From a bacterium (GTDB lineage: Bacteria; Actinomycetota; Acidimicrobiia; Spongiisociales; UBA5794): DNA of 64,000 nucleotides. The translations under genes were made by a program, and so were the position numbers. Below are positions 1 to 64,000 of the stretch, in pieces. The stretch is from positions 1 to 64,000 of the forward strand of contig JAAETI010000145.1 in assembly GCA_024228555.1 (NCBI GenBank), in the 5' to 3' direction. The notes beneath the pieces were generated by a model, which did no database searches, was not told the DNA's origin, and saw nothing but the letters and a program-made list of their open reading frames with translations. The first letter of the stretch is position 1; every line of letters begins with the position of its first letter.

Positions 1-230
1 GTTGTATTGCCCTTCGTCGCGGGTGACTAGGGAGCAGATGGCTTCGTTTTTGGTGAGGGCGTTGGATCTTCCTGCTGGTTCGTCTTCGTTTACTGATATT
101 GATTCGTCGATTCATAAGGCTGATATTGCGGCGTTGGCTTCTGCGGGGATTACCGCTGGGTGTAATCCGCCTGCGAACACGTTGTATTGCCCTACGGATC
201 CGGTGACTAGGGAACAGATGGCCTCATTCC
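1..230. repeat. Imperfect direct DNA repeat inside the SLH coding region
   Basis: Positions 1-50 and about 180-230 carry nearly the same DNA (ttgtattgccct then ggtgactaggga-cagatgg), one copy per SLH-like unit. The similarity at nucleotide level suggests a recent unit duplication or gene conversion. Confidence 0.6.
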
Positions 231-742
231 TCGCCCGCGGGCTCGAGCTCGACATCTCGCCGCGGATCGTCGTTACTGCGGACCAGGGTCTTCTCGGTGT
301 CGAAATGGGCACTAGCGAGACGGAGACCGTCGCTGCGTTGACCACTCTGTTTGGTGCGCCGACCGCAGACATCGCCTGGTCATGTCCCTACGTAGTCGCT
401 CCCAACATGCGTCGGGTGAGTTGGGGGTCGCTCAGCGTCACTGTCTTCACCAGGGACACCGGTAGTGGATTGGGCTTGGCCGGTTGGCGTTATGCGTTGC
501 TCGGAGGTTCGGCCGAACCGGGAGGTCCAGCTGCTTCCCATATCGAGCTGCCATTCGGTCTTGAGTTGTTCGATCCCATTGGTGATGCAGTCACCGCCAC
601 CGGCAACTCGATCATGACCACCCCGTTCTCGTTTACCGAGGTTGATCTTGGCTATGGAGCAGTCGAAGCCGAGGGAACGTCGATCGATCCGAACGCATCA
701 ATCACCGGTGTTCACCAGGGCTTTGGCCACTCCTGCGAATAG
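2..742 (+). CDS. SLH-like repeat surface protein, 5' truncated
   Basis: The gene enters from the left edge, so its N-terminus is missing. The TTG at position 2 lies inside a repeat (compare the second copy at about 180) and is not a credible start. Two S-layer-homology-like units are visible, each with V-T-R-E-Q-M-A-S-F-L and a flanking cysteine pair (G-C-N-P-P ... Y-C-P). These are followed by about 150 residues that I do not recognise, ending in H-S-C-E. SLH units usually anchor secreted proteins to the cell wall, so an extracellular location is likely. The first ~180 bp are visibly more T-rich than the rest. It converges on a VanW-domain protein carrying the same repeat type, which suggests a shared surface system. 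The specific function is unknown. Confidence 0.75.
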   Translation: MYCPSSRVTREQMASFLVRALDLPAGSSSFTDIDSSIHKADIAALASAGITAGCNPPANTLYCPTDPVTREQMASFLARGLELDISPRIVVTADQGLLGVEMGTSETETVAALTTLFGAPTADIAWSCPYVVAPNMRRVSWGSLSVTVFTRDTGSGLGLAGWRYALLGGSAEPGGPAASHIELPFGLELFDPIGDAVTATGNSIMTTPFSFTEVDLGYGAVEAEGTSIDPNASITGVHQGFGHSCE

Positions 743-765
743 GGCTCCTGCAAGGCGGGAGCCCT
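741..765. terminator. Hairpin between convergent surface-protein genes
   Basis: An 8-bp perfect stem (AGGGCTCC at 741-748 with GGAGCCCT at 758-765) overlaps the stop codon of the SLH gene. There is no clear T-run. A second GGGAGCC/GGCTCCC pairing is possible further right. It is a plausible terminator because the genes on both sides converge here. Confidence 0.45.
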
Positions 766-817
766 GCAAGGCAGAAACTCGAGGCTCCCGGCCGCCAGAC
801 GTTCGCCTAGGCAGCCT

Positions 818-2080
818 TTAGTACAGGTAGGTCCAATCCCAGCTTTCGGATACGGAGCCGTTGGCATCGGTGATCGTCCGGGTCACCGTATAAGAACGAC
901 CACTCGACTCTGTCCTGGTGTCGACGACCCGTGCGTTCGGGCCGCCCTCACTGACAACGTCCAGAACCGTCCCGGCAGTCGACGTGAAGTCGCCGATGAC
1001 GCTACGTCCGTCATTGTCGCCCCATAGTTCCACTGTCACGGATGTGGCGGTGTAGTGCGAGCGAATCTCCAGCGGGTGTACGGTGTCATTGCTGAACTTG
1101 AGGTCAACCCAACCCGCAATCAACGTCGATTCGATCGCCTGGGGGTAGCGGGCGAAGTCCACGCTGTGGGGGCGATGCTCGATCTCGTCGAGTCCCGCAT
1201 ACCAAACGGCGTTGAAGAGGGTTGTCGAGGTCTGGCAGTTGCCGCTGTCGACTTGATTGCCGAGCACGTCGAGCATTGACAGCACCTCACCGGGGGCGAG
1301 GACGATGCCGTCGATGGCCTTGGCGACCTCTTGCACGTAGACGACGCGGGTCTGGCAGCAAGGGTGGTGAGTGGTGAAACTCGAGATCAGATGGAACGGT
1401 GAATCTGGTGGCTCGATGGGGTCGAGGTCGAGTCCGCGGGTGAGGAAGGTCGCCATCTGTCCCCGAGTGACCAAGCGATCGGGGCAGAACCGGTCATTGG
1501 TGGGCGGATTGCAGCCAACAGTGAGTCCGGCGGCGGCGATTGAGTTGATGTCACCGGTGTGGATTGAGTCGTCGAGATCGGTGAAAGGGGTTTCTGCAAT
1601 GGCGGGTTCCCTAAAAGCACGGGCCAGCATTGAAGCCATTTCGGCTCTCGTGATGGACCGATCCGGGCAGAAAGCATCGTTGGTCGGCGGGTTGCAGCCT
1701 TTGGTGATTCCGGCTGCGGCGATGGCGTTGATTGCAGGAGCATGAACAGAGCCTGTTGTGTCCGAGAACGGCTCGACAGAGGCTTCGCCAAGGTTGAGGG
1801 CACGGGAGAGGAACGTGGCCATTTCGGCGCGAGTGACCGGCTGGGTCGGGCAGAACCGATCGTTCTCCGGGGGATTGCACCCAAACGTGACGCCGGCCGC
1901 GGCGATGGCCTCGATTGAGCCTTCGTGGAGGCTGTGGTTGTCATCAAAGAATGTCCCACCGGGGGGAAGGTCGGCGGCATCAGCTGTCGACGTCGTGCTT
2001 GGCAGTCCGACTGCCACGCTCACCACGATCACAAAGCCGAGCACGAACCGACCAAGTCGTGCTATTGAAGTCCCGCTCAC
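818..2080 (-). CDS. Secreted VanW-domain protein with three SLH-like repeats
   Basis: Secreted protein of about 420 aa. A signal peptide is followed by three SLH-like units at about residues 45-220, each with G-C-N-P-P and F-C-P cysteines and V-T-R-x-x-M-A-T/S. A VanW domain follows, with C-Q-T-S-T-T-L-F-N-A-V and W-V-D-L-K-F-S-N. VanW domains occur in vancomycin-resistance clusters and in many cell-wall proteins, but their biochemistry is poorly defined. The C-terminal ~80 residues resemble a G5-like tail. I chose the GTG at 2080, which has AAGGGA upstream, over the in-frame TTG at 2107. Cell-wall attachment or remodelling is the likely role. Confidence 0.8.
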   Translation of the reverse strand: MSGTSIARLGRFVLGFVIVVSVAVGLPSTTSTADAADLPPGGTFFDDNHSLHEGSIEAIAAAGVTFGCNPPENDRFCPTQPVTRAEMATFLSRALNLGEASVEPFSDTTGSVHAPAINAIAAAGITKGCNPPTNDAFCPDRSITRAEMASMLARAFREPAIAETPFTDLDDSIHTGDINSIAAAGLTVGCNPPTNDRFCPDRLVTRGQMATFLTRGLDLDPIEPPDSPFHLISSFTTHHPCCQTRVVYVQEVAKAIDGIVLAPGEVLSMLDVLGNQVDSGNCQTSTTLFNAVWYAGLDEIEHRPHSVDFARYPQAIESTLIAGWVDLKFSNDTVHPLEIRSHYTATSVTVELWGDNDGRSVIGDFTSTAGTVLDVVSEGGPNARVVDTRTESSGRSYTVTRTITDANGSVSESWDWTYLY

Positions 2081-2204
2081 GTTGTTCCCTTCATGGATCC
2101 AAGTCAATATCGGTATCCAAGACGGTTGTCTTTAGGTTCCGGATGAATGCTACAGAAGTCGGCTCCCGAGCCGGCGCTCTTCTACGTTGGTCAGAGCGTA
2201 GAAA

Positions 2205-2244
2205 GAGCGGGCCGCCCGAGGGGGGGGACAAAGACGGCCCGCTC
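2205..2244 (-). terminator. Rho-independent terminator of the MFS gene
   Basis: A 10-bp stem (GAGCGGGCCG at 2205-2214 with CGGCCCGCTC at 2235-2244) lies just downstream of the OFA transporter. On the minus strand it is followed by TTTCT. Confidence 0.75.
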
Positions 2245-2260
2245 CTTTGATCTGTCGGCC

Positions 2261-3574
2261 CTAGTGGGCTGGTGACTTCTCCTTCTCAAACAGGTGTGCG
2301 TTGTGTAGGAAACCATGCACACTGAACGGCCTCGAGGCCTCGTCGTGATGAGGGGGGAACACCAGGAACGATGCGAGAGCACCGACCAGGCACAACACGC
2401 CCGTGATCGAGAACGCCAACGGGAAGTTGCCGCCGTCACCAAGCCATCCGCCGAGAATCGGGAAGATGATTCCGCCCGCTCCGTACGCAAGGAAGACCCA
2501 TGGGTAGTTCTTGCCAACGGCTCCGTTGCCGAATTCGTCTGCGGTAAGCGCAGGGAACAAGGCGAAGTTGCCGCCGAAGTTGAAGCCGATGAGAGTTGCG
2601 AACAGATACAGGGTGTACTCGTTGCCTGCCATCGAGGTGAACAGCAGCAAGAACAAACCCTGGCTAGCGGCCATGGTTACGACCGACCTCTTCCGGCCGA
2701 GCTTGTCGCCGAGGATGCCCCAGGCCAGCCTGCCGATTCCGTTGGCGAGGCTGAAGAACACCGCCATCGCGGTTCCGGCGATTGCGTCTGCGTTGTCGAC
2801 GGTGAATCCGTTGTCGACGAGAGCCTCCGGTGGATATAGCTTCATGAGCCCGATGGCCATGAGGCCTGCACCGGCGCTGACCAGGAAGGTGAGAGAAATC
2901 AGGTGGAACTGGGGAGTGCGCAGCATCTCTTGCGGGGTGAAGTCTTCGCCGCCAGCGCCTATCGCCTGTGGTGGGGTAAAACCCTCGGGGAGCCAGCCAT
3001 CGGGCGGCATCTTCATCCACATGCTGCCAATGACCACCAGGGCAGCAAAAGCAACGCCATAGGCAAAGAACGTGCCGTCGAGCCCGATATTGTCGATGAG
3101 ATTGCCCCACGACCCGGCCAGCTTGACCCAGCCCATTGCGCCAAAACCAAAGCCGGCGACCGCGGCACCGGTGATCATGCCCTTCTTGTCTGGGAACCAG
3201 CGCATCCCGACTGCGATCGGAACTACATACGCAAGGCCGATCCCGGAGCCGCCGATGAGCCCGACACCGAGCAGAACCGTCCAGAAGTTGGTTCCGCTGC
3301 CGAGACCAGCGATGACGTAGCCAAGACCGAGAGTGATACCACCGGCGAAAGCGAGACGCTGCGGACCCCAATCGTTCAGCTTGCGGCCGGCGAACACCAT
3401 GACGATGGCGAACATTGCCAGACCCGCGGCGAACACGATCTGGGTTTCGGCGTTTGTCCATCCAGCATCCTTCAGCCCCGGCGTGAAAACCGACCAGGCG
3501 TAGATGGCGCCAAGGCACCACTGAATCAGCAGCGCTCCTGCTACTACTTTCCATCGATTGGCCGTATTGGCCAT
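2261..3574 (-). CDS. OFA-family MFS transporter (oxalate/formate antiporter type)
   Basis: Polytopic carrier of 437 aa with about 12 membrane segments. The start Q-W-C-L-G-A-I-Y-A-W-S-V-F is diagnostic of the oxalate/formate antiporter branch of the major facilitator superfamily, and G-D-K-L-G-R-K-R fits the loop between the two halves. OFA members exchange small carboxylates, but the substrate cannot be read from sequence and the name should not be taken as oxalate specificity. The ATG at 3574 is preceded by AAGGGG at good spacing; a TTG 18 bases upstream is less likely. It stands alone, with a terminator downstream and a GGTATACC palindrome upstream that could bind a regulator. Confidence 0.85.
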   Translation of the reverse strand: MANTANRWKVVAGALLIQWCLGAIYAWSVFTPGLKDAGWTNAETQIVFAAGLAMFAIVMVFAGRKLNDWGPQRLAFAGGITLGLGYVIAGLGSGTNFWTVLLGVGLIGGSGIGLAYVVPIAVGMRWFPDKKGMITGAAVAGFGFGAMGWVKLAGSWGNLIDNIGLDGTFFAYGVAFAALVVIGSMWMKMPPDGWLPEGFTPPQAIGAGGEDFTPQEMLRTPQFHLISLTFLVSAGAGLMAIGLMKLYPPEALVDNGFTVDNADAIAGTAMAVFFSLANGIGRLAWGILGDKLGRKRSVVTMAASQGLFLLLFTSMAGNEYTLYLFATLIGFNFGGNFALFPALTADEFGNGAVGKNYPWVFLAYGAGGIIFPILGGWLGDGGNFPLAFSITGVLCLVGALASFLVFPPHHDEASRPFSVHGFLHNAHLFEKEKSPAH

Positions 3575-3604
3575 GGCAGACCCCTTCAACAAATTGAATG
3601 CGTG

Positions 3605-3625
3605 ATTGGGTATACCGTATGCAAA
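3605..3625. promoter_or_regulatory. Palindromic GGTATACC site upstream of the MFS gene
   Basis: GGTATACC at 3609-3616, extended by GTATGC, sits 35-50 bp upstream of the MFS start. The core is a perfect palindrome of the kind used by GntR-type regulators. This is inference only, since no regulator gene lies beside it. Confidence 0.25.
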
Positions 3626-3691
3626 GGCAACGGTCGTCGGTAGGGTCCAAAGGCTTGCAGCCAGGGCCTTTTGCCAGGGATGCCGAGCCGG

Positions 3692-3967
3692 TTAGGGAGC
3701 GAGAATACGGATCTCGATTGCGCCGGTATTGCCACCGGTCGAGTCGGTGACCTCAAAGCGGAACACCTGGCCCTCGACATCGACGCTGGCCGACGACGGG
3801 TTCGCAGGATTACCCGTACCGAAGGGCCCGAGCGGGTCCCCGCCATCCTCCGCAACCGTGTAGGTGGTGGTTGTTGCGGTCCCGTCGGCCATGGTGCGGG
3901 TGAGGAATTCGAGTCCGTCGATCTGTTGGAGTGAGTGACCTGGTCGGCTCCAGATTCCCTGGCTGTA
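3692..3967 (-). pseudogene. Possible remnant of a secreted discoidin-like domain protein
   Basis: A minus-strand open frame ends in E-V-T-D-S-T-G-G-N-T-G-A-I-E-I-R-I-L. This resembles the last strands of F5/8-type C (discoidin) or similar carbohydrate-binding beta-sandwiches. The frame runs back to a stop at 3968-3970, and the only ATG (3892) would leave 66 residues, less than half a domain and without a signal peptide. I read it as a gene tail left by a deletion, though a small real gene cannot be excluded. The rest of 3575-4003 holds only the promoter regions of the flanking genes. Confidence 0.35.
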
Positions 3968-4003
3968 CTATCGGCCGCGCTGTGCAGCTGAAGGGATGGG
4001 TTT

Positions 4004-4507
4004 GTGACAGGGAACGTTGTTCTCACTGGCTTCATGGGGACGGGCAAGAGTGAGGTTGGGCGCCTGCTCGCTGAAACTCTCGGCCTCGAGTGGATCGACA
4101 CCGACCAACTCATTGAGTCTCGACACGGGCCGATCATGGAGATCTTCGCCAGCAGTGGCGAGGAAGCCTTCCGCGACATGGAGAGAGACGTGACTGCGGA
4201 ACTGGCTGACCGCACTGGTCTGGTCATCTCGACAGGCGGCCGTCTCATGTTGGACCCGGACAATGCAGACCTGCTCGCCCGTCGCTTCCGTGTCTTCTGT
4301 CTCGCTGCCTGCGCCGATGAGGTCTTTCGTCGAGTCTCGATCCAAGACGGCCCGGAGCGACCGTTGCTTGCACACCACCATCCGGTGCAGCGGATCGCTG
4401 ACCTTCTCAGTGAGCGGGCCGCGGGATATGCACAGTTTGAGCAGGTCGACACGGACGACAGGACGGTTGCTGATGTAGTCGCCGAGATCGTCCGCCGGCT
4501 CGAGTAG
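4004..4507 (+). CDS. aroK: Shikimate kinase-like protein
   Basis: A 167-aa single-domain kinase, the usual AroK length. It has a P-loop G-F-M-G-T-G-K-S near the N-terminus, D-T-D (shikimate/Mg site), F-R-D-M-E and a lid-like G-P-E-R-P-L-L. Shikimate kinase phosphorylates shikimate at the 3-OH in chorismate synthesis. One oddity is that the canonical G-G-G substrate motif reads S-T-G-G-R-L, with the third glycine replaced. No other aro genes are nearby, whereas in many actinobacteria aroK sits with aroB/aroC. It may be the cell's AroK or a paralogue with another small-molecule substrate. The GTG start at 4004 has AAGGGATG upstream. Confidence 0.7.
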
Positions 4508-4581
4508 CGCCGAGTCGTCGAGCAAGATTCTGTTGGGTACTTCGATGCTTACAGTGGTGGCTCGCAAAGGAGGGATCCGAT

Positions 4582-5544
4582 ATGGATATGGAATATCGGC
4601 GCTTGGGTACGGCCGGGGTCAAGGTCAGCGTCTTCTCTTACGGTTCGTGGCTGACTTTTAGCAGCCAGCAAGAGGCGGATGAGAGCTTGCGTTGCATGCA
4701 GGCGGCATACGAGGCCGGGATCAACTTCTTCGACAACGCAGAGGTTTATGCAGGGGGAAAGGCCGAGCGGGTGATGGGGGAAGCCTTCAAGGAATTGGGG
4801 TGGCCGCGTCACTCGTATCTCGTCTCCACGAAGTTTTTCTGGGGCATCCATCGAGAGAACCCGAACGCAACGTACACCCTCAATCGCAAGTATCTGATGG
4901 AGGCCATCGACAAGTCGCTCGAGAGGCTCCAGCTGGGTCATGTCGACCTGGTCTACTGCCACCGTCCAGATCCCGACACGCCCATCGAGGAGACGGTATG
5001 GGCGATGTCTGACATCGTCGCTTCGGGCAAGGCGCTCTACTGGGGCACGTCGGAGTGGCCGGCCGCCGATATCCGGGCGGCATGGGAGATTGCAGAACGT
5101 CACCATCTTCGCAAGCCCGTCGTCGAGCAGCCGGAGTACAACCTGCTCAACCGCAGCAAGGTCGAAGACGAATTCGCCCGGCTGTACGGTGATGTCGGTC
5201 TCGGGCTCACGACTTTCAGCCCACTTGCCTCAGGTCTGCTCACCGGCAAGTACCAAGAAGGTATTCCTGAGGGGAGCAGGGCGGCTGGCGTCGAGTGGCT
5301 GCAGGCAAGCGTCACCGACTCGGACAGCCTTGCCAAGGTGAGCGAGTTGGCGGGTGTCGCCGATGAGGTCGGCTGCTCGCTTGCCCAGCTGGCGCTGGCA
5401 TGGACGGCATCAAACCCCAACGTGAGTTCGGTGATCATCGGCGCACGACGGCTGGACCAGCTCAACGAGAACCTGAAAGCGCTCGAGGTCCTCGAGGTAC
5501 TCACCGACGAGCACATGGCGCAGATCGATACGATATTCAGCTAG
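4582..5544 (+). CDS. Aldo/keto reductase, potassium-channel beta-subunit type
   Basis: A 320-aa NADP(H)-dependent oxidoreductase with a TIM-barrel fold. The AKR catalytic tetrad is visible as D51, Y56, K84 and H127. The C-terminal cofactor region is [15 protein letters not shown], and W-G-T-S-E-W-P fits the Kv-beta/YghZ subgroup. Bacterial members reduce aldehydes such as methylglyoxal; the substrate here is unknown. The start is supported by AAGGAGGG seven bases upstream of ATG. It lies between aroK and the copper/cytochrome block with gaps on both sides, so it is probably its own transcription unit. Confidence 0.85.
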
Positions 5545-5616
5545 CCACTCATCCGTGGTTAACTCGTATCGATTCCCGGGAACTGAAAGAAGCCTGCTGG
5601 CGACTTTGTAGCTGTT

Positions 5617-6015
5617 ATGAAGATCTCGACAAGAACAAACTCGACAAAAGCATTAGGTGCTGCACTCGCCGTCGTTGCGCTCGCCCTCGGCGGATGCAGC
5701 AGTAGCTCGGAACCGACGACAGATCTGTCGCCACTGGCGACGGAAGGGCAAGAAGTCTCCCTGTCGCGGGGCTGTTCGGCATGTCACGGTGACAACGGCG
5801 AGGGAGTTGTCGGTCCGGCCTGGCAGGGGCTCGCTGGAAGCACCGTTGCCCTGGAGGGCGGCGACTCCGTCGTCGCCGATAAGGAGTACCTGAGGCGGGC
5901 GATGGTTGATCCTCAAGCCGAGATCGTGGCCGATGTCACCATCATGATGCCCGTCACCGATCTTTCCGAGAACGAGATAGTTGCGTTGATCGCCTACATC
6001 GAGGAGCTGAAGTGA
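5617..6015 (+). CDS. Monohaem c-type cytochrome lipoprotein
   Basis: A 132-aa exported lipoprotein with lipobox cysteine C27 after a hydrophobic leader and one haem-binding C-S-A-C-H at 53-57. The distal ligand is probably in I-M-M-P-V (M110/M111). The helix D-L-S-E-N-E-I-V-A-L-I-A-Y-I resembles the cytochrome c tail of CoxB-type oxidase subunits. It probably carries electrons on the outer face of the membrane. Its stop overlaps the SCO gene by 4 bp, so it heads a translationally coupled set (cytochrome c, SCO, cupredoxin, CopD-like protein). That context suggests a role in copper delivery or oxidase maturation. Confidence 0.85.
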   Translation: MKISTRTNSTKALGAALAVVALALGGCSSSSEPTTDLSPLATEGQEVSLSRGCSACHGDNGEGVVGPAWQGLAGSTVALEGGDSVVADKEYLRRAMVDPQAEIVADVTIMMPVTDLSENEIVALIAYIEELK

Positions 6016-6602
6016 AGCGGTTGCTTGCGGTCATCATCGTCCTTGGCTTGATTGCAGCTGCCTGCTCTTCGGAGCCCGAGGAGTTGGCCGGATTCGTGCG
6101 GAGCCCGCTGCCTTCGGTTCTGGAAGCTTCCTTGCGTGACGCTACGGCCGGGGGCGCGGACTTCGAGATGCGCGCAGCTGAGAACGATCTACTACTCGTC
6201 TACTTCGGGTACACCGCCTGCCCCGATGTCTGTCCGACGACCTTGGCTGACGTCAGGTCGGCGCTGCGAGAGTTAGGCGATGATGCCGACAGAGTCCAAC
6301 TCGCCATGGCGACGATCGATCCCGATCGTGACACCGACGAGATCATCACAGGGTATGTCCAGTCCTTCGTCCCCTCTGCGCACGGGCTGCGAGCCGGTGA
6401 TGCCGAGTCGCTTCGTGCCGCTGCCGACGTCTTCGGGGCCGACTACGGCGTGACGACCACCGAAGAAGGCGATTACGAGGTGATTCACACCGCCCACCTC
6501 TATGCAGTCGACGATAAGGGCTTGCTTCAGGTGACATGGGCGTTCGGGACCGAACCAGAGAACATTGCGGCCGACATTAGAATCCTGCTGAGGTCCGAAT
6601 GA
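6012..6602 (+). CDS. SCO1/SenC-family copper chaperone lipoprotein
   Basis: A 196-aa lipoprotein (C18 after L-I-A-A-A) with a thioredoxin fold. The SCO signature is present: C70-P-D-V-C74 in F-G-Y-T-A-C-P-D-V-C-P-T, and a C-terminal histidine (H159 or H162 in H-T-A-H-L-Y). SCO proteins bind copper through these Cys/Cys/His ligands and help build the CuA centre of cytochrome oxidase or act as thiol reductases. The GTG start overlaps the cytochrome stop (GTGA), and the gene overlaps the next by ATGA. No CoxB gene with a CuA site lies in this window, so its client may be encoded elsewhere. Confidence 0.9.
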   Translation: MKRLLAVIIVLGLIAAACSSEPEELAGFVRSPLPSVLEASLRDATAGGADFEMRAAENDLLLVYFGYTACPDVCPTTLADVRSALRELGDDADRVQLAMATIDPDRDTDEIITGYVQSFVPSAHGLRAGDAESLRAAADVFGADYGVTTTEEGDYEVIHTAHLYAVDDKGLLQVTWAFGTEPENIAADIRILLRSE

Positions 6603-6970
6603 GATTGCGACTGACCGGGGTCTTGCTTGCTTTCAGCCTCCTATTGGTCGCCTGTGGGTCCGATGAACCGGGGCCGCTGCTGAGCGACGATGCATCTTCT
6701 GACGTTCCCGACTACTCGTATGTGATCCCTGCGGGTGCAGGTGAGGCGATTGACCGAGGCGAACCGGTCGACATTCTTCCTCAGGCACTCGATGTCGAGG
6801 TGGGTGAGCTCTTCGAGTTGGTCAATCTCGACGATCGAGGACATCTTGTCGGCCCGTTCTTTGTTGGCGCCGGTGAAACATTGCGGCAACGATTTAGCGC
6901 TCCCGGCACCTTCATTGGTGGGTGTTCGGTGCATCCGTCAGGGGAATTTGTTCTCACCGTGGTCGAGTGA
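6599..6970 (+). CDS. Cupredoxin-like lipoprotein
   Basis: A 123-aa lipoprotein (C19). After a short linker come the strands of a small cupredoxin domain: E-V-G-E-L-F-E-L-V-N, G-H82-L-V-G-P-F, and C109-S-V-H112 followed by G-E-F-V-L-T-V. H82, C109 and H112 match three type-1 copper ligands. The usual fourth ligand, a methionine after the histidine, is absent, with S-G-E in its place. It may be a weak electron carrier or a copper-binding sensor or chaperone. It is coupled by 4-bp overlaps to SCO upstream and the CopD-like gene downstream. Confidence 0.75.
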   Translation: MRLRLTGVLLAFSLLLVACGSDEPGPLLSDDASSDVPDYSYVIPAGAGEAIDRGEPVDILPQALDVEVGELFELVNLDDRGHLVGPFFVGAGETLRQRFSAPGTFIGGCSVHPSGEFVLTVVE

Positions 6971-8037
6971 TAGTGCATCGCGCTTCGGTCATTGTTGCCC
7001 TTGTAGCGATGTGGTCGTTGGCAACGACAACGACTGCACTCGCTGACCCACCGGGTCCCTCTGACTACATGAGCGAAGTCACCGAGGTAGACCCCGAAAC
7101 GGATGGTTTCTCAATCAAGATCGTGGGCGGCGACTCCTTTGTGCTTCTCACCGCGGACGATGGTGTCGCCATCGATGTGGTCGGCTATCAGGGCGAGCCG
7201 TATCTGCGGTTCCTCGGTGATGGCACGGTTGAGGAGAATCGTCTTTCGCCTTCGAAGTATCTCAATGAGGATCGTTACGCAGACAGCCCTATGCCACGCG
7301 AAGCCAGTGCAGACGCCGAGCCTGAGTGGCATCGGGTGAGCGGGGATGGTTCGTTTGCGTGGCATGACCATCGCACCCATTGGATGAATGAGGTGCCGCC
7401 TCCGGGTAGAGCGCCAGGGGATCGGGTTGCGGAAGGGGTGGTGCCCCTGGTTGTGGCTGGCACTGAAGTTGATGTGACGGTTGTTTCAATGTGGCAGCAG
7501 CCTCCTTCGTCGCTTCCGGTGGCGTTCGGTTTCACTGCCGGGCTGTTGATCGCGTTCGCCCTGCTGCGCAGGCGTGATGCGGTTTTGCCCGTGCTCGCTA
7601 TGTCTGCATTGGCGACCTCGGTTGTCGGCGCGTTGGCCTATCTGTCTGTGCCCGCCGAGACTGGTCCACCTTGGAGCCTGTGGGCGTTCCCTGTCACAGC
7701 CGGTCTGCTGACTTTGGTGGTCGCAGCTCTTGGCAACCGGGGTGGGTTTGTGCAGCGACAGCGGGGGGCCTTGCTTCTGATCGCCGCTCTCGAGCTGATC
7801 GGTTGGGGGATTGCCCATTGGGGGTGGCTGTGGTCGGCGATCCTGCCAACGAGCTTGCCGTTCTGGGTGGATCGTTTTGTGGCGAGCATCGTCCTCGTGA
7901 GCGCGATTGGAGCCGCAGCAGCCATTGTCGTGGCTGCGGCGGCTCCTGTCGGTGTTGGTCCGGTGGGCGGTTCGGCTACGGGGCTTGTTCGCGAACCTCA
8001 ACTTCGACGACCATCTCGTCGGCGTTTTCGAAGGTGA
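6967..8037 (+). CDS. CopC/CopD-like copper-associated membrane protein
   Basis: About 356 aa. A signal peptide ends at A-L-A-D-P-P-G-P, then comes an extracytoplasmic domain with the His/Trp-rich stretch E-W-H-R-V ... A-W-H-D-H-R-T-H-W-M, five to six membrane helices, and an Arg-rich cytoplasmic tail. The H-D-H-R-x-H-W motif recurs, as I remember, in actinobacterial membrane proteins next to copper genes and could bind metal. The GTG at 6967 overlaps the previous stop (GTGA); an in-frame upstream ATG at 6922 would overlap the cupredoxin by 49 bp and gives no signal peptide. The 3' end runs 62 bp into the convergent PCuAC gene. Confidence 0.7.
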   Translation: MIVHRASVIVALVAMWSLATTTTALADPPGPSDYMSEVTEVDPETDGFSIKIVGGDSFVLLTADDGVAIDVVGYQGEPYLRFLGDGTVEENRLSPSKYLNEDRYADSPMPREASADAEPEWHRVSGDGSFAWHDHRTHWMNEVPPPGRAPGDRVAEGVVPLVVAGTEVDVTVVSMWQQPPSSLPVAFGFTAGLLIAFALLRRRDAVLPVLAMSALATSVVGALAYLSVPAETGPPWSLWAFPVTAGLLTLVVAALGNRGGFVQRQRGALLLIAALELIGWGIAHWGWLWSAILPTSLPFWVDRFVASIVLVSAIGAAAAIVVAAAAPVGVGPVGGSATGLVREPQLRRPSRRRFRR

Positions 8038-8470
8038 GGGTGAGGTCAAACTTGTCGCCGAGCTCCAGTGGTGTTGCGACGTCGAGAAGCATGATGTGAT
8101 AGCCGCCCGGCTCGAGGTTGACGGTTTCGCCGGCGGGTAGCGTGATCTGGCCGACTTCTCGCATCGTCATGGCTCCGCCCATGCCTTCGTCCATCGAATC
8201 ATCAGTCATCTCAGCGTCTGAATCATCAGTCATCTCAGCGTCGGCGGGTGCAGTCTCATGAATCTCGACCTTGCCTGCGATCGACGATTCAACCGATGCC
8301 CCGATGAGCGTGTCAGCGTCACCACTCGTCAGGTCTAGGTACACAGCGCCAGCCGATGCCATCATCGGGCTGTTGCGAGCCCAGACCCCGTCAGCGGCAA
8401 CGCCATCGTCGCCTCCACATGCGGTTGCCACTAAGCCCAGCGCAACCATCAACAAAAATAGCCTTCGCAC
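7976..8470 (-). CDS. PCu(A)C copper chaperone lipoprotein
   Basis: A 164-aa lipoprotein (T-A-C-G-G) of the PCuAC/DUF461 family, periplasmic-type Cu(I) chaperones that feed CuA centres. The family copper motif is visible as H-E-T, M-x-M, and G-G-Y-H-I-M-L. Between the first histidine and the methionines is an acidic, Met-bearing insertion, D-A-E-M-T-D-D-S repeated twice in tandem and then D-E-G-M-G-G-A-M. Those added methionines could be extra Cu(I) ligands. It overlaps the convergent CopD-like gene by 62 bp. It is one of two PCuAC genes in the window. Confidence 0.88.
   Translation of the reverse strand: MRRLFLLMVALGLVATACGGDDGVAADGVWARNSPMMASAGAVYLDLTSGDADTLIGASVESSIAGKVEIHETAPADAEMTDDSDAEMTDDSMDEGMGGAMTMREVGQITLPAGETVNLEPGGYHIMLLDVATPLELGDKFDLTLTFENADEMVVEVEVREQAP
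8196..8243. repeat. 24-bp tandem duplication inside the PCuAC gene
   Basis: Two adjacent 24-bp units (8196-8219 and 8220-8243) differ at one base and encode the octapeptide D-A-E-M-T-D-D-S twice. The duplication is in frame. Confidence 0.9.
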
Positions 8471-8531
8471 TTCTCATCCTCCTGCATAGTCATGCTTGTC
8501 TCAGAGAGGTCGGCGAATTAGGCGATCTGGT

Positions 8532-8559
8532 TCCCGGGTTTTCTGGAAGAGACCCGGGA
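8532..8559 (-). terminator. Hairpin downstream of the ECF sigma gene
   Basis: An 8-bp stem (TCCCGGGT at 8532-8539 with ACCCGGGA at 8552-8559) lies four bases after the sigma-factor stop. There is no T-run, so terminator strength is uncertain. Confidence 0.5.
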
Positions 8560-8563
8560 CAGC

Positions 8564-9091
8564 TCAGGCTTCGTCGGCTAGACCCAAGGCTTCGTAGTTG
8601 AGGAGCTGTTGACGAGCTCTTGCCACCCGAGAACGGATTGTGCCGATTGGGCATCCGACGGTCTGTGCCGCGTCCTTATATGACAGGCCGACGAGCTGGG
8701 TGAGAACGAACGCAGTCCGTCGTTCCTGGTCGAGGACTGAAAGCAGCTCGTCGATTTCGAACCACGTCTCGTCGTGGTGGTCGGTCGTGGCGAGATCAGT
8801 CATGAGTCGTCGGTCGAGCCTGCGGTTCCTGATCTCGCGTCGGGTGGCGTCGGCGCAAACCCTACGGGCGATTGACAGCAGCCACGCCCGGGCGGAGCCG
8901 TCGCCGCGGTAGCGATGGATTGAGCCAAGAGCCCTGGTGTAGGTCTCCTGGGCCAGGTCTTCGGGGTCCGATGGTTTGCCCAGATAGCGACAGACGCCGA
9001 GCACGTCGGAGACCGTGGCGGCAATGAATTCGTCGAGGGCGTTTTGATCGCCGGTTTTGGCGCGCAGAGCTAAGACAGTGACTGAGTCCAT
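8564..9091 (-). CDS. ECF-type RNA polymerase sigma factor
   Basis: A 175-aa sigma-70-family protein with only regions 2 and 4. Region 2 includes D-P-E-D-L-A-Q-E-T-Y-T-R-A and W-L-L-S-I-A-R-R; region 4 includes L-S-Y-K-D-A-A-Q-T-V-G-C-P-I-G-T-I-R-S-R. It directs RNA polymerase to stress promoters. It is divergent from a zinc-finger anti-sigma gene with only 54 bp between them. Location inside a copper block suggests a response to copper or to membrane redox stress, but no sensor ligand can be seen. The ATG at 9091 is preferred over a much longer frame that would run through the anti-sigma gene. Confidence 0.9.
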   Translation of the reverse strand: MDSVTVLALRAKTGDQNALDEFIAATVSDVLGVCRYLGKPSDPEDLAQETYTRALGSIHRYRGDGSARAWLLSIARRVCADATRREIRNRRLDRRLMTDLATTDHHDETWFEIDELLSVLDQERRTAFVLTQLVGLSYKDAAQTVGCPIGTIRSRVARARQQLLNYEALGLADEA

Positions 9092-9110
9092 TGGTGCAGT
9101 GTTCCATGAG

Positions 9111-9136
9111 GGAACCGAAAAGCCAACTGCTGCGAC
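9111..9136 (+). promoter_or_regulatory. Predicted ECF-sigma promoter of the anti-sigma gene
   Basis: GGAACC at 9111-9116, a 16-base spacer, then CGAC at 9133-9136 match the usual ECF -35/-10 layout. The anti-sigma ATG follows at 9146, so the transcript would be nearly leaderless. This predicts that the sigma factor drives its own antagonist. Confidence 0.5.
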
Positions 9137-9145
9137 AATACAAGC

Positions 9146-9742
9146 ATGGATTGTGATACTTCGCGTATTGAGATCTCGTCTGCCATCGATGACGGCGTTG
9201 CCGTCTCCCAGGCTGTTGAGGCACATCTCGACACCTGTCCCTCTTGCAGGCAATGGCAGGAAGGGGTCCACAAACTGCGGCGCGCCACCCTCCGCTCGGT
9301 GGCCCCGGTGCCGAAACAGCAGGTTGCCGTCACCACGAAACCCCGGCGTTTTGCCTTGCACCGCTGGGTTCGGCTTGCTCTCGCCTGGGCTGCTGTCCTG
9401 CTGATTGTCGGAAACATCGTCGACATGTTCTCCGCCGGCACCGGATCGGCGGTTCATCTCGAGCGGCACCAGGCAGCCTTTGATGTTGCGCTTGGCATGG
9501 CGTTCTTGTTCGTGGCGTGGCGGCCAGACCGTGCCTATGGGATGGTCCCATTTGCGGCAGCCTTCACGCTAGCTTTGAGCATTGCGGCCGTTATCGATCT
9601 CGCGAGGGGAGAGAGCACCCTGCTGCGTGAGTCGACGCATCTGATCGAGATCGTAGGTTTGGCGCTGCTCTGGGTCCTCGGTGTTGCAGCAGGTCCGGCT
9701 CGCAAGCGACGCTCGCATGACTCGGACCCGGATAACTACTAG
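9146..9742 (+). CDS. Membrane anti-sigma factor with HC2 zinc-finger motif
   Basis: A 198-aa protein. The N-terminal ~50 residues carry H-L-D-T-C-P-S-C, the H-x3-C-x2-C signature of zinc-binding anti-sigma domains. About five membrane helices follow (for example L-A-L-A-W-A-A-V-L-L-I-V), with a short basic cytoplasmic tail. Such proteins hold an ECF sigma factor inactive at the membrane until a signal releases it. The partner is almost certainly the divergent sigma gene. The unusually large polytopic part, rather than a single helix, could be the sensor itself. It converges on the second PCuAC gene, overlapping by 4 bp. Confidence 0.85.
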   Translation: MDCDTSRIEISSAIDDGVAVSQAVEAHLDTCPSCRQWQEGVHKLRRATLRSVAPVPKQQVAVTTKPRRFALHRWVRLALAWAAVLLIVGNIVDMFSAGTGSAVHLERHQAAFDVALGMAFLFVAWRPDRAYGMVPFAAAFTLALSIAAVIDLARGESTLLRESTHLIEIVGLALLWVLGVAAGPARKRRSHDSDPDNY

Positions 9743-10182
9743 CGGTTGGCGATCGCCGTGGTTACGGCGATATCGCCTGCCGTCTCCATGCTTACGGTGA
9801 GGTTGAGTTCTTCGCCGGCACTAAACGGGCTTGTGGGGGCGATACACATGACATGCAAGCCGCCCGGTTCCATTTCCATGGTGTCGCCGCTGGGCAATGC
9901 CAGAACACTCGGTTCGGCGAGGCGCATCCGCATAACGCGATTCTCGTCGAATTGGGTGGCGTGTAGTTCGATCGTTCCGCAGCGGTCCGACGCGACTGAG
10001 ACCAGCCGATCGTCGGTATCGGTGCCGTTATCGATGGTCAGGTATACAACAGCCGCCTGCGCACCTGGGGGAGTGGTGGGTGCCCACGAGTCTGTCACTG
10101 CAACGATGCCGCTACCCGCGTTGGAACAAGCGCCCACAACAAGGGCGACGCCAAGGACAACGGGAGAGAAACGGCGGCGCAT
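9739..10182 (-). CDS. Second PCu(A)C-type copper chaperone lipoprotein
   Basis: About 147 aa from the ATG at 10182, which gives a clean lipoprotein signal (V-V-V-G-A-C-S-N). A GTG at 10233 would add 17 residues before the signal and is less likely. The PCuAC fold is recognisable from E-L-H-A-T, M-R-M, M-E-M-E-P-G-G-L-H-V-M. This supplies the usual H, M, H-x-M copper ligands. It lacks the Met/Asp insertion of the paralogue at 7976-8470. Expected role: extracytoplasmic Cu(I) carrier to a cuproenzyme. Confidence 0.85.
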   Translation of the reverse strand: MRRRFSPVVLGVALVVGACSNAGSGIVAVTDSWAPTTPPGAQAAVVYLTIDNGTDTDDRLVSVASDRCGTIELHATQFDENRVMRMRLAEPSVLALPSGDTMEMEPGGLHVMCIAPTSPFSAGEELNLTVSMETAGDIAVTTAIANR

Positions 10183-10249
10183 TTGGTCAACGCTAACCGA
10201 TCGGCGAACGCACGAGGACTGACCATTCGGCACGATCTATGGTTGCGAC

Positions 10250-11104
10250 ATGAGCACTCTCGTCTTCGGCGGCCTCACCACGGTTGATCTGGTCCACTTC
10301 GCCTCTGAGCTTCCCAACCCGGGCGAGAAAGCCAATGCCGACGTTTCGCTGATGGATGTTGGCGGACCGGCAGCCAACGCCGCGATCACCGCCGCGCTAC
10401 TGGGGAGTGAGACGACTTTGCACACGGTCTTGGGGAGCGGGTCGCTGGCGGGCTTTGGGCGATCCGGTCTGGAGGCTCACGGAGTCGCTTCATTTGATCA
10501 CGCTCCCGGGTTGGAGCTGCCCGTGGCGAGCGTCTGGGTTGACGGCTCAGGGGAGCGGACGATCCTGTCGACCGACAACAAACGTGCGGAGGTAGTCGCC
10601 AACGCGGTTGACCTGGGTGACGCATCAGCCGTTCTCCTTGATGGTCACTATCCGCAGTTGCAGCGAGCGCTTGGGGCGGCGGCTGTGGCGTCGGGCATCC
10701 CTTTGGTCCTCGATTGTGGCCGATGGCGACCGGTCTTCACCGATCTGCTGGGAATGGCGTCTGCGGTGATCATGACCGACTCGTTCCGCCCACCCCAGAT
10801 GGCTGATCTGGATACGACTGGGGCTGTAAAGGCGATCCGTGCTGAGTATCGGCTGGGCCTGGTGGCCGCCAGCCGTGGGGGTCGCCCGGTGTTGGTTGCA
10901 GACGCTGCGGGACAGGCCGAGGTTGCCGTGCCGGAGGTAGATGTGGTCGACACGCTTGGTGCCGGTGACGTTCTCCATGGGGCCTACATGCACTATCGCT
11001 ACGGAATAGGCGACGATGCGAGGACCGCGTTGGTCCGCGCTATCGCCACTGCCAGCCGATCCTGCCGGGTGCGAGGTCTGCGCCGGCTAGCCAATCCTGA
11101 GTAA
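10250..11104 (+). CDS. PfkB-family carbohydrate/nucleoside kinase
   Basis: A 284-aa protein of the ribokinase/PfkB family, which phosphorylates sugars or nucleosides with ATP. The N-terminal glycine motif G-G-P-A-A-N-A-A and the C-terminal anion-hole motif D-T-L-G-A-G-D with its catalytic Asp are both present. The rest diverges too much to name a substrate. It lies between the second PCuAC gene and copA without tight linkage to either, so it is probably an independent metabolic gene. Confidence 0.85.
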   Translation: MSTLVFGGLTTVDLVHFASELPNPGEKANADVSLMDVGGPAANAAITAALLGSETTLHTVLGSGSLAGFGRSGLEAHGVASFDHAPGLELPVASVWVDGSGERTILSTDNKRAEVVANAVDLGDASAVLLDGHYPQLQRALGAAAVASGIPLVLDCGRWRPVFTDLLGMASAVIMTDSFRPPQMADLDTTGAVKAIRAEYRLGLVAASRGGRPVLVADAAGQAEVAVPEVDVVDTLGAGDVLHGAYMHYRYGIGDDARTALVRAIATASRSCRVRGLRRLANPE

Positions 11105-11149
11105 CGGCTGTGGACCCAAGGTGGTTGCCCGAATGCTCTCGGGTTGCGG

Positions 11150-13429
11150 CTACCGCCCGAAGCGCTTCAGTCGGAGCGAATTCCCGACCACCGACACGCT
11201 CGACATCGCCATGGCACTGGCCGCGATCATCGGGTGGAGGAGTCCTGCAGCCGCCAAAGGGATAGCCGCTGTGTTGTAGGCGAAGGCCCAGAAGAGATTC
11301 TGGCGGATCACCTCGAAGGTACGAGCAGCCAGCGAAAGTGCGGTGACGGCCAGCTCCGGGTCGCCGTTCATTAGCACAACGTCGCCGGCCTCGATGGCGA
11401 CATCGGTTCCGGTGCCGATCGCCATTCCCAGATCGGCCTGGACCAGTGCCGGTGCGTCGTTGACCCCGTCGCCGACAAACGCCACTTGCTCACCCTCGCT
11501 CTGGAGTCGGGAGATTTCGGCGGCTTTATCGCCGGGGAGAACCTCGGCCATCACCCGGTCGATGCCGATCTGGCCGGCGATGGTTTCCGCTGTGCGGTGA
11601 TTGTCCCCGGTGAGCATTCCGGTTGCGAGCCCCTTGGCTTGAAGCGATGCGATTGCCCGCGCCGACGACTCTCGAACGGTATCGGCCACAGCCAGTGCCG
11701 CACGAACCTCGCCGTCCCATCCGGCCAGGAATGCGGTTTCACCGGCCAGCTCCATTTCCTCGAGGGCATTTTCGTACCGTGCGGGCACGAGGAGACCGAG
11801 CTTGGCCATCAACTTGGTCGATCCGACGGCAACTTCAAGGCCGTCGACAGTGCCGCGTGCTCCCCGTCCTGGCAGGTTCTCGAAGTCCGTCGGCAGAACC
11901 AACTCGGCCCCGCCCTCCTCGGCGCCGAGCGCCACGGCCCGTGCGATCGGATGCTCACTAGCGGACTCAACCGATCCGACGAGGTGGAGCGTATTAGGTT
12001 CATTGCCGGTGACGACCCGACTCAAGGTCATCGCACCTCGGGTCAGGGTGCCTGTCTTGTCGAATACGACGGTGGTGACAGCCCTGGTCCGTTCGAAAAT
12101 CTCGGCGTTCTTGAACAGAATCCCAAGCTCCGCCCCTCGGCCGGAGCCGACCATGATCGCCGTTGGTGTGGCCAGGCCGAGGGCGCACGGGCAGGCGATG
12201 ATGAGCACGGCGACCGCCGTCTGCACTGCTTTGGGGACGTCCCCGGTGACCAGCAGCCATCCGACCAGCGTCGCGGTTGCGATCAGTAGAACGACCGGCA
12301 CGAATACGCCGGAGATACGGTCGGCAAGCCGCTGGATCGGTGCCTTGCTCGTTTGGGCGTCCTCGACGAGATGGACAATCTGAGCCAGTGCCGTGTCGGA
12401 GCCGACTCGGGTGGCCTCGATGACGATCATCCCGTGCTGGTTGATGGTTGCGCCGAATACCTCGTCGCCGGGGGACTTGTCGACGGGTTTTGACTCGCCC
12501 GACAGCATGGCCTCGTCGAACGAAGAACGTCCCTCGAGCAGCTTTCCGTCGGTGGGTACCTTCTCCCCGGGTCGGATCACCATGTGATCGCCGGGTGCGA
12601 CTTGATCGATCGGGACCGTGACCTCCGCACCGTCGCGCAGGACACGAGCTTCCTTGGCTCCCAGCTCCAGCAATCGAGTGATCGCACTCGAAGCCCGTCC
12701 CTTGCTGCGAGCCTCGAAGAATCGGCCGAGCAGGATGAACGTGATGATCCACGCCGCCGTTTCGAAGAACACCGGCTCGCCCGCAAAGAATGCCCAGACC
12801 GAATAGGTGTATGCGGCCAGCGTGCCCATCGAAATGAGCGTGTCCATGTTCGCCCCGCCGCTGCGGAGGCGGAGGAACGCGGTTCGGTGGAACTGCCATC
12901 CGAACACGAAGACGACCGGAGTAACGAGGAGCCAGATCACTACATCGGGCCAGGTCGCTCCACCGTCCATGTCCATGGCGTCCGTGTCCATGCCGGTCAT
13001 GTCCATTTCCTCGACGATGACCCCGGCGTCGAGTTCGGACTCCAGGACGATGGCATCGTCGTTGCCGTCTTCGTGCCCGCCGGGTCCGAACATCATGAGG
13101 AGGAACGCCGGAATCGTGAGGATTGCTGCCCCGATTGCCATACGGCGCTGGTAGCGGGTCTCGGCGTCGTAACGATCGGCGAGGCTTTCGCGAGCCTCCT
13201 CCTCCATCACCTGTGTAGCGCCGTACCCCATCTTCTCGACAGCGGCGGTGAGGTCGGTGATGTCGATGCCCGGATGGACTGTGACCTTGGCTTCTTTGCC
13301 TGTCAGATTCACCACGGCTGCCTCTACACCATCTTGCTTGCCGAGGACGCGCTCGATTCGCATCGCACACGATGCACAAGTCATGCCCTCGACGTCGAAG
13401 GTGACGGTTTCGGTGGTGGGGTCGGCCAT
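11150..13429 (-). CDS. copA: Copper-exporting P1B-type ATPase
   Basis: About 759 aa. An N-terminal heavy-metal-associated domain carries M-T-C-A-S-C (residues 16-21). The membrane part has the ion-path C-P-C at about 413-415, phosphorylation D-K-T-G-T at about 457, actuator G-E-S, and G-D-G-V-N-D-A-P. It exports Cu(I) using ATP. The loop after the first membrane helix (about 118-160) is unusually long, with His, Asp and repeated M-D motifs (E-E-M-D-M-T-G-M-D-T-D-A-M-D-M), a likely extracellular metal-binding or release site. The ATG at 13429 fits the seven-base gap after copZ; a longer frame would overlap copZ. It forms an operon with csoR and copZ. Confidence 0.95.
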   Translation of the reverse strand: MADPTTETVTFDVEGMTCASCAMRIERVLGKQDGVEAAVVNLTGKEAKVTVHPGIDITDLTAAVEKMGYGATQVMEEEARESLADRYDAETRYQRRMAIGAAILTIPAFLLMMFGPGGHEDGNDDAIVLESELDAGVIVEEMDMTGMDTDAMDMDGGATWPDVVIWLLVTPVVFVFGWQFHRTAFLRLRSGGANMDTLISMGTLAAYTYSVWAFFAGEPVFFETAAWIITFILLGRFFEARSKGRASSAITRLLELGAKEARVLRDGAEVTVPIDQVAPGDHMVIRPGEKVPTDGKLLEGRSSFDEAMLSGESKPVDKSPGDEVFGATINQHGMIVIEATRVGSDTALAQIVHLVEDAQTSKAPIQRLADRISGVFVPVVLLIATATLVGWLLVTGDVPKAVQTAVAVLIIACPCALGLATPTAIMVGSGRGAELGILFKNAEIFERTRAVTTVVFDKTGTLTRGAMTLSRVVTGNEPNTLHLVGSVESASEHPIARAVALGAEEGGAELVLPTDFENLPGRGARGTVDGLEVAVGSTKLMAKLGLLVPARYENALEEMELAGETAFLAGWDGEVRAALAVADTVRESSARAIASLQAKGLATGMLTGDNHRTAETIAGQIGIDRVMAEVLPGDKAAEISRLQSEGEQVAFVGDGVNDAPALVQADLGMAIGTGTDVAIEAGDVVLMNGDPELAVTALSLAARTFEVIRQNLFWAFAYNTAAIPLAAAGLLHPMIAASAMAMSSVSVVGNSLRLKRFGR

Positions 13430-13436
13430 TGGGGAT

Positions 13437-13646
13437 CTACTGGGTGGCGACGTCGTAGCCCTGTTCTTCGATGGCACCGATGATGCCTTCGATCGATGCG
13501 GGAGTATCGAATCCGACGCTCACGGTCTTTTCATCGACGTTGACCGCGGCTGAGGAGACACCGTCGAGGGCGTTTACTGCACCTTCTATGGAGTTCTTGC
13601 AGTGATCGCAGCTGATGTCGGGTACAGACAGGGTGGTTTCAGTCAC
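13437..13646 (-). CDS. copZ: CopZ-like copper chaperone
   Basis: A 69-aa single heavy-metal-associated domain with I-S-C-D-H-C in place of the common M-x-C-x-x-C. CopZ proteins carry Cu(I) in the cytoplasm and hand it to CopA or to the CsoR repressor. The gene sits between csoR, with which it overlaps by 4 bp, and copA, seven bases on, the standard csoR-copZ-copA order. The middle D-H adds a histidine that could join the metal site. Confidence 0.9.
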   Translation of the reverse strand: MTETTLSVPDISCDHCKNSIEGAVNALDGVSSAAVNVDEKTVSVGFDTPASIEGIIGAIEEQGYDVATQ

Positions 13647-13939
13647 AGCGTTGTTTCCTTGGTAGGGCCGGTGATGGCCGGCGTGTAGCGGATGGTTTCG
13701 AGGAGTTCGTCGACGATTTCGGTGGTGCGCCCGTCTTTGACAGCATGCATCACACAGGTCTCGACGTGGTTTTCGAGGAGAACACGATTGACTCCCTCGA
13801 GAGAACCCTGGAGTGCCGACACCTGTTTCATTATGTCAGGGCAGTACCGCTCCCCGTCGACCATGGCGATTACCGCATCGATGTGGCCGCGGACCGTCTT
13901 GAGACGGTTGAGCGCAGCCTTCTTGTGGTCGGGGAGCAT
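13643..13939 (-). CDS. csoR: CsoR-type copper-sensing repressor
   Basis: A 98-aa all-helical repressor of the CsoR/RcnR family. The Cu(I) ligand set C-H-C is visible: C33 in R-Y-C-P-D-I-M, H58 in E-N-H-V-E, and C62 in E-T-C-V-M-H. Without copper it binds GC-rich pseudo-palindromes; copper releases it. It is the first gene of csoR-copZ-copA and is expected to repress its own operon from the site at 13968-13990. The ATG at 13939 gives the usual family length; longer frames upstream are not coding. Confidence 0.93.
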   Translation of the reverse strand: MLPDHKKAALNRLKTVRGHIDAVIAMVDGERYCPDIMKQVSALQGSLEGVNRVLLENHVETCVMHAVKDGRTTEIVDELLETIRYTPAITGPTKETTL

Positions 13940-13967
13940 GGGATCCTTGCCGTAGCTGACGGTAGTG

Positions 13968-13990
13968 TACCCCACCCGGGGAGGGGTGGC
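13968..13990. promoter_or_regulatory. Candidate CsoR operator
   Basis: CCACCC (13972-13977) and GGGTGG (13984-13989), six bases apart within a run of G and C, lie about 30-50 bp upstream of csoR. This matches the known style of CsoR sites, GC-rich inverted repeats flanked by TA steps. Confidence 0.55.
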
Positions 13991-14014
13991 TGCCGGTCGG
14001 TGGAACCTAAAGAG

Positions 14015-14038
14015 CGAGGGCCCCCGAAGGGGCCCTCG
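14015..14038 (-). terminator. Terminator downstream of nrdJ
   Basis: A 10-bp perfect stem (CGAGGGCCCC with GGGGCCCTCG) closes on the tetraloop CGAA. On the minus strand CTCTTT follows. It separates nrdJ from the csoR promoter. Confidence 0.8.
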
Positions 14039-14063
14039 TTTGTAGCTGGATTGCCTTCCTACA

Positions 14064-14085
14064 CATGTCGACCGAGGTCGACATG
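14064..14085. repeat. 22-bp near-perfect palindrome and adjacent hairpin
   Basis: CATGTCGACC at 14064-14073 is followed, after GA, by GGTCGACATG at 14076-14085. A second stem, CGCCTCG/CGAGGCG, lies at 14087-14109, right after the nrdJ stop. It could be a second 3'-end structure of the nrdJ mRNA or a protein-binding palindrome. Confidence 0.4.
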
Positions 14086-14114
14086 GCGCCTCGACTGGCT
14101 GCCGAGGCGTTGCT

Positions 14115-17100
14115 CTAGCTACAACCTGTGGTTCCACCGCATCCGAGACACACGTAGCAACTGCCGTTGCGGACGGTGATGGCTCCGCACGTCTCGCAGA
14201 TGGGGGCGTCACCCATCTTGTCTGCCATCGATGCCTGCATCGCCTGCTGCTGCACCTCGGCTGCAGTGGCAGTTGCCACTCCACCGTTGGACGATCCTGG
14301 GTTCGACGTGAGCGTCATCGCACCGCTGTTGCGGTAGTCGTCCTGTGACGTTGCAACAACTGGTGCGTCGGGGGTGACCACCTCGGCATCGGCGAATTCG
14401 GCCGCTTCAACGGTGGCGTCGACCGCCGTCTCGGCCGCCGCATCGCGGAGGTCGAGCTGGATACCGGCATCAATAGCCAGACCCTTTGGTGGCTCGGGGA
14501 GCTCACTGCGTCGGTCCGGTGGCACCTGAGCCAACTCATCCCGCTCCAAGTACTCAACGCCAAGCGCCCGGAACACGTAATCGATGAGCGAGTTGGCCAT
14601 CTTGATGTTCGGGTGGCCTTCGACCATTCCTCTTGGCTCAAACGTCTGGAACGTGAACGTGTCCACATACTCCTCGAGCGGAACGCCGTACTGGAGACCC
14701 TTGCTCACGGCAATGGCGAAGCAGGAGAGGATGCCGCGCAATGTTGCGCCTTCCTTGGCAAGGTCGATGAACAGCTCGCCCAGCGAACCATCCTCGTACT
14801 CGCCGGTGCGGAGGAACACCTTGTGACCGCCGACTCTCGCCTCATGGGTATAACCCGCACGACGAGCCGGCAACAAGAACCGTGGCCGCTTCATGTCGGC
14901 GTAGGCCATTGCAGGTGACACTCCAGGCTTGATGGTGTCGTGCCACGGAACTCGACCGTGCGAGACCAACTCGATCTCCTCGACAAGCGCATCTTCGAGT
15001 TCGGCTGGCTCATCATCGGCGTAGCCATCATCGGATTGTGACGACAGCGGCTGGGAAGCCTTCGAACCGTCCCGGTAGATGGCCATAGCTTTGAGGCCGA
15101 GTTCCCACGAAGTCTTGTACGACTCCGCAATGTCTTCGCGGGTCACCTCGTTTGGCATATTGATCGTCTTTGAGATCGCACCCGAGATAAATGGTTGGGC
15201 GGCCGCCATCATCTTGATATGGCCGTCGTGGTGGATGAACCGGGTCCCGAGGCGGCCGTTGCGGTTAGCCGTATCGAAGACCGGCAAATGCTCATCACGG
15301 AGGTGCGGGGCACCCTCGATGGTCTGACGACCACAGACGTAGTCGTTGGCTTCCTGGATCTCGCTATCGGAGAAACCAAGTGCCTTGAGCATCAAGAACT
15401 CCGGTGCGTTGTACTGCTCCGGCGTGAAGCCCAGCCTCTGCATGACATCCTCGCCGAGTGTCCACTGGTTGAACGCAAACCCGACCTCAAAGACACCGGG
15501 CAGGATTGCCTCGATCTTGTCAAGATCCTCTGCGGTGAAGCCCTTTGCGATCAGCGTGGCCATGTTGATGTGTGGCGAACGGGCCAGCGAGTTGGTCCCG
15601 ACGACATATTCGATGATCCGTTGCACGGTGTTGTCGGAATAGCCAAGCCTGGTCAAGGCCGGGGCGATCGACTGGTTGGCGATCTTGAAGTAGCCACCAC
15701 CGGCCAGCTTCTTGAACTTGACCAGCGAGAAGTCAGGCTCGACACCCGTCGTATCGCAATCCATCAGCAGACCAATAGTGCCCGTCGGTGCCAAAACGGA
15801 AACCTGTGCGTTGCGGAAGCCGTGCTGCTCGCCACGAGTAAGCGCCGTGTCCCAAGCCGTCCGTGCGGCCTCGAGCATGTCGAGGGGTGTTAGACCCGAG
15901 TCGATCCCCATAACAAAATGGCTCACGCTTTCGTAGTCGCCTGCGTCCTTGTTGTAGGCGGCACGACGATGGTTGCGGATGACCCGCAGCATCGAATCCC
16001 TGTTGAGGTCGTACTTCGGGAACGGTCCGAGAACGCCTGCCATCTCGGCGGACGTCGCATATGCGTGGCCGGTAAGGATGGCGGTCAGCGCACCGGCAAT
16101 TGAGCGACCATGATCGGAGTCATAGGGAATCCCCATGCGCATCAGCAGCGAACCGAGGTTGGCGTAGCCAAGCCCGAGGGTGCGGTAGTCGTAGCTGCCC
16201 TCGGCAATTTCTTTCGAGGGGAACTGCGCCATGGTGACGGAGATCTCGAGCACGATGGTCCACAGCCGTGCCGCATGCTGATACGAAGCAATGTCGAAGC
16301 CACCGGTACGGTCGTCGTAGAACTTGCCCAGGTTGAGGCTGGCCAGGTTGCAGGCAGTGTTGTCGAGGAACATGTATTCCGAGCAAGGGTTGGACGCTCG
16401 GATCTCGCCCTCAGCGGGGGAGGTGTGCCACTCGTTGATGGTCCCATGGAACTGCAGCCCGGGGTCGGCCGATTGCCAGGCGGCGTCGGCGATTTGGGTC
16501 CACAGGTCACGGGCCTTGACGGTCTGCATGACGGATCCGTCGGTACGGGCCAGGAGGTCCCAGTCTTCGTTCCTCATGACGGCGCGCAAGAAATCGTTGG
16601 ACAGGCGAACCGAGTTGTTCGAGTTCTGCCCGGAAACGGTGGCGTACGCCTCGCCGTTGAAGTCGGCGGAAAAACCGCTGGCCACTAGGGCCCGCACCTT
16701 CTTCTCTTCTTCGGCCTTCCACTTGATGAACGTCTCGACGTCGGGGTGGTCGATGTCGACAATGACCATCTTGGCGGCACGTCGCGTGGTGCCTCCTGAC
16801 TTGATGGCACCGGCGGCACGATCGCCGACCTTGAGGAATGACATCAGCCCCGAGGACTTGCCGCCGCCGGACAGTTGCTCGCCTTCGGCGCGGATGTTGG
16901 AGAAGTTGGCACCGGAACCGGCACCCATTTTGAAGAGGCGCGCTTCACGAACCCAAAGGTCCATGATGCCGCCTTCGTTGACGAGGTCGTCGTCGACACT
17001 GTTGATGAAGCAGTTGTGAACGACGACGCCGTCGGCAACGTACGATTCATCCTCGGCAACCTGGAAGTTGTACACCGTCCCGAAGAAGCTCTGCCGTGTG

Positions 17101-18719
17101 ACCCGACTGACCGGGTAAGCGACGGATCCATCAGCGAGTCTCATTTCGCGTCCCGAGCCCGGCTCTTGTGGCGTCATGCCACAGGCCTTCGCAAGGTCGA
17201 TGCCGTCGCGAGCAGAAATCTGGACGCGGTAGTGGGGTGTCGTTCCACCGGGACGTGTGTCTCCACCTGTGATGGAGGGCGCATAGCCCAGTGACCGTGC
17301 CAGACGCCAGACACCTTCAGCGAGTTCGCGGTTTGAGTGGTCGAAGTTGAGACCTACGTAGTTCTTGACGCGATGGATGCAGCCGTCGGCGGCATAGAGA
17401 CCGACCAGCAGCTGGATGCGGTGTTCTCTGGGTAGATCGAAGACGAACCGTGGGATCGACTTGCCGCTGAATCCCTCACCGAACGTTGTCGAGAACCATT
17501 GACCAATTGGGCGCCTGGTGTATTGCAGGTGGGCGGTCTGTTGGCCTTTGGCAAACTCTACGTTGGCGGTGACTCCGAACATCTCTTCCATCAGGTGTGC
17601 GGTGTCGGCAATGCCCTCGGTGTCTTCGGCGTTGAAGACATACCCTATTCCAGATGTGGTCCCGTCTCGGGACTCATGAAGCACGCTTCCGTCACCCAGC
17701 CAACGACCGAGCAGCCTCATCGAGGCCGGATTGGCTAGGTCGAGATAGCGCTTCATCGCCGGCCGATGAGGCGCGTTGCGTGTTGTGATTGTGTTCTGGT
17801 CAACCTGGTAGTTGTCCGTTAGGCCGGCAGCAAGATCGATTGGCTCAGGGACAACGTCGTTGCTGCGAGCTCCGCCTACGACTACATAGTCACCCTTACT
17901 TAGGTCACCGGCATTGATCCATGCTGGCTCCGCATCACCTTTGCGAACGGCAAGGATTGGGTGGTTTGCAGTCGCGACAAGATCGGTTGCGGTGAGCTTG
18001 GTGATTCGCATCCGCACCAGATCTTCCTCGACCTGACGCTGCATGGTGTCGGTAACCGATCGGTAGCGACCCTCATGTGTCAAAACGATGTCGCCCGGCT
18101 CAATCTTCTCGATTGGCTTGAAACCGTCGCGAAGCGAGATTCGGGTGCCTTCCGGAAAACACGCATGCGGAGCGGGTCGGCTGTAGGCGTCCTTCGACGG
18201 TGTGACTTCTTCGGTCTCGGGGTCGACAAACCAGAAGCCCTGCTCGGTGCCGGTGATGCCGTACTGGTGGTTGAGTCCGGTGTTGAACCACTGCGGTGAG
18301 TTGGGTGCCGCCATCTGGTGCAGCAGCATGTAGGCAAGTTCGTCCTCAAAGGCTGCGGCGTCCTGTTCGGATGCGAAGTAGCCGTTGTTCTCGCCCCACC
18401 AGCGCCATGTTGAGGCCAGACGCTGGATGACCTGGCGAGCCGATGTCTCGGCACCAGTGACCGGAATGCCCTCTGCGTCCAGCACCGCATTGCCATCTTC
18501 GTCGCGCTGGGGGACCCCAGCCTTGCGGAAATACTTTGAGACCATGATGTCGGAAGCGACTTGTGACCACTGCGCCGGTATCTCGGCTCCCAGCATCTCA
18601 AAAACGACCGATCCATCAGGGTTGGTGATCCGGGAGTCCCTACTACTCCACTCCACCGATGCGTAGACGTCTTGACCTTCGGTTGTAAACCTCCGGTCGA
18701 TGGTCAATCCCTGGCCCAT
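14115..18719 (-). CDS. nrdJ: Coenzyme-B12-dependent ribonucleotide reductase with intein
   Basis: The precursor is 1534 aa; removing a 383-aa intein leaves 1151 aa, typical of long class II reductases. The enzyme reduces ribonucleotides using adenosylcobalamin and works with or without oxygen. Visible blocks are N-S-P-Q-W-F-N-T-G, C-F-I-N-S-V-D-D-D, N-P-C-S-E-Y and A-C-N-L-A-S-L-N-L, a TSCPD-type domain near residues 1290-1400, and a C-terminal cysteine-rich tail (C-E-T-C ... C-L-G-C) that probably re-reduces the active site or binds zinc. ATG 18719 has AAGGGTGA upstream; an earlier in-frame ATG would swallow the promoter. DnaA-box and NrdR-box matches lie upstream. Confidence 0.95.
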   Translation of the reverse strand: MGQGLTIDRRFTTEGQDVYASVEWSSRDSRITNPDGSVVFEMLGAEIPAQWSQVASDIMVSKYFRKAGVPQRDEDGNAVLDAEGIPVTGAETSARQVIQRLASTWRWWGENNGYFASEQDAAAFEDELAYMLLHQMAAPNSPQWFNTGLNHQYGITGTEQGFWFVDPETEEVTPSKDAYSRPAPHACFPEGTRISLRDGFKPIEKIEPGDIVLTHEGRYRSVTDTMQRQVEEDLVRMRITKLTATDLVATANHPILAVRKGDAEPAWINAGDLSKGDYVVVGGARSNDVVPEPIDLAAGLTDNYQVDQNTITTRNAPHRPAMKRYLDLANPASMRLLGRWLGDGSVLHESRDGTTSGIGYVFNAEDTEGIADTAHLMEEMFGVTANVEFAKGQQTAHLQYTRRPIGQWFSTTFGEGFSGKSIPRFVFDLPREHRIQLLVGLYAADGCIHRVKNYVGLNFDHSNRELAEGVWRLARSLGYAPSITGGDTRPGGTTPHYRVQISARDGIDLAKACGMTPQEPGSGREMRLADGSVAYPVSRVTRQSFFGTVYNFQVAEDESYVADGVVVHNCFINSVDDDLVNEGGIMDLWVREARLFKMGAGSGANFSNIRAEGEQLSGGGKSSGLMSFLKVGDRAAGAIKSGGTTRRAAKMVIVDIDHPDVETFIKWKAEEEKKVRALVASGFSADFNGEAYATVSGQNSNNSVRLSNDFLRAVMRNEDWDLLARTDGSVMQTVKARDLWTQIADAAWQSADPGLQFHGTINEWHTSPAEGEIRASNPCSEYMFLDNTACNLASLNLGKFYDDRTGGFDIASYQHAARLWTIVLEISVTMAQFPSKEIAEGSYDYRTLGLGYANLGSLLMRMGIPYDSDHGRSIAGALTAILTGHAYATSAEMAGVLGPFPKYDLNRDSMLRVIRNHRRAAYNKDAGDYESVSHFVMGIDSGLTPLDMLEAARTAWDTALTRGEQHGFRNAQVSVLAPTGTIGLLMDCDTTGVEPDFSLVKFKKLAGGGYFKIANQSIAPALTRLGYSDNTVQRIIEYVVGTNSLARSPHINMATLIAKGFTAEDLDKIEAILPGVFEVGFAFNQWTLGEDVMQRLGFTPEQYNAPEFLMLKALGFSDSEIQEANDYVCGRQTIEGAPHLRDEHLPVFDTANRNGRLGTRFIHHDGHIKMMAAAQPFISGAISKTINMPNEVTREDIAESYKTSWELGLKAMAIYRDGSKASQPLSSQSDDGYADDEPAELEDALVEEIELVSHGRVPWHDTIKPGVSPAMAYADMKRPRFLLPARRAGYTHEARVGGHKVFLRTGEYEDGSLGELFIDLAKEGATLRGILSCFAIAVSKGLQYGVPLEEYVDTFTFQTFEPRGMVEGHPNIKMANSLIDYVFRALGVEYLERDELAQVPPDRRSELPEPPKGLAIDAGIQLDLRDAAAETAVDATVEAAEFADAEVVTPDAPVVATSQDDYRNSGAMTLTSNPGSSNGGVATATAAEVQQQAMQASMADKMGDAPICETCGAITVRNGSCYVCLGCGGTTGCS
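17013..18161 (-). mobile_element. Intein with LAGLIDADG homing-endonuclease motifs inside NrdJ
   Basis: In-frame intein of 383 aa (precursor residues 187-569). It begins with C1 in H-A/C-F-P-E-G-T and ends V-V-V-H-N before the +1 Cys of C-F-I-N-S. Block B is A-T-A-N-H-P, and blocks F/G are F-F-G-T-V-Y-N-F-Q-V and the C-terminal H-N. Two dodecapeptide-like motifs, L-L-G-R-W-L-G-D-G and L-L-V-G-L-Y-A-A-D-G, mark a LAGLIDADG endonuclease and keep the acidic D, so homing activity is possible. The insertion is at the cysteine before the conserved F-I-x-S-V-D-D motif. Confidence 0.95.
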
Positions 18720-18756
18720 GCTGTCACCCTTCCCGTCACGTCCCCAAGACGTGCAT

Positions 18757-18777
18757 TTATCCACATTTTTGTCCACA
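18757..18777. promoter_or_regulatory. Two perfect DnaA boxes upstream of nrdJ
   Basis: TTATCCACA (18757-18765) matches the E. coli consensus exactly and TTGTCCACA (18769-18777) matches the actinobacterial consensus exactly. They run in the same direction, 12 bases start to start, about 40-60 bp upstream of the nrdJ ATG. Confidence 0.7.
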
Positions 18778-18778
18778 C

Positions 18779-18827
18779 CCACTACATCTTGTGGGTGATG
18801 TCGTCGTGCGAACCCCATATGTTGCGC
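18779..18827. promoter_or_regulatory. Tandem candidate NrdR boxes upstream of nrdJ
   Basis: CCACTACATCTTGTGG (18779-18794) and ACCCCATATGTTGCGC (18812-18827) match 13 and about 11 of the 16 positions of the NrdR consensus. They start 33 bp apart, close to three helical turns, which is the usual NrdR pairing. NrdR represses ribonucleotide reductase genes when dATP is high. No nrdR gene is in the window. Confidence 0.55.
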
Positions 18828-19030
18828 ACGGGTTGTCAATAATACTTACACGGGTGTAACTACGCAAGAGTCATTTGCGACGCGTATTCACGACCGGCGT
18901 GTTGGGGGAAGAGGTTCTATTTCTACAGGGTTTTTGGCGCAAAGGGCAACCCCAGACGGTCCATTTGTTTCGCGAAACAGACCCGTTTTTCGCGCTGGCG
19001 CGATGTTCCAGGTCGAATCCGGCGGTGCTA
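18828..19030. other. Intergenic region between nrdJ control sites and mca
   Basis: No gene is supported here. It contains TTACAC-GG-GTGTAA (18846-18859) and the 14-bp palindrome TGTTTCGCGAAACA (18966-18979). The latter resembles a ParB parS site with two central bases missing. Confidence 0.4.
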
Positions 19031-19876
19031 TTAGCGCAGACCGGCGAACAGGTCGTCTTCGGTTGACGTGCATGCCACCGATGAGGCAATACGGGCGAAG
19101 GCTTCCAGACCAAGCACCTCGGCCTGCACCGAGTCGGGGACGTTGAGCAAGAACCAGTCCTCGGGGATCTGGGTGCGATGTGCCTTCCAAGCAGCTTCCT
19201 TCTGCTTCCAGCGGTCCGATACGTCGATCCACGCCGTCACCTGCTCGTCGGGGAAGCCGGCGGCTGCCATACGTTCATGCGTCGACTTGTCGATCGTGCC
19301 CTGCTCGAGCTGGGCATCGGCGAACGCACGCACCCGGGACCGTGGCCATGCGGTCCAGTAGAGCTTGGCGGGAGCCCACTCGACTTCACCATCTTCGAGC
19401 GGGTAGCGGCCTAGGTCACGAGCGGCGTAGAAAGCGGCAAGACCAACCCGATGCACCTGGATGTGATCAGGGTGTCCGTATCCACCAAATGGGTCATAGA
19501 TCGTCATGACCTCGGGTTGATAGTGCCTGATCAGTTTCACCATCTTCCCAACTGCTTCGTCAAAGTCTGCCGCCCAAAAACAGTCCGGGTGTTTGTTGGC
19601 GGGATCTCCCATCATCCCCGAGTCGCGATACCCGAGGAATTCGTGCCTGGGGACTCCGAGGATTTCGAGCGCATCGGCGATCTCTTGCGCTCTTACCTCA
19701 GGAAGACGCTGTTTGATCTCGTCGGCGTTGTCGTAGTTGTGGACCTCACCCTCAGCCCCGTCGGTCGCGGTGACGACCACAACTTGTTCACCGGCGGCTG
19801 CGTATTTGGCGAGTGTCCCTCCTGTGGAGGTCACTTCGTCATCGGGGTGGGCGTGAAAGGCAAGTAATCCAGGCAT
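19031..19876 (-). CDS. mca: Mycothiol S-conjugate amidase / MshB-type deacetylase
   Basis: A 281-aa PIG-L/LmbE-family zinc deacetylase. The metal motif A-H-P-D-D-E is near residue 9, with G-Y-R-D-S-G-M-M-G and G-H-P-D-H supplying further ligand and substrate contacts. Mca splits mycothiol-toxin conjugates; MshB deacetylates GlcNAc-Ins in mycothiol synthesis. Length and the Y-R-D-S-G-M motif favour Mca, but the two enzymes overlap in activity. An mshA-like gene at 32865-34085 supports mycothiol chemistry in this organism. It lies 39 bp downstream of pgsC on the same strand. Confidence 0.85.
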   Translation of the reverse strand: MPGLLAFHAHPDDEVTSTGGTLAKYAAAGEQVVVVTATDGAEGEVHNYDNADEIKQRLPEVRAQEIADALEILGVPRHEFLGYRDSGMMGDPANKHPDCFWAADFDEAVGKMVKLIRHYQPEVMTIYDPFGGYGHPDHIQVHRVGLAAFYAARDLGRYPLEDGEVEWAPAKLYWTAWPRSRVRAFADAQLEQGTIDKSTHERMAAAGFPDEQVTAWIDVSDRWKQKEAAWKAHRTQIPEDWFLLNVPDSVQAEVLGLEAFARIASSVACTSTEDDLFAGLR

Positions 19877-19915
19877 GAGCCAGGAGACTAATGGCTGCGA
19901 CCCGGCGTGATGCCG

Positions 19916-21070
19916 CTAGCCGCGTGCGGGAGCGGGCGAGAGGAAGCGGCCGAGCGTGCCGGCCCAAACCCATTTGCCCAGCAGCACGAATTGGTTTCCG
20001 AAGATGACCAATCCGCTGATCACCGCCACCGCGATGGACATCTGCAGCGGCACCCAGCCGCCGTAGTAGCCGGTGACCGCGGTGGCGACCAGCCACGTTG
20101 TCGTCAGCACAAACGCAACCGAGTACACAAGGCCCGAGAACACCAACAGAGGTGAGGAACGCTCCAAGTCGTTGGCGATCAGACCGGGGACAAACAAGGG
20201 GGTCAGAGCCACGGTCGCCATCGACTCATACGCGGTGATGCTCACGTCGAACACGGCAATCGACAACCACACCCCGGCCCACGAGATGACGCTGGCGCTG
20301 ACCATCATCAAGGCGAACTTGCGCCGGCCGAACACGATCATCGTCTTCATGAAAACTCGGGTCACCAAGATCCACGCCCCAAAGCCGATTGCGCCCAGGA
20401 AGATCAAGTTGAGAGGACTTGTGGTCAGCATCGCAAGATATGCCGCCCCTACGTACCCGGCGGAGCGGAAGCCGTAGTTGTACTGGAGTGCCCAAGCGGC
20501 CGCAGCCGACATCAGGACCGTCATCGGGATCCACTCGGGTGGGAACGCCAGTACGCCAAAGCCACCCAGATGGCCTCCCGCCTGCGCATCAGGGAAGAAC
20601 ATGATCGCCAGGGTCATGGGCACGGCTACCAGTGCCGAGGCCATACCGACGGCCTTCATGGTCGGCTTGATGCCTTGACGGCCGAAGTCGTGTGCGATCA
20701 AGGCTGGGACCAGGTAGCCAACCCCGACCAGCAACGGGATGTTCGACTCCCATAGATAGGACGTCGAAGGGCTGAGCTTGAGCAAGACCACTTGGACCGA
20801 AGCCGAGATGATCATGATCGTCGAGAATTTGTTGCGCCCATCAAGCAGAAGCCGCTTTGTCAGGACGTGGTTGACCATCCAATACGAGAAGAGGGCGTTG
20901 GCAAGAGTGATCAACAGAATCAGCGGCTGCAGAACGAACACCGCGACGTAGCCGGGAACAACGATGCTGCCGGAGGTGATGTGGAAGCGCTCGTAGATGA
21001 GAACCGAAGCCAAGACGCCGACGATGAAGGCAAAGCGGACGGTGTTGATGTCAAACAGATAGTCGTGCAT
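19916..21070 (-). CDS. pgsC: Duplicated PgsC/CapC poly-gamma-glutamate membrane protein
   Basis: 384 aa, against about 150 for ordinary PgsC. Two PgsC-like halves are visible. The first has I-Y-E-R ... V-V-P-G-Y-V-A-V and Y-L-V-P-A-L-I-A-H-D-F-G-R-Q-G. The second has G-R-R-K-F-A-L-M-M and F-V-P-G-L-I-A-N-D-L-E-R. About ten membrane helices are predicted. PgsC works with the PgsB ligase at the membrane to make or export poly-gamma-glutamate. Its start overlaps the pgsB stop (TAATG). A PgsA/CapA homologue is not seen here. The internal duplication may replace a PgsC dimer. Confidence 0.88.
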   Translation of the reverse strand: MHDYLFDINTVRFAFIVGVLASVLIYERFHITSGSIVVPGYVAVFVLQPLILLITLANALFSYWMVNHVLTKRLLLDGRNKFSTIMIISASVQVVLLKLSPSTSYLWESNIPLLVGVGYLVPALIAHDFGRQGIKPTMKAVGMASALVAVPMTLAIMFFPDAQAGGHLGGFGVLAFPPEWIPMTVLMSAAAAWALQYNYGFRSAGYVGAAYLAMLTTSPLNLIFLGAIGFGAWILVTRVFMKTMIVFGRRKFALMMVSASVISWAGVWLSIAVFDVSITAYESMATVALTPLFVPGLIANDLERSSPLLVFSGLVYSVAFVLTTTWLVATAVTGYYGGWVPLQMSIAVAVISGLVIFGNQFVLLGKWVWAGTLGRFLSPAPARG

Positions 21071-22317
21071 TAGGCGACCGCGACTAGGTGGTTCTTCCCC
21101 CGCGGTTTGCCTCTGTTGGCTTCGTCCTCGAAGTATTCCAGCATCATCTCAGCCTGATGAGTGTGGATGTTGACGAACCCGACCAGCAACACATCGTCGG
21201 TTGGCATCTTGGCGACAGCCTCTTCGATGATGGTTTCGATTGCTGGATTGCGTTGCTCGCCCAGGTTGATCAGGTGCTCCTTGGGGAAGCCGTTGTTGAT
21301 CACAATGTTGGAGACCAGGTCTTCGTAGGCGCCAAAGGTCACCAACCGATCGAAGGCCAAGTCATTGACGGCGATGTCCGCAAATTGGATGGCGCGACGT
21401 TGCCTGTCGGTGCGGTTGTTGAGGATGCCGACACTTGTGGTGTTCTCACCGATATAGGGGCGCAACTTCTCGGTGGCAGCCACCATCGACTCGCGATCGT
21501 TGACTGCAAAGAGGTTGGCCCAGGTGAGGTTCTTGCCGCCAATCTTGTAGCGCTCGATGCGGAGGACGCCAGGATCTGCAGGGGCTCTCACCATTCCCGC
21601 CATCGCTATGTGCCGGGGAATGTTGAGCAGCTCGGCGATAGCCAGCACGATCGCGATGTTCTCCTCGAACGAGATGAAATCGAAAGCCGCCACTTCCTCG
21701 GGACGAACCTGGGTTGGGTCGGCGACGATGAGGCTGGTGCCACGCTTGCGGGCTTCGCTGAACATGATGTCGAGCAGCTCTGGATTCTGTTCGGCGGTAA
21801 CCAGGATGCCGTTCTTGGGGCAGCTCGACATCAGAGACATTGCGATTTCGGGGAGCGTTTCGCCCATCACGTCCTGATGATCCTCGCGAACGTTGGTGAT
21901 CACACCGATGGTTGACTTGATGATGCGTTCCTCGCTGACCTTCTGATAGCGGGGATTGATCGCCATGCATTCCATGACGATGGCGTCGACAAATGGGGTA
22001 ACCCAGTCCCGGACTACGTTGATCTGCTCGAGAATCGTTGGTGATCCGGTGCGGTGCAGCGGATGGTCCTCGCCGTCTGGCTTGATCACTGCGGCGAAGC
22101 TGCCTGTCGATTTGCCGACCGTTACGAGATCGGCCTCGCGCAGCATGCCTGCGATGAGACGGGCGACGGTCGACTTTCCCCTAATCCCGTTCACGTGGAT
22201 GCGGTGGGGGACCATGGCAAGACGTTTTGCGTGCCCTCGAGATTCGCCAAACCATCGCAGCAACATCGCAAGTGATGCGATAACCGCGATCGTGAAGAAG
22301 ACGAGTTGTGACGCCAT
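21070..22317 (-). CDS. pgsB: PgsB/CapB poly-gamma-glutamate synthase ligase
   Basis: 415 aa, the usual CapB size. An N-terminal membrane helix is followed by a Mur-ligase-like ATP site, H-V-N-G-I-R-G-K-S-T, then E-C-M-A-I-N-P-R-Y-Q and T-N-V-R-E-D-H-Q-D, both typical of PgsB. The enzyme joins glutamates through their gamma-carboxyl groups via an acyl phosphate. AAGGAGG stands upstream of the ATG. It is translationally coupled to a doubled pgsC. The product could be a capsule or released polymer; substrates other than glutamate are possible. Confidence 0.9.
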   Translation of the reverse strand: MASQLVFFTIAVIASLAMLLRWFGESRGHAKRLAMVPHRIHVNGIRGKSTVARLIAGMLREADLVTVGKSTGSFAAVIKPDGEDHPLHRTGSPTILEQINVVRDWVTPFVDAIVMECMAINPRYQKVSEERIIKSTIGVITNVREDHQDVMGETLPEIAMSLMSSCPKNGILVTAEQNPELLDIMFSEARKRGTSLIVADPTQVRPEEVAAFDFISFEENIAIVLAIAELLNIPRHIAMAGMVRAPADPGVLRIERYKIGGKNLTWANLFAVNDRESMVAATEKLRPYIGENTTSVGILNNRTDRQRRAIQFADIAVNDLAFDRLVTFGAYEDLVSNIVINNGFPKEHLINLGEQRNPAIETIIEEAVAKMPTDDVLLVGFVNIHTHQAEMMLEYFEDEANRGKPRGKNHLVAVA

Positions 22318-22422
22318 TCTGCGGAACCTCCTTCCCGGAATATCGGTCAGGAGGGCCCAAAACCTTTATGAGTCTCTCAACCTATCTTGCAGCTGACAGG
22401 TTGTGGAAAACCCGTGTAGCGC

Positions 22423-23850
22423 TCAGGTCTCCGGCTGTTCGGAGGCGCGCTGACTCAAGATCGACCGGACCTCCATGATGTCGTCGGGCGAGGTTTGCGC
22501 AGCCCTGTAGTAGCAGTAGCCGGTTGGAAGAAAGAAGATCTGGAAGAACGAAAGTCCGACTGCCCAGTTGAGCGGTGGCGGCAGGGCCGTCTCGAAGGCG
22601 CCGGCGACAGCGCCGGTAAGACCGTTACCTGCTGAGCGGCCAACACCGTTGGCGAAGTTGGCGATGCCGAACACTGTGCCGCGATGCTCGGGCAGATTCA
22701 CATCAGATATCAGTGCGAACCAGTTCGGCGAGTCGGCGCCGGTCAGGGCGACTGCGAATGCGGACGTTATGAACGTCGCCGCCACCCACGGATTGGTGAG
22801 AGTGTTCCGCAACACCTCACCCAGCAGCGTTGCGGTCCCGGCACCGTTGGTCACCTCGAGGCTATCGAGCGGGATGAAGAAGAAAAGCAGGAAGAAAGGA
22901 ATGGCACCCAGAATCCCGATCGACGAAACGATCGCACGCCCGCGCAGAGTCTTGCGCTGGACGCGGTCTCCGATGTGGCCGGCCAGGATCGAGAAGATTC
23001 CGCCAATTTGGAAGATGGCGCCGAGGATGCCGCCGACTTTGGTCGCTGTCGATAGGTCGTAGCCGGCCGCCATCACCTTCTCCTGATAGAGCAGGGGCAC
23101 CCAGATCAGTGATCCGTATGCGACTTGGGCGCTCAAGCCCTGCAAGATCAGCCAAACGTTGGTGCGACGCTTCGACAGGGTCTTGAGTTGCTCCGGGTCG
23201 ATCTTGTAGTCGTACTCGGCGCCACTTTCGTGGAGCTCGGCCAGTGCCGGTTCGCGCAGACCCCGCGGTGGATTGAAGGTCAGCAGGTACAAGAGGGACA
23301 CCGCCAGGCCAAGGATGGCGATCACCTGCAGAGCCTTGGAGAAGTCATCGGAACCCAACTGGCTGGCCAGCAGACCTCCGAGAATGCCGCCGATACCCTG
23401 AGACAGCCCCCAGAAGCTCATCGCCAGGCCTCGCCTCTTCGGAGAAACGAAGTCGCTGATGACAGAGAATCCAACCGATGCGATAACACCGAGACCGATC
23501 GCCGTGACCACCTGCCAGGCGAAGAGCTGCCAATAGACGACGGCGGTCGAGGAGAGACCGGACCCTGCCGCCCAAATGATCGTTCCCCAGAACAGGAGCC
23601 GCTTGCGGTCCGATCGGTCTCCCCAATAGCCCCAGCCAACTGCGCTGAGCGCTGTGATGAAGATGACGGTTGCCGTGAGAAAGCCGATGGCCGTCTTGGA
23701 GGTATCGAGAGCCTCTGCGACGGGTAGGACCATCGAGGGGATAGTGGCTAGCGCCGCATTGTCGAGAGATGCCAGCGTGACAAACACGACGATGGTGAAG
23801 ATGATGTGGCCGCGCCCGCCCCACCAGCTTGGTTTCATTCTCTCTCGCAT
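22423..23850 (-). CDS. MFS transporter, spinster-like
   Basis: About 475 aa with 12 predicted membrane helices. MFS loop motif A reads G-Y-W-G-D-R-S-D-R-K-R, with a second-half copy at G-H-I-G-D-R-V-Q-R-K. The order resembles the spinster/hexuronate branch. The large central loop and C-terminal tail are charged and cytoplasmic. Substrate unknown. GTG 23856, ATG 23850 and ATG 23838 are all possible starts and none has a strong ribosome site, so the N-terminus is uncertain by a few residues. It is preceded by a beta-propeller gene with a hairpin between. Confidence 0.8.
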   Translation of the reverse strand: MRERMKPSWWGGRGHIIFTIVVFVTLASLDNAALATIPSMVLPVAEALDTSKTAIGFLTATVIFITALSAVGWGYWGDRSDRKRLLFWGTIIWAAGSGLSSTAVVYWQLFAWQVVTAIGLGVIASVGFSVISDFVSPKRRGLAMSFWGLSQGIGGILGGLLASQLGSDDFSKALQVIAILGLAVSLLYLLTFNPPRGLREPALAELHESGAEYDYKIDPEQLKTLSKRRTNVWLILQGLSAQVAYGSLIWVPLLYQEKVMAAGYDLSTATKVGGILGAIFQIGGIFSILAGHIGDRVQRKTLRGRAIVSSIGILGAIPFFLLFFFIPLDSLEVTNGAGTATLLGEVLRNTLTNPWVAATFITSAFAVALTGADSPNWFALISDVNLPEHRGTVFGIANFANGVGRSAGNGLTGAVAGAFETALPPPLNWAVGLSFFQIFFLPTGYCYYRAAQTSPDDIMEVRSILSQRASEQPET

Positions 23851-23909
23851 CGCCACATTCTGGCTGTGCTCTGCTCAGCTTGCGAGCCTCACAGAACTCG
23901 GGCGTTGAG

Positions 23910-23935
23910 AGGGGCCCCTCCGCCGAGGGGCCCCT
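23910..23935 (-). terminator. Hairpin downstream of the beta-propeller gene
   Basis: Two AGGGGCCCCT arms (23910-23919 and 23926-23935), six bases apart, pair perfectly. A clear T-run is missing. Confidence 0.6.
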
Positions 23936-23957
23936 TCGCTCGCTCGACTCGTGACGG

Positions 23958-25979
23958 CTACTGCCAGAAGCCCACGTATTTCCCGTCCTCGAGCGTGTCG
24001 AGGTCGCTCTGCAGCAGTCCTTCTTGCGAGTAGGTGTAGAGGCTGTCACCTATCACCAGTGATCGCTCGATGGCTGGTGTCCACCTGTATTCTTCGGAGT
24101 CCTTGTTGTCACCGTGTGTGATGCGGCCGATCTCCTCGATGCCATCCTCGGTGGCCTCGATAGCGATGGCCCCGACAAAGCCGGACTCCTCACCCGTCTC
24201 CTCGTCCCAGCTCCATGCCGAGACAGGAACCACGGTCAGGCCGGTTGCCGGCCAATGCAGGAAAGCCCTGTGGTCGTACTCGACGCTGGAGTATCCGTTG
24301 TCGAACGTGTAGTTCTGCACACGAACCGGATTCGCCGGATCGCTCACATCGAACAGTGAGATCTGGGTTCCCAGGGTCTGACCTTCCTCGGTCGCATCCT
24401 GTCCGACCCCGAGCAGCATGCCTTCGCCGACCGGGTGCAGGTACGCCGAGTAGCCGAGAATCTTCAGCTCGCCGACGACCTGAGGATCGGTTGGATCGGA
24501 CAGGTCGATCGTGTACAGCGGGTCGGTCTGACGGAATGTGACTACGTAGCCAACCTCGTCGATGAACCGGACGGAGTAGATGCGTTCTCCCTTGCCAAGG
24601 CCGCCGACCTTGCCAATCTCGACGAGTTCGCCGTCATTCTCCTCGAGCACAGTGACGAAGCTCTCGGACTCCTCGGCTCCACCCCACCACCAGTCGGGCG
24701 ACGATGTGGTTGCGACCCGGAGGTTGCCTTCGTACTCAGACATCGACCATTGGCTCAACATGAACCCGGTGACCCGCCCTGTGGCCACGTAGGTGGTGCT
24801 GGCTGGATCGGTGATGTTGAACTTGTGGATGTCGGTGGTGTGCTCGTTGATAGCGTCCTCGGTATCGGTCTCCTCGAATGCCGCCCAGTTACGCCACGCT
24901 GCTGATGCGATGTACATCGCATCGGTTGATGCATAGACAATGTCGCCTGTCGCCAGGACCCCGACTGCGTCATCGACATTGAGATCATTGGCGATATCGA
25001 TGGTCACAACGTTGAGCATCTCGAGACCGGAGAATTCCTCGGGGTGATGGGCTCTGCTGCAGTCCAGCAGACTGCCTTCGTCGATGACCCGCCCTGCAGA
25101 GTTCTCGAGCACGAAGTATGGGACCCAGTTCTCAATGGTGGAATCCCTGACCACGTCCTTGTTGTATGCCTCGGCGTCACGCTCGGCTTTGAGCCCATTG
25201 GTTTCCGGATACTTGAATTGGAGACCGGCTGGCATCGACCTGATGACCAGCCGCACCGAGTCGCCAACCATGCGGGCGCTCACCTTGGCGCCGTCGATGT
25301 GGAGAGTCCTCTCCACCTTGGGGGACTCGATGTCGGAAATGTCGATTTCGATGAGAGTGGTGACGGGGGAGGGGTAGTAGGCCTCGGCCACATCGCCGAA
25401 ACCCGGCTCAGCCAGGGGTGTGGTGTAGACGTCGCCGTTAGCCATGACCAACACCCGGTCGCCAGCGAGGAAGAGGTCGCTTGCCCATCCTGTCTCGATC
25501 GTGGTCCGGCCGGCCAACACAGGCTCGTCGCCGGTGACATCGATGATGTACAACACGTTGCCACTGGTCACGACGATCCGTTCACCGTCGGTCTTGATGA
25601 TGTCCGGCTCGTCAACACCCAGCTCTTGGATGTTGGTGCCGGAGAAATCGACGCCCTGTTGCGGGGAGTTGCTGGCTCCGGCCGACTCGGGCGCTTCCAA
25701 TGCAACCGCTTCGTCGGTTGCGAACGCAACGTCGCGGAATGCCGGGCCGAAGTAACCGTACTCAAAGCCCCATGGACCCACCATGTCGATGGCGTGACCC
25801 TTCACGTAGTCGAGGAAATCCTCGCATGCGTCAAATGTCTGTAGCCCATACGACACCGTCGACACCTGAATCGGTTGACGAGTGTTTGCACCAATCGATG
25901 TGACGGTCGTCTCGTTGGATGACGAGCATGCCGCCGTCAGCACCACTAGTGCTGCGATGGTGATGGTGATGCGTTTCAT
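23958..25979 (-). CDS. Secreted beta-propeller lipoprotein (PF09826-like)
   Basis: A 673-aa lipoprotein (L-T-A-A-C-S-S-S). After a short helix region comes F-S-G-T-N-I-Q-E-L-G-V-D-E-P-D-I-I-K-T-D-G, a hallmark of the secreted beta-propeller family with a C-terminal domain found in archaea and actinobacteria. Blade-like repeats follow (Y-I-I-D-V, L-Y-T-I-D-L-S-D-P, I-S-L-F-D-V-S-D-P), each with a D-P-turn. No enzymatic residues stand out, and these proteins are thought to act in surface binding. It is monocistronic, with a hairpin downstream. Confidence 0.82.
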   Translation of the reverse strand: MKRITITIAALVVLTAACSSSNETTVTSIGANTRQPIQVSTVSYGLQTFDACEDFLDYVKGHAIDMVGPWGFEYGYFGPAFRDVAFATDEAVALEAPESAGASNSPQQGVDFSGTNIQELGVDEPDIIKTDGERIVVTSGNVLYIIDVTGDEPVLAGRTTIETGWASDLFLAGDRVLVMANGDVYTTPLAEPGFGDVAEAYYPSPVTTLIEIDISDIESPKVERTLHIDGAKVSARMVGDSVRLVIRSMPAGLQFKYPETNGLKAERDAEAYNKDVVRDSTIENWVPYFVLENSAGRVIDEGSLLDCSRAHHPEEFSGLEMLNVVTIDIANDLNVDDAVGVLATGDIVYASTDAMYIASAAWRNWAAFEETDTEDAINEHTTDIHKFNITDPASTTYVATGRVTGFMLSQWSMSEYEGNLRVATTSSPDWWWGGAEESESFVTVLEENDGELVEIGKVGGLGKGERIYSVRFIDEVGYVVTFRQTDPLYTIDLSDPTDPQVVGELKILGYSAYLHPVGEGMLLGVGQDATEEGQTLGTQISLFDVSDPANPVRVQNYTFDNGYSSVEYDHRAFLHWPATGLTVVPVSAWSWDEETGEESGFVGAIAIEATEDGIEEIGRITHGDNKDSEEYRWTPAIERSLVIGDSLYTYSQEGLLQSDLDTLEDGKYVGFWQ

Positions 25980-26069
25980 GTTGACCCCTGTCGCTACCTG
26001 GCGTGTCTCCCTTCTGATGTCACAAAGCCGCTCTCAGGTTCCCGATTTCCCAGGAGTTATCGGAATTCG

Positions 26070-27620
26070 CTATCCGTCTCGAGGTAGGGTCGCGACGATG
26101 GCCTCGGTCAATACGTCGTACCCGATGTCGTTGGGATGTATGTCGGGTGGGGTGTCCGTCATGTGGGTTGTAGAGGTGGTCGTGCCCCGCATCGGGGTGA
26201 ACCCGTCTGCCACCAATATCTCGTGGTTTGCCGCCGATGCGGTCGCGATTTCATTGAGCTCAATCAAGACAGCATTGCTCTGCGCCTCAAAGGCGACCTC
26301 ATTCTCGAAGCCGAGGCTGAACGGGTTGTAGGCCAGCAGGAACACAACCGTGGCATCGGGGAACTCTTCGGCGAGGGTGGCGAATATGGCTTCGATATTG
26401 GAACGGTAGGCGGCCAGCGAAACATCGATTCGAGAAGCGCATGCCGGGGCCTGCACATCCTCGCTGCAGTCGGACGAGGCGAGGTGTCCAAGCAGATCAT
26501 TGGCACCGACATCAATAGTGACATAGGCGACATCCAGATCGCTTCCGTACGCAACGGCATCGGCAAGCTGACCTCCCAACAGCATCGTTCCCGATGTCTC
26601 CCCAGTGATACCGAAATTGCGCATGCCGTACACAACACCGTCGCGGAGGCTTAGCTCCCGGTGCAATTGGGACACATACCCGTCGCTGAATCCGTCCACA
26701 CCAACAGAGACAGCCAGGGAATCGCCCAGCGCTATGTAGACGGGGTTGCCCGATGCGGTTGCGGCGTCGACCCCAGGTTCATAAGGCGGTGCATTGACGG
26801 GGGTGCTTCCCAAGTTCCCCAGGTCCCCGAAAGCGGCAAGCATCACTTCTGCGTCGACCGGCGTGTCGCTGCTCGTGACTCCTGTAACCACGATTCTGTC
26901 ATCCCCGATAACGACGCTCTGCACGTCGGCGCCTTCATCGGCCAGCGCTCTGTTGAGATCGGCGACTCGGCCAATCATGTCTTCAACGGCATCCCTGGCA
27001 ACGCGGGGCATTGTGAACATGCCAACCTCTGCGCTGAGTAGTTCGAGCTCGAGCTGGCCGCCGGTGGTTCGTGCTGTCAGCTCCCCGTTGACCGAAAGTC
27101 GACCGTTCTTGAAATCGCCCACAAACCCAATGAGCGCGGTCTCGCCGACTGGATTGATGATGTCGATGGAGATGTTTTGGAAGGGAGTGTCGGTCTCGGC
27201 CAGCGAGTCCTGGAGAACGGCGTTGAGTTCGGACTCGGACAACGCCACCTGGAACGTCGACTCGTCACTCGACTGGTCGATCTTGCGTTTGGCCGCCGCA
27301 AGGACCTCGGCATCCGGCAGGTCGACTTGGCCCGTTTGATCGCCGGCAAGCGCGGCGAGAATCTGGATGGTTCCGAATGCCCCCGTCAGTAACGTGCCGG
27401 TCAGGGTGAGGATCAGAAGGATGAGAACGACTCGACCCAGGATCGCCGAAGCCGTAAAGGCAATGATCAGCGACGTGATGACGATGATGGCTGCAGTGAT
27501 GAGGGCATAGTTCTCGCCGATGGTGAACAGGGCGAGAACCCCGGCGGAGATGGCCGTCAGCACCCCGATCACGATGATGCCCGCGCGCAACGTTCCTGCG
27601 GTTGTGTTGGCGGTGCTCAT
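26070..27620 (-). CDS. Membrane-anchored SGNH/GDSL hydrolase
   Basis: 516 aa. Three hydrophobic helices lie in the first ~100 residues, then a domain of about 180 residues of unknown type, then a C-terminal SGNH hydrolase. Catalytic blocks are Y-I-A-L-G-D-S-L (Ser), F-G-I-T-G-E-T-S (Gly), V-G-A-N-D-L (Asn) and D-I-H-P-N-D-I-G-Y (Asp/His). SGNH enzymes remove acyl groups from lipids, glycans or peptidoglycan. The catalytic domain should face outward. The middle domain resembles lipid-binding DUF2993-type proteins by its amphipathic strands, which is a weak resemblance. No clear ribosome site is seen at the ATG. Confidence 0.8.
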   Translation of the reverse strand: MSTANTTAGTLRAGIIVIGVLTAISAGVLALFTIGENYALITAAIIVITSLIIAFTASAILGRVVLILLILTLTGTLLTGAFGTIQILAALAGDQTGQVDLPDAEVLAAAKRKIDQSSDESTFQVALSESELNAVLQDSLAETDTPFQNISIDIINPVGETALIGFVGDFKNGRLSVNGELTARTTGGQLELELLSAEVGMFTMPRVARDAVEDMIGRVADLNRALADEGADVQSVVIGDDRIVVTGVTSSDTPVDAEVMLAAFGDLGNLGSTPVNAPPYEPGVDAATASGNPVYIALGDSLAVSVGVDGFSDGYVSQLHRELSLRDGVVYGMRNFGITGETSGTMLLGGQLADAVAYGSDLDVAYVTIDVGANDLLGHLASSDCSEDVQAPACASRIDVSLAAYRSNIEAIFATLAEEFPDATVVFLLAYNPFSLGFENEVAFEAQSNAVLIELNEIATASAANHEILVADGFTPMRGTTTSTTHMTDTPPDIHPNDIGYDVLTEAIVATLPRDG

Positions 27621-27701
27621 CGGAGGCAGCTTAAGAGGAGGCTGGAGTTGTGGGTTCGTCGAGACCGGCGTCGGTGGTTTTGTTGGTCACGCAGCCTCCG
27701 T

Positions 27702-28616
27702 TTACGACAGCTTGCTGAGTTTGAGTTCTAGATCAGCGGGCTCAAACTCACCCTGGAAGTAGAACCTGGTCATCCCCGACTCCTCCATGCCCGCAAGGAT
27801 GCTGCGGACCTGCTCCCAAGTTCCACGTGGGGCGTTGCGCTTTGCCGCCTCCTCTTCAATCCGCTCGGCCGTGGTGCCTTGCTCTGAGGCGATTTCCACC
27901 AACATGTCGTGGTACTCCGCTTCGGTGTCGGCAGCGACGATCTGGCCAGAGCTCGAGATGAGCAGCTTCGCCGGGTTTCGCCCAACGCTGGCGGCAGCCT
28001 CGCGGGCCAACTCGATCTTGGCTAGGTAGGCATCGGCGGCAGCCGGGTAGGCGTTCAGCTCGTCTGCGTAGGTTCCGGCGAGACGAGGGGTCTTGACCGC
28101 ACCGGTACCTCCCACCACCAACTTGAGTTCAGGCCGCGGCTGGATGTCGAAGCCCTTGAGTGAATAGAAATCGCCGGAGAAGTCGGTTGGAGAGTCGGCA
28201 AACGCGGCGCGCAGATAGGCGAGCGCCTCCTCAGTCATTTCGAATCGGCGCTTGGTGTCGGGGAACTCGATACCGAACCGGTCGTGCTCCTGCTCCATCC
28301 AGCCGGTGCCAATTCCCAGCTTGAATCGACCCCCGCTCATCTCCTGAATCGTTGCCGCGTTCTTGGCAATGACGGAGGGATGGCGGAAGGTGATCGGCGA
28401 GACCAGAATCACCAATTCGATCTGCTCGGTTTCTCTGGCCAGTCCGGCCATGACCGCAAACGCATCGTAAGCAGGCCGGATCCATGCGCTCTCGTCGATA
28501 CCGTATAGGTAGTGGTCGGGGATGGCGTACGCCGCGAATCCCTTGGACTCCGCCCAGCGGGCTGATTCGAGGAACTCGTCGTAGGAGTTCCCCAGTGTTT
28601 GTAGTGCAAATTCCAT
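27702..28616 (-). CDS. LLM-class (F420-type) flavin oxidoreductase
   Basis: About 304 aa of the bacterial-luciferase-like superfamily, a TIM barrel that uses F420 or FMN. Typical blocks are P-D-H-Y near residue 38, R-H-P-S-V-I-A-K-N-A-A-T-I near 82, and G-I-G-T-G-W-M-E-Q-E-H near 104. Actinobacterial members commonly use F420H2 to reduce or oxidise organic compounds, but the cofactor cannot be proved here. The ATG at 28616 begins the fold directly; an upstream frame of 23 residues lacks coding character. It stands alone on the minus strand. Confidence 0.85.
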   Translation of the reverse strand: MEFALQTLGNSYDEFLESARWAESKGFAAYAIPDHYLYGIDESAWIRPAYDAFAVMAGLARETEQIELVILVSPITFRHPSVIAKNAATIQEMSGGRFKLGIGTGWMEQEHDRFGIEFPDTKRRFEMTEEALAYLRAAFADSPTDFSGDFYSLKGFDIQPRPELKLVVGGTGAVKTPRLAGTYADELNAYPAAADAYLAKIELAREAAASVGRNPAKLLISSSGQIVAADTEAEYHDMLVEIASEQGTTAERIEEEAAKRNAPRGTWEQVRSILAGMEESGMTRFYFQGEFEPADLELKLSKLS

Positions 28617-29167
28617 GAAGGCATCTTTGCAGCTGACGAACTCTGTCCGAAGCCCGATGCGCAGGGGACTAGGCAATGGGCTCACCAGACCGATAGATAG
28701 AGGGTGGTAACTCGTCGCGCCGTCAACAGCGCGGTTGGCAGAAGCCTTCTGTGGTTCGTTGCCGCCGTCCTCGTAGTTGTGGGAGCGGTCTGATCGTTCA
28801 ATGGCTCAGCAACACTGCGTCCACCGCCGATCGGGACACTCTCGAGCATGGGGCCGATGCGTTTGCTTCAGCGACAACGAGGAAGGCCTTAGCGACTCTG
28901 ACGTCGACCGGATCTTCGAGCCCTACGAGCCGTCGAGCGATGATCGGCCGTAGGCCCCACCAGGCGTTGGAATTGGGTTGTGGGCGAGCCGACTGTTGGC
29001 TCAGCCTACGGGCGGCGACCTCACTTGTGAGCACAACGGAGATCGAGCTGAGTTCCGGCTGACTCTTGCGGGTACGGAGCCGTCGGGGTCCCGTGGAAGT
29101 GCCGCTGTTCCGAAGCCTGATGGGGTCGCCGCCGCGATGCGGTTGCCCACAACGGTAAGTTGGGCCG
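28617..29167. other. 550-bp intergenic region with a possible 29-aa membrane peptide
   Basis: Between divergent genes no ordinary gene is supported. A short plus-strand frame, GTG 28704 to TGA 28793, would encode a basic N-terminus followed by a hydrophobic helix rich in V, A and L, a single-pass peptide of 29 residues. GAGGG directly precedes the GTG, which is too close for a normal ribosome site. Longer frames on both strands between 28751 and 29262 have no recognisable motifs. Confidence 0.3.
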
Positions 29168-29884
29168 ATGAATCCCATCGCAATCCTCGAGCACAGCGCG
29201 GCGGCCCCCGCCGGCCATTTGACCGACGCCATCACCGCAGCCGAGCTGGATAGTGTCGTCATCCGGCTCCACGAGGGCGACGCATTGCCCGACCTCGATC
29301 ACGTTGCTGCCGTGGTATCGCTCGGCGGAATCATGGGTGCGTACGACGAAGACGAGTATGACTTCCTCGCACCCGAAAAGGAGCTGTTGCGACAGGCCGT
29401 TGCCGCCGATATTCCGGTGCTGGGGATTTGCCTCGGATGTCAGATGCTGGCCGATGCATTAGGCGGTAGCGCCTTTCCTGCCGATGGTATCGAGGCTGAG
29501 TTCGCCGCGCTGGAAATCGCGGCGGATGCCGTCGACGACCCAATCCTGGCGACACTTGCGGAGCCCGTTGTGTCGATTCACGGTGACACCTGGGAGCCGC
29601 CGCCGGGTTCTGCTGTTGTTGTCACTAGTAGTCGGTTCCCGCACGCCTTTCGGATTGGGTCGGCGGTCGCCATCCAGTCTCATCCCGAGGTGTCCGCCGC
29701 AGTCGTTGCCGGATGGATTGACGGATTTGGCAGGGATCGATTCGCCGCCGCCGGTGTCGACCCCGACCAGCTGGTCGCGGACATTGCTGCGGGCGATGAC
29801 AAGAATCGGGAGCGTGCAACTCGGCTCTTTGGCGCCTGGCTCGAGGAGGTCGTGTCCGCAAACGGCTCGATCGGTGAGGGCTAG
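29168..29884 (+). CDS. Class I glutamine amidotransferase (GMP-synthase-like)
   Basis: A 238-aa stand-alone GATase1 domain. The nucleophile elbow G-I-C-L-G-C-Q-M-L-A carries the catalytic Cys, and Q-S-H-P-E-V-S supplies the His-Glu pair. S-L-G-G-I-M-G precedes them as in the GuaA-like family. It should release ammonia from glutamine or act on a related gamma-glutamyl compound. No synthase partner is adjacent, and free-standing homologues are often peptidases or amidases of unknown substrate. The next gene starts four bases after its stop. Confidence 0.8.
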   Translation: MNPIAILEHSAAAPAGHLTDAITAAELDSVVIRLHEGDALPDLDHVAAVVSLGGIMGAYDEDEYDFLAPEKELLRQAVAADIPVLGICLGCQMLADALGGSAFPADGIEAEFAALEIAADAVDDPILATLAEPVVSIHGDTWEPPPGSAVVVTSSRFPHAFRIGSAVAIQSHPEVSAAVVAGWIDGFGRDRFAAAGVDPDQLVADIAAGDDKNRERATRLFGAWLEEVVSANGSIGEG

Positions 29885-29887
29885 CCG

Positions 29888-31027
29888 GTGATCGCAATTC
29901 GCATCATCGTGTTTCTTCTCGGGCTGGGTCTTGCGCTGTGGACGGTCATCTCAGCGCTGCGTACGACCGTGCTTCCCCGTAGCGCCCAGGTAGCGATCAG
30001 CCGTCGGGTATTCGTCGGGACACGGCGCATCTTTCAGTTCGTGGCGGGTCGGTCGAGTGAGTACGAGTATCGCGATCGTGTGCTCGCCCTCTACGGGCCG
30101 ACCAGCCTGCTGGCTCTGCCCATTGTGTGGCTGATCTTGATTTGGGTCGCCTACGCGGCGATGTTCTGGGCCCTTGACACATCGTCGCTTGTCGATGCGA
30201 TTGGGTTGAGTGGCTCCTCGCTCACGACGCTCGGCTTCATTCCTGCGGAGACGACCGCATCGCAATTGCTTGCGTTCACCGAGGCAGGCTGGGGCCTAAT
30301 TCTTGTGACGCTTCTCATCACCTATCTGCCGTCCATCTATTCCACATTCGCAAAACGGGAAACCCAGGTTGCGCTGTTGGAGGTTCGCGCCGGCGACCCG
30401 CCGATGGCCGTCCAGATGTTGACTCGTCACCACCGTATTGGGTGGCTCGACGATCTCACCGATACCTGGTTGGACTGGGAGCGATGGTTCGCTGAAATCG
30501 AGGAATCCCACACCACCTTTCCGATTCTGGCCTTCTTTCGGTCGCCGCAGCCACATCGTTCTTGGGTGACCGCATCGGGGACGGTCCTGGATGCTGCATC
30601 GCTGTACGTAGCTTGCGTCGACGGCGCCCAGATTGGCCCGGCCGGTGTCTGTATCCGTTCGGGGTTCCTCACGTTGCGACGTCTCGCAGACTTCTTTGGT
30701 ATCGAGTTCGACCCCGATCCGAGCCCCGACGATCCGATCTCCATCACCAGGGCCGAATTCAACGAGGCATGGGACGAGCTTGCTGCAGACGGGATCGATT
30801 TGAGGCCGGATCGAGATCAAGCCTGGCGTGACTTTGCGGGCTGGAGAGTCAACTACGACACGGTCTTGCTCGCCTTTGCCGAAGTGACCGATGCGCCGTA
30901 CGCACCGTGGAGTTCGGACAGGTCGTCCCCAAATCATCGCCGGCCCAAGGTCAAGCGTTTCGGGCGGCGGGCGCACCGCCGGGCCGGAAATCGGGCAAGT
31001 GATCCGACAGGTGTCGACCAGTCATAG
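29888..31027 (+). CDS. Two-helix ion-channel-like membrane protein
   Basis: 379 aa. An N-terminal helix, a second at L-L-A-L-P-I-V-W-L-I-L-I-W-V, a re-entrant pore-like stretch S-G-S-S-L-T-T-L-G-F, and another helix (G-L-I-L-V-T-L-L-I-T-Y-L) give the layout of a K+-channel pore. T-T-L-G-F stands where T-V-G-Y-G would be, so potassium selectivity is doubtful. A large soluble C-terminal domain (about 190-340) and a basic tail follow. I do not recognise the family. The GTG start lies four bases after the amidotransferase, suggesting an operon with it and probably with the following P-loop gene. Confidence 0.55.
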   Translation: MIAIRIIVFLLGLGLALWTVISALRTTVLPRSAQVAISRRVFVGTRRIFQFVAGRSSEYEYRDRVLALYGPTSLLALPIVWLILIWVAYAAMFWALDTSSLVDAIGLSGSSLTTLGFIPAETTASQLLAFTEAGWGLILVTLLITYLPSIYSTFAKRETQVALLEVRAGDPPMAVQMLTRHHRIGWLDDLTDTWLDWERWFAEIEESHTTFPILAFFRSPQPHRSWVTASGTVLDAASLYVACVDGAQIGPAGVCIRSGFLTLRRLADFFGIEFDPDPSPDDPISITRAEFNEAWDELAADGIDLRPDRDQAWRDFAGWRVNYDTVLLAFAEVTDAPYAPWSSDRSSPNHRRPKVKRFGRRAHRRAGNRASDPTGVDQS

Positions 31028-31061
31028 AATCCCCAGTGGTAGGTAGCTAGCAGGAGGCCCC

Positions 31062-31949
31062 GTGGATCAGTCCGAGCCGTACGCGTCATTGCGGGAGCGC
31101 GTTATTGGCGAGCGCGGAGTCGTCATGGTGATGGGGACCGCCAACACCGGGAAGACAACGATGTCCCGGCTTCTGCTTCGCGACGCTCTGGACGCGGGCA
31201 GGTCTGTTGCCTTTGTCGATGCGGATGTGGCTGTCCCCAGCGTTGGCGCTCCGGCATGTGTTTCGTTGCGCTGGGTGCGTTCCCAAGCGGATCTCGATGA
31301 CCTGTCGCGGGCAGACTCGATGCGTTTTGTCGGTTCGACCCAACCGCAGGGTGTCGTTCTCCCGCACGTGGTGGCTACGGCAACCCTTGTCGAGGAAGCC
31401 CGCAAGGGTGCGGACTTCATTGTGCTGGACACAAGCAGTGTTGTTTCCGGCGTCGTTGGGCAGACGCTGACCTATCACGTGACCGAATTGTGCGACCCCA
31501 ACCTGATCATCGCGATGCAGCGTGGTGAGGAACTGGAACCGGGAATCGGCATGCTGCGGCGTTTCCTCGGAGCTCGTATCGCCAAGTCCGAACCACCTCC
31601 AGGGTTACAGCTGGTGGGTCCGTTGGAGCAGCGTTCTCGACTGATCGCCGCATTCCGGAACGCGTTCGAACCAGACTTGCAGCGGTGGCGGGTTCACTCA
31701 TCGGTATTTGCCCCGACCCTTCCTGAGGCGTTTGATCTATCTCGTCTCGAGGGCATGTTGGTCGGCGTTCTCAATGAGACGGGGGCGTGTCTTGGTCTCG
31801 GCGCTTTGGAGCATGATGACGGAGTCGTCAGGGTTGCGACACGATATGGCGACCAAATGCGCGGGCTCCGCTTGGGTTCGATGCGGATTGACCTCGATAC
31901 GTACGAGACAAGCCGGGTGCGGCTGCGTCAGTTGATTTTTGGTATCTAG
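31062..31949 (+). CDS. P-loop NTPase of the Clp1/Grc3 polynucleotide-kinase type
   Basis: 295 aa. Walker A reads M-G-T-A-N-T-G-K-T-T, then F-V-D-A-D-V-A (Walker-B-like or base site), S-T-Q-P-Q-G-V, and F-I-V-L-D-T-S-S-V-V-S-G-V-V-G. These features follow the layout of Clp1/Grc3/Nol9 kinases, which phosphorylate 5'-OH ends of RNA. Prokaryotic examples are known but seldom studied. A C-terminal domain of about 110 residues has no label. GTG 31062 has GGAGG at good distance. Its stop overlaps the convergent VOC gene by 4 bp. Function is inferred from the fold only. Confidence 0.6.
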   Translation: MDQSEPYASLRERVIGERGVVMVMGTANTGKTTMSRLLLRDALDAGRSVAFVDADVAVPSVGAPACVSLRWVRSQADLDDLSRADSMRFVGSTQPQGVVLPHVVATATLVEEARKGADFIVLDTSSVVSGVVGQTLTYHVTELCDPNLIIAMQRGEELEPGIGMLRRFLGARIAKSEPPPGLQLVGPLEQRSRLIAAFRNAFEPDLQRWRVHSSVFAPTLPEAFDLSRLEGMLVGVLNETGACLGLGALEHDDGVVRVATRYGDQMRGLRLGSMRIDLDTYETSRVRLRQLIFGI

Positions 31950-32485
31950 CTCGACGTGATTGCGCCGTCGGGTGACATCACGGCCAAGCCTGCCTCGGTT
32001 CCGCGAACGGTGAAGATGCGTCGTCCCGGCTGCATTGCAGGCTGTGGGTCAGCGATATCCAGACCGCGTGAGCGCCAATTGAGGACGGTTACCTCGAGCG
32101 GCTGCGTAGTGACCAGGGCTAGCCCATAGAGCGCTGGTGCTCTGACCGGAGACTCCACCACCTCGAGCAGCGGCCCAACGCGATAGAACGCGGTGGGGCG
32201 GTCCTTGACCTCAGTACGCAGTCGCGGCGAACCGATCGCCGCCGCCAAAGCATCGATCGTTGCAGCCAAGTCGGGCACGAGAAGCACGACATGGTCCAGA
32301 TCCCAGCCTTCTGCGCTTTCCCCAGTCTGCGCAGGGATGACCGGAATGCCGAGATCCGGTGCGGCCCCTTCCCATGCCCACGCCGGGGGGCCGTCGATGA
32401 GGCAGGTGGTCCGAGTTTGGAGCGCTTGGGGCAGACCGAACAGCTCCCAGGGGATAGGCAAGCGGACCGTTGTGAGGTTGGGCAC
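31946..32485 (-). CDS. Glyoxalase/VOC-superfamily protein
   Basis: 179 aa from the GTG at 32485. An N-terminal part of ~65 residues leads into a VOC fold: D-L-D-H-V-V-L-L-V-P-D-L, R-V-G-P-L-L-E-V-V-E-S, then L-A-L-V-T. VOC domains bind a metal through His/Glu for isomerase, dioxygenase or resistance reactions; the first His and one Glu are visible. The frame stays open upstream to 32650, but that part overlaps a structured non-coding region and gives an unconvincing peptide (C-G-G-C-V-A-R), so I shortened it. Substrate unknown. Confidence 0.7.
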   Translation of the reverse strand: MPNLTTVRLPIPWELFGLPQALQTRTTCLIDGPPAWAWEGAAPDLGIPVIPAQTGESAEGWDLDHVVLLVPDLAATIDALAAAIGSPRLRTEVKDRPTAFYRVGPLLEVVESPVRAPALYGLALVTTQPLEVTVLNWRSRGLDIADPQPAMQPGRRIFTVRGTEAGLAVMSPDGAITSS

Positions 32486-32864
32486 GTGACCAGTCTTGGT
32501 TGCTAATGCAAGAGCCCAAGGAACCCTGGCGACGCATCCCCCGCACTTCCCCGGACGAGGTAGGTATGCCTGAGCCCCTTGGGCTTTGCACCTTCGAACA
32601 TAGGGGTTGTGTGAACCGGATTCAAGTCCGCTGTTTCTGTCGATTTCCACACGGTTATTGATGCTAACTATGGCTAAATAGTATCCAAATCACCCCAAGA
32701 CAGGTGGTTCTCCACATATCCACAGCTATCCACAGGGGGTTGTGCACAACGGGTGTTTACAAGTTGCACAAGGGTTCTTTTCGCGGTTCCCGCCGAGCGC
32801 AGATGGAGCGATCCCACGGGTCGTCGGCGGCGTGGTTCAGCACACGTTTGGCCGACCAAACGAC
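32486..32864. other. Intergenic region with a long stem and DnaA-box-like sites
   Basis: No protein gene is supported. AGCCCAAGG (32513-32521) pairs perfectly with CCTTGGGCT (32577-32585) around a GC-rich interior, suggesting a structured RNA or attenuator of about 75 nt. I could not assign it to tmRNA, SRP RNA, RNase P or a tRNA. The stretch 32648-32700 is AT-rich, and 32708-32750 holds the DnaA-like cluster described separately. Confidence 0.45.
32708..32750 (+). promoter_or_regulatory. Cluster of DnaA-box-like 9-mers plus palindrome
   Basis: Three 9-mers, each one mismatch from TTRTCCACA, lie in the same direction: TTCTCCACA (32708-32716), ATATCCACA (32716-32724), CTATCCACA (32726-32734). 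They are followed by the 12-bp palindrome GTTGTGCACAAC (32739-32750). An AT-rich segment lies to the left. Confidence 0.5.
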
Positions 32865-34085
32865 TCACACCGGGCTGCTTGAGATACCTTCGTACAGTTC
32901 CAGCATCCGAGATACTGTCACATCCCACGAGAACCGCTCGGAGTGAGCCACGGCACCTGCGCTCAACTCGGCGGCAAAGAAAGGGTCGTCGAGAACGCGG
33001 TCCAAAGCGTTGGCGTAGTCGGCAGGCTCATGTCCGCTGACCAGGAGTCCCGACGTGCCATCCTCGATGATGTAGGGGAGACCTCCGACCGCTGCTGCAA
33101 TCACGGGAACCCCGCATGATTGAGCCTCGGCGGCCACGAGGCCAAAGCTCTCAGATCGTGAGGGCATGATCACCGCATCAGCTGCTTGGTAGAACACCGC
33201 GAGTCGGTCGCGTGGGACCGGAGGAATGAAGTGGACACGGTCGGCGACGCCAAGCTTCTCCGCCTGTTCTTCGAGTCGCGTCATTTCGGCCGGACCTGCC
33301 GACCCGCTTGGGCCACCGATGGCGACTAGCTGAACCGACTTGTTGGCGACAAGACTGATGGCATCGATAGCTATGTCCAGACCTTTTAGCGGTTGGATCC
33401 TCCCGGCGAACAGGACAATTGGTCCTCCACTCAGTCCCGTCCAGAGTCGAGCTGCCTCCTTGTCCCCTGGAGCGAAGACATCGTGCCGAATCCCAGGTGG
33501 TGAGGTACACAGGCGGGCCGGATCCGCCGCGTAATGCTCCATGAGGTCCTCGAATTCGTACGGAGTCGAGGCGACAACACAATCTGATCGTGCAATGACC
33601 TCTTCCTCGGTCAGAGTGCGGATCGTTCCCTCAGGGGCTTGATCGGGTCGTCGAGTGAGGTCCTTGACCCGACCCAGAGTGTGGAAGGAATTCGCCAGCG
33701 GCAGATTCAGCTTCTCCTTGAGGAGGACGCCGGCCCATCCCGATAGCCAGTAGTGGCTGTGGATGATGTCGTATTGCTCGTCGCTCTGATTGATCCAAGC
33801 AAGGGCGGCTTCTGCAAACTCACCGACAAGGCTGGGCAGCCGGCTGATGGGGAGGCTGTGCTTGGGCCCAGCCTTGACGTGCACCACCCGGAACCCCTGG
33901 GTGACTTCGACAACTTCGGGGGTGGTTTCGTTGCTGCGTCGTGTGAACACAACCACATCGACTCCGGAAGCCGCCATGGCGCGACCCAGCTCGAGCAGGT
34001 AGACGTTCATGCCGCCGGCGTCTCCGCTGCCGGGCTGCTGCAGGGGGCAACTGTGCAATGACAGATAGGCAACGCGGCCGATCAC
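32865..34085 (-). CDS. mshA: MshA-like glycosyltransferase (mycothiol synthesis)
   Basis: A 406-aa GT-B, family-4 glycosyltransferase. The N-terminal loop P-G-S-G-D-A-G-G-M-N-V-Y is characteristic of MshA, which transfers GlcNAc from UDP-GlcNAc to inositol-1-phosphate in the first step of mycothiol synthesis. The nucleotide-sugar site E-S-F-G-L-V-A-A-E-A-Q-S-C-G-V-P and F-A-G-R-I-Q-P-L-K-G are also present. The GTG start overlaps the upstream GNAT gene by 4 bp, making it the last gene of the rsiG-asparaginase-GNAT-mshA set. Related family-4 enzymes use other acceptors, so the acceptor is inferred. Confidence 0.85.
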   Translation of the reverse strand: MIGRVAYLSLHSCPLQQPGSGDAGGMNVYLLELGRAMAASGVDVVVFTRRSNETTPEVVEVTQGFRVVHVKAGPKHSLPISRLPSLVGEFAEAALAWINQSDEQYDIIHSHYWLSGWAGVLLKEKLNLPLANSFHTLGRVKDLTRRPDQAPEGTIRTLTEEEVIARSDCVVASTPYEFEDLMEHYAADPARLCTSPPGIRHDVFAPGDKEAARLWTGLSGGPIVLFAGRIQPLKGLDIAIDAISLVANKSVQLVAIGGPSGSAGPAEMTRLEEQAEKLGVADRVHFIPPVPRDRLAVFYQAADAVIMPSRSESFGLVAAEAQSCGVPVIAAAVGGLPYIIEDGTSGLLVSGHEPADYANALDRVLDDPFFAAELSAGAVAHSERFSWDVTVSRMLELYEGISSSPV

Positions 34086-34993
34086 TCTGGCTTCCCCTTG
34101 GTTGCCGTAACCGCAAACAAGGGTCGCGGTGCGGCACCAAGCCGGAACTTGTATGCCTCGCCGCCTTTGAGGAAGTCGAACACCTGCTTCTCCTCGGCAA
34201 TCGAGCGCTCGATGAGATGTGACAACACCACGTTGCCCGGTGACAGGTTCCTCAGCTCTGGCTTAAAAGCACTGTTGTAGAGATAGAACCCGGCCTCATC
34301 CTCGAAGGAGAAGATTGCCGCGGCCGGCCGGCCGCTTCCGTCGACGAGGACATCGATGACGCCGCCTGCATCAGTGTGGAGCCCAAGGAAGAACTGCTCC
34401 ATCCCCTCGGTCATGAACGTGCCTTTGACGCCATCGGATTGACGGTGGAGTGAGGCGAAGAGAGCTACGGCCTCCGTTCCGCTGCGTCGTTCGATTCGAG
34501 CTGCTCCCAGTTCCGCATCGAACTTCCGGCGTTTGCGGCGCAGCTCGTGGCGTTCCTTCTTCACAAGGCCCGCGAGGTAGTCGTCAAAGGTATCCGGCAG
34601 CTCGAGCACTGCAGTGACGGCGTGCTCGGCTATGGCGGGCTCGAGTTCCGCATCGCGAAGAGCGGTTGCCACGGCAGCCGCAGATTCCTCGGGCATGCTG
34701 TCGAGATGGATCTCCGTGGCGTCGGGTAGGTCGGCGACAACGCCGACAAGGGCAGTGGCGGTCCCGAGTGGCGAGTGATAATCGGTGAGGTCACCCTCGC
34801 CTGCAAACTCCAGTCGATTGTCGTTGAGGGTGAGGGGGAGAAGGCTGTCATCTGCGATTGCCAGTATCAAGGCTCCGGAGCCGCGATGGTTCCACCAGGT
34901 CTCGAGCCAGCGGCGGCCGGGGAAGGGGCCAACGAGGGGAGAGACGGTAGGCAGGTCGAAAGCTTCTGTTGACCAGTTCGGATGGATGAGCAT
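34082..34993 (-). CDS. FemAB/CelD-like GNAT acyltransferase
   Basis: 303 aa from the ATG at 34993. A half-domain with W-L-E-T-W-W-N-H-R is followed by a GNAT-fold block: K-K-E-R-H-E-L-R-R-K-R-R-K, F-Y-L-Y-N-S-A-F and F-D-F-L-K-G-G-E-A-Y-K-F. This matches the GNAT/FemAB group used in cell-wall and exopolysaccharide acylation. The acyl donor and acceptor are unknown. It sits between asparaginase and mshA, with a 13-bp gap to the former and an overlap with the latter. A longer frame upstream would overlap asparaginase and is a shadow. Confidence 0.75.
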   Translation of the reverse strand: MLIHPNWSTEAFDLPTVSPLVGPFPGRRWLETWWNHRGSGALILAIADDSLLPLTLNDNRLEFAGEGDLTDYHSPLGTATALVGVVADLPDATEIHLDSMPEESAAAVATALRDAELEPAIAEHAVTAVLELPDTFDDYLAGLVKKERHELRRKRRKFDAELGAARIERRSGTEAVALFASLHRQSDGVKGTFMTEGMEQFFLGLHTDAGGVIDVLVDGSGRPAAAIFSFEDEAGFYLYNSAFKPELRNLSPGNVVLSHLIERSIAEEKQVFDFLKGGEAYKFRLGAAPRPLFAVTATKGKPE

Positions 34994-35006
34994 TTTTTCT
35001 TCGTTC

Positions 35007-35939
35007 TCAGGCTTTGGTGGGTTCGATGGTGCCGACCTGTTTGCTGCCCCCGAGGACGGGAATGCGGGCGACGTCGACCAGCGCTTCTTCCGCTGCCTGC
35101 GACAACAACCCGACCCGTCTGATTGCCTCCAGCAACCCGACGATCGCGATGTCGACATTACCTTCGTGGCTTTTTGCGGCGACTCCGATGCCGTTGCGTC
35201 CCGCCGCGATCAATCCTTGTGCTCCACCCTTGACCGGGCCACCCCACCATGCCGCAAACTTGCCCTCGTTCAGTGTGTTGCTCGAAACCAGCGCAGGGAA
35301 TCGCTTCATGGCAAGCGCGACGTCCACAAAACGCTTCTCGGACGAGAGCTTGCTGAACGACCGCGCCAATCCGGTCAATTCACCGCGTGGGGTTGGAGCC
35401 CCGCAGCCGTCGACGCCAACTGGTTCCGGGGCGACGCCGGTCACCTCATGAACCAGCGCGGCCACCCTCTGCTGGATGGGGTGGGACGGTTCCAGATAGG
35501 TCTTTGTGGGCCATCCGGCGGAGACGGAGGCTGCCAACCAACCGCTGTGCTTTCCTGAACAGTTGTTGAACAAGCGGGTTGGTCGGCGTTCTCCGCGAAT
35601 CAATTGCAGATCCTTGGCTCCCTGATCGCGTGGCCAAGCCGGAGGGCAGCGCAGATCGGCCACGGTCAACCCGGCTCCGGTGAGGTTGGCCTCGACAAGT
35701 CCGAGATGGAGCGGGTACCCGCCGTGGCTGGAGCAGGTGATCGCAAGCTGCTCAGGAACCAGATCGACACCGGCCTCACGAGAGATGGTGGTCTGGAAGG
35801 GTTTGATCGCGGAGCGATAGAAGAAAGTGAGACCGGGCTGACCCCATGTGCCAATTACCCGGCTATCACTGTCAACGATAACGACGGAGACATCGTGAGT
35901 AGATTCGACCTGCCCCGATCGAATGGTCGCAATCTGCAC
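35007..35939 (-). CDS. L-asparaginase II-family amidohydrolase
   Basis: 310 aa of the asparaginase family first described in Rhizobium (PF06089), distinct from the E. coli type. Recognised blocks are R-S-A-I-K-P-F-Q, C-S-S-H-G-G-Y-P-L-H, N-N-C-S-G-K-H-S-G-W-L and G-V-D-G-C-G-A-P-T, which hold the Ser/Lys/Cys residues of the active site. It hydrolyses asparagine to aspartate and ammonia in the cytoplasm. The GTG start overlaps the rsiG-like stop by one base (TAGTG), so the two are translationally coupled. Confidence 0.85.
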   Translation of the reverse strand: MQIATIRSGQVESTHDVSVVIVDSDSRVIGTWGQPGLTFFYRSAIKPFQTTISREAGVDLVPEQLAITCSSHGGYPLHLGLVEANLTGAGLTVADLRCPPAWPRDQGAKDLQLIRGERRPTRLFNNCSGKHSGWLAASVSAGWPTKTYLEPSHPIQQRVAALVHEVTGVAPEPVGVDGCGAPTPRGELTGLARSFSKLSSEKRFVDVALAMKRFPALVSSNTLNEGKFAAWWGGPVKGGAQGLIAAGRNGIGVAAKSHEGNVDIAIVGLLEAIRRVGLLSQAAEEALVDVARIPVLGGSKQVGTIEPTKA

Positions 35940-36481
35940 TACTGCTCGAGCAACTCGTTGACCGAGGCCAATCCGTCTCGATAGCGGCGGGCAACCTCGC
36001 CGGTCAGTTGCTCGAGGACGTCATAAACGTTGCGACGCTGTTCGGAGATTCTCGCCTCGGCTTCGGTCAGTATCAACTGGATCTTTTCGAGCTCTGGCGT
36101 CTCGAGATCGGGAAGGTGGGTAAGGAAGTCGTCGCCGAGCACCTTGTCGATTGGTCGCCGTCCCTCGAAAGGAACATCTGGGAGTTCGACCGGGAGCGAC
36201 TTCGGGACCAAGAAGTGTGATGGTCCGTCGGCTGAACCGTCAGAAAGAATATCGGGCAACGCCTCGATGAGAGTGCGGGTCTCTTCGCCACTGCGCCTGC
36301 GCAGTTCGAACGCGAGCAAGTCCATGCGTCCATGCAGCAGCCTGCGGTAGTAGGAGAGCTCTGCGTCGAGGTCGTCGCAGATACCCCGTCGGCTACGGAG
36401 ATCATCCAGCGGGATCTCGTCGATTCCCGAGACGAACTCGGGGTCGAGTACTTGATCAATGCGACGGCGATGCTGCTTCAG
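35939..36481 (-). CDS. RsiG-like anti-sigma family protein with a CTG start
   Basis: About 180 aa. The reading frame has no ATG, GTG or TTG before residue 53, yet the part upstream of that ATG (36325) is clearly coding: I-D-Q-V-L-D-P-E-F-V-S-G and L-S-Y-Y-R-R-L-L-H-G-R-M-D. CTG at 36481, seven bases after GAAAGG, fits best; ATT is a weaker option. RsiG binds the flagellar/sporulation sigma factor WhiG with c-di-GMP through two E-x3-S-x2-R-x3-Q-x3-D motifs. Here these read D-x3-S-x2-R-x3-H-x3-D and E-x3-S-x2-R-x3-Y-x3-E, so ligand binding may differ. It leads the operon ending in mshA. Confidence 0.75.
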   Translation of the reverse strand: MKQHRRRIDQVLDPEFVSGIDEIPLDDLRSRRGICDDLDAELSYYRRLLHGRMDLLAFELRRRSGEETRTLIEALPDILSDGSADGPSHFLVPKSLPVELPDVPFEGRRPIDKVLGDDFLTHLPDLETPELEKIQLILTEAEARISEQRRNVYDVLEQLTGEVARRYRDGLASVNELLEQ

Positions 36482-36547
36482 GGTATGGCCTTTCTACTTC
36501 TGTACTTGAGGGTAACAGTCCAGCTAGACAGGGCTGTCGGCCTCGAG

Positions 36548-37654
36548 CTAGCAGGCTGCGGCCAGTGTTGGGTAAGGATTGACGGCACTGCCGTGGCCGG
36601 GGTGGAGTTGGAAGTGGAGATGGTCGGCACCGCCATAGGCGTTGCCGGTGTTGCCAACATATCCGATGATCGTGCCGCGGGTCACGTACGATCCGGCTGA
36701 AAGACCCGCTGCTCGGGAGTCCAGGTGGGCGTAGTAGTAGCTGGCGCCGCTTCCCTTGAGCCAAATGGTGATCCCGCCGAGACCGCCGTTGCGGAAGCGA
36801 AGAGTTCCGTCGGTGACTGCCTGGACCGGGACCCCCTTGTTGGCGAACATGTCGGTTCCCTTGTGAGTGCGGCCTCCGGAACGGGGATTCCCCCAGTCGT
36901 TGCTGAAGCTGACGCTACCGGCGACGGGACAGATGAAATCGGGAATTGTGCCTGCAGGGAGACCACCGGCGGCACCACTCTTCTTGGCGGCCTCGGCAAT
37001 CTTGCGGGCCCGTTCAGCGGCCTCCCATGCCCGAACCTCAGTTGCGTACTCAGACTTGGCTTTCTGATAGAGGTCTTCGGCGGTGGCGGTGAGCTCATCG
37101 AGGTTTCCGACGAGGTTTGCTTGCTGCTCTTCGAGCTCGGTGATCTCGGCCCTGTCTTCGTCAAGCGTTGCTGTCTGTCGGAGCAGGTCGCGGGTGATCG
37201 CATCGAGACGGTCGAGGGTTGCGGTTCCCTTGTCGGCGGCTCGGTTGATTATGTGCTGTGCGGTGAGGATGTCTTGGATATTGGAGGCGTCGAGAGCGGA
37301 GTCGAGTGAGCTGCTCCCGCTATTGATATAGGAGTTGACCACAAGTGATTGGGCGGTGGAACGCAGGTCTGCGATGTTCTCTTCGTCCTCGTCGATGCGG
37401 CCCTCCATACGCCCGATTCGGTATTCCAGGTCGGACAGCTGCCCCTCGAGTTCCACTAAGACAAAGATGGCATCGTCAAGCTCGGCCTTGGCCGCGATGT
37501 ACTCCTCGTAGGCGTTTTCCTTGGATTCCTTGGCATCTTCTATAGCATCAGTTTGCGCAGCCGCAGTGACCGGAACAAGGCCAAGGACTGTGATAGCGAG
37601 AACTGGAAGAATCGCGCGGAAGCGTCGCATATATCCCATGATCGGCATAAGCAT
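36548..37654 (-). CDS. Secreted M23 peptidase with coiled-coil (EnvC/NlpD type)
   Basis: 368 aa from ATG 37654 (AAGGCG upstream). A signal peptide ends at A-A-A-Q, then comes a long coiled coil (about residues 35-230) rich in E, A and L, and a C-terminal LytM/M23 domain. The zinc motifs H-K-G-T-D and H-L-H-F are complete, so the endopeptidase should be active, unlike the degenerate EnvC regulators. Such proteins cut peptidoglycan cross-links during growth or division. It is close to the divergent crcB (46 bp) and stands upstream of the rsiG-like operon. Confidence 0.9.
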   Translation of the reverse strand: MLMPIMGYMRRFRAILPVLAITVLGLVPVTAAAQTDAIEDAKESKENAYEEYIAAKAELDDAIFVLVELEGQLSDLEYRIGRMEGRIDEDEENIADLRSTAQSLVVNSYINSGSSSLDSALDASNIQDILTAQHIINRAADKGTATLDRLDAITRDLLRQTATLDEDRAEITELEEQQANLVGNLDELTATAEDLYQKAKSEYATEVRAWEAAERARKIAEAAKKSGAAGGLPAGTIPDFICPVAGSVSFSNDWGNPRSGGRTHKGTDMFANKGVPVQAVTDGTLRFRNGGLGGITIWLKGSGASYYYAHLDSRAAGLSAGSYVTRGTIIGYVGNTGNAYGGADHLHFQLHPGHGSAVNPYPTLAAAC

Positions 37655-37700
37655 AGTTGCGCCTTGAGGGTTATTCGCCAACCCGCATCCGTCGCAGCCT

Positions 37701-38084
37701 ATGCTCCGGCCCGTGGTCAAGGATGTTCTCTGGGTCGGAGCCGGTGGGGCTGTCGGTAGTGCACTGCGCTACCTGGTTTGGCGTGCGGTTGGTACCTCGG
37801 GTGGATTTCCCTGGGCGACGCTGTTTGTGAACATCACCGGCAGCTTTGTGCTCGGCTTGTTGGCGGGTCTCTATGCGGGAAGGGTGGGGCCGACGATGCG
37901 CTTGGCGCTGTTCTTCGGATTGCTCGGTGGGTACACGACCTTCTCGACCTTCACCTCCGAGACGGTGGTGCTGGCCAGAACAGGCTCAGCGGCGTTGGCA
38001 TTTGGCAACGTTGCGGTTTCCGTGGTGGTTGGTGTGGCGGCCGCGTTCATCGGTGTGCTGCTCGGCGAGCAACTCAGTAGCTGA
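37701..38084 (+). CDS. crcB: Fluoride channel CrcB/Fluc
   Basis: A 127-aa, four-helix membrane protein with the CrcB signatures G-A-G-G-A-V-G-S-A-L-R-Y, W-A-T-L-F-V-N-I-T-G-S-F and G-G-Y-T-T-F-S-T-F. The N, F and T/S residues of these motifs line the fluoride pore and bind the central sodium ion. It exports fluoride as a dual-topology dimer. Only one gene is present, so it should form a homodimer. It converges on the MoaD-fusion gene with 13 bp between. Confidence 0.93.
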   Translation: MLRPVVKDVLWVGAGGAVGSALRYLVWRAVGTSGGFPWATLFVNITGSFVLGLLAGLYAGRVGPTMRLALFFGLLGGYTTFSTFTSETVVLARTGSAALAFGNVAVSVVVGVAAAFIGVLLGEQLSS

Positions 38085-38097
38085 CCAACCGAACGGC

Positions 38098-39087
38098 CTA
38101 GGCGAAGATCCAGATAGCAGCCCAAAACGCCGACACCCCAAGAACGGCAGCGTCGAACATCGTGAGCAGACCGGGGGCGCGTGCCGTGTGGATCACAGAG
38201 CCGGTCCGCATCAAAGAGCCATACGCTCGACCGGCGATGAGGCCCGCGGCGCTGGCTGCGGCGGCCAGGATCATCGTGGTCAGTGTCAGTGTCTCTGCAG
38301 CGAGGCCACTGATTACGCCGGCAATAACCGCACCGAGAACCATGCCGAGATTGGGGTCGAGACCGCCGACTTCTCCACCCGACTGTTGTACGCCCCATGC
38401 GGCAAACCCCGCCGATGCGGCAATTGCGATGGCCGCGATCACCATGGGGATCGAGTAGATGTGAGTCATCGTCAGTGCCCCGGTTGCCAAGGACGAACCG
38501 ATCGCAAGAGCCATTGCTACAGCCACGGCTCGGGTCGAACGCTGCGTCGGGTCGAGGACACTCCAGGCGAGCGTGATCATGATGGCGATTGCCATACCGC
38601 CGGCAAAGCCCGCCGCACCCCAGGTATACGCACCGTTGGCGGTTGCCGTTGCGCCGATCATCAGCGGAATGGGATTGACGGAGATGGAGCGCAGTCGGAG
38701 GACGTCGGTTGTGTCCCAGAGCCAGGCGAGTGCGGTGCCGACGACAACGAAGACGAAGGTTGGCGTGCTGACAAGATTGGAGATCACCAGGGCTGCCAGG
38801 AGGGCGACTACCAGGAGACCGCCGGAGCCGTCCATGGTTCGTGCCGCCAGTGCACCACCGGATACAGGCGGGATCAGTGCGATCTCATCGTGATCGGAAA
38901 CTGGCGTCGAGGGTTCGGCCGGATCTCCGTTCAACCAGACCTTGGCGATCGACATGCCTCGGGCGAAGTCGGTTCCGTAGGCAGCCTGCGCCGCATCGAG
39001 AACGTCCTGGACGGTATTCCCAGGGAAGTCAGCTTTTGCAGTGCCGGCGCTCTCTCTCAGGTTCGCAAAAAGACGAAGGTGCGCCAT
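38098..39087 (-). CDS. MoaD/ThiS-like domain fused to a polytopic membrane domain
   Basis: 329 aa. Residues 1-78 form a MoaD-type beta-grasp domain (A-H-L-R-L-F-A-N-L-R-E, V-W-L-N-G-D-P, H-D-E-I-A-L-I-P-P-V-S-G-G). The terminal G-G at 77-78, normally free for adenylation and sulfur loading, runs straight into A-L-A-A-R and a domain of about 8-9 membrane helices with T/S/G-rich loops. Either the protein is cut after G-G or the domain is a non-sulfur partner. The membrane part faintly resembles phosphatidate cytidylyltransferase-type proteins, but I cannot name it. No molybdopterin genes are adjacent. Confidence 0.8.
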   Translation of the reverse strand: MAHLRLFANLRESAGTAKADFPGNTVQDVLDAAQAAYGTDFARGMSIAKVWLNGDPAEPSTPVSDHDEIALIPPVSGGALAARTMDGSGGLLVVALLAALVISNLVSTPTFVFVVVGTALAWLWDTTDVLRLRSISVNPIPLMIGATATANGAYTWGAAGFAGGMAIAIMITLAWSVLDPTQRSTRAVAVAMALAIGSSLATGALTMTHIYSIPMVIAAIAIAASAGFAAWGVQQSGGEVGGLDPNLGMVLGAVIAGVISGLAAETLTLTTMILAAAASAAGLIAGRAYGSLMRTGSVIHTARAPGLLTMFDAAVLGVSAFWAAIWIFA

Positions 39088-39115
39088 CAGCGAGCAACGT
39101 TGTTATTGGGCAGAC

Positions 39116-39156
39116 AAGTCACGGTCCGCAGCGTAGCCGCTGACGGACCGTGACTT
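39116..39156 (-). terminator. Long hairpin downstream of the PAS-LuxR gene
   Basis: A 13-bp stem (AAGTCACGGTCCG with CGGACCGTGACTT) continues inward as CAGCG/CGCTG with a 4-base loop. It follows the regulator stop by 12 bases on the minus strand. Confidence 0.7.
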
Positions 39157-39168
39157 GATGTAGCCTCC

Positions 39169-39885
39169 CTACGAAGCGACGGAACTGGAGTGCAGCCTGT
39201 CGACTAGTTCCGCCTGCGAGTGCACACCGAGCTTGCGGAATATGGACTTGAGGTGGTTGCGCACCGTGTGTTCGCTGACCTCTAGAAGCTCTGCGATGGA
39301 CACAACTCTGTGGCCCTGCAACAACTGGGTGACAACATCACGCTCGCGCCGTGACAGCAGGTCCAGATCGGGGTGGGTCGGAACGGTGTCGGCAGTCGCC
39401 CCGCTGCCACCGATCCCAAAGCGACCGAGTTCATCCGAGATGCGGCGCATCATTGCCTCGAGTTCGCGACGTCGCGGGTCTTGAACAACCCTGACCTCGC
39501 TCGGTGAGGGACTGAAGATCCACAGCAAGGCGGCCGAAGGGCCCGTACCGTTGTGCATCGGAATGATCTTGGTTTGAGTTGGGATCGACTCGCCATCGAG
39601 GCTCATCAGGTTCCAGCTCACAGATTGAGGTCGACGCGGGATCCGACCGTTGAGTGATCGAGTTATGAAACGCCGATAGTCATTCTGATGGGGGAGACCA
39701 ACCCATCCAGGGGCGTCTTCACCCAGGGACGGGTCGCAAGCTTTGGCTCCCACCATGTCGTCGAGCGCTGGGTTCGAATATGAGCAGCGACCGTTTTCGT
39801 CGGTGATGAGCACACCATCGCTCATCGCTTCAAGAAGCTCCTGCAGCGGCACTACCACTGTGCCCATACCGTTTCGTGCTGTCAT
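39169..39885 (-). CDS. PAS-domain LuxR-type transcriptional regulator
   Basis: 238 aa. Residues ~10-130 form a PAS sensor (L-L-E-A-M-S-D-G-V-L-I-T-D-E-N-G). Residues ~170-235 form a LuxR/FixJ helix-turn-helix (L-S-R-R-E-R-D-V-V, S-I-A-E-L-L-E-V-S-E-H-T-V-R-N-H-L-K-S-I-F-R-K-L). There is no receiver domain, so it probably senses its signal directly through PAS, for example a flavin, haem or small ligand; none can be read from sequence. Its targets are unknown. It is transcribed alone, with a strong hairpin downstream. Confidence 0.85.
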   Translation of the reverse strand: MTARNGMGTVVVPLQELLEAMSDGVLITDENGRCSYSNPALDDMVGAKACDPSLGEDAPGWVGLPHQNDYRRFITRSLNGRIPRRPQSVSWNLMSLDGESIPTQTKIIPMHNGTGPSAALLWIFSPSPSEVRVVQDPRRRELEAMMRRISDELGRFGIGGSGATADTVPTHPDLDLLSRRERDVVTQLLQGHRVVSIAELLEVSEHTVRNHLKSIFRKLGVHSQAELVDRLHSSSVAS

Positions 39886-40143
39886 TGGCTCAACCCCTGC
39901 TCACGCAAGCAAAATATCTTCATCGAAAACCCCCTGAGTTTTCCCTCTATTAGCCCTGGTCCGTTGGCTTCCTGGCGAGGCGTTGCCAACAGCTACGACA
40001 GTACCGCCAAGCGGGCATGCCCGGTAGGAGGGTTTATCGTGACTCAGCATGGACTAGTCATTTTCGTGGTCGGGCAAATACGTTGGGTGGCCAATTACGG
40101 GCAACGCGACGGGATTTGACCGGTATTGCCTACCCTGCGTTGT

Positions 40144-41040
40144 ATGGCTGTGGATGAAATTCAGATTGTCGAAGTCGGCGCCCGAGATGGATTGCAGAAC
40201 GAAGATGTCGCTGTCTCCACCGTTGACAAGCTGCAGTTGATCGCAAAGGTGACCGCCGCCGGAGCGAAGCGGGTCGAGGTCGCTTCGTTCGTCCACCCGA
40301 AATTGGTGCCACAAATGGCAGACGCCGAGCAGATCGTTGCCGGTCTCGAGGCGAGCTCGTCGCTCTCACGGATCGGGCTGGTTCTCAACGGGCGTGGACT
40401 CGATCGAGCGTTGAGAACCGGTGTTGAGGAAATCAACTTTGTTGTCGGGGCCAGCGAAGGTTTCAGCCAGGCCAACCAACGTATCTCAGTGGCAAACGCC
40501 ATGGCCTCGATCGAAGAGATGCTGCCGCTCGTCGACGACCGCAAGACGACGGTGACGATCTCGGTTGCGTTCGGCTGCCCGTACGATGGCGAGGTGCCGG
40601 TCGGCTCGGTGGTGGAGTTGGCGCAGCGAGCCATGGCGGCCGGCGCCGATGAGGTCGCTCTTGGCGACACGATTGGTGTGGCCACGCCGGGGGACGTGAC
40701 CGAGACAACGGCAGCGGTCGCAACGGTGGTAGATGTCGGCAAGTTGCGCTGTCACTTTCACGACACCCGCAACACGGGTGTTGCCAATGTCGTAGCCGCG
40801 GTCAACGCGGGGGTGCAGACCGTCGACGCCTCGGTCGGCGGGACCGGCGGTTGTCCTTATGCCCCGAACGCCACAGGGAATGTCGCCACAGAAGATGTTG
40901 TCTACACCTTGCACCGGATGGGTTACAAGACCGGCATAGATCTCGACGCAATGATTGCGGCCGGTCACTGGCTGGGGGAGAAGCTCGGCAGGACCTTGCC
41001 TTCTGCGCTCGGACGCGCCGGTGGGTGGCCGAGCGCGTAG
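40144..41040 (+). CDS. Hydroxymethylglutaryl-CoA lyase
   Basis: 298 aa from ATG 40144. Family blocks are E-V-G-A-R-D-G-L-Q-N-E (catalytic Asp and Arg), H-F-H-D-T-R-N-T-G (metal-binding His pair), and the flexible loop G-G-T-G-G-C-P-Y-A-P with its catalytic Cys and N-A-T-G-N. It splits HMG-CoA to acetoacetate and acetyl-CoA in leucine breakdown. No other leucine catabolic genes are adjacent. No clear ribosome site precedes the ATG, so translation may be leaderless. A six-residue longer start at 40126 is possible. Confidence 0.92.
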   Translation: MAVDEIQIVEVGARDGLQNEDVAVSTVDKLQLIAKVTAAGAKRVEVASFVHPKLVPQMADAEQIVAGLEASSSLSRIGLVLNGRGLDRALRTGVEEINFVVGASEGFSQANQRISVANAMASIEEMLPLVDDRKTTVTISVAFGCPYDGEVPVGSVVELAQRAMAAGADEVALGDTIGVATPGDVTETTAAVATVVDVGKLRCHFHDTRNTGVANVVAAVNAGVQTVDASVGGTGGCPYAPNATGNVATEDVVYTLHRMGYKTGIDLDAMIAAGHWLGEKLGRTLPSALGRAGGWPSA

Positions 41041-41048
41041 AGATCTGA

Positions 41049-42845
41049 TCATGCTTCCAACTGCCGACCGTACAACTCTGAGTAGAGACCGCCGTGAAGC
41101 AGTAATTCGTCGTGGGTGCCCTCTTCGATGATGCGCCCCTCGGCAAGCACCACCAGGCGATCCGCCTGGCGCACCGTGCTGAGACGGTGGGCAATGACAA
41201 CCGTCGTCCGGCCCCGCATCAACACCTCGAGGGCTGACTGAACCAGGGCTTCGGATTCGGCGTCGAGCGAGCTGGTGGCTTCATCAAGGATGAGCAGCGA
41301 CGGATCGGCGAGTAATGCTCGAGCAATAGCTACCCGCTGGCGCTGCCCGCCGGATAGCTTGACGCCGCGCTCGCCAACCACGGTTTCGTAGCCATCGGGG
41401 AACTCGGTGATGAAGTCGTGGGCATTGGCCGCTACGCAGGCGTCGACGAGGTGGGCGTCGGTGGCGTCGGCTCTCGCCACCCGCAGATTCTCAGCAACGG
41501 TGCCCGAGAACAGCTCCACCTCCTGGGGCACCGCCGCCATCCGGGCTCGCAGCTGCCGAATGTCTTGCTCCCTCACGTCAACACCGTCGACAAGCACCTT
41601 GCCGCTGCTCACGTCGTAGAACCGAGGGATCAGTTGGACAAGGGTTGTCTTGCCGGCACCGGATGGGCCGACCAAGGCAACCACCTCGCCGGGGCGGACC
41701 TCGAGGTTGATTCCAGACAGGACTTCCCCAGTGCGTTCGGCGTATGCAAAGTGGACATCCTCAAACGAAACCGTTCCCAGCGGCTCAGGGTTGGCTGTCG
41801 CTCGGGTGGCCGCTACCTCAGGCGGTTCATCCAGGAGCTCAAAGATCCGCTGCGAGGCACCAAGGGCCTCCTGGAGCTGGGCATAGAGACCGGTGAAGGT
41901 TCCGATGGCGCCCGCCACGGTGAGGGTGTAGAGCAAGAAGGTGACCAAGTCGCCTGCGGTGAGATTGCCTGCGATGACCTGGCGACCGCCCTGCCACAGG
42001 ACCAACGCCAGGGTGCTGAACATCACAAATGTGACGGTTGGCACAAAGATGGCCCGCAACCGCGCTCTGCGAATTGCGACCTCGTAGGAGGCCCGAATGT
42101 CGTGGTCATAGAGGCGGGCAGTTTCCTCCTCGGCAGTGAACCACTTAACCACCCTGATTGATGAGATCGCTTCTTCCGCAAGGCTGTTGGCGGTGGCGAG
42201 CTTGTCCTGGAAGTCCGTCGATATCCGACGTAGCCGTCTGCCGAAGACTGCAGCTGCGATGATGACGACGGGTACGAAGGTCAATACGGCTAGCGACAGC
42301 CGAAAGCTGAGCAAGAACAGCAGGATGATGCTGCCGACGAGGGTGATTCCCTGGGCCAGAGCCTGGGCGACAGCGGTCGACACGGTTGTCTGCACAACGG
42401 CAGCGTCGGCCGTCAGACGTGATGTGATCTCGCCTGTCTTGCGTTCGTCGAAGAAAGGGACGCCGAGCCGCACGATACGGTCGAAGACAGCTCTTCTCAG
42501 ATCGGCGACAACTCCTTCGCCTGCGATGGCGAGCCAGTATGCGCGCAGAAAGTTGAAGCCGGCCTGCGCTAGGAACACCAGCACGAGGATGACGGCGAAG
42601 CGGTCGAGTTCCGACGTGTCAGCGTTGCCCACCTCGCCGAGTGCGGAGTCGACCAGATCACCCATGACCCTGGGAAACACCAGGCCAAGCCCGCTGGCAA
42701 ATGCGACTGCGACGGTTGCGGCGATGATGCGGTTCCGATAGGGACGCGCAAACACAAACAGACGCCGCACCTGCGACAGCTGCTCGCGGCCGAGCCGCGG
42801 TCGCTCCTCGTCGGTTGTAGTGGGTGGTCGCCGCATCGCTCGCAT
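41049..42845 (-). CDS. ABC exporter, fused membrane and ATPase domains (MsbA-like)
   Basis: About 598 aa. Six membrane helices (residues ~25-320) are followed by an ABC ATPase with Walker A G-P-S-G-A-G-K-T-T, Q-loop P-Q-E-V-E-L-F, signature L-S-G-G-Q-R-Q-R, Walker B L-L-I-L-D-E-A-T-S-S-L-D and H-loop I-A-H-R-L-S. It should act as a homodimer exporting lipids, peptides or drugs. ATG 42845 or 42836 starts the protein; a further 72-residue open extension upstream lacks family similarity and is unlikely. Substrate unknown. Confidence 0.9.
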   Translation of the reverse strand: MRAMRRPPTTTDEERPRLGREQLSQVRRLFVFARPYRNRIIAATVAVAFASGLGLVFPRVMGDLVDSALGEVGNADTSELDRFAVILVLVFLAQAGFNFLRAYWLAIAGEGVVADLRRAVFDRIVRLGVPFFDERKTGEITSRLTADAAVVQTTVSTAVAQALAQGITLVGSIILLFLLSFRLSLAVLTFVPVVIIAAAVFGRRLRRISTDFQDKLATANSLAEEAISSIRVVKWFTAEEETARLYDHDIRASYEVAIRRARLRAIFVPTVTFVMFSTLALVLWQGGRQVIAGNLTAGDLVTFLLYTLTVAGAIGTFTGLYAQLQEALGASQRIFELLDEPPEVAATRATANPEPLGTVSFEDVHFAYAERTGEVLSGINLEVRPGEVVALVGPSGAGKTTLVQLIPRFYDVSSGKVLVDGVDVREQDIRQLRARMAAVPQEVELFSGTVAENLRVARADATDAHLVDACVAANAHDFITEFPDGYETVVGERGVKLSGGQRQRVAIARALLADPSLLILDEATSSLDAESEALVQSALEVLMRGRTTVVIAHRLSTVRQADRLVVLAEGRIIEEGTHDELLLHGGLYSELYGRQLEA

Positions 42846-43089
42846 CGGCGGGATGTTACGACTTTGTACGGGACATGCTTTCGACGCGGTATCAACAACC
42901 TCGCCTGATAGCAGCCAGCATATTCCAGGTTGGTGTCGCACCTTCCGGATCAGGGGGGTAACCTGCGCGAGATACGCAGCTTGTCCGGGGAGGGGAAAAT
43001 GCGTACTCATTACACCCCGCACACCGAATAGCTGTTTGACGCGCTCGGAAACACCGAGCACCTAGAGAGAAGGAAGGGGAAAGCCGCAG

Positions 43090-44820
43090 ATGAAAACAAC
43101 CCTAAAGCTGTTGTGGATTCTGGTGGTATTCGCTCTCATCGCCGCAGCATGCGGTGGCGACGACGACTCCGCTGATGAAACAACCGCGGCACCAACCGAG
43201 ACCACGGCTGGAACGACCGAGGCACCAACTGAGACAACGGCCGCCACGACCACTCAGGCACCAAGCGCCGACTTTGCCGGCAAGGTCCTGGATGCAGGTG
43301 GCTGCGACTATGGAGGCCGTGTCGAGAAGATCTCGGCGCTGGACGAGTTCACAGTTGAATTCGACCTGTGTGGTTCGCACCCTGCGTTCCTCGCACAGAT
43401 CGCTTTCAGTGTCTTTGGCATCCAGCCAGAAGAGCATCTCGAAGCGACTGGCGGAGCACCAATCGACAATCCGGTCGGAACCGGACCGTACGTCCTCAAG
43501 GACTGGGTACGTGGCGACTCCGTCGTGTACGAACGGTTCGATGACTACTACGGACAGAAGTCCGCACACCAGACTGCAGTGCTGCGCTGGGCGACTGAGT
43601 CCGCAGGACGTTTGATCGAGCTCCAGTCCGGCCAAGCTGCCGGTATGACGTTCCCAGGTCCCGAGGACTTCTCGGTCATCGAGGGCGACGCCAATCTCGT
43701 ACTGCTCGACAAGCCAGAGCCGAACATCTTCTACATGGGATTCACGAACACGTTTACCCCATTTGACGATGTCAATGTTCGTAAGGCGATTGGCTTGGCG
43801 ATGGATCGCCAGCGCATCATCGACACGTTCTACCCACCGGGATCCGAAGTAGCATCCCACTTCACCCCATGCTCAGTTGAGTTCGGGTGTGAGGGCGAAG
43901 GCTGGTACGACCAGAACGTCGAAGAGGCAAAGGCGCTCTTGGCCGAAGCCGGGCTTGCTGACGGCTTCTCGACCAAGATCTTCTACCGGGACGTGACCCG
44001 CGGTTACCTGCCCACACCGGGCAACGTTGCAGCGGATATCCAGGCCCAGTTGAAGGAAACCCTGAACATTGATGCCGAGGTTGTCGTGATGGAATCCGGT
44101 GAGTTCATCCAGCAGTGCTCCAGCGCTGGTACCTGTGATGGAATCCACCTACTTGGTTGGACGGGCGACTATCCGCACGTCACCAACTTCCTCGACTTCC
44201 ACTTCGGTGCCGATGTCACCCAGTTCGGTGCTGCGCACCCGGAGATCTACGAGCCACTTGAGGCAGGCTCGCAAGAGACCGATGCCGGAGCAGCTGCCGC
44301 GGTGTACGAAGAAGCAAACAACGCCATCAAGGAACTTGTTCCGATGGTCCCGATCGCACACGCCGGTAGCGCCTTTGCTGCCACGTCCAACGCGAGCGGT
44401 GCCTATGCCCCACCATGGGGCCAGGTGATGTTCAACTTCTGGGACGACGGCAACGATCCGCTCGTATTCGTCCAAGGCAACGAGCCAATCTCGTTGTACT
44501 GCGCCGACGAATCTGACGGTGAGTCGCTGCGTGCATGCGCCCAGGTCGTCGAGGCTCTGTACTCGTACGATCTCGCAGGCAACGTGCAACCGCAGCTCGC
44601 CACCGGATGCGAGCCGAACGAAGACCTGTCACTCTGGACATGCACGCTCCGTCAGGGCGTCACGTTCCACGACGGGACCACGTTCGACGCAAATGACGTC
44701 GTTGTTTCCTTCACAGCCGGACTCGATGCTTCGAGCCCGTTGCACGCAGGAAACTCCGGTGCCTTTGACTACTACTCGTACCTCTGGAACGGACTAATCA
44801 ACGCTCCTGAGTCTGAGTAA
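43090..44820 (+). CDS. Circularly permuted peptide/nickel-type ABC substrate-binding lipoprotein
   Basis: 576 aa, SBP family 5. A lipoprotein signal (C21) and a T/E/A linker (26-59) lead straight into what is normally the middle of the protein (F-A-G-K-V-L-D-A-G, about 61) and on to the usual C-terminal part (about 450). Only then comes the segment that normally opens the mature protein: N-E-P-I-S-L-Y (464-470), V-V-E-A-L-Y-S-Y-D (486-494), R-Q-G-V-T-F-H-D-G-T-T-F-D-A-N-D (521-536), ending A-P-E-S-E. All parts of a full family-5 protein appear present in rotated order. AGGAAGGGG precedes the ATG. It delivers substrate to the permeases downstream. Confidence 0.88.
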   Translation: MKTTLKLLWILVVFALIAAACGGDDDSADETTAAPTETTAGTTEAPTETTAATTTQAPSADFAGKVLDAGGCDYGGRVEKISALDEFTVEFDLCGSHPAFLAQIAFSVFGIQPEEHLEATGGAPIDNPVGTGPYVLKDWVRGDSVVYERFDDYYGQKSAHQTAVLRWATESAGRLIELQSGQAAGMTFPGPEDFSVIEGDANLVLLDKPEPNIFYMGFTNTFTPFDDVNVRKAIGLAMDRQRIIDTFYPPGSEVASHFTPCSVEFGCEGEGWYDQNVEEAKALLAEAGLADGFSTKIFYRDVTRGYLPTPGNVAADIQAQLKETLNIDAEVVVMESGEFIQQCSSAGTCDGIHLLGWTGDYPHVTNFLDFHFGADVTQFGAAHPEIYEPLEAGSQETDAGAAAAVYEEANNAIKELVPMVPIAHAGSAFAATSNASGAYAPPWGQVMFNFWDDGNDPLVFVQGNEPISLYCADESDGESLRACAQVVEALYSYDLAGNVQPQLATGCEPNEDLSLWTCTLRQGVTFHDGTTFDANDVVVSFTAGLDASSPLHAGNSGAFDYYSYLWNGLINAPESE

Positions 44821-44829
44821 CTGACGACC

Positions 44830-44867
44830 GTTTTGGGGGAGACGCCAGCTGGCGTCTCCCCCAAAAC
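44830..44867. terminator. 17-bp perfect hairpin between binding protein and permeases
   Basis: GTTTTGGGGGAGACGCC (44830-44846) and its exact complement (44851-44867) flank the loop AGCT. On the plus strand the 3' arm is followed by AAAC rather than T, so it is more likely an RNA-stabilising or partial-termination element that lets the binding protein be made in excess. The remainder of the gap to 44993 shows no gene. Confidence 0.75.
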
Positions 44868-44992
44868 AAACGCAAATAGATGCCGCATTTGAACCTCCAC
44901 AACCCAATTTCTCTGGAACCTCACAAGACGTGTGCCGTCGGAGTCGCGGTTTCGGTGCGTGCCGAGCCGAGTCCCTATGATGCGGCGCACCG

Positions 44993-46072
44993 ATGCTGAG
45001 CTACATCACAAGACGCATTCTGCTTGCCATCCCGGTTCTCATCGGGATCGTCATCGTTGTCTTCTTCCTCATTCGTGCCATCCCCGGCGATCCATGCACC
45101 GCCATGCTCGGCGAGCGGGCAACAGTCGAAGCTTGCGATCGTTTCAACGAGGCGAACGGTCTCGACGAGCCCGTGCTGGTTCAACTCGGGCTCTACATGA
45201 AGAACATCGCTACGTTCAACCTCGGCGACTCAGTCCGCTTCTCGCGTCCGGTCACCCAACTCCTGATCGAGCGTCTCCCCACCACCACCGAGCTTGCCGT
45301 AACGGCTCTCGTTCTCGCCATCATGGTCGGTGTACCTCTCGGGATCATCGCCGCTCGTCGGCACAACACAGCAATTGATACCGCAACGATGGCCTTATCG
45401 AACGTGGGGGTATCAATGCCAGTCTTCTGGCTTGGGTTGATGCTTGCCTACGTCTTTGCGGTCGTCCTCAAAGACACCCCGTTTGTCTTACCCCCGTCGG
45501 GCCGATTATCGGCCGGTGTGTTCCCAGTGCCCTACTACGAGCAATGGGGATGGGCCCTGACCGAGGGCAGCATCCCCTCCAAGTTCCACGAGTACGTATC
45601 GAACCACGTCATCTTCAACACGTTCATCACCGGCCAATGGGAAATCTTTTGGGACGCCGTCAAGCACCTGATCTTGCCAGCGGTTGCTTTGGCGACGATT
45701 CCGCTGGCGATCATCGCTCGCATCACCCGCAGCGCTCTGCTCGAGGTGATGAACAAGGACTACATCCGTACCGCAAGGGCGAAGGGCCAGAAGGAGACCA
45801 ATGTGGTTCGGCGCCACGCCCTACGCAACTCTCTGCTCCCGGTGGTCACGATCATCGGTCTGCAGCTCGGCGCTTTGCTCGGTGGTGCGGTTCTCACCGA
45901 GACCGTTTTCCGTCTTGCTGGAATTGGCACAGCGCTCTTCGACGCGATTACCGGACGGGATTACGCCGTCGTTCAAGGCTTCACTGTCGTTGTGGCCGCG
46001 GTCTACGTTGTCGTCAACTTGCTCGTCGATATCTCCTACGGGTATCTCGATCCAAGGATCAGGGTGAAGTAG
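44993..46072 (+). CDS. Oligopeptide-type ABC permease, DppB-like
   Basis: 359 aa with about six helices. The opening (Y-I-T-R-R-I-L-L-A-I-P-V-L-I-G-I) and the coupling loop near the end (D-Y-I-R-T-A-R-A-K-G then H-A-L-R-N-S-L-L-P) are diagnostic of the DppB/OppB permease. The first extracellular region holds a cysteine pair (P-G-D-P-C ... E-A-C-D) not usual in DppB. It pairs with the following DppC-like protein, which starts immediately after its stop, and takes substrate from the permuted lipoprotein upstream. Confidence 0.92.
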   Translation: MLSYITRRILLAIPVLIGIVIVVFFLIRAIPGDPCTAMLGERATVEACDRFNEANGLDEPVLVQLGLYMKNIATFNLGDSVRFSRPVTQLLIERLPTTTELAVTALVLAIMVGVPLGIIAARRHNTAIDTATMALSNVGVSMPVFWLGLMLAYVFAVVLKDTPFVLPPSGRLSAGVFPVPYYEQWGWALTEGSIPSKFHEYVSNHVIFNTFITGQWEIFWDAVKHLILPAVALATIPLAIIARITRSALLEVMNKDYIRTARAKGQKETNVVRRHALRNSLLPVVTIIGLQLGALLGGAVLTETVFRLAGIGTALFDAITGRDYAVVQGFTVVVAAVYVVVNLLVDISYGYLDPRIRVK

Positions 46073-47026
46073 ATGACATCGAGAAAGACCATCGAAATGC
46101 TCGAGGCTTCGGCCTCGGATCAGAACTTGCTCACTGAGAAGCCGATGAGCCAGTGGCGACTGACGCTCATCCGCTTCCGCGGGCGCACCTCCGGTATGGT
46201 CGGGCTCTCCATCGTCGTCATGTTGATCCTGGTTGCAGTCTTTGCGCCGCTCATTGCCCCCTACGAGCCAAACGAAGTGCTGATCGGCAAGGGAGAAGCC
46301 GGTCCCCGCGAGAAGCCATGCGTCCATGTGCTTGGCTGCGACGAAGATGTTGAGCAGCATATCCTCGGCACCGATGCAAACGTGCGCGACTACTTCTCTC
46401 GCATTGTGTTTGGCGCTCGAGTGAGCCTCACCCTTGGGTTCTTCACCGTCACCCTGGCCCTGATCGTCGGCAGTTTCTTTGGTGCCGTCGCCGGGTACGT
46501 CGGGGGGTGGTTCGACAACATAATCATGAGGATCATGGACGTGATCCTGGGCTTCCCATCGTTGTTGCTGGCGATCGCCATTGTCTCGGTGCTTGGTCCA
46601 GGGTTGCAGAACGCCCTGATCGCAATCGCAGTTGTGTCGATCCCTGCATATGCAAGGGTCATGCGGTCCCAGGTATTGACGATCAAGGAATCCGACTTTG
46701 TTGCCGCTTCCACCGCGCTCGGAGCTTCGTGGCGCCACATCCTGCTGCGCCGCGTCGTTCCCAACGCATTGACCCCGCTTGTGGTGCTGGCGACGCTGGG
46801 CGTTGCTACGGCGATCCTCGAAGCTGCCGGTCTGTCCTTCCTCGGGCTTGGTGCTCAGCCCCCAACCGCCGAGTGGGGGACGATGCTTGCCAACGAGCGC
46901 AACAACGTCTTCACCTCACCCCACCTGGTCTTCTTCCCCGGTCTGGCCATCATGATCACGGTGCTTGGCTTCAACCTCATGGGTGACGGTCTGCGCGACG
47001 CCCTCGACCCAACGTTGAACCGATGA
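46073..47026 (+). CDS. Oligopeptide-type ABC permease, DppC-like
   Basis: 317 aa. A cytoplasmic N-terminus is followed by the DppC start (G-M-V-G-L-S-I-V-V-M-L-I-L-V), H-I-L-G-T-D-A and the coupling loop E-S-D-F-V-A-A-S-T-A-L-G-A-S. Between the first helix and H-I-L-G-T-D there is a cysteine pair, E-K-P-C-V-H-V-L-G-C, which could form an extracytoplasmic disulfide matching the extra cysteines of the DppB partner. It begins at the base after the DppB stop and overlaps the next ATPase gene by 4 bp. Confidence 0.92.
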   Translation: MTSRKTIEMLEASASDQNLLTEKPMSQWRLTLIRFRGRTSGMVGLSIVVMLILVAVFAPLIAPYEPNEVLIGKGEAGPREKPCVHVLGCDEDVEQHILGTDANVRDYFSRIVFGARVSLTLGFFTVTLALIVGSFFGAVAGYVGGWFDNIIMRIMDVILGFPSLLLAIAIVSVLGPGLQNALIAIAVVSIPAYARVMRSQVLTIKESDFVAASTALGASWRHILLRRVVPNALTPLVVLATLGVATAILEAAGLSFLGLGAQPPTAEWGTMLANERNNVFTSPHLVFFPGLAIMITVLGFNLMGDGLRDALDPTLNR

Positions 47027-48057
47027 CCTCTCCCGACTTCACTCCGCCACCCGTTACTGAGCCCTCGGAGCACCTTCTCGAGATCCGCGGACTGAAGACC
47101 CATTTCGACACCCGCGACGGTGTCGTCAAGGCTGTCGATGCAGTCGACCTCCACGTTGACCGTGGCGAGGTGCTCGGCATCGTCGGCGAGTCAGGCTGCG
47201 GGAAGTCGGTTACCTCACTGTCCGTGATGGGTCTGATTGCCCACCCCGGTGAAATCGTTGAAGGTGAAGTCATCTTCGACGGCAAGAACCTGGCGGAGAT
47301 GAAGAAAGCCGAGCTTCGAGAACTGCGCGGCGAGCACATCTCGATGATCTTCCAGCAGCCATCAGGAGCGCTCAACCCCGTCTACCGCGCCGGGGCGCAG
47401 ATCAAAGAGGTGTTTGAGCTACACCGCGACTGGACCAAGGAAGTGGAAGAGAAGAAGGTCGTCGAGATGCTCACCAAGGTGGGCATCCCCGATCCCAAGA
47501 CTCGGGCCAGGGCCTACCCACACGAACTGTCCGGGGGCATGGCGCAGCGGGTCATGATCGCGATGGCCCTTGCTTGCGAGCCCGAGCTTCTGATCGCCGA
47601 CGAGCCGACCACTGCTCTCGATGTAACCATCCAAGCGCAGATTCTCGACCTGATTCGAGACCTGCAGGAGTCTTCCCACACCGCTGTATTGCTCATCACC
47701 CATGACCTCGGTGTGGTTGCCGAGATGGCGCACCGGGTGACGGTGATGTATGCAGGGGAGATCGTCGAGGAGTCGGATGTCCGCACCATATTCAATGGCC
47801 CGAAGCACCCATATACCCAGGGACTCATCGGGTCGATTCCGGTGCTTGGTGCTTTGAAGGACGTTCTCGACACCATCCCCGGTGTTGTTCCTTCGTTGAT
47901 CGACATGCAGCCGGGGTGCAGGTTTGCAGCGCGTTGTGTCGAACGGGTCCAGAACGGACTCGAGGTCTGTATGAAACACAAGCCCGACCTGCTGCCAATC
48001 GCCGATGGGCACAAAGTGCGTTGCTGGCTCTATCAGGACCATCCCACCGATGACTGA
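47023..48057 (+). CDS. Oligopeptide-type ABC transporter ATPase, DppD-like
   Basis: 344 aa. Walker A is G-E-S-G-C-G-K-S, signature L-S-G-G-M-A-Q-R-V, Walker [13 protein letters not shown], with the D-x-T-I-Q-A-Q that marks the DppD type. The C-terminal oligopeptide/dipeptide extension has C-R-F-A-A-R-C, which in some family members binds an iron-sulfur cluster or metal. It forms a heterodimer with the DppF-like gene that follows. Confidence 0.93.
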
Positions 48058-49060
48058 CAATCTCGTACAGATCAGGAACCTGGCCAAAGAGTTCCCCGTC
48101 AAGGGCGGGGTGTTCCAGCGTGAGATTGCCACCGTGAACGCCGTTTCCGACGTCAACCTCGACATTCCCAGGGGCGAAACGATTGGACTGGTCGGCGAAT
48201 CGGGGTGTGGCAAGACCACCCTCGGCCGCATGCTGGTCCGCCTTCTGGAGCCGACGCGCGGAACCATCGAGTTCGACGGCGAGGACATCACCCACGTCAA
48301 AGGCGGCGATCTCAAACGGTTCCGTCGCCGCATGCAGTTCATCTTTCAGGACCCGTATGGTTCGCTGGATCCGCGCACCCAGGTTGGTCAGTCGATTTCC
48401 GAAGGCCTGCGTCTGCACGGGATAGGCAACAAGGACGAACGCCAAGAACGCGTTGTCGAGATGCTGGAGGTGGTCGGTCTCAAGGCCGCCCACGCCGGTC
48501 GCTATCCCCATGAGTTCTCCGGTGGCCAACGACAGCGTATTGGTATCGCAAGGGCGCTCATCTTGCGCCCTGACCTGGTTGTTGCGGACGAGCCGGTCTC
48601 GGCACTCGACGTCTCCGTCCAGGCTCAAGTACTGAACTTGCTGAAGGAGTTGCAGTCCGAGCTGAACCTGACGCTGCTGTTCGTTGCCCACAACCTCGCC
48701 GTGGTTGAGCACATCTCCGACAAGGTTGCGGTTATGTACCTTGGGAGAATCGTCGAGATGACGGATCGGGATTCTCTATATCGCAAGCCGCTCCATCCCT
48801 ACACCGAAGCCCTCCTGTCGGCGATTCCGATTCCCGATCCGGACCGTGCCAAGAACCGGCAGATTCTCTACGGCGAGATTCCCTCGCCGCTCAATCCGCC
48901 GCTTGGTTGCCACTTCCATCCACGGTGTCCCATCGCCATCGAAGGTATTTGTGAAGTCGATGCACCATCATTGGCGGCTCGTCAGGACAACGGCGGACAC
49001 CTCGCTGCCTGCCATCTCCGCACCGGCGCCCACATCAACCTCGATCCTCGGGCTCCGTAA
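48050..49060 (+). CDS. Oligopeptide-type ABC transporter ATPase, DppF-like
   Basis: 336 aa from ATG 48050, overlapping the DppD stop by 8 bp. Walker [20 protein letters not shown], signature [10 protein letters not shown] and Walker [13 protein letters not shown] mark the DppF/OppF partner. The tail G-C-H-F-H-P-R-C-P carries cysteines typical of the family's C-terminal extension. It completes a five-gene importer whose substrate may be a peptide, nickel complex or other oligomer; sequence does not decide. Confidence 0.93.
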
Positions 49061-49096
49061 GGACCGACGACAGCCCGTCCGTTACTATCTCCGCCC

Positions 49097-49930
49097 ATGA
49101 GTCTTCCTATTTCGTTCATTTCGGATTTTGGACGCGACGACGAGTTCGTCGGAGTCGTGCACGGGGTCATTGCCCGGATTGCCCCCGAGATAAAGGTCAT
49201 CGATATCGGTCACGAGTTCGACCAAGGTGACATCAGAGCAGGATCGCTCTCGCTGATGCGTGCCATTCAGTATCTGCCTCAAGGCGTCGCCCTTGCGGTC
49301 ATCGATCCCGGTGTCGGTACCAAACGGAAGGCGATCGCGGCTCGCACCGAGTGGGGTGTTCTCATCGGTCCTGACAACGGGCTGCTCGCACCTGCCGTCG
49401 CAATGGTGGGCGGTGCCGACAAGATCGTTTCGATCGAGAACCCAGAACTACAACTTCCCGCACCGGGCTCGACCTTCCACGGTCGTGACTTGTTCGGGCC
49501 GGCGGCCGCAGTGATCGCATCGGGCCAGGCCACGCTCGAGGAACTCGGTCCGGAGGTTGACCCCGACTCGGTGATGCCGATGATGCTGCCCCTTGTAGAG
49601 CATGGCAAGCAAAGCGTCACCGGCGAGGTGTTGTGGGTTGACCATTTTGGTAACGCCCAACTCAACGTGACCCCCGACGATCTGAAGCTGGTTGGGATCA
49701 GCCAGGGGACCTCGATCGTTCTCAAGATCCATACCTCCGAGTTCCCCATCGAATGGGTTGAGGCCTACGGCGATGTTGTCGACGGCGAGGGGTTGTTGCA
49801 CATCGATAGCTACGGTCAGATTGCTGTTGCCGTCCGTGATGGCAGCGCTGTCGCCTCGTATCCTCTCGACAACGGAACCGCCGTCACGCTCCGCTCCGGT
49901 ACCCCCACACTTCAGATCAGGAGTAGCTGA
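49097..49930 (+). CDS. SAM hydrolase / SAM-dependent halogenase-family protein
   Basis: 277 aa of the DUF62 family (SAM hydroxide adenosyltransferase, related to fluorinase). It opens with F-I-S-D-F-G-R-D-D-E-F-V-G, has D-P-G-V-G-T and I-G-P-D-N-G-L-L-A-P in the SAM pocket, and F-H-G-R-D-L-F-G-P-A-A that supplies the conserved Arg/His of the water-activating set. Most family members hydrolyse SAM to adenosine and methionine. It lies 36 bases after the ABC operon, perhaps read through from it. Confidence 0.9.
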   Translation: MSLPISFISDFGRDDEFVGVVHGVIARIAPEIKVIDIGHEFDQGDIRAGSLSLMRAIQYLPQGVALAVIDPGVGTKRKAIAARTEWGVLIGPDNGLLAPAVAMVGGADKIVSIENPELQLPAPGSTFHGRDLFGPAAAVIASGQATLEELGPEVDPDSVMPMMLPLVEHGKQSVTGEVLWVDHFGNAQLNVTPDDLKLVGISQGTSIVLKIHTSEFPIEWVEAYGDVVDGEGLLHIDSYGQIAVAVRDGSAVASYPLDNGTAVTLRSGTPTLQIRSS

Positions 49931-49935
49931 GCGAT

Positions 49936-50022
49936 CTAGAAGCTGCGCAGCACCCAGATCAGCGATGATCCGAGAATGAGAACGAGAAGGCCGATGATTA
50001 CGGCGGCGGTGGCAGGTCGCAT
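49936..50022 (-). CDS. Possible 28-aa single-pass membrane peptide
   Basis: A short minus-strand frame begins M-R-P-A-T-A-A-V-I-I-G-L-L-V and ends W-V-L-R-S-F, a textbook single membrane helix with basic ends. AGGGTGA lies 9-15 bases before the ATG, so translation is plausible. I recognise no family. It is convergent with the SAM hydrolase gene and divergent from the glutaredoxin-like gene. It could be a chance frame. Confidence 0.4.
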   Translation of the reverse strand: MRPATAAVIIGLLVLILGSSLIWVLRSF

Positions 50023-50069
50023 GGGGGAGTCACCCTAGCTCCCACGGAGTCAGAGAAGGGACACGAGGT

Positions 50070-50321
50070 TTGCGTCGCACACTCACATTCCTGACTCGCC
50101 CGGGATGCGGGCTCTGCGACAAGGCTCTCCCCGAGGTCAAGCGAGTCGCAGGCTGGTTGCGGTGTCGGGTCGACGTTGTCGACATCACGACTGATTCCGA
50201 CCTGGAAGCCGCGTATCACCTCCGGATCCCCGTTATCTTGAATAGTCGTGGTGATGTTGTCACCGAAGGTGTCATCGGTCGTCGCCAGGCCTTTAGGGCG
50301 GTGTGGGGAGCCTTTCGGTGA
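50070..50321 (+). CDS. Glutaredoxin-like protein (DUF836 type)
   Basis: An 83-aa small thioredoxin fold with the redox motif R-P-G-C-G-L-C-D-K-A and a cis-proline region R-I-P-V-I-L. DUF836 proteins often sit next to Rex in actinobacteria, as here. The start appears to be TTG (ACGAGG upstream). It may reduce disulfides or pass on thiol status; the partner is unknown. The gap to rex is under 100 bp on the same strand, so the two may be co-transcribed. Confidence 0.8.
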   Translation: MRRTLTFLTRPGCGLCDKALPEVKRVAGWLRCRVDVVDITTDSDLEAAYHLRIPVILNSRGDVVTEGVIGRRQAFRAVWGAFR

Positions 50322-50415
50322 CGGCGGACGGTCGGCGGCCACAGTTGGCCCGACACAGACCTTGCTCTTGATCCAGTGAGATTGTGGGGGTGGCGACGCA
50401 GCTAATCTCGGGTTT

Positions 50416-51039
50416 GTGAGAGGCAGCATTCCGGCCGCGACTATTGCCCGGCTCCCGCTTTACTTGCGGGGCCTAGCGGAGCTTGAGCCAGGCCAACCGA
50501 CTTGTTCATCCGATCAGCTGGCATCCAGTGCGGGTGTGAACTCAGCTCAGGTTCGCAAGGACCTGTCCTATCTCGATCCGCCAGGGGTGCGTGGTGTCGG
50601 CTACAACGCCGCGGCTTTGCGTGATCTGTTGCGCCGCGAACTTGGGTTGACCCGCCGCTATTGCGTCGTTATCGCCGGCGCCGGCAACTTGGGACGGGCC
50701 CTCACGGTATACCCGGGATTCGAAGAGTCGGGGTTCGATGTTGTTGCGCTCGTTGACAGCGACCAGGGGAAAGCGGGCACCACGATCAACTCTGTGGTCG
50801 TCAAAGCAATTGATGAGTTGGAATCCATCGTTGCGAAGGAGTCCGTCGACATCGGCGTCATTGCTACCCCAGCGGGTGCGGCTCAGGAAGTTGCCGACCG
50901 TTTCGTCGGCGCCGGGGTGCGTTCAATACTCAACTTCGCCCCGGCTGTCTTGAAACGACCCGAGGGCGTCGAAGTACGGCGCGTCGATCTGGCAGGGGAA
51001 CTCCAGATTCTTGCCTATCACCTGAGTCAGGCCCGCTGA
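50416..51039 (+). CDS. rex: Redox-sensing transcriptional repressor Rex
   Basis: A 207-aa NADH/NAD+ sensor. An N-terminal winged helix (about 5-75, with S-A-Q-V-R-K-D-L-S-Y-L) is followed by a Rossmann domain with G-A-G-N-L-G-R-A near residue 87 and a C-terminal swapped helix (Q-I-L-A-Y-H-L-S-Q). Rex represses respiratory and fermentative genes when NADH is low. It is a plausible regulator of the unusual quinol-oxidising region at 52-61 kb or of the nuo genes at the right edge, although I did not find a clean TTGTGAAN4TTCACAA-type site before them. GTG start. Confidence 0.93.
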   Translation: MRGSIPAATIARLPLYLRGLAELEPGQPTCSSDQLASSAGVNSAQVRKDLSYLDPPGVRGVGYNAAALRDLLRRELGLTRRYCVVIAGAGNLGRALTVYPGFEESGFDVVALVDSDQGKAGTTINSVVVKAIDELESIVAKESVDIGVIATPAGAAQEVADRFVGAGVRSILNFAPAVLKRPEGVEVRRVDLAGELQILAYHLSQAR

Positions 51040-51042
51040 CGA

Positions 51043-52248
51043 CTAGGTGGCGAGTGCCTGCTCGAGATCGGCGATGATGTCATCAACCGACTCGAGACCG
51101 ATGGAAATGCGCACCAGCCCATCGGTTATCCCGGAACGGGCGCGGTCCTCAGGTGTCACCACCCGATGTGTCATGGATGCCGGATGCTCCACGAGCGTAT
51201 CGATGTTGCCAAGGCTGACGGCGAGCGTGCACAGCTCGATGCGATCCATCAGCTGTGTTGCGGTGGCATAGCTCCCGAGGTCGAATGCGATCATCGCACC
51301 AAAATCATCCATCTGGCTTGCGGCCAACTCATGGTGGGGGTGGCTGGGCAGACCGGGGTAGTGAGTTGCGGTAACCGCAGGGTGCGTGTCGAGGAAGGTG
51401 GCGACCTTCATCGCGCTGGCACAGTGTTGCCGCATCCGAAGCGGAAGTGTCTTCAGGCCGAGATTGGTCAACCAACAATCGAACGGGCTGGGTACACCTC
51501 CGACGAAGCGGACCAGAGAGGCGACTTGCTCCTCCATGACCTCGGGGTGCCTGCTCACGACGGCGCCACCGACGACCGTTCCGTGTCCATTGATGTATTT
51601 CGTCGTGCTGTGGACGATCAAGTCGGCGCCCAGTTCGAGGGGACGCTGCAAGATTGGCGTTGCAAACGTGTTGTCGACAATGACCTTGGCCCCATTGGCG
51701 TGCGCAATCTCTGCGGTGCGGGCAGTGTCGATGATCCCCAGGGTTGGATTGGCCGGCGTTTCGAGATAGACGACTGCCGTCTCGGGATGGTTCGCCAACT
51801 CCGTGGCCAATGCTGTCGGGTCGAGGCCGGGGATACGCGTATTGGTGATTCCGAACTCGGGAAGCACGTCCGAGATGAGATGATCGGCAGAGCCGTAGAG
51901 AACCTGCTGAGTGATGACGTGGTTCCCTGCCTTGGCGATACCCATGATGGCTGCGCTGATCGCCGCCATCCCCGATGCAAAGATCTCGGCGGTGACACTC
52001 TCACTGTCCTCGGCCATCCCGAAGCTCTCTAGCGCAGATAGTTTTGCGGCGAGTGCGGTGCGGGCAGGGTTGCCGCCGCGGGAGTAGATGTAGGCGTCGG
52101 TTTCGCCTTCAGCCCAGGCTTCGACGCTTGCCATGTCTGCAAACGTGAAAGTCGAGGTCTGATAGATCGGGGCGATGTGAGAGCCGGACGAATCATGGAT
52201 CTCGCCGGCGTGGATCGCCTGGGTTGCCATCTGCTGGCCATCGCGCAT
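51043..52248 (-). CDS. Cys/Met-metabolism PLP enzyme (cystathionine or methionine gamma-lyase type)
   Basis: 401 aa. It carries the fold-I PLP motif H-S-T-T-K-Y-I-N-G-H with the Schiff-base Lys, and S-R-G-G-N-P-A-R-T-A-L-A, E-T-P-A-N-P-T-L-G and V-D-N-T-F-A-T-P. These fit cystathionine gamma-synthase, gamma-lyase and methionine gamma-lyase, which cannot be told apart safely. The ATG at 52248 has AAGGAG upstream. Three tandem copies of an AACCGATCYC decamer lie 46-75 bp before the start and may control it. It converges on rex with three bases between. Confidence 0.88.
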   Translation of the reverse strand: MRDGQQMATQAIHAGEIHDSSGSHIAPIYQTSTFTFADMASVEAWAEGETDAYIYSRGGNPARTALAAKLSALESFGMAEDSESVTAEIFASGMAAISAAIMGIAKAGNHVITQQVLYGSADHLISDVLPEFGITNTRIPGLDPTALATELANHPETAVVYLETPANPTLGIIDTARTAEIAHANGAKVIVDNTFATPILQRPLELGADLIVHSTTKYINGHGTVVGGAVVSRHPEVMEEQVASLVRFVGGVPSPFDCWLTNLGLKTLPLRMRQHCASAMKVATFLDTHPAVTATHYPGLPSHPHHELAASQMDDFGAMIAFDLGSYATATQLMDRIELCTLAVSLGNIDTLVEHPASMTHRVVTPEDRARSGITDGLVRISIGLESVDDIIADLEQALAT

Positions 52249-52293
52249 CGCTGTCTCCTTCGCCTCCGACAATTCATGTGGTTGGTGCGGCTT

Positions 52294-52323
52294 AACCGAT
52301 CTCAACCGATCCCAACCGATCCC
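52294..52323. repeat. Three tandem 10-bp repeats upstream of the PLP enzyme
   Basis: AACCGATCTC, AACCGATCCC and AACCGATCCC run head to tail, one helical turn apart. This is a typical layout for a cooperative operator. Confidence 0.7.
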
Positions 52324-52331
52324 ATGATGGG

Positions 52332-52350
52332 GAACTCGCAAAGCGAGTTC
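52332..52350 (-). terminator. Hairpin downstream of the membrane protein gene
   Basis: GAACTCGC (52332-52339) and GCGAGTTC (52343-52350) with loop AAA lie directly after the stop of the 52358-52861 gene. There is no strong T-run on the minus strand. Confidence 0.5.
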
Positions 52351-52357
52351 TTTGGGC

Positions 52358-52861
52358 TCAGACGTCCGGTTGCTCGTTGTCGTAGCGGTCGAGCGCAACA
52401 ACAAACATCAGGAAGATGATGAGTGACGCCAGTGTGAGAGCAATCGAAGGGATCCGAATCTGGAACGCGTTGAGGCCGATGAGGTTGGCAGGACGGAGAC
52501 CACGGGGGGCGTAGACGACGAACAGCAATGAGCCGATGACCATCCAACCAAACGTTGCGGCTCCGGCAACGAGAAAGCCGAGACGGGCCCCCAGGTTTGT
52601 ATAGAGCAGCAGATACACGGAACCCAGCAACGAAACGATTGCGATGATTGTGATCAGGATGCCACGCAGAGCGATGGCGAGTCCGGTGAGGTGTCCTTCG
52701 TCGTCGACTTGCCCCAGGGTGGCGTCGAATACGTCGCCGAGGAGCGAACGTACTACGGGGATGAAGACCAAGACGGAAAAGACAGCGGCGAATAGGCCGA
52801 ACTTCTCCAAGGTGCTCATGCCGCGTTCGTCCTTGATGATCGTCGTGATCGGGTTCATCAC
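52358..52861 (-). CDS. Small membrane protein of the respiratory cluster
   Basis: A 167-aa protein with five likely membrane helices (for example F-G-L-F-A-A-V-F-S-V-L-V-F-I, G-I-L-I-T-I-I-A-I-V-S-L-L-G). No haem or iron-sulfur motif is seen and I do not recognise the family. It begins within the stop of the dihaem cytochrome gene, so it is translationally coupled and probably a subunit or assembly factor of the same complex. It is the last gene of the minus-strand respiratory operon. Confidence 0.7.
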   Translation of the reverse strand: MMNPITTIIKDERGMSTLEKFGLFAAVFSVLVFIPVVRSLLGDVFDATLGQVDDEGHLTGLAIALRGILITIIAIVSLLGSVYLLLYTNLGARLGFLVAGAATFGWMVIGSLLFVVYAPRGLRPANLIGLNAFQIRIPSIALTLASLIIFLMFVVALDRYDNEQPDV

Positions 52862-54453
52862 ATTGACCTCTCGTACTTAACGATCAAATCGATGTCCTCC
52901 TGGCTGAGCAGCGCCCCGAATCCGGGCATGCCGCCAACGCCGCTGAGGCCGTTGATGCCGTACTCGGCGGATGCTTCGGCTCCTTCGATGATGAAGTCGG
53001 CGTGGTCGGCAGCATCGGGGAATTGCACAACGGTTCGCCCATCGGTCAGCGATGGGGCCCAAGCTCCCGAACCAGGCGTCTGCTCGAACTCGACGCCCGC
53101 GCTGTAGCCGGCTGTGTGGCAACGAGCGCAGTAGGCATTGAAGAGCCCGACAGCGCGGGTGGCCTCAATCGTGCTGAGGCCGGCTGCTGCGGCTACCTCG
53201 TCGAAGTCGACCTTCCAAGCTTTGGTCTCGAGAGCCTCATTGAGGAATTCGATCCCAGCGATGACGGGTGCCGCAAAGTCGTCGTTGCGGTCGGTAAGCA
53301 GGGACAGCTCGAGGTGCTTTGCATCGAGATGCGAGATGAATGCCTCAACCGAATCAAGGTCGGCGACCGGCGTGCCCGTAGCGTCTGTCATCGAGAAGGC
53401 TGACGTTGGAGAAAGGCTCAGCTCAAAGCCGGAGTCGGTGAGTTGGGTGACCTCGAGGGTGTTTGTGTCGACGCTGCGGGTCGTAACGGTCTCAAATGCG
53501 GATGCGGCAATCAGGACAAGTGCCTCTTCCGCCTCATCGGTAACACCGTCACGATCCGTATCGACACCAGGCGAACTGCATGTCGTGGCCACCACGGCTG
53601 CCGACTCAACGGTGCAAGTTCCGGCACCTCCGAGCAGTGCGTCCACGTCATCGGGCATGGTGCTGACGACACCAAACTGAGTTGGGCCGTCCAAGATGTC
53701 TGCTAGGGCGGCCTCTTCGATGGCGATCCTGGTCAGAATGGATGACTCTGCGTTTGCGATCCGGTCTAGCGCCGCGATAACCGCATCGTCGGCCATGGCG
53801 AAAGCGTCCATCTGGGGGATCTGCAGATCCTTGAGATAGTCAACAACCTGGTCGATTTCTTGAACGGTCATCGCCCCGCCGCCGTCAAGACCATTGGCGG
53901 GCATCGGGCTGCCGGCCCGTCCGTTGACGATCCAATGCCGAACCTCGTTCTCGTCGTAGCGGAGGAAGACATCGTTGATGGCGGGAGCAGACCACGAGGC
54001 GGTCAAACCGGAACGATCTTCGACGATCTCTGCGCCACCGCCACTGCCGTCGGGGCCATGGCATGAGGCGCACTCAAACTTGACCCACCACTCCTCACCG
54101 AAGTGAAGGTTGGCCTCGTGGATTTCCTCGGCCGCCGCCTCCTGACGGTTGGTTTCGTTCACGTAGTAGAGAGGGGTGACGATGGCCAATACGGCTGCTG
54201 CGATCAGTGCTGCGGTGAGGACTCGCGTGAGTCGATCATTCTCGAGCCCCTCGTTGTCCATGAAGAATTCTTGGTTGGGTGCTGGAGTTTCCGTGGCGCG
54301 GGTGCGGCGGCGGCTGTTGATGACGCCATAGCCGACCCACACGAGGAATACGCCGAGGGCAATGGTCAGCACGATCGAGCCGAGTCCGACGTTGCTCGGG
54401 CCTACAGGCTCCGCCTCGGCAGTTGCAATTATTGGGAAGAGATAGGCGCTCAC
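52858..54453 (-). CDS. Membrane-anchored dihaem cytochrome c
   Basis: 531 aa. Two membrane helices (about 24-44, 78-97) are followed by a first cytochrome c domain (C-A-S-C-H at 128-132) and a second C-terminal one (C-A-R-C-H at 442-446). Between them lies a 230-residue insertion with an EF-hand/thrombospondin-like calcium loop, D-T-D-R-D-G-V-T-D-E. It probably replaces cytochrome c1/CcA as electron acceptor from the Rieske protein. It overlaps the Rieske gene upstream by 4 bp. The insertion may mediate contacts with other subunits. Confidence 0.88.
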   Translation of the reverse strand: MSAYLFPIIATAEAEPVGPSNVGLGSIVLTIALGVFLVWVGYGVINSRRRTRATETPAPNQEFFMDNEGLENDRLTRVLTAALIAAAVLAIVTPLYYVNETNRQEAAAEEIHEANLHFGEEWWVKFECASCHGPDGSGGGAEIVEDRSGLTASWSAPAINDVFLRYDENEVRHWIVNGRAGSPMPANGLDGGGAMTVQEIDQVVDYLKDLQIPQMDAFAMADDAVIAALDRIANAESSILTRIAIEEAALADILDGPTQFGVVSTMPDDVDALLGGAGTCTVESAAVVATTCSSPGVDTDRDGVTDEAEEALVLIAASAFETVTTRSVDTNTLEVTQLTDSGFELSLSPTSAFSMTDATGTPVADLDSVEAFISHLDAKHLELSLLTDRNDDFAAPVIAGIEFLNEALETKAWKVDFDEVAAAAGLSTIEATRAVGLFNAYCARCHTAGYSAGVEFEQTPGSGAWAPSLTDGRTVVQFPDAADHADFIIEGAEASAEYGINGLSGVGGMPGFGALLSQEDIDLIVKYERSM

Positions 54454-55283
54454 AGGCAGGATGGTCCCTGGGGATAGGCGATGGTCTTGATCTTTGCTCG
54501 CGGTGTTTCGAGGACGGTTCCGGTGTCAACGATCAGGTTGCCCTGGGCGTCGACTTCGAGGGCAAACCGGTCAAGGTTGCGGGGAGCGGGGCCGCTGTCG
54601 TACTCGCCGTGGAAGTTGTACTTCGAACCGTGGCACGGGCACTCGAAACCTTGTGACGATCCACACTCAGGGACACGACATCCCAGGTGAACACACTTTT
54701 GCCAAAGGGCCATGAGCCCCGTGTCCCCACCGTCGGCGCCGGCGACTACGGGCAGTCCTTCGAACGAGCTACCGGGAACCAGCGCCCCATCCATCGGGAC
54801 TAGCCAAGACTGGGCTTCGGCGACGAACAACGGGTGGATGGTTCCGTCACCAGGGACCACCTTCGACCGCAGATCGGCGATGGGGCCGACGTTGATCTTG
54901 CTGCCAAAACCGCCACTGAGCTTCGGCCACATGAACGCCACCATGCTGATGCCCAGGGGCCCAAGAAAACCGATCCCAAATACACCGAGGAGGGCGCGGT
55001 TGAGGAACTTTCGCCTGGTGACACCCATTTCGGTAGCCGAGATCTCGATCCTGTCGTCTTCGATCGTGATCGGCTCGTGCGCCGGCGCTGCGACCTCAGC
55101 GTGGACCGGTTCGGGCTCCGTCTTGGTCTTGGCAGAACTGTCACGCTTGGCTGCCTTGCGGTCGAACTCGCCAACGATTGGGCTGGCCGATGGTCCGCGG
55201 CGCCACGCAACTGCAAAGACACCAGCTGCGACGACGACCCCTACCGCTATGAGGGATGTGATCAGTATTGCTGTGGCACTCAT
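54450..55283 (-). CDS. qcrA: Rieske iron-sulfur protein of a cytochrome bc complex
   Basis: 277 aa. A membrane helix at 5-27 and a second (97-118) after a twin-arginine-like R-R-K-F-L lead into the Rieske domain. The cluster ligands are C197-V-H199 and C215-P-C217-H218, with C202 as the likely disulfide partner. It accepts an electron from menaquinol at the cytochrome b site and passes it to cytochrome c. The Tat-type R-R before the second helix fits export of a folded cluster. It is coupled to the dihaem cytochrome gene and separated from cytochrome b by 22 bp. Confidence 0.93.
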   Translation of the reverse strand: MSATAILITSLIAVGVVVAAGVFAVAWRRGPSASPIVGEFDRKAAKRDSSAKTKTEPEPVHAEVAAPAHEPITIEDDRIEISATEMGVTRRKFLNRALLGVFGIGFLGPLGISMVAFMWPKLSGGFGSKINVGPIADLRSKVVPGDGTIHPLFVAEAQSWLVPMDGALVPGSSFEGLPVVAGADGGDTGLMALWQKCVHLGCRVPECGSSQGFECPCHGSKYNFHGEYDSGPAPRNLDRFALEVDAQGNLIVDTGTVLETPRAKIKTIAYPQGPSCL

Positions 55284-55305
55284 TGTTGGGCCTGGTCCTT
55301 TTGCA

Positions 55306-56196
55306 TCAGAAGTCGAAGAAGATTCCGTCGACCCATGGGAACGAGAAGTTGAATCCCGGACCCCGGAAGAAGGAACCGTAGGTTGTCAGAATCGCTGCAC
55401 CGAATAGGAAGAAACTGAAGATCATGATTGCGAGTTTGCGGTCCGACGGCCGCACCGCTGGGTTCTTGTCTACGTACGGAATCATGGCCAACCCGATCAC
55501 ACCAAACGTGGGGATGATCACACCAGCCACCTGGGGGTCAAAGTAGGAGAGCAGCTCCTGGAGGCCGAGAAAGTACCACGGTGCCTTGGACGGGTTGGGC
55601 TGTTCGTTGAAGTTGGCGAACTCCAGCAGCGGAGCGTCGACAAAGACTGAGAAGATGATCAGTCCGGCCATTACAACCATCAGAGCTACGAATTCGATGG
55701 CCAAGAGATGAGGCCACACGTTGACCTTGTCTGCTGGTGAGCTCTTGACTTGCTGGATTGCGCCGGCCTTGACGACAGTGAGCAGTCGCTGCGTGGTCAC
55801 ACCATCTGGGATCGCCGGTGGGGCTGCCGCTGCTGGTGCAGGTGCGGCAGCAACAGGAGCTGCTGTGGCGGCGGGTGCTGCCGCCATTGTGGGAACGGGC
55901 TTGCCTTCCTTGCGGGCACGACCTTCCATCGCTCGCTGCAATAGCGCCTCGGGTACTCCCGTGGCAGCGGACTCCGTGGCGATGTCGCGGACACCACCGG
56001 TTGCCGACGCCGGTGCTGGAGCTGTGGCCGCGGGTGTAGCGGCGGGCTGAGCCGGTGCGACTGGTGCGGGTGCCGCGGCCTCTGGGGCCGGAGCTTCACC
56101 CTTCATCTCAGCAAGAATCTCTTCGACGTCCCGTCCTTCGGCCTTGGCGCGAGCCTCAGCAGAGCGACGGAGCAGGTGTTCGGGTAGGCCAGCCAT
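55306..56196 (-). CDS. Cytochrome b C-terminal half (subunit IV-like) with N-terminal helical modules
   Basis: 296 aa. Residues ~1-130 are an extension: two short helical modules (L-P-E-H-L-L-R-R at 4 and V-P-E-A-L-L-Q-R near 80) linked by Ala/Pro-rich arms. The membrane part carries L-A-I-E-F-V-A-L, P-S-K-A-P-W-Y-F-L-G-L-Q-E-L and three helices, equal to the C-terminal half of cytochrome b or PetD. It helps form the quinol-oxidation site with the split N-terminal half. ATG 56196 overlaps the stop of that gene (TAATG); the longer upstream frame is a shadow. Confidence 0.88.
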   Translation of the reverse strand: MAGLPEHLLRRSAEARAKAEGRDVEEILAEMKGEAPAPEAAAPAPVAPAQPAATPAATAPAPASATGGVRDIATESAATGVPEALLQRAMEGRARKEGKPVPTMAAAPAATAAPVAAAPAPAAAAPPAIPDGVTTQRLLTVVKAGAIQQVKSSPADKVNVWPHLLAIEFVALMVVMAGLIIFSVFVDAPLLEFANFNEQPNPSKAPWYFLGLQELLSYFDPQVAGVIIPTFGVIGLAMIPYVDKNPAVRPSDRKLAIMIFSFFLFGAAILTTYGSFFRGPGFNFSFPWVDGIFFDF

Positions 56197-56972
56197 TAGA
56201 GCGGCCCCGAGATTCCGCCGTCCTTGCGGACTCGCCAGAAGTGGACGGCCATGAAGATCACGATGATGAATGGCAGGAATAGAACGTGGAGCACGTACCA
56301 GCGCAGCAGCGTGTCGGGGGTGATCTGGACCCCTCCAATGAGGGCAAATGACACTTGATCGCCGACGACAGGCGCATACGCCCCCATGTTCGATCCAACA
56401 GTCACAGCCCAGAGCGCCAGCTGATCCCAAGGGAGCAGGTATCCGGTGAACGACAGCAGCAGAGTCAACAGCAGCAGGACGATACCGACTACCCAGTTGA
56501 ACTCCCGTGGCGGTTTGTAGGCGCCGTGGTAGAAGACCCGTGCCATGTGCAGGAACACAGTGAGAACCATGAGGTGAGCACCCCACCGGTGCATGTTTCT
56601 GACGAGCTGTCCGAAGGCAACGTCGGTCGACAAAGCCTGGATGTCAAGATAAGCCTGCGGCGAAGTGGGTCGGTAGTAGAACATCAGGAAGATGCCGGTA
56701 ATCGTCAGCAGAATGAATAAGAAGAAGCTGAGACCACCGAGACATAACGTGTAGGAAAGCCGTACCGCGTGTCGCTTCACCTTGACGGGATGGAGGTGAT
56801 AGAGAACGTTGTTCATGATCACGTAGGAGCGGTTGCGGGGCGAGTCTGTATAGCCGTACCGGAACGGTGATCCGGGACGGAAGATGCTCGTCCAGACCTC
56901 GCTGGAACGAATGTGATCACCGGCTTGGGATAGGCGCTCTTTTAGCCCGACCCTTCCGTTTCCGTTTGCCAC
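56196..56972 (-). CDS. Cytochrome b N-terminal half (PetB/QcrB-like)
   Basis: 258 aa with four core helices. Haem b ligands appear as H-R-W-G-A-H and V-F-L-H-M-A-R-V-F-Y-H in helix B and further His in helix D (V-L-H-V-L-F-L-P, A-V-H-F-W-R). The G-Y-L-L-P-W-D-Q-L motif marks a quinone-binding loop. Actinobacterial QcrB is usually one long protein, whereas here cytochrome b is split in b6/IV style. It is upstream of subunit IV and downstream of a ferredoxin gene, all on one operon. Confidence 0.93.
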   Translation of the reverse strand: MANGNGRVGLKERLSQAGDHIRSSEVWTSIFRPGSPFRYGYTDSPRNRSYVIMNNVLYHLHPVKVKRHAVRLSYTLCLGGLSFFLFILLTITGIFLMFYYRPTSPQAYLDIQALSTDVAFGQLVRNMHRWGAHLMVLTVFLHMARVFYHGAYKPPREFNWVVGIVLLLLTLLLSFTGYLLPWDQLALWAVTVGSNMGAYAPVVGDQVSFALIGGVQITPDTLLRWYVLHVLFLPFIIVIFMAVHFWRVRKDGGISGPL

Positions 56973-56997
56973 CTGTTCTCCCTCAGTCTCTCAGCCG

Positions 56998-57441
56998 CTA
57001 CCAGCGGATTCCGTACATGTAGCCATTCTTCCAATCCCTGGCCCCAGTGTCGTATTCCCAGGGCTTGGATGAAAAATCGGCAATCTCGTCTGCGACCGAT
57101 CCCGCAAACTTGCCGAGCGAAATAACGCCGGTCGGGCAGCGGTCGATGCATAGCGCACACCTTGTGCATGTATCCTCGTCGACGATGAAGAACCCGCCGT
57201 TTTTGGTCTGGTCGCCCGGGTCTTCAACGTTGCTCGCCTCGGCGATCGCATCCATGGACAAGTAGTGAATGCACTTCCACGGGCAGATGTCGACGCAGCC
57301 CTCGCACAAGATGCATTCTGCCTGATTGATGTGGAGGAACTGCTTTGGCTTGACCGCCGCGATCAAATAGGATCCGTCGACAGCGGCAAGTTGGTAGTCC
57401 TCGCGGGTGTCGATCAGTTCGGTCCAAGCTTCGCTTGCCAT
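56998..57441 (-). CDS. 2x[4Fe-4S] ferredoxin in a bc operon
   Basis: 147 aa. Two four-cysteine motifs are visible: C-I-L-C-E-G-C-V-D-I-C-P and C-T-R-C-A-L-C-I-D-R-C-P. The C-terminal ~50 residues are unique and aromatic (D-T-G-A-R-D-W-K-N-G-Y-M-Y). A dicluster ferredoxin is not part of normal bc complexes. Here it sits between a small membrane protein and cytochrome b with tiny gaps, so it is probably a peripheral subunit on the inner face that links the quinone pool to a soluble donor or acceptor. Confidence 0.9.
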   Translation of the reverse strand: MASEAWTELIDTREDYQLAAVDGSYLIAAVKPKQFLHINQAECILCEGCVDICPWKCIHYLSMDAIAEASNVEDPGDQTKNGGFFIVDEDTCTRCALCIDRCPTGVISLGKFAGSVADEIADFSSKPWEYDTGARDWKNGYMYGIRW

Positions 57442-57447
57442 CGCGGT

Positions 57448-58053
57448 TTACCTCTCGACCTTTTGGAGGGGACGGCCGTAGACGGACACGTTCTCTTGAG
57501 CACCCTTTGGTTTCTTGGCCGCACGGATTTCGTCACGCTTCTGCCAGCGAATCATGGCAATAGCGACGGCACCGAGAGCAACAACCGAGTAGGTGCCAGA
57601 GACCACATCCTTGAATGCTGCGGCAGACAGGTTGACTTCGTTGCCGCCGATGAGGGATGTCGGGATCTCGACCCAGATCTTCTGATCGGTCCACTCCCAA
57701 ACCGCCTGTGTATAGGTGAGCCACTGGTTGGGGATGACGCCAAACAGAATCATCATCAGGCCTGTGAACAATCCGCCACCGACGGCTGACCGTGCCCACG
57801 TCATCTTTTTCTCATAGAGGTAGGCGAGGGCAACTCCTGCCATCGCAAGAAGGACGCCACCGAGTGAGACGAGCTGACCGAGTAGGACCCACACCCAGCC
57901 ACGGGGGATATCGGGAAATAGGTCGCGCCCGACCTCGTCGACAGTGGGGAGGCCGGTGAAGTGAGCCCACAGTGCTCCGCCGATCGCAAGGGCGGTACCG
58001 ACGAGAACGGCAGTGAGGCCCAGAACGAAGTTCCTGTCTCGTTGTTTCGCCAT
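57448..58053 (-). CDS. Four-helix membrane protein of the respiratory cluster
   Basis: 201 aa from ATG 58053 (AGGA upstream). Four membrane helices are seen (V-L-G-L-T-A-V-L-V-G-T, W-V-L-L-G-Q-L-V-S-L-G-G-V, L-F-T-G-L-M-M-I-L, S-V-V-A-L-G-A-V-A) with an aromatic stretch between the third and fourth. No cofactor motif and no family that I can name. It is the first gene of the minus-strand respiratory operon, six bases before the ferredoxin, and may be its membrane anchor. Confidence 0.75.
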   Translation of the reverse strand: MAKQRDRNFVLGLTAVLVGTALAIGGALWAHFTGLPTVDEVGRDLFPDIPRGWVWVLLGQLVSLGGVLLAMAGVALAYLYEKKMTWARSAVGGGLFTGLMMILFGVIPNQWLTYTQAVWEWTDQKIWVEIPTSLIGGNEVNLSAAAFKDVVSGTYSVVALGAVAIAMIRWQKRDEIRAAKKPKGAQENVSVYGRPLQKVER

Positions 58054-58376
58054 CGTCTGTCCTGACTCGACCGTCGTTAGATGGCGACATTCTAAGCCGT
58101 CCCAATCAAGCACACAGTGCGTTGGCCGTCGCCGCCGTGCGTCACCATAGTGCCATCATCCTGGCATCGCCCATCGCGTCCAGCTCTTCTGTTCGGCAGG
58201 TCATTCTCATCCTGGATTGATTTTGATTACAGTGCCGCTAACTCCGTCGTTCTTGCCGCTGCAAGGGAGAGGCTCGAGACCGTGTCGATTTCGCGAATCT
58301 TGATAGGTGCGAGCTATTCTGCCGATGTCCGCGAAGGACAAAATGGGTCTTCAATCATGGAAGGGACTTGGCAAGG
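58054..58376. other. 323-bp divergent control region of the two respiratory arms
   Basis: No gene is supported. It must hold both promoters. TTGATTTTGATTAC (58217-58230) loosely resembles an FNR/CRP-type site but one half is poor. I saw no convincing Rex site. Confidence 0.4.
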
Positions 58377-60371
58377 GTGACTGCCGACGTTTCGCACGAC
58401 AATCAAGCGGAGGTCTTGACCCCGGCCGCTTCGTCGCAGAGTGTGGCCCGCCACCATCTTGCGGCTTCGCTCGGGTTCCTCATCGTCGGTGTGCTCATGC
58501 TGGCAATCGCCAGTGTCCAGTACGCGGCGCCCGACCTCCTCGATGGGTCAGGGGTCTTGTCGTACGGCCGACTGCGACCTACTGCGATCCACTTCCTTCT
58601 CTATGGCTGGTTGACTCTGGGGCTGATCGGAGCGATGTACTACGCCGTGCCCCGGCTGGCCGGCGTCAAGCTGACCGATCCAGGTGTCGCCAGGATCGGA
58701 TTCATCCTCATGTCCGTCGGCTATGCGGGCGGTGGTCTCGCCATCCTCTTGGGACAGACCGATGGACTGCGCTACTTGGAAGCTCCGCCTGTCGCCGACC
58801 TCACCGTTCTGGTCGGCATGATGGCAATGTCTCACTCCGTCGCAAGGACCATTGCAGGTCGCGACAGGGACGATCGCAGCCCGGCGGAATGGTTCATCCT
58901 GGCGGCCGTGGTGTGGCTGGTTGGTCTGCACGTCATCGGCAACCTCGACATGCTGTCCCTGCTGGCGACACTCTTCTACTCGCAGCCGCCGGTGCTCCAT
59001 GGCATCAACTCCGCAGTGCTGGCCGGCTTCTACCGAGCTGGGATTATCGGTATGTGGGCAGCCACCGCCGGCGTTGGTCTCGTCTACTTCCTAGTACCCC
59101 GCATTGTGGGCTTGACTCGTTTCAAGGCCACCCGGATGTCCGTTGTCGGATTCTGGGGACTCGGCACCGCCTGGGCGTTCACAGGATCGGCAGAACTCAC
59201 CTACACCGCGATTCCGGACTGGCTCGAGACCATCGGTGTCATGTTCTCGTTTGCTTTGCTGTTGCCGGTAGCGACCATCGTTGTTGACATAGCGACGTTC
59301 TTGCGAGGACGTACCTCGGAGATATCGGATAAGAACCGGTATTCGCTGAACCTCATCTACCTCGGTCTTGCGCTCTTCGCTGCGGTGCCGGTGCTGAACC
59401 TGGCTCAGGCCCTGCGAGCTTCTGGCGGTCTGGTCGGCTTCACCGACTGGGTCTACGGGTTCGAAGTCTTGGCCATTCTCGGCGCATTCAGCTCGTGGTT
59501 GTTTGCATACGTCTATCACGTAGCTCCTCCGATGGTGAGCGCTGACGCTCGCCGCGTGCAGAAATGGCACGTGTGGCTAACCGTGTCCGGTCTGGCTGTT
59601 GCCGTCTTCGCCATGCTGGTTGGTGGGCTTGTTGCGGGAGCTACCTGGGTCGGTGGAGGTGCCGACAGTGCCGCCGCGGTTGGAGATGGCTTCGAGTCGA
59701 CCGCCGATGCGATGTGGAACTACGGCTTTGCGGTTGCCCGCATCGCAGGACTGATCGTCTTTGCGATCGGCCAAGCCCTTCTGTTCTCATACGCGACTGT
59801 TGCCTGGTTCCTCGAGTCCGACCGGGACTCGGTCCTTGCTGCCGATCCCGCCCTCGATGCTGGCGGGCAAGAGGTCAATGAAGAATTGGCTGTCGATCCA
59901 GAAGCTGAGCCGACTTGGCGCAGCATCGGTGCCATAGCCCTCGCTGCCGGAATCGGAGTCTTTGCTCTCGTTGTGTTCCTGCCCTCATTGGAGTCGGAGG
60001 CAGCGACGCCCACGATCCTTGCCGACGAGTCGCGTCTCTATGCGGACGGCAGTGACGCTGCCCTCGGACGTGACATCTACATCCGCGAAGGATGCTCGTA
60101 CTGTCACACTCAGGCGGTGCGGCCCATCGTTACCGATGTTGGGTTGGGTGCCGTGTCGGTAGCCGGCGATTACGCCCACGAGCAGCCAGTACTCCTTGGT
60201 GTCGCTCGGATGGGACCCGATCTCATGCACATTGCCGACCGGGGCGGGACGACGGTTGACCATCTGAAGGACCCGCGCAAGGAACGGCCCTGGTCGACGA
60301 TGCCGTCGTATGACTACTTGTCGCAGGCCGACCTCGAGGCTTTGGTCGCATACGTGAACGGGTTGAAGTAA
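58377..60371 (+). CDS. CcoN-CcoO fusion with oxidase metal ligands missing
   Basis: 664 aa. Residues ~25-480 follow cbb3 subunit I: G-R-L-R-P, then Y-F-L-V-P-R, W-L-E-T-I-G-V-M-F-S and T-D-W-V-Y-G. At metal sites the ligands are gone: the CuB motif G-H-N reads R-A-G (220-222), P-H-H reads S-A-E (271-273), and the G-H-V-H haem motif reads G-F-E-V (361-364). A single His (H72) remains near the low-spin haem position. Residues ~540-664 are a CcoO-like cytochrome c with C-S-Y-C-H (573-577) and R-M-G-P-D-L-M. It should be an electron-passing scaffold rather than an oxidase. GTG 58377 (AAGGGA upstream) is preferred to TTG 58368. Confidence 0.85.
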   Translation: MTADVSHDNQAEVLTPAASSQSVARHHLAASLGFLIVGVLMLAIASVQYAAPDLLDGSGVLSYGRLRPTAIHFLLYGWLTLGLIGAMYYAVPRLAGVKLTDPGVARIGFILMSVGYAGGGLAILLGQTDGLRYLEAPPVADLTVLVGMMAMSHSVARTIAGRDRDDRSPAEWFILAAVVWLVGLHVIGNLDMLSLLATLFYSQPPVLHGINSAVLAGFYRAGIIGMWAATAGVGLVYFLVPRIVGLTRFKATRMSVVGFWGLGTAWAFTGSAELTYTAIPDWLETIGVMFSFALLLPVATIVVDIATFLRGRTSEISDKNRYSLNLIYLGLALFAAVPVLNLAQALRASGGLVGFTDWVYGFEVLAILGAFSSWLFAYVYHVAPPMVSADARRVQKWHVWLTVSGLAVAVFAMLVGGLVAGATWVGGGADSAAAVGDGFESTADAMWNYGFAVARIAGLIVFAIGQALLFSYATVAWFLESDRDSVLAADPALDAGGQEVNEELAVDPEAEPTWRSIGAIALAAGIGVFALVVFLPSLESEAATPTILADESRLYADGSDAALGRDIYIREGCSYCHTQAVRPIVTDVGLGAVSVAGDYAHEQPVLLGVARMGPDLMHIADRGGTTVDHLKDPRKERPWSTMPSYDYLSQADLEALVAYVNGLK

Positions 60372-61342
60372 TGCAAGAAGTACTGAACCAGATCGCTGCC
60401 GATACCGGGGTGCCGGCTGACCTGTTGGAACGAGCTGCTCGGGCTCGAGCGACAGTCAGCGGTGTCGATGTCGAATCGCTGGTGGCCGGTTGGGGCGGTG
60501 GAGAGGCTCCCGCCGTGGCAGCCCCCGCTGCTGGGGCCCCTGCCGCCGCAGAAGCAACCCCGGCGCCGGCAGGCGACTCGGGCGCCGGCAAGTTGCCTGA
60601 GGCTCTCGTACGTCGTTCGGCGGCAGCCAAAGCCAAGCGAGAGGGAAGGCCTCTCGATGAAGTTCTAGTGGAGATGGGCCTGAGCCCTGAAGGAGAAGCG
60701 TCTGAGCCTTCGGCTGCATCGCCAGCCGTAGCTCCGGCGTCGCCATCCCCTGCCCCGACCCCCGAGCCCGCGGCAGACGAGCCAGCGACGCCGGTCGCTG
60801 AGGAAGAGCCACAACCCGTATTAGCCGGCTTCCCCCGCTGGTTGGCAGCGTCGTTCATCATCATTCCGATGATCGCGTTGTTGTATGCCGGTCTCTCACC
60901 GAATGGACCGGACTGTGGAACATCCGGTCAGCTTGCCATCAACCCCTTGACCGGCGAGGCACAGGGGTGCGGAGGCGACACCAGCCCGTTCTTCAGCCTT
61001 GGCGAGTCGGTCTACGACGCCAACTGTGCTGCTTGTCATGGGACCGATGGTTCCGGTGGCGTCGGCCCCGCATTCATCGGTGGCGCAGTACTGCAGGTAT
61101 TCTCTGCATGTGAGGACCATGTCAGCTGGGTCACTCTGGGGTCGTCCAACTGGCCCGATGCCACCTACGGTGACACCAACAAGCCTGTTGGTGGGACGGG
61201 CGTCAACATGACCGGCTACGAAGGCACGCTCAGCCAACGTGAGATTGCCGCGGTATCTCTCTACGAGAGGGTCGCGTTTGGCGGCGAGAACATCGCCGAA
61301 GCCGAAGCAGCGTGTGGTCTCGTCGAGGGTGCCGAGGGCTAG
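60371..61342 (+). CDS. Membrane monohaem cytochrome c with two N-terminal helical modules
   Basis: 323 aa, overlapping the previous stop (TAATG). Residues ~12-40 and ~74-105 are helical modules (V-P-A-D-L-L-E-R and L-P-E-A-L-V-R-R ... A-K-R-E-G-R) joined by long Ala/Pro arms. One membrane helix (F-P-R-W-L-A-A-S-F-I-I-I-P) then leads to an external cytochrome c domain with C-A-A-C-H. The cytoplasmic modules match those of the cytochrome b subunit IV gene. This is the strongest hint that the fusion protein, this cytochrome and the bc genes form one complex. The cytochrome domain has additional cysteines (D-C-G-T, Q-G-C-G-G). Confidence 0.88.
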   Translation: MQEVLNQIAADTGVPADLLERAARARATVSGVDVESLVAGWGGGEAPAVAAPAAGAPAAAEATPAPAGDSGAGKLPEALVRRSAAAKAKREGRPLDEVLVEMGLSPEGEASEPSAASPAVAPASPSPAPTPEPAADEPATPVAEEEPQPVLAGFPRWLAASFIIIPMIALLYAGLSPNGPDCGTSGQLAINPLTGEAQGCGGDTSPFFSLGESVYDANCAACHGTDGSGGVGPAFIGGAVLQVFSACEDHVSWVTLGSSNWPDATYGDTNKPVGGTGVNMTGYEGTLSQREIAAVSLYERVAFGGENIAEAEAACGLVEGAEG

Positions 61343-61347
61343 GCACG

Positions 61348-61809
61348 ATGCCATCTGCAATCACGATTTCGGATTTGGCGTCGCAGGTCGGCACCGAGCT
61401 TGGAGTTACCGACTGGTTGCAGATCGACCAGGACCGAGTGAATGCGTTTGCGGATGCGACGCTTGACCATCAATTCATACATGTCGATCCGGAGACGGCT
61501 GCAGCAACACCGTTCGGGGGAACCATCGCCCACGGATTCCTGACGCTTTCACTCTTGCCGTTCTTCCTCGAAACCGCTTCTCCGCAGATCGAGGGAACGG
61601 TGATGGCGATCAACTATGGGAGCGACAAGGTGCGCTTTCTCCAGCCGGTCAAGGTTGGGTCCCGGGTGCGGGCCCGGACCACGCTGGCAGCTGCTGAGGA
61701 GAAGCGTCCCGGGCAATGGCTTGTCAAGCAGGCCATCACTATCGACATCGAAGGCGAGCAGAAGCCAGCACTGGTCGCCGAGATGCTCATGCTCTACTTC
61801 GTCCAATAG
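61348..61809 (+). CDS. MaoC-like (R)-enoyl-CoA hydratase
   Basis: A 153-aa hot-dog-fold protein. The hydratase motif is D-H-Q-F-I-H-V-D-P-E-T-A-A followed by P-F-G-G-T-I-A-H-G-F, with the Asp/His pair that adds water to trans-2-enoyl-CoA. Likely substrate is an acyl-CoA or acyl-ACP of fatty-acid or polyhydroxyalkanoate metabolism. ATG 61348 lies five bases after the cytochrome stop, so it may be transcribed with the respiratory arm without being part of it. Confidence 0.87.
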   Translation: MPSAITISDLASQVGTELGVTDWLQIDQDRVNAFADATLDHQFIHVDPETAAATPFGGTIAHGFLTLSLLPFFLETASPQIEGTVMAINYGSDKVRFLQPVKVGSRVRARTTLAAAEEKRPGQWLVKQAITIDIEGEQKPALVAEMLMLYFVQ

Positions 61810-61839
61810 ATCTAGGGCGACCGCTAGCCTCGAACCTTC

Positions 61840-63081
61840 ATGAGGAATCCTGACGTACTTGTTGTGGGAGGCGGTCCTGGTGGCGCCGCCGCCGGCTATT
61901 GGCTGGCTTTGCGCGGTCTTTCTGTGCTCATCGCTGAGAAGAAGGAGTACCCGCGGGAGAAAGCCTGCGGCGACGGTCTGACCCCGCGTGCGATCAAGCA
62001 GCTTGTGGACATGGGCTTTGATTTCGACGGGCATCATCGCATCGTGGGGCTCCGTGCTTACACCGGCGAGGTCCGGCTCGAGATGCCATGGCCTGAGCAC
62101 TCCGTCTACCCGAACTGGGGAGCAGTGGTGCGACGAGCCGATCTGGATATGCAGGTTGCCGCTCTTGCCCAAAAGCAAGGCGCTGTAGTGGCGACGGGTG
62201 CGGAAGCTTTTCCAATGATTGAGGCAGGTGATCTCACATCGGTCATTCTCCGCCGCAAAGGTGAAGAGGATGAGACGGTCGAGCCGAAGTACGTGGTCAT
62301 TGCGGATGGTTCGCTGTCGAGGTTCGGGCGCAAGCTCGGGATGACCCGACGCAAGGACTACCCGTTTGGGCTCGCAGTACGGGGCTATTGGGAGTCACCG
62401 AATTCGGATGACGGTTATCTCGAGAGTCAGCTGGATGTTCGCGACCGGAACGGCAAATCGATGCCGGGGTACGGATGGGTCTTCCCTCTTGGCGACGGTG
62501 AGATCAACATCGGAGCCGGGGTGGTGTCGTCGTTCAAGGGGTGGAAAGGTCTCAATACCTCGCACCTCTTGGATGCGTATGTCGAGTCATTGGGAGATCA
62601 CTGGGGTTTGACCGAGACGTCGATGGTTCGAGCACCGATCGGGGGCAAGCTTCCGATGGCGCTTTCGGTTGGCCCACGCTTTGGCCGCAATTGGGTTGCC
62701 GTTGGCGATTCAATTGGTGCAGTCAATCCGTTCAACGGTGAGGGTATTGACTACGCATACGAGACTGGCCGGATGGCGGCCCGATACATTGCCGATGCCA
62801 TCGCGACGGGAAACCCTGCCGTTTTGCAGGGCTACACGCAGGAACTTGACGACATCTTTGCCGACTATCAGCGTGTCGCCCGGCGCTTTGTCATGGTCAT
62901 CGGCCAACCCGCAATGATGAAGACGTTCACCTACCTGGGCATGCGTTCGCGGCCACTGATGGAATGGGCGCTGAAGGTGATGGCGAACCTCCTCGAGCCG
63001 GAAGAGCGCGGGCTGTCGGAACGGATCTACGGAACGATCGAGCGGATCGTCAAGGTAACTCCTGATCCGCTGATCAAGTAG
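61840..63081 (+). CDS. FAD-dependent geranylgeranyl-reductase-family protein (menaquinone reductase type)
   Basis: 413 aa. FAD-binding V-V-G-G-G-P-G-G-A-A-A-G is at the N-terminus, and family motifs are P-R-E-K-A-C-G-D-G-L-T-P-R, G-Y-G-W-V-F-P and V-G-D-S-I-G-A-V-N-P-F-N-G-E-G-I. Relatives saturate isoprenoid double bonds of menaquinone (MenJ), lipids or chlorophyll. Its place between the respiratory genes and nuoA supports a quinone side-chain reductase. The C-terminal helix (G-M-R-S-R-P-L-M-E-W) may touch the membrane. Confidence 0.85.
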   Translation: MRNPDVLVVGGGPGGAAAGYWLALRGLSVLIAEKKEYPREKACGDGLTPRAIKQLVDMGFDFDGHHRIVGLRAYTGEVRLEMPWPEHSVYPNWGAVVRRADLDMQVAALAQKQGAVVATGAEAFPMIEAGDLTSVILRRKGEEDETVEPKYVVIADGSLSRFGRKLGMTRRKDYPFGLAVRGYWESPNSDDGYLESQLDVRDRNGKSMPGYGWVFPLGDGEINIGAGVVSSFKGWKGLNTSHLLDAYVESLGDHWGLTETSMVRAPIGGKLPMALSVGPRFGRNWVAVGDSIGAVNPFNGEGIDYAYETGRMAARYIADAIATGNPAVLQGYTQELDDIFADYQRVARRFVMVIGQPAMMKTFTYLGMRSRPLMEWALKVMANLLEPEERGLSERIYGTIERIVKVTPDPLIK

Positions 63082-63145
63082 CCGCCCCGCTGCGCCGAGG
63101 CTCGGCGATTTGGGGTGTTTGCGGATCAGCTACTGTCCCGCCGTC

Positions 63146-63542
63146 ATGTTCGAGTTTGCCGTAGCTTCTTCCTTTTCGTTCCTCGTGATCGTGGACCCGG
63201 TTGGTCTTGCCCCGTTGCTGGCTGGGCCGATAGCCCTCCGCAACCGTTCTCGTTTTCGTTGCGCGTGCCGACGGGCAGGTGGATTGCCTGCTCGTGCTGC
63301 TCGTGCTGCTCGTCAAGGTTGCGCTGCAGCTTGCGTCGGAGGTCACTCGCGTGCCCGGTCGCACCGGGATCAACATGATCACGCGTGTCTTCGGAATCAA
63401 TCTCGCCGCACTCGCAGTCCAGCTAGTAGCGGACGGTTTATTAGCGCTGTGGCGTGCATGGGTTGCGGTCTTGCGGAGCATCAGCGATTGCTGCCGAGAC
63501 CCAATAGGCGGTCGATGCCCGGATGGCTTTGTGCGCATGTGA
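63146..63542 (+). pseudogene. Broken marC-family membrane protein gene
   Basis: ATG 63146 opens with F-E-F-A-V-A-S-S-F-S-F-L-V-I-V-D-P-V-G-L-A-P-L-L, a MarC/NAAT-like first helix, but the frame then turns into an Arg/Ala-rich nonsense stretch. In the +1-shifted frame from about 63350 the typical MarC ending appears (R-V-P-G-R-T-G-I-N-M-I-T-R-V-F-G, A-V-Q-L-V-A-D-G-L). About 100 residues of the middle are missing. This shows one internal deletion plus a frameshift, so no functional product is expected. Confidence 0.7.
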
Positions 63543-63584
63543 TGAGATTCCTAATCTTGCTAGCGGGAAGGAGCTCCTGAACAG

Positions 63585-64000
63585 ATGACGTTGTCCGCAT
63601 ACCTGCCAATCGCCCTCGCATTCGTTCTCACCGTTGGCTTTGCTGTTGTCAGTCTTACTCTCTCCACCCTGCTGGCTCCAAAGAAGCCAACCGCCGAAAA
63701 GCTCGCTCCTTACGAGTGCGGCATCGTCCCGTTGCAGGAGCCGGTGCAACGCTTCCCCGTCAAGTTCTATTTGGTTGCGATGCTCTTCGTCATCTTCGAT
63801 GTAGAGATCATTTTCTTGTTTGCCTGGGCCGTCCGCTGGGAGTCGTTCGGTTGGGGTGGCGTTGCGATGATGGGGATCTTTGTTTTGCTAATCATCGAGA
63901 CGCTGATCTATGTGTGGAAGCGTGGCGCCCTTGACTGGAATGTTGCTCATCGCGCTCGCTACCGCCGTGTGGTCGCCCCGCTCGAGTCCGCAGCCGTCGA
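63585..64000 (+). CDS. nuoA: NADH-quinone oxidoreductase subunit A, 3' truncated
   Basis: The frame is open to the window edge with 138 codons seen, so the gene may be nearly complete. NuoA signatures are P-Y-E-C-G-I-V-P (with the switching-loop Cys), V-K-F-Y-L-V-A-M-L-F-V-I-F-D-V-E-I-I-F, and three membrane helices. It belongs to the membrane arm of complex I and usually opens the nuoA-N operon, which should continue to the right. GAAGGAG lies about 11 bases before the ATG. The C-terminal tail beyond the third helix is long and basic. Confidence 0.93.
   Translation, partial: MTLSAYLPIALAFVLTVGFAVVSLTLSTLLAPKKPTAEKLAPYECGIVPLQEPVQRFPVKFYLVAMLFVIFDVEIIFLFAWAVRWESFGWGGVAMMGIFVLLIIETLIYVWKRGALDWNVAHRARYRRVVAPLESAAV

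Follow-up and report, generated by a model that had tools for sequence, protein, structure and literature searches.

A cbb3-type oxidase subunit I fold that has lost its metal ligands accompanies an intact CcoO cytochrome beside complex III in Actinomycetota

What role is left to a heme-copper oxidase subunit when the residues that should hold its hemes and copper have all been replaced, while the cytochrome c joined to it appears intact? This question is raised by a gene in a 64,000-nucleotide stretch of DNA from a member of the Acidimicrobiia (assembly GCA_024228555.1, contig JAAETI010000145.1), the whole of which is referred to here as the window. The open reading frame begins with a GTG at 58377 and its stop codon ends at 60371 on the forward strand, where it overlaps the ATG (60371) of the next gene. 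It is a real gene of 664 codons for amino acids, with a CcoN-like half followed by a CcoO half (Table 1). Residues 26-427 of the predicted protein matched PF00115 (COX1) with 113-118 bits (cut-off 34.8), and residues 533-658 matched PF02433 (FixO/CcoO). The closest solved relatives of the N-terminal half were the CcoN subunits of cbb3 oxidases (6xkw and 3mk7, E ~1e-25), and those of the C-terminus were CcoO. An AlphaFold2 model made from a four-sequence alignment only had a pLDDT of 40. The reading that we consider probable is that the N-terminal half is a pseudo-oxidase lacking heme b that would anchor CcoO, forming an accessory cytochrome module between complex III and a caa3-type oxidase.

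Table 1 Features of the CcoN-like/CcoO locus and its neighborhood in the window
Coordinates	Strand	Feature	Basis
52358..52861	-	167-aa membrane protein whose gene ends the complex III cluster	Conserved in locus
52858..54453	-	Diheme cytochrome c subunit, 531 aa	Two cytochrome c domains
54450..55283	-	Rieske iron-sulfur protein	PF00355
55306..56586	-	Cytochrome b C-terminal (subunit IV-like) protein, two copies of shared repeat	PF00032
56196..56972	-	Cytochrome b, b6-type N-terminal subunit	PF00033/PF13631
56998..57441	-	2[4Fe-4S] ferredoxin-like subunit of the complex III cluster	Fer4
57448..58113	-	221-aa membrane protein, constant divergent neighbor	No Pfam match; conserved in locus
58377..59876	+	CcoN-like half, residues 1-500; heme-copper oxidase subunit I fold, six His ligands and active-site Tyr replaced	PF00115, 3mk7/6xkw match, ligand columns, hhalign
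59877..60371	+	CcoO half of the same ORF: one predicted TM helix and mono-heme cytochrome c	PF02433 (85 bits), PDB CcoO matches
60371..61342	+	Mono-heme membrane cytochrome c (cytc323)	Weak Cytochrome_CBB3 match (PF13442, 27.5 bits); shared N-terminal repeat; conserved neighbor
61840..63081	+	Geranylgeranyl reductase family / MenJ-like menaquinone reductase	Frequent downstream neighbor

A profile of 29 ligand-less proteins and one of five canonical CcoN sequences, aligned with hhalign, ran colinearly through 437 columns with probability 100 (E 7e-51). PF00115 was found in 29/29 members of the ligand-less profile. The protein is thus homologous to the 12-helix core of subunit I and belongs to the heme-copper oxidase superfamily by fold. 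A sequence-only reading of the gene had aligned this half by eye to cbb3 subunit I throughout; the colinear profile alignment bears this out, makes the alignment independent of family motifs matched by eye, and rules out a chance resemblance. In the alignment with P. stutzeri CcoN, from which the window residue numbers are taken, all six metal-ligand histidines are replaced along with the active-site tyrosine. The low-spin heme b ligand H60 corresponds to A70, the CuB ligand H207 to A221, the CuB pair H257/H258 to A272/E273, and the heme b3/b ligands H345/H347 to F362/V364, while Y251 corresponds to W266, so that the cross-linked tyrosine is gone. The CuB numbering (H207, H257 and H258) agrees with that in PMC3578206. 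The altered motifs named in the sequence-only reading (R-A-G, S-A-E and G-F-E-V) are exact in this alignment, and the losses at the H60 and Y251 equivalents are additional to its list.

These losses characterize a family rather than one gene. Close orthologues of the window protein were present in four named Acidimicrobiia MAGs, and the fused query had a match in 81/99 genomes of the window's relatives. Profile searches of the class and phylum extended this set to 1-Mb streamlined genomes, to two more families within the class (L139 and L140), and to several from other classes. Among 80 ligand-less relatives from the Acidimicrobiia and other Actinomycetota classes, all six histidines were missing in 76 and all but one in the other four, compared with six of six present in all 12 ligand-bearing CcoN relatives, eight of which are actinobacterial. 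Therefore a sequence error, which the earlier reading had named as a way in which the ligands might be restored, is excluded, as is a lone degenerate copy. Tyrosine was never found at the Y251 position in the 38 ligand-less rows of the tree, so this mark of cbb3 oxidases is absent as well. In a tree built without the ligand columns, the ligand-less proteins lay on one side of a single branch (support 99/99), and the same split was recovered with those columns included (support 93/99), which is consistent with one loss of the ligands. Most simply, a C-family (cbb3-like) subunit I would have lost all its heme b, heme b3 and CuB ligands once, in an ancestor common to the Acidimicrobiia and other Actinomycetota lineages, and would then have been kept.

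Could the fold still carry a cofactor on other residues? The clade alignment contained no strongly conserved His column, and no His, Met or Cys column in the N-terminal half was conserved above ~55%, so no replacement heme site is apparent. A shifted register with other histidines at the ligand sites, one of the two outcomes that the sequence-only reading had named as refuting it, was likewise rejected, because the profiles are colinear and a strongly conserved His column is lacking. We infer strongly that the CcoN-like half most likely binds neither heme b nor copper and does not reduce O2. The lone histidine in each of the four exceptional proteins is at the H257 position, and all four belong to one family (f7; L048, L054, L055 and L057); it may be a last trace of CuB. 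This histidine, the strong COX1 profile match, and several histidines invariant in the window genus (H72, H185, H208, H381 and H398) would fit a divergent but still active reductase that holds heme or another cofactor on different residues. We regard this as very unlikely, since His, Met and Cys columns near the former sites are not conserved across the clade, the cross-linked tyrosine is gone, and all 16 genomes examined have a strong match to another oxidase, an A-type-like subunit I (469-549 bits; split over two contigs in G321) found together with COX2. The histidines of the genus leave a little room for heme binding through residues that are not conserved. In the window genome, CtaC contains CuA motifs and a fused CxxCH. 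No full-length canonical CcoN was found among the order genomes by profile search, in which canonical CcoN scores 205-250 bits, and an active cbb3 paralogue in the same genomes was rejected as a candidate given that no second hit in this range was present.

The ligand-less proteins are under purifying selection. Between congeners the dN/dS of the CcoN half was ~0.13, near that of the Rieske protein, the diheme cytochrome c and CcoO, a rough value as synonymous sites are near saturation. The gene is also retained in 1-Mb streamlined genomes. The CcoN-like half nevertheless has only 23-41% identity to the window protein within the order outside its own genus and diverges faster than cytochrome b, for which a shifting function could be an alternative cause. 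In one congeneric MAG, the gene (L008 8995-10865, the same as L014) contains a TAG and lacks ~40 amino acids, and may be a pseudogene or an assembly artefact. This damaged copy and the faster divergence might suggest that the locus is the decaying remnant of a former cbb3 oxidase, near complex III by chance, but this is barely credible: the frame is open in nearly all the other relatives listed, gene order and orientation are conserved across families, and both the dN/dS and the retention in streamlined genomes speak against decay, so that the pseudogene reading is refuted in substance.

The second half of the protein retains what the first has lost. As the sequence-only reading stated, the cytochrome is intact: C573-S-Y-C-H577 (60093-60107) provides the heme c attachment site expected of a CcoO subunit and M642 is its likely axial ligand, with both invariant among genus relatives. 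CxxCH was present in the CcoO of 76/77 loci having any CcoO match, the lone exception being a weak match, and four of 81 ligand-less loci had no CcoO match. In those 77 loci, CcoO was fused to the CcoN-like protein in 50 and encoded by a separate gene in the rest. The earlier view, in which an oxidase subunit stripped of its ligands is kept beside an intact CcoO, is therefore supported, and it extends to a whole clade under purifying selection. Novelty of the fusion itself was rejected, because a ligand-bearing CcoN-CcoO fusion is annotated in Bacteroidota (Bernardetia, L080; NCBIfam NF011053, 'bifunctional cbb3 subunit I/II'). The window protein scored 216.8 bits against this model, below its curated cut-off of 1080. 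As CcoO is often separate in ligand-less loci, the fusion appears incidental, neither new nor essential.

Pairing with CcoO also bears on what the emptied fold may do. One possibility is that it has taken on a new activity in the membrane, conducting protons or ions or binding quinone while attached to complex III, with CcoO as a mere companion. Several polar or aromatic columns are kept clade-wide (R65, E135, W260, W282, E284, R347 and W424), and the gene for a MenJ-like quinone reductase often adjoins. However, the clade alignment shows no invariant intramembrane acidic or His pattern, the best conserved columns of the N-terminal half (Gly, Pro, Trp and Arg) are of the kind that a fold would be expected to retain, and the CcoN-like protein is paired with CcoO in every clear case, which anchoring fits better. 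We consider such a role unlikely. A scaffold function, in which the CcoN-like half would anchor and position the cytochrome c domain of CcoO beside a b6-type menaquinol:cytochrome c oxidoreductase (complex III), agrees better with these patterns.

This complex III is encoded on the reverse strand (52358-58113), head-to-head with the CcoN-CcoO gene. The listed ORF for the cytochrome b C-terminal protein overlaps the preceding gene, so that its true start is probably further in. The divergent arrangement is kept across the order, in the 1-Mb genomes, and in other classes, and the ferredoxin gene lies near 72/81 ligand-less genes, with most of the remainder being short fetches or contig ends. In one locus of another class (L152), no complex III cluster was found within the 13 kb covered. 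The cluster is not of the QcrA/B/C type: the window cytochrome b scored 115 bits against the QcrB model (cut-off 500), and b6-type and ExtP-like models scored higher. Its NCBIfam label, ExtP (selenite/tellurite reduction), looks like a misnomer. The cysteine in its YTLCLGG motif is presumably the equivalent of the heme c_n cysteine in cytochrome b6. A profile of this cytochrome b matched 242/295 genomes of the class and 119/397 of the phylum, a few of them through weaker paralogues. Nor is this a ccoNOQP operon with a diheme CcoP, as the downstream cytochrome contains a single cytochrome c domain that CcoP-type models match weakly. A short repeat (P-E-x-L-L-x-R-S/A) is common to the cytochrome b C-terminal subunit, cytc323, and the unfused CcoO of L064 and L141. 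The longer form PExLLxRSxxxRAxAxG looks helical and might be a tag by which the parts of one complex assemble or dock.

Across the order genomes, the CcoN-like gene and the cytochrome b of the locus were both present in 90 and both absent in 16, with nine discordant (Fisher p 5e-12, which overstates independence because these genomes share ancestry). Some of the nine are explained by contig breaks. Only one cytochrome b matching PF13631 was found in 9/16 genomes, mostly the one of the CcoN-like locus. In other families of the class and phylum the complex III cluster is present and both the CcoN-like gene and CcoO are absent, which indicates that complex III itself can do without the module and that the two parts of the module were gained or lost together. 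This joint coming and going favors a membrane anchor for CcoO over an obligatory bridge between complexes III and IV. In other families of the class, the complex III locus (L195-L202 and L214) mostly carries cytc323 and the MenJ-like gene, without the CcoN-like gene or CcoO.

Where would electrons passed to CcoO go? The anchored CcoO, together with cytc323, could relay them from the Rieske protein and diheme cytochrome of complex III to the separate caa3-type oxidase, and the module may belong to a III-IV assembly, which in the window lineage is suggested by gene linkage, itself not proof of a complex. In one locus (L140 2134-10237), a caa3 operon encoding COX2 with a fused CxxCH, COX1, COX3 and others lies between the ligand-less CcoN gene and CcoO; these genes were assigned by eye, with COX1 and COX2 confirmed by domain match. 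Cytochrome maturation genes also occur nearby. In L144 (9453-16368), the ligand-less CcoN gene is separated from complex III by genes that by eye are of Ccm type (CcmF/CcmC/CcmA-like), and in L139 and L140 their place is held by ResB/CcsA/TlpA-like genes, also assigned by eye. Such neighbors, and the caa3 operon interleaved in L140, might point to an assembly role for the CcoN-like half, as a factor that helps to insert or mature CcoO or caa3. Covalent fusion to the heme domain of CcoO in most loci would be odd for a transient factor, and we think this explanation improbable, somewhat more so than a new active role in the membrane.

Known supercomplexes make docking of the CcoN-like/CcoO module plausible. 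In R. capsulatus (Rhodobacter capsulatus), the bc1-cbb3 supercomplex (6xkw) places a cbb3 module by complex III, as the genes of the window would suggest, but in this case the module is an active oxidase. In mycobacteria and other actinobacteria, an obligate III2IV2 supercomplex, QcrABC-CtaCDEF, is described (PMC8361435). Like the window system, it is actinobacterial, has a diheme cytochrome c on complex III and uses an A-type oxidase. Electrons are transferred inside that assembly; the likeness of the window to it is one of genes. Its cytochrome b differs from that of the window, which is split, b6-type and accompanied by a ferredoxin subunit, and the passages of PMC8361435 consulted describe no cbb3-derived or ligand-less oxidase subunit. 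A bolder proposal, which we put forward as possible and tentative, is that the emptied fold is an integral, heme-free subunit of an undescribed III-IV supercomplex in Acidimicrobiia and their relatives, and that it has gained a new active function there, serving as an electron-relay dock or as a path for quinone or protons between the ferredoxin-bearing b6-type complex III and caa3.

Other relatives differ mainly in their metal sites. The window protein shares with cbb3 CcoN and CcoO (C-family; 3mk7, 6xkw) a fold that is colinear over its full length, the G-R-L-R-P, P-D-W and T-D-W motifs, and a CcoO half with CxxCH and a distal Met. Unlike cbb3, it has neither the six metal ligands nor the active-site tyrosine, is not an oxidase by sequence, and has its gene next to a complex III cluster, outside any ccoNOQP operon. 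The Bacteroidota CcoNO protein (NF011053; Bernardetia, L080) has the same fusion order, CcoN then CcoO, but keeps all ligands. In Nitrospina gracilis, a cbb3 fusion with altered CuB surroundings is likewise a fused, unusual CcoN-like protein, although most of its heme and CuB sites are kept, not emptied (PMC3578206). No earlier description of a ligand-less CcoN family was found in the open-licence literature, which is weak evidence of absence. A respiratory oxidase fold is also kept as a structural partner in cytochrome bd, where CydB is a heme-free homologue of CydA. CydB differs from the CcoN-like proteins in superfamily, and the subunit with which it forms a complex, CydA, is itself an active oxidase.

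Metal sites are what define the heme-copper superfamily, and a widely conserved clade without them suggests that the core of a respiratory enzyme can become structural, making the emptied CcoN an unusual pseudoenzyme in a bioenergetic core complex. For annotation there is a practical risk: homology alone would label these genes as cbb3 oxidases and credit the organisms with a high-affinity oxidase for which the sampled genomes have no gene. Furthermore, how complexes III and IV are connected in marine and soil actinobacteria, most of them uncultured, becomes directly testable.

Two other oxidase loci were observed in one genome (G000). A second oxidase operon (L002 1330-4347, G000:C243) encodes a cytochrome b fused to a 2[4Fe-4S] ferredoxin domain, beside a subunit I that looks B-type. 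The other (L003 788-3072, G000:C423) is a NOR-like oxidase pair with a COX2-like protein lacking an obvious CuA motif, and in its subunit I the first CuB His position seems, by eye, to be Asp/Leu.
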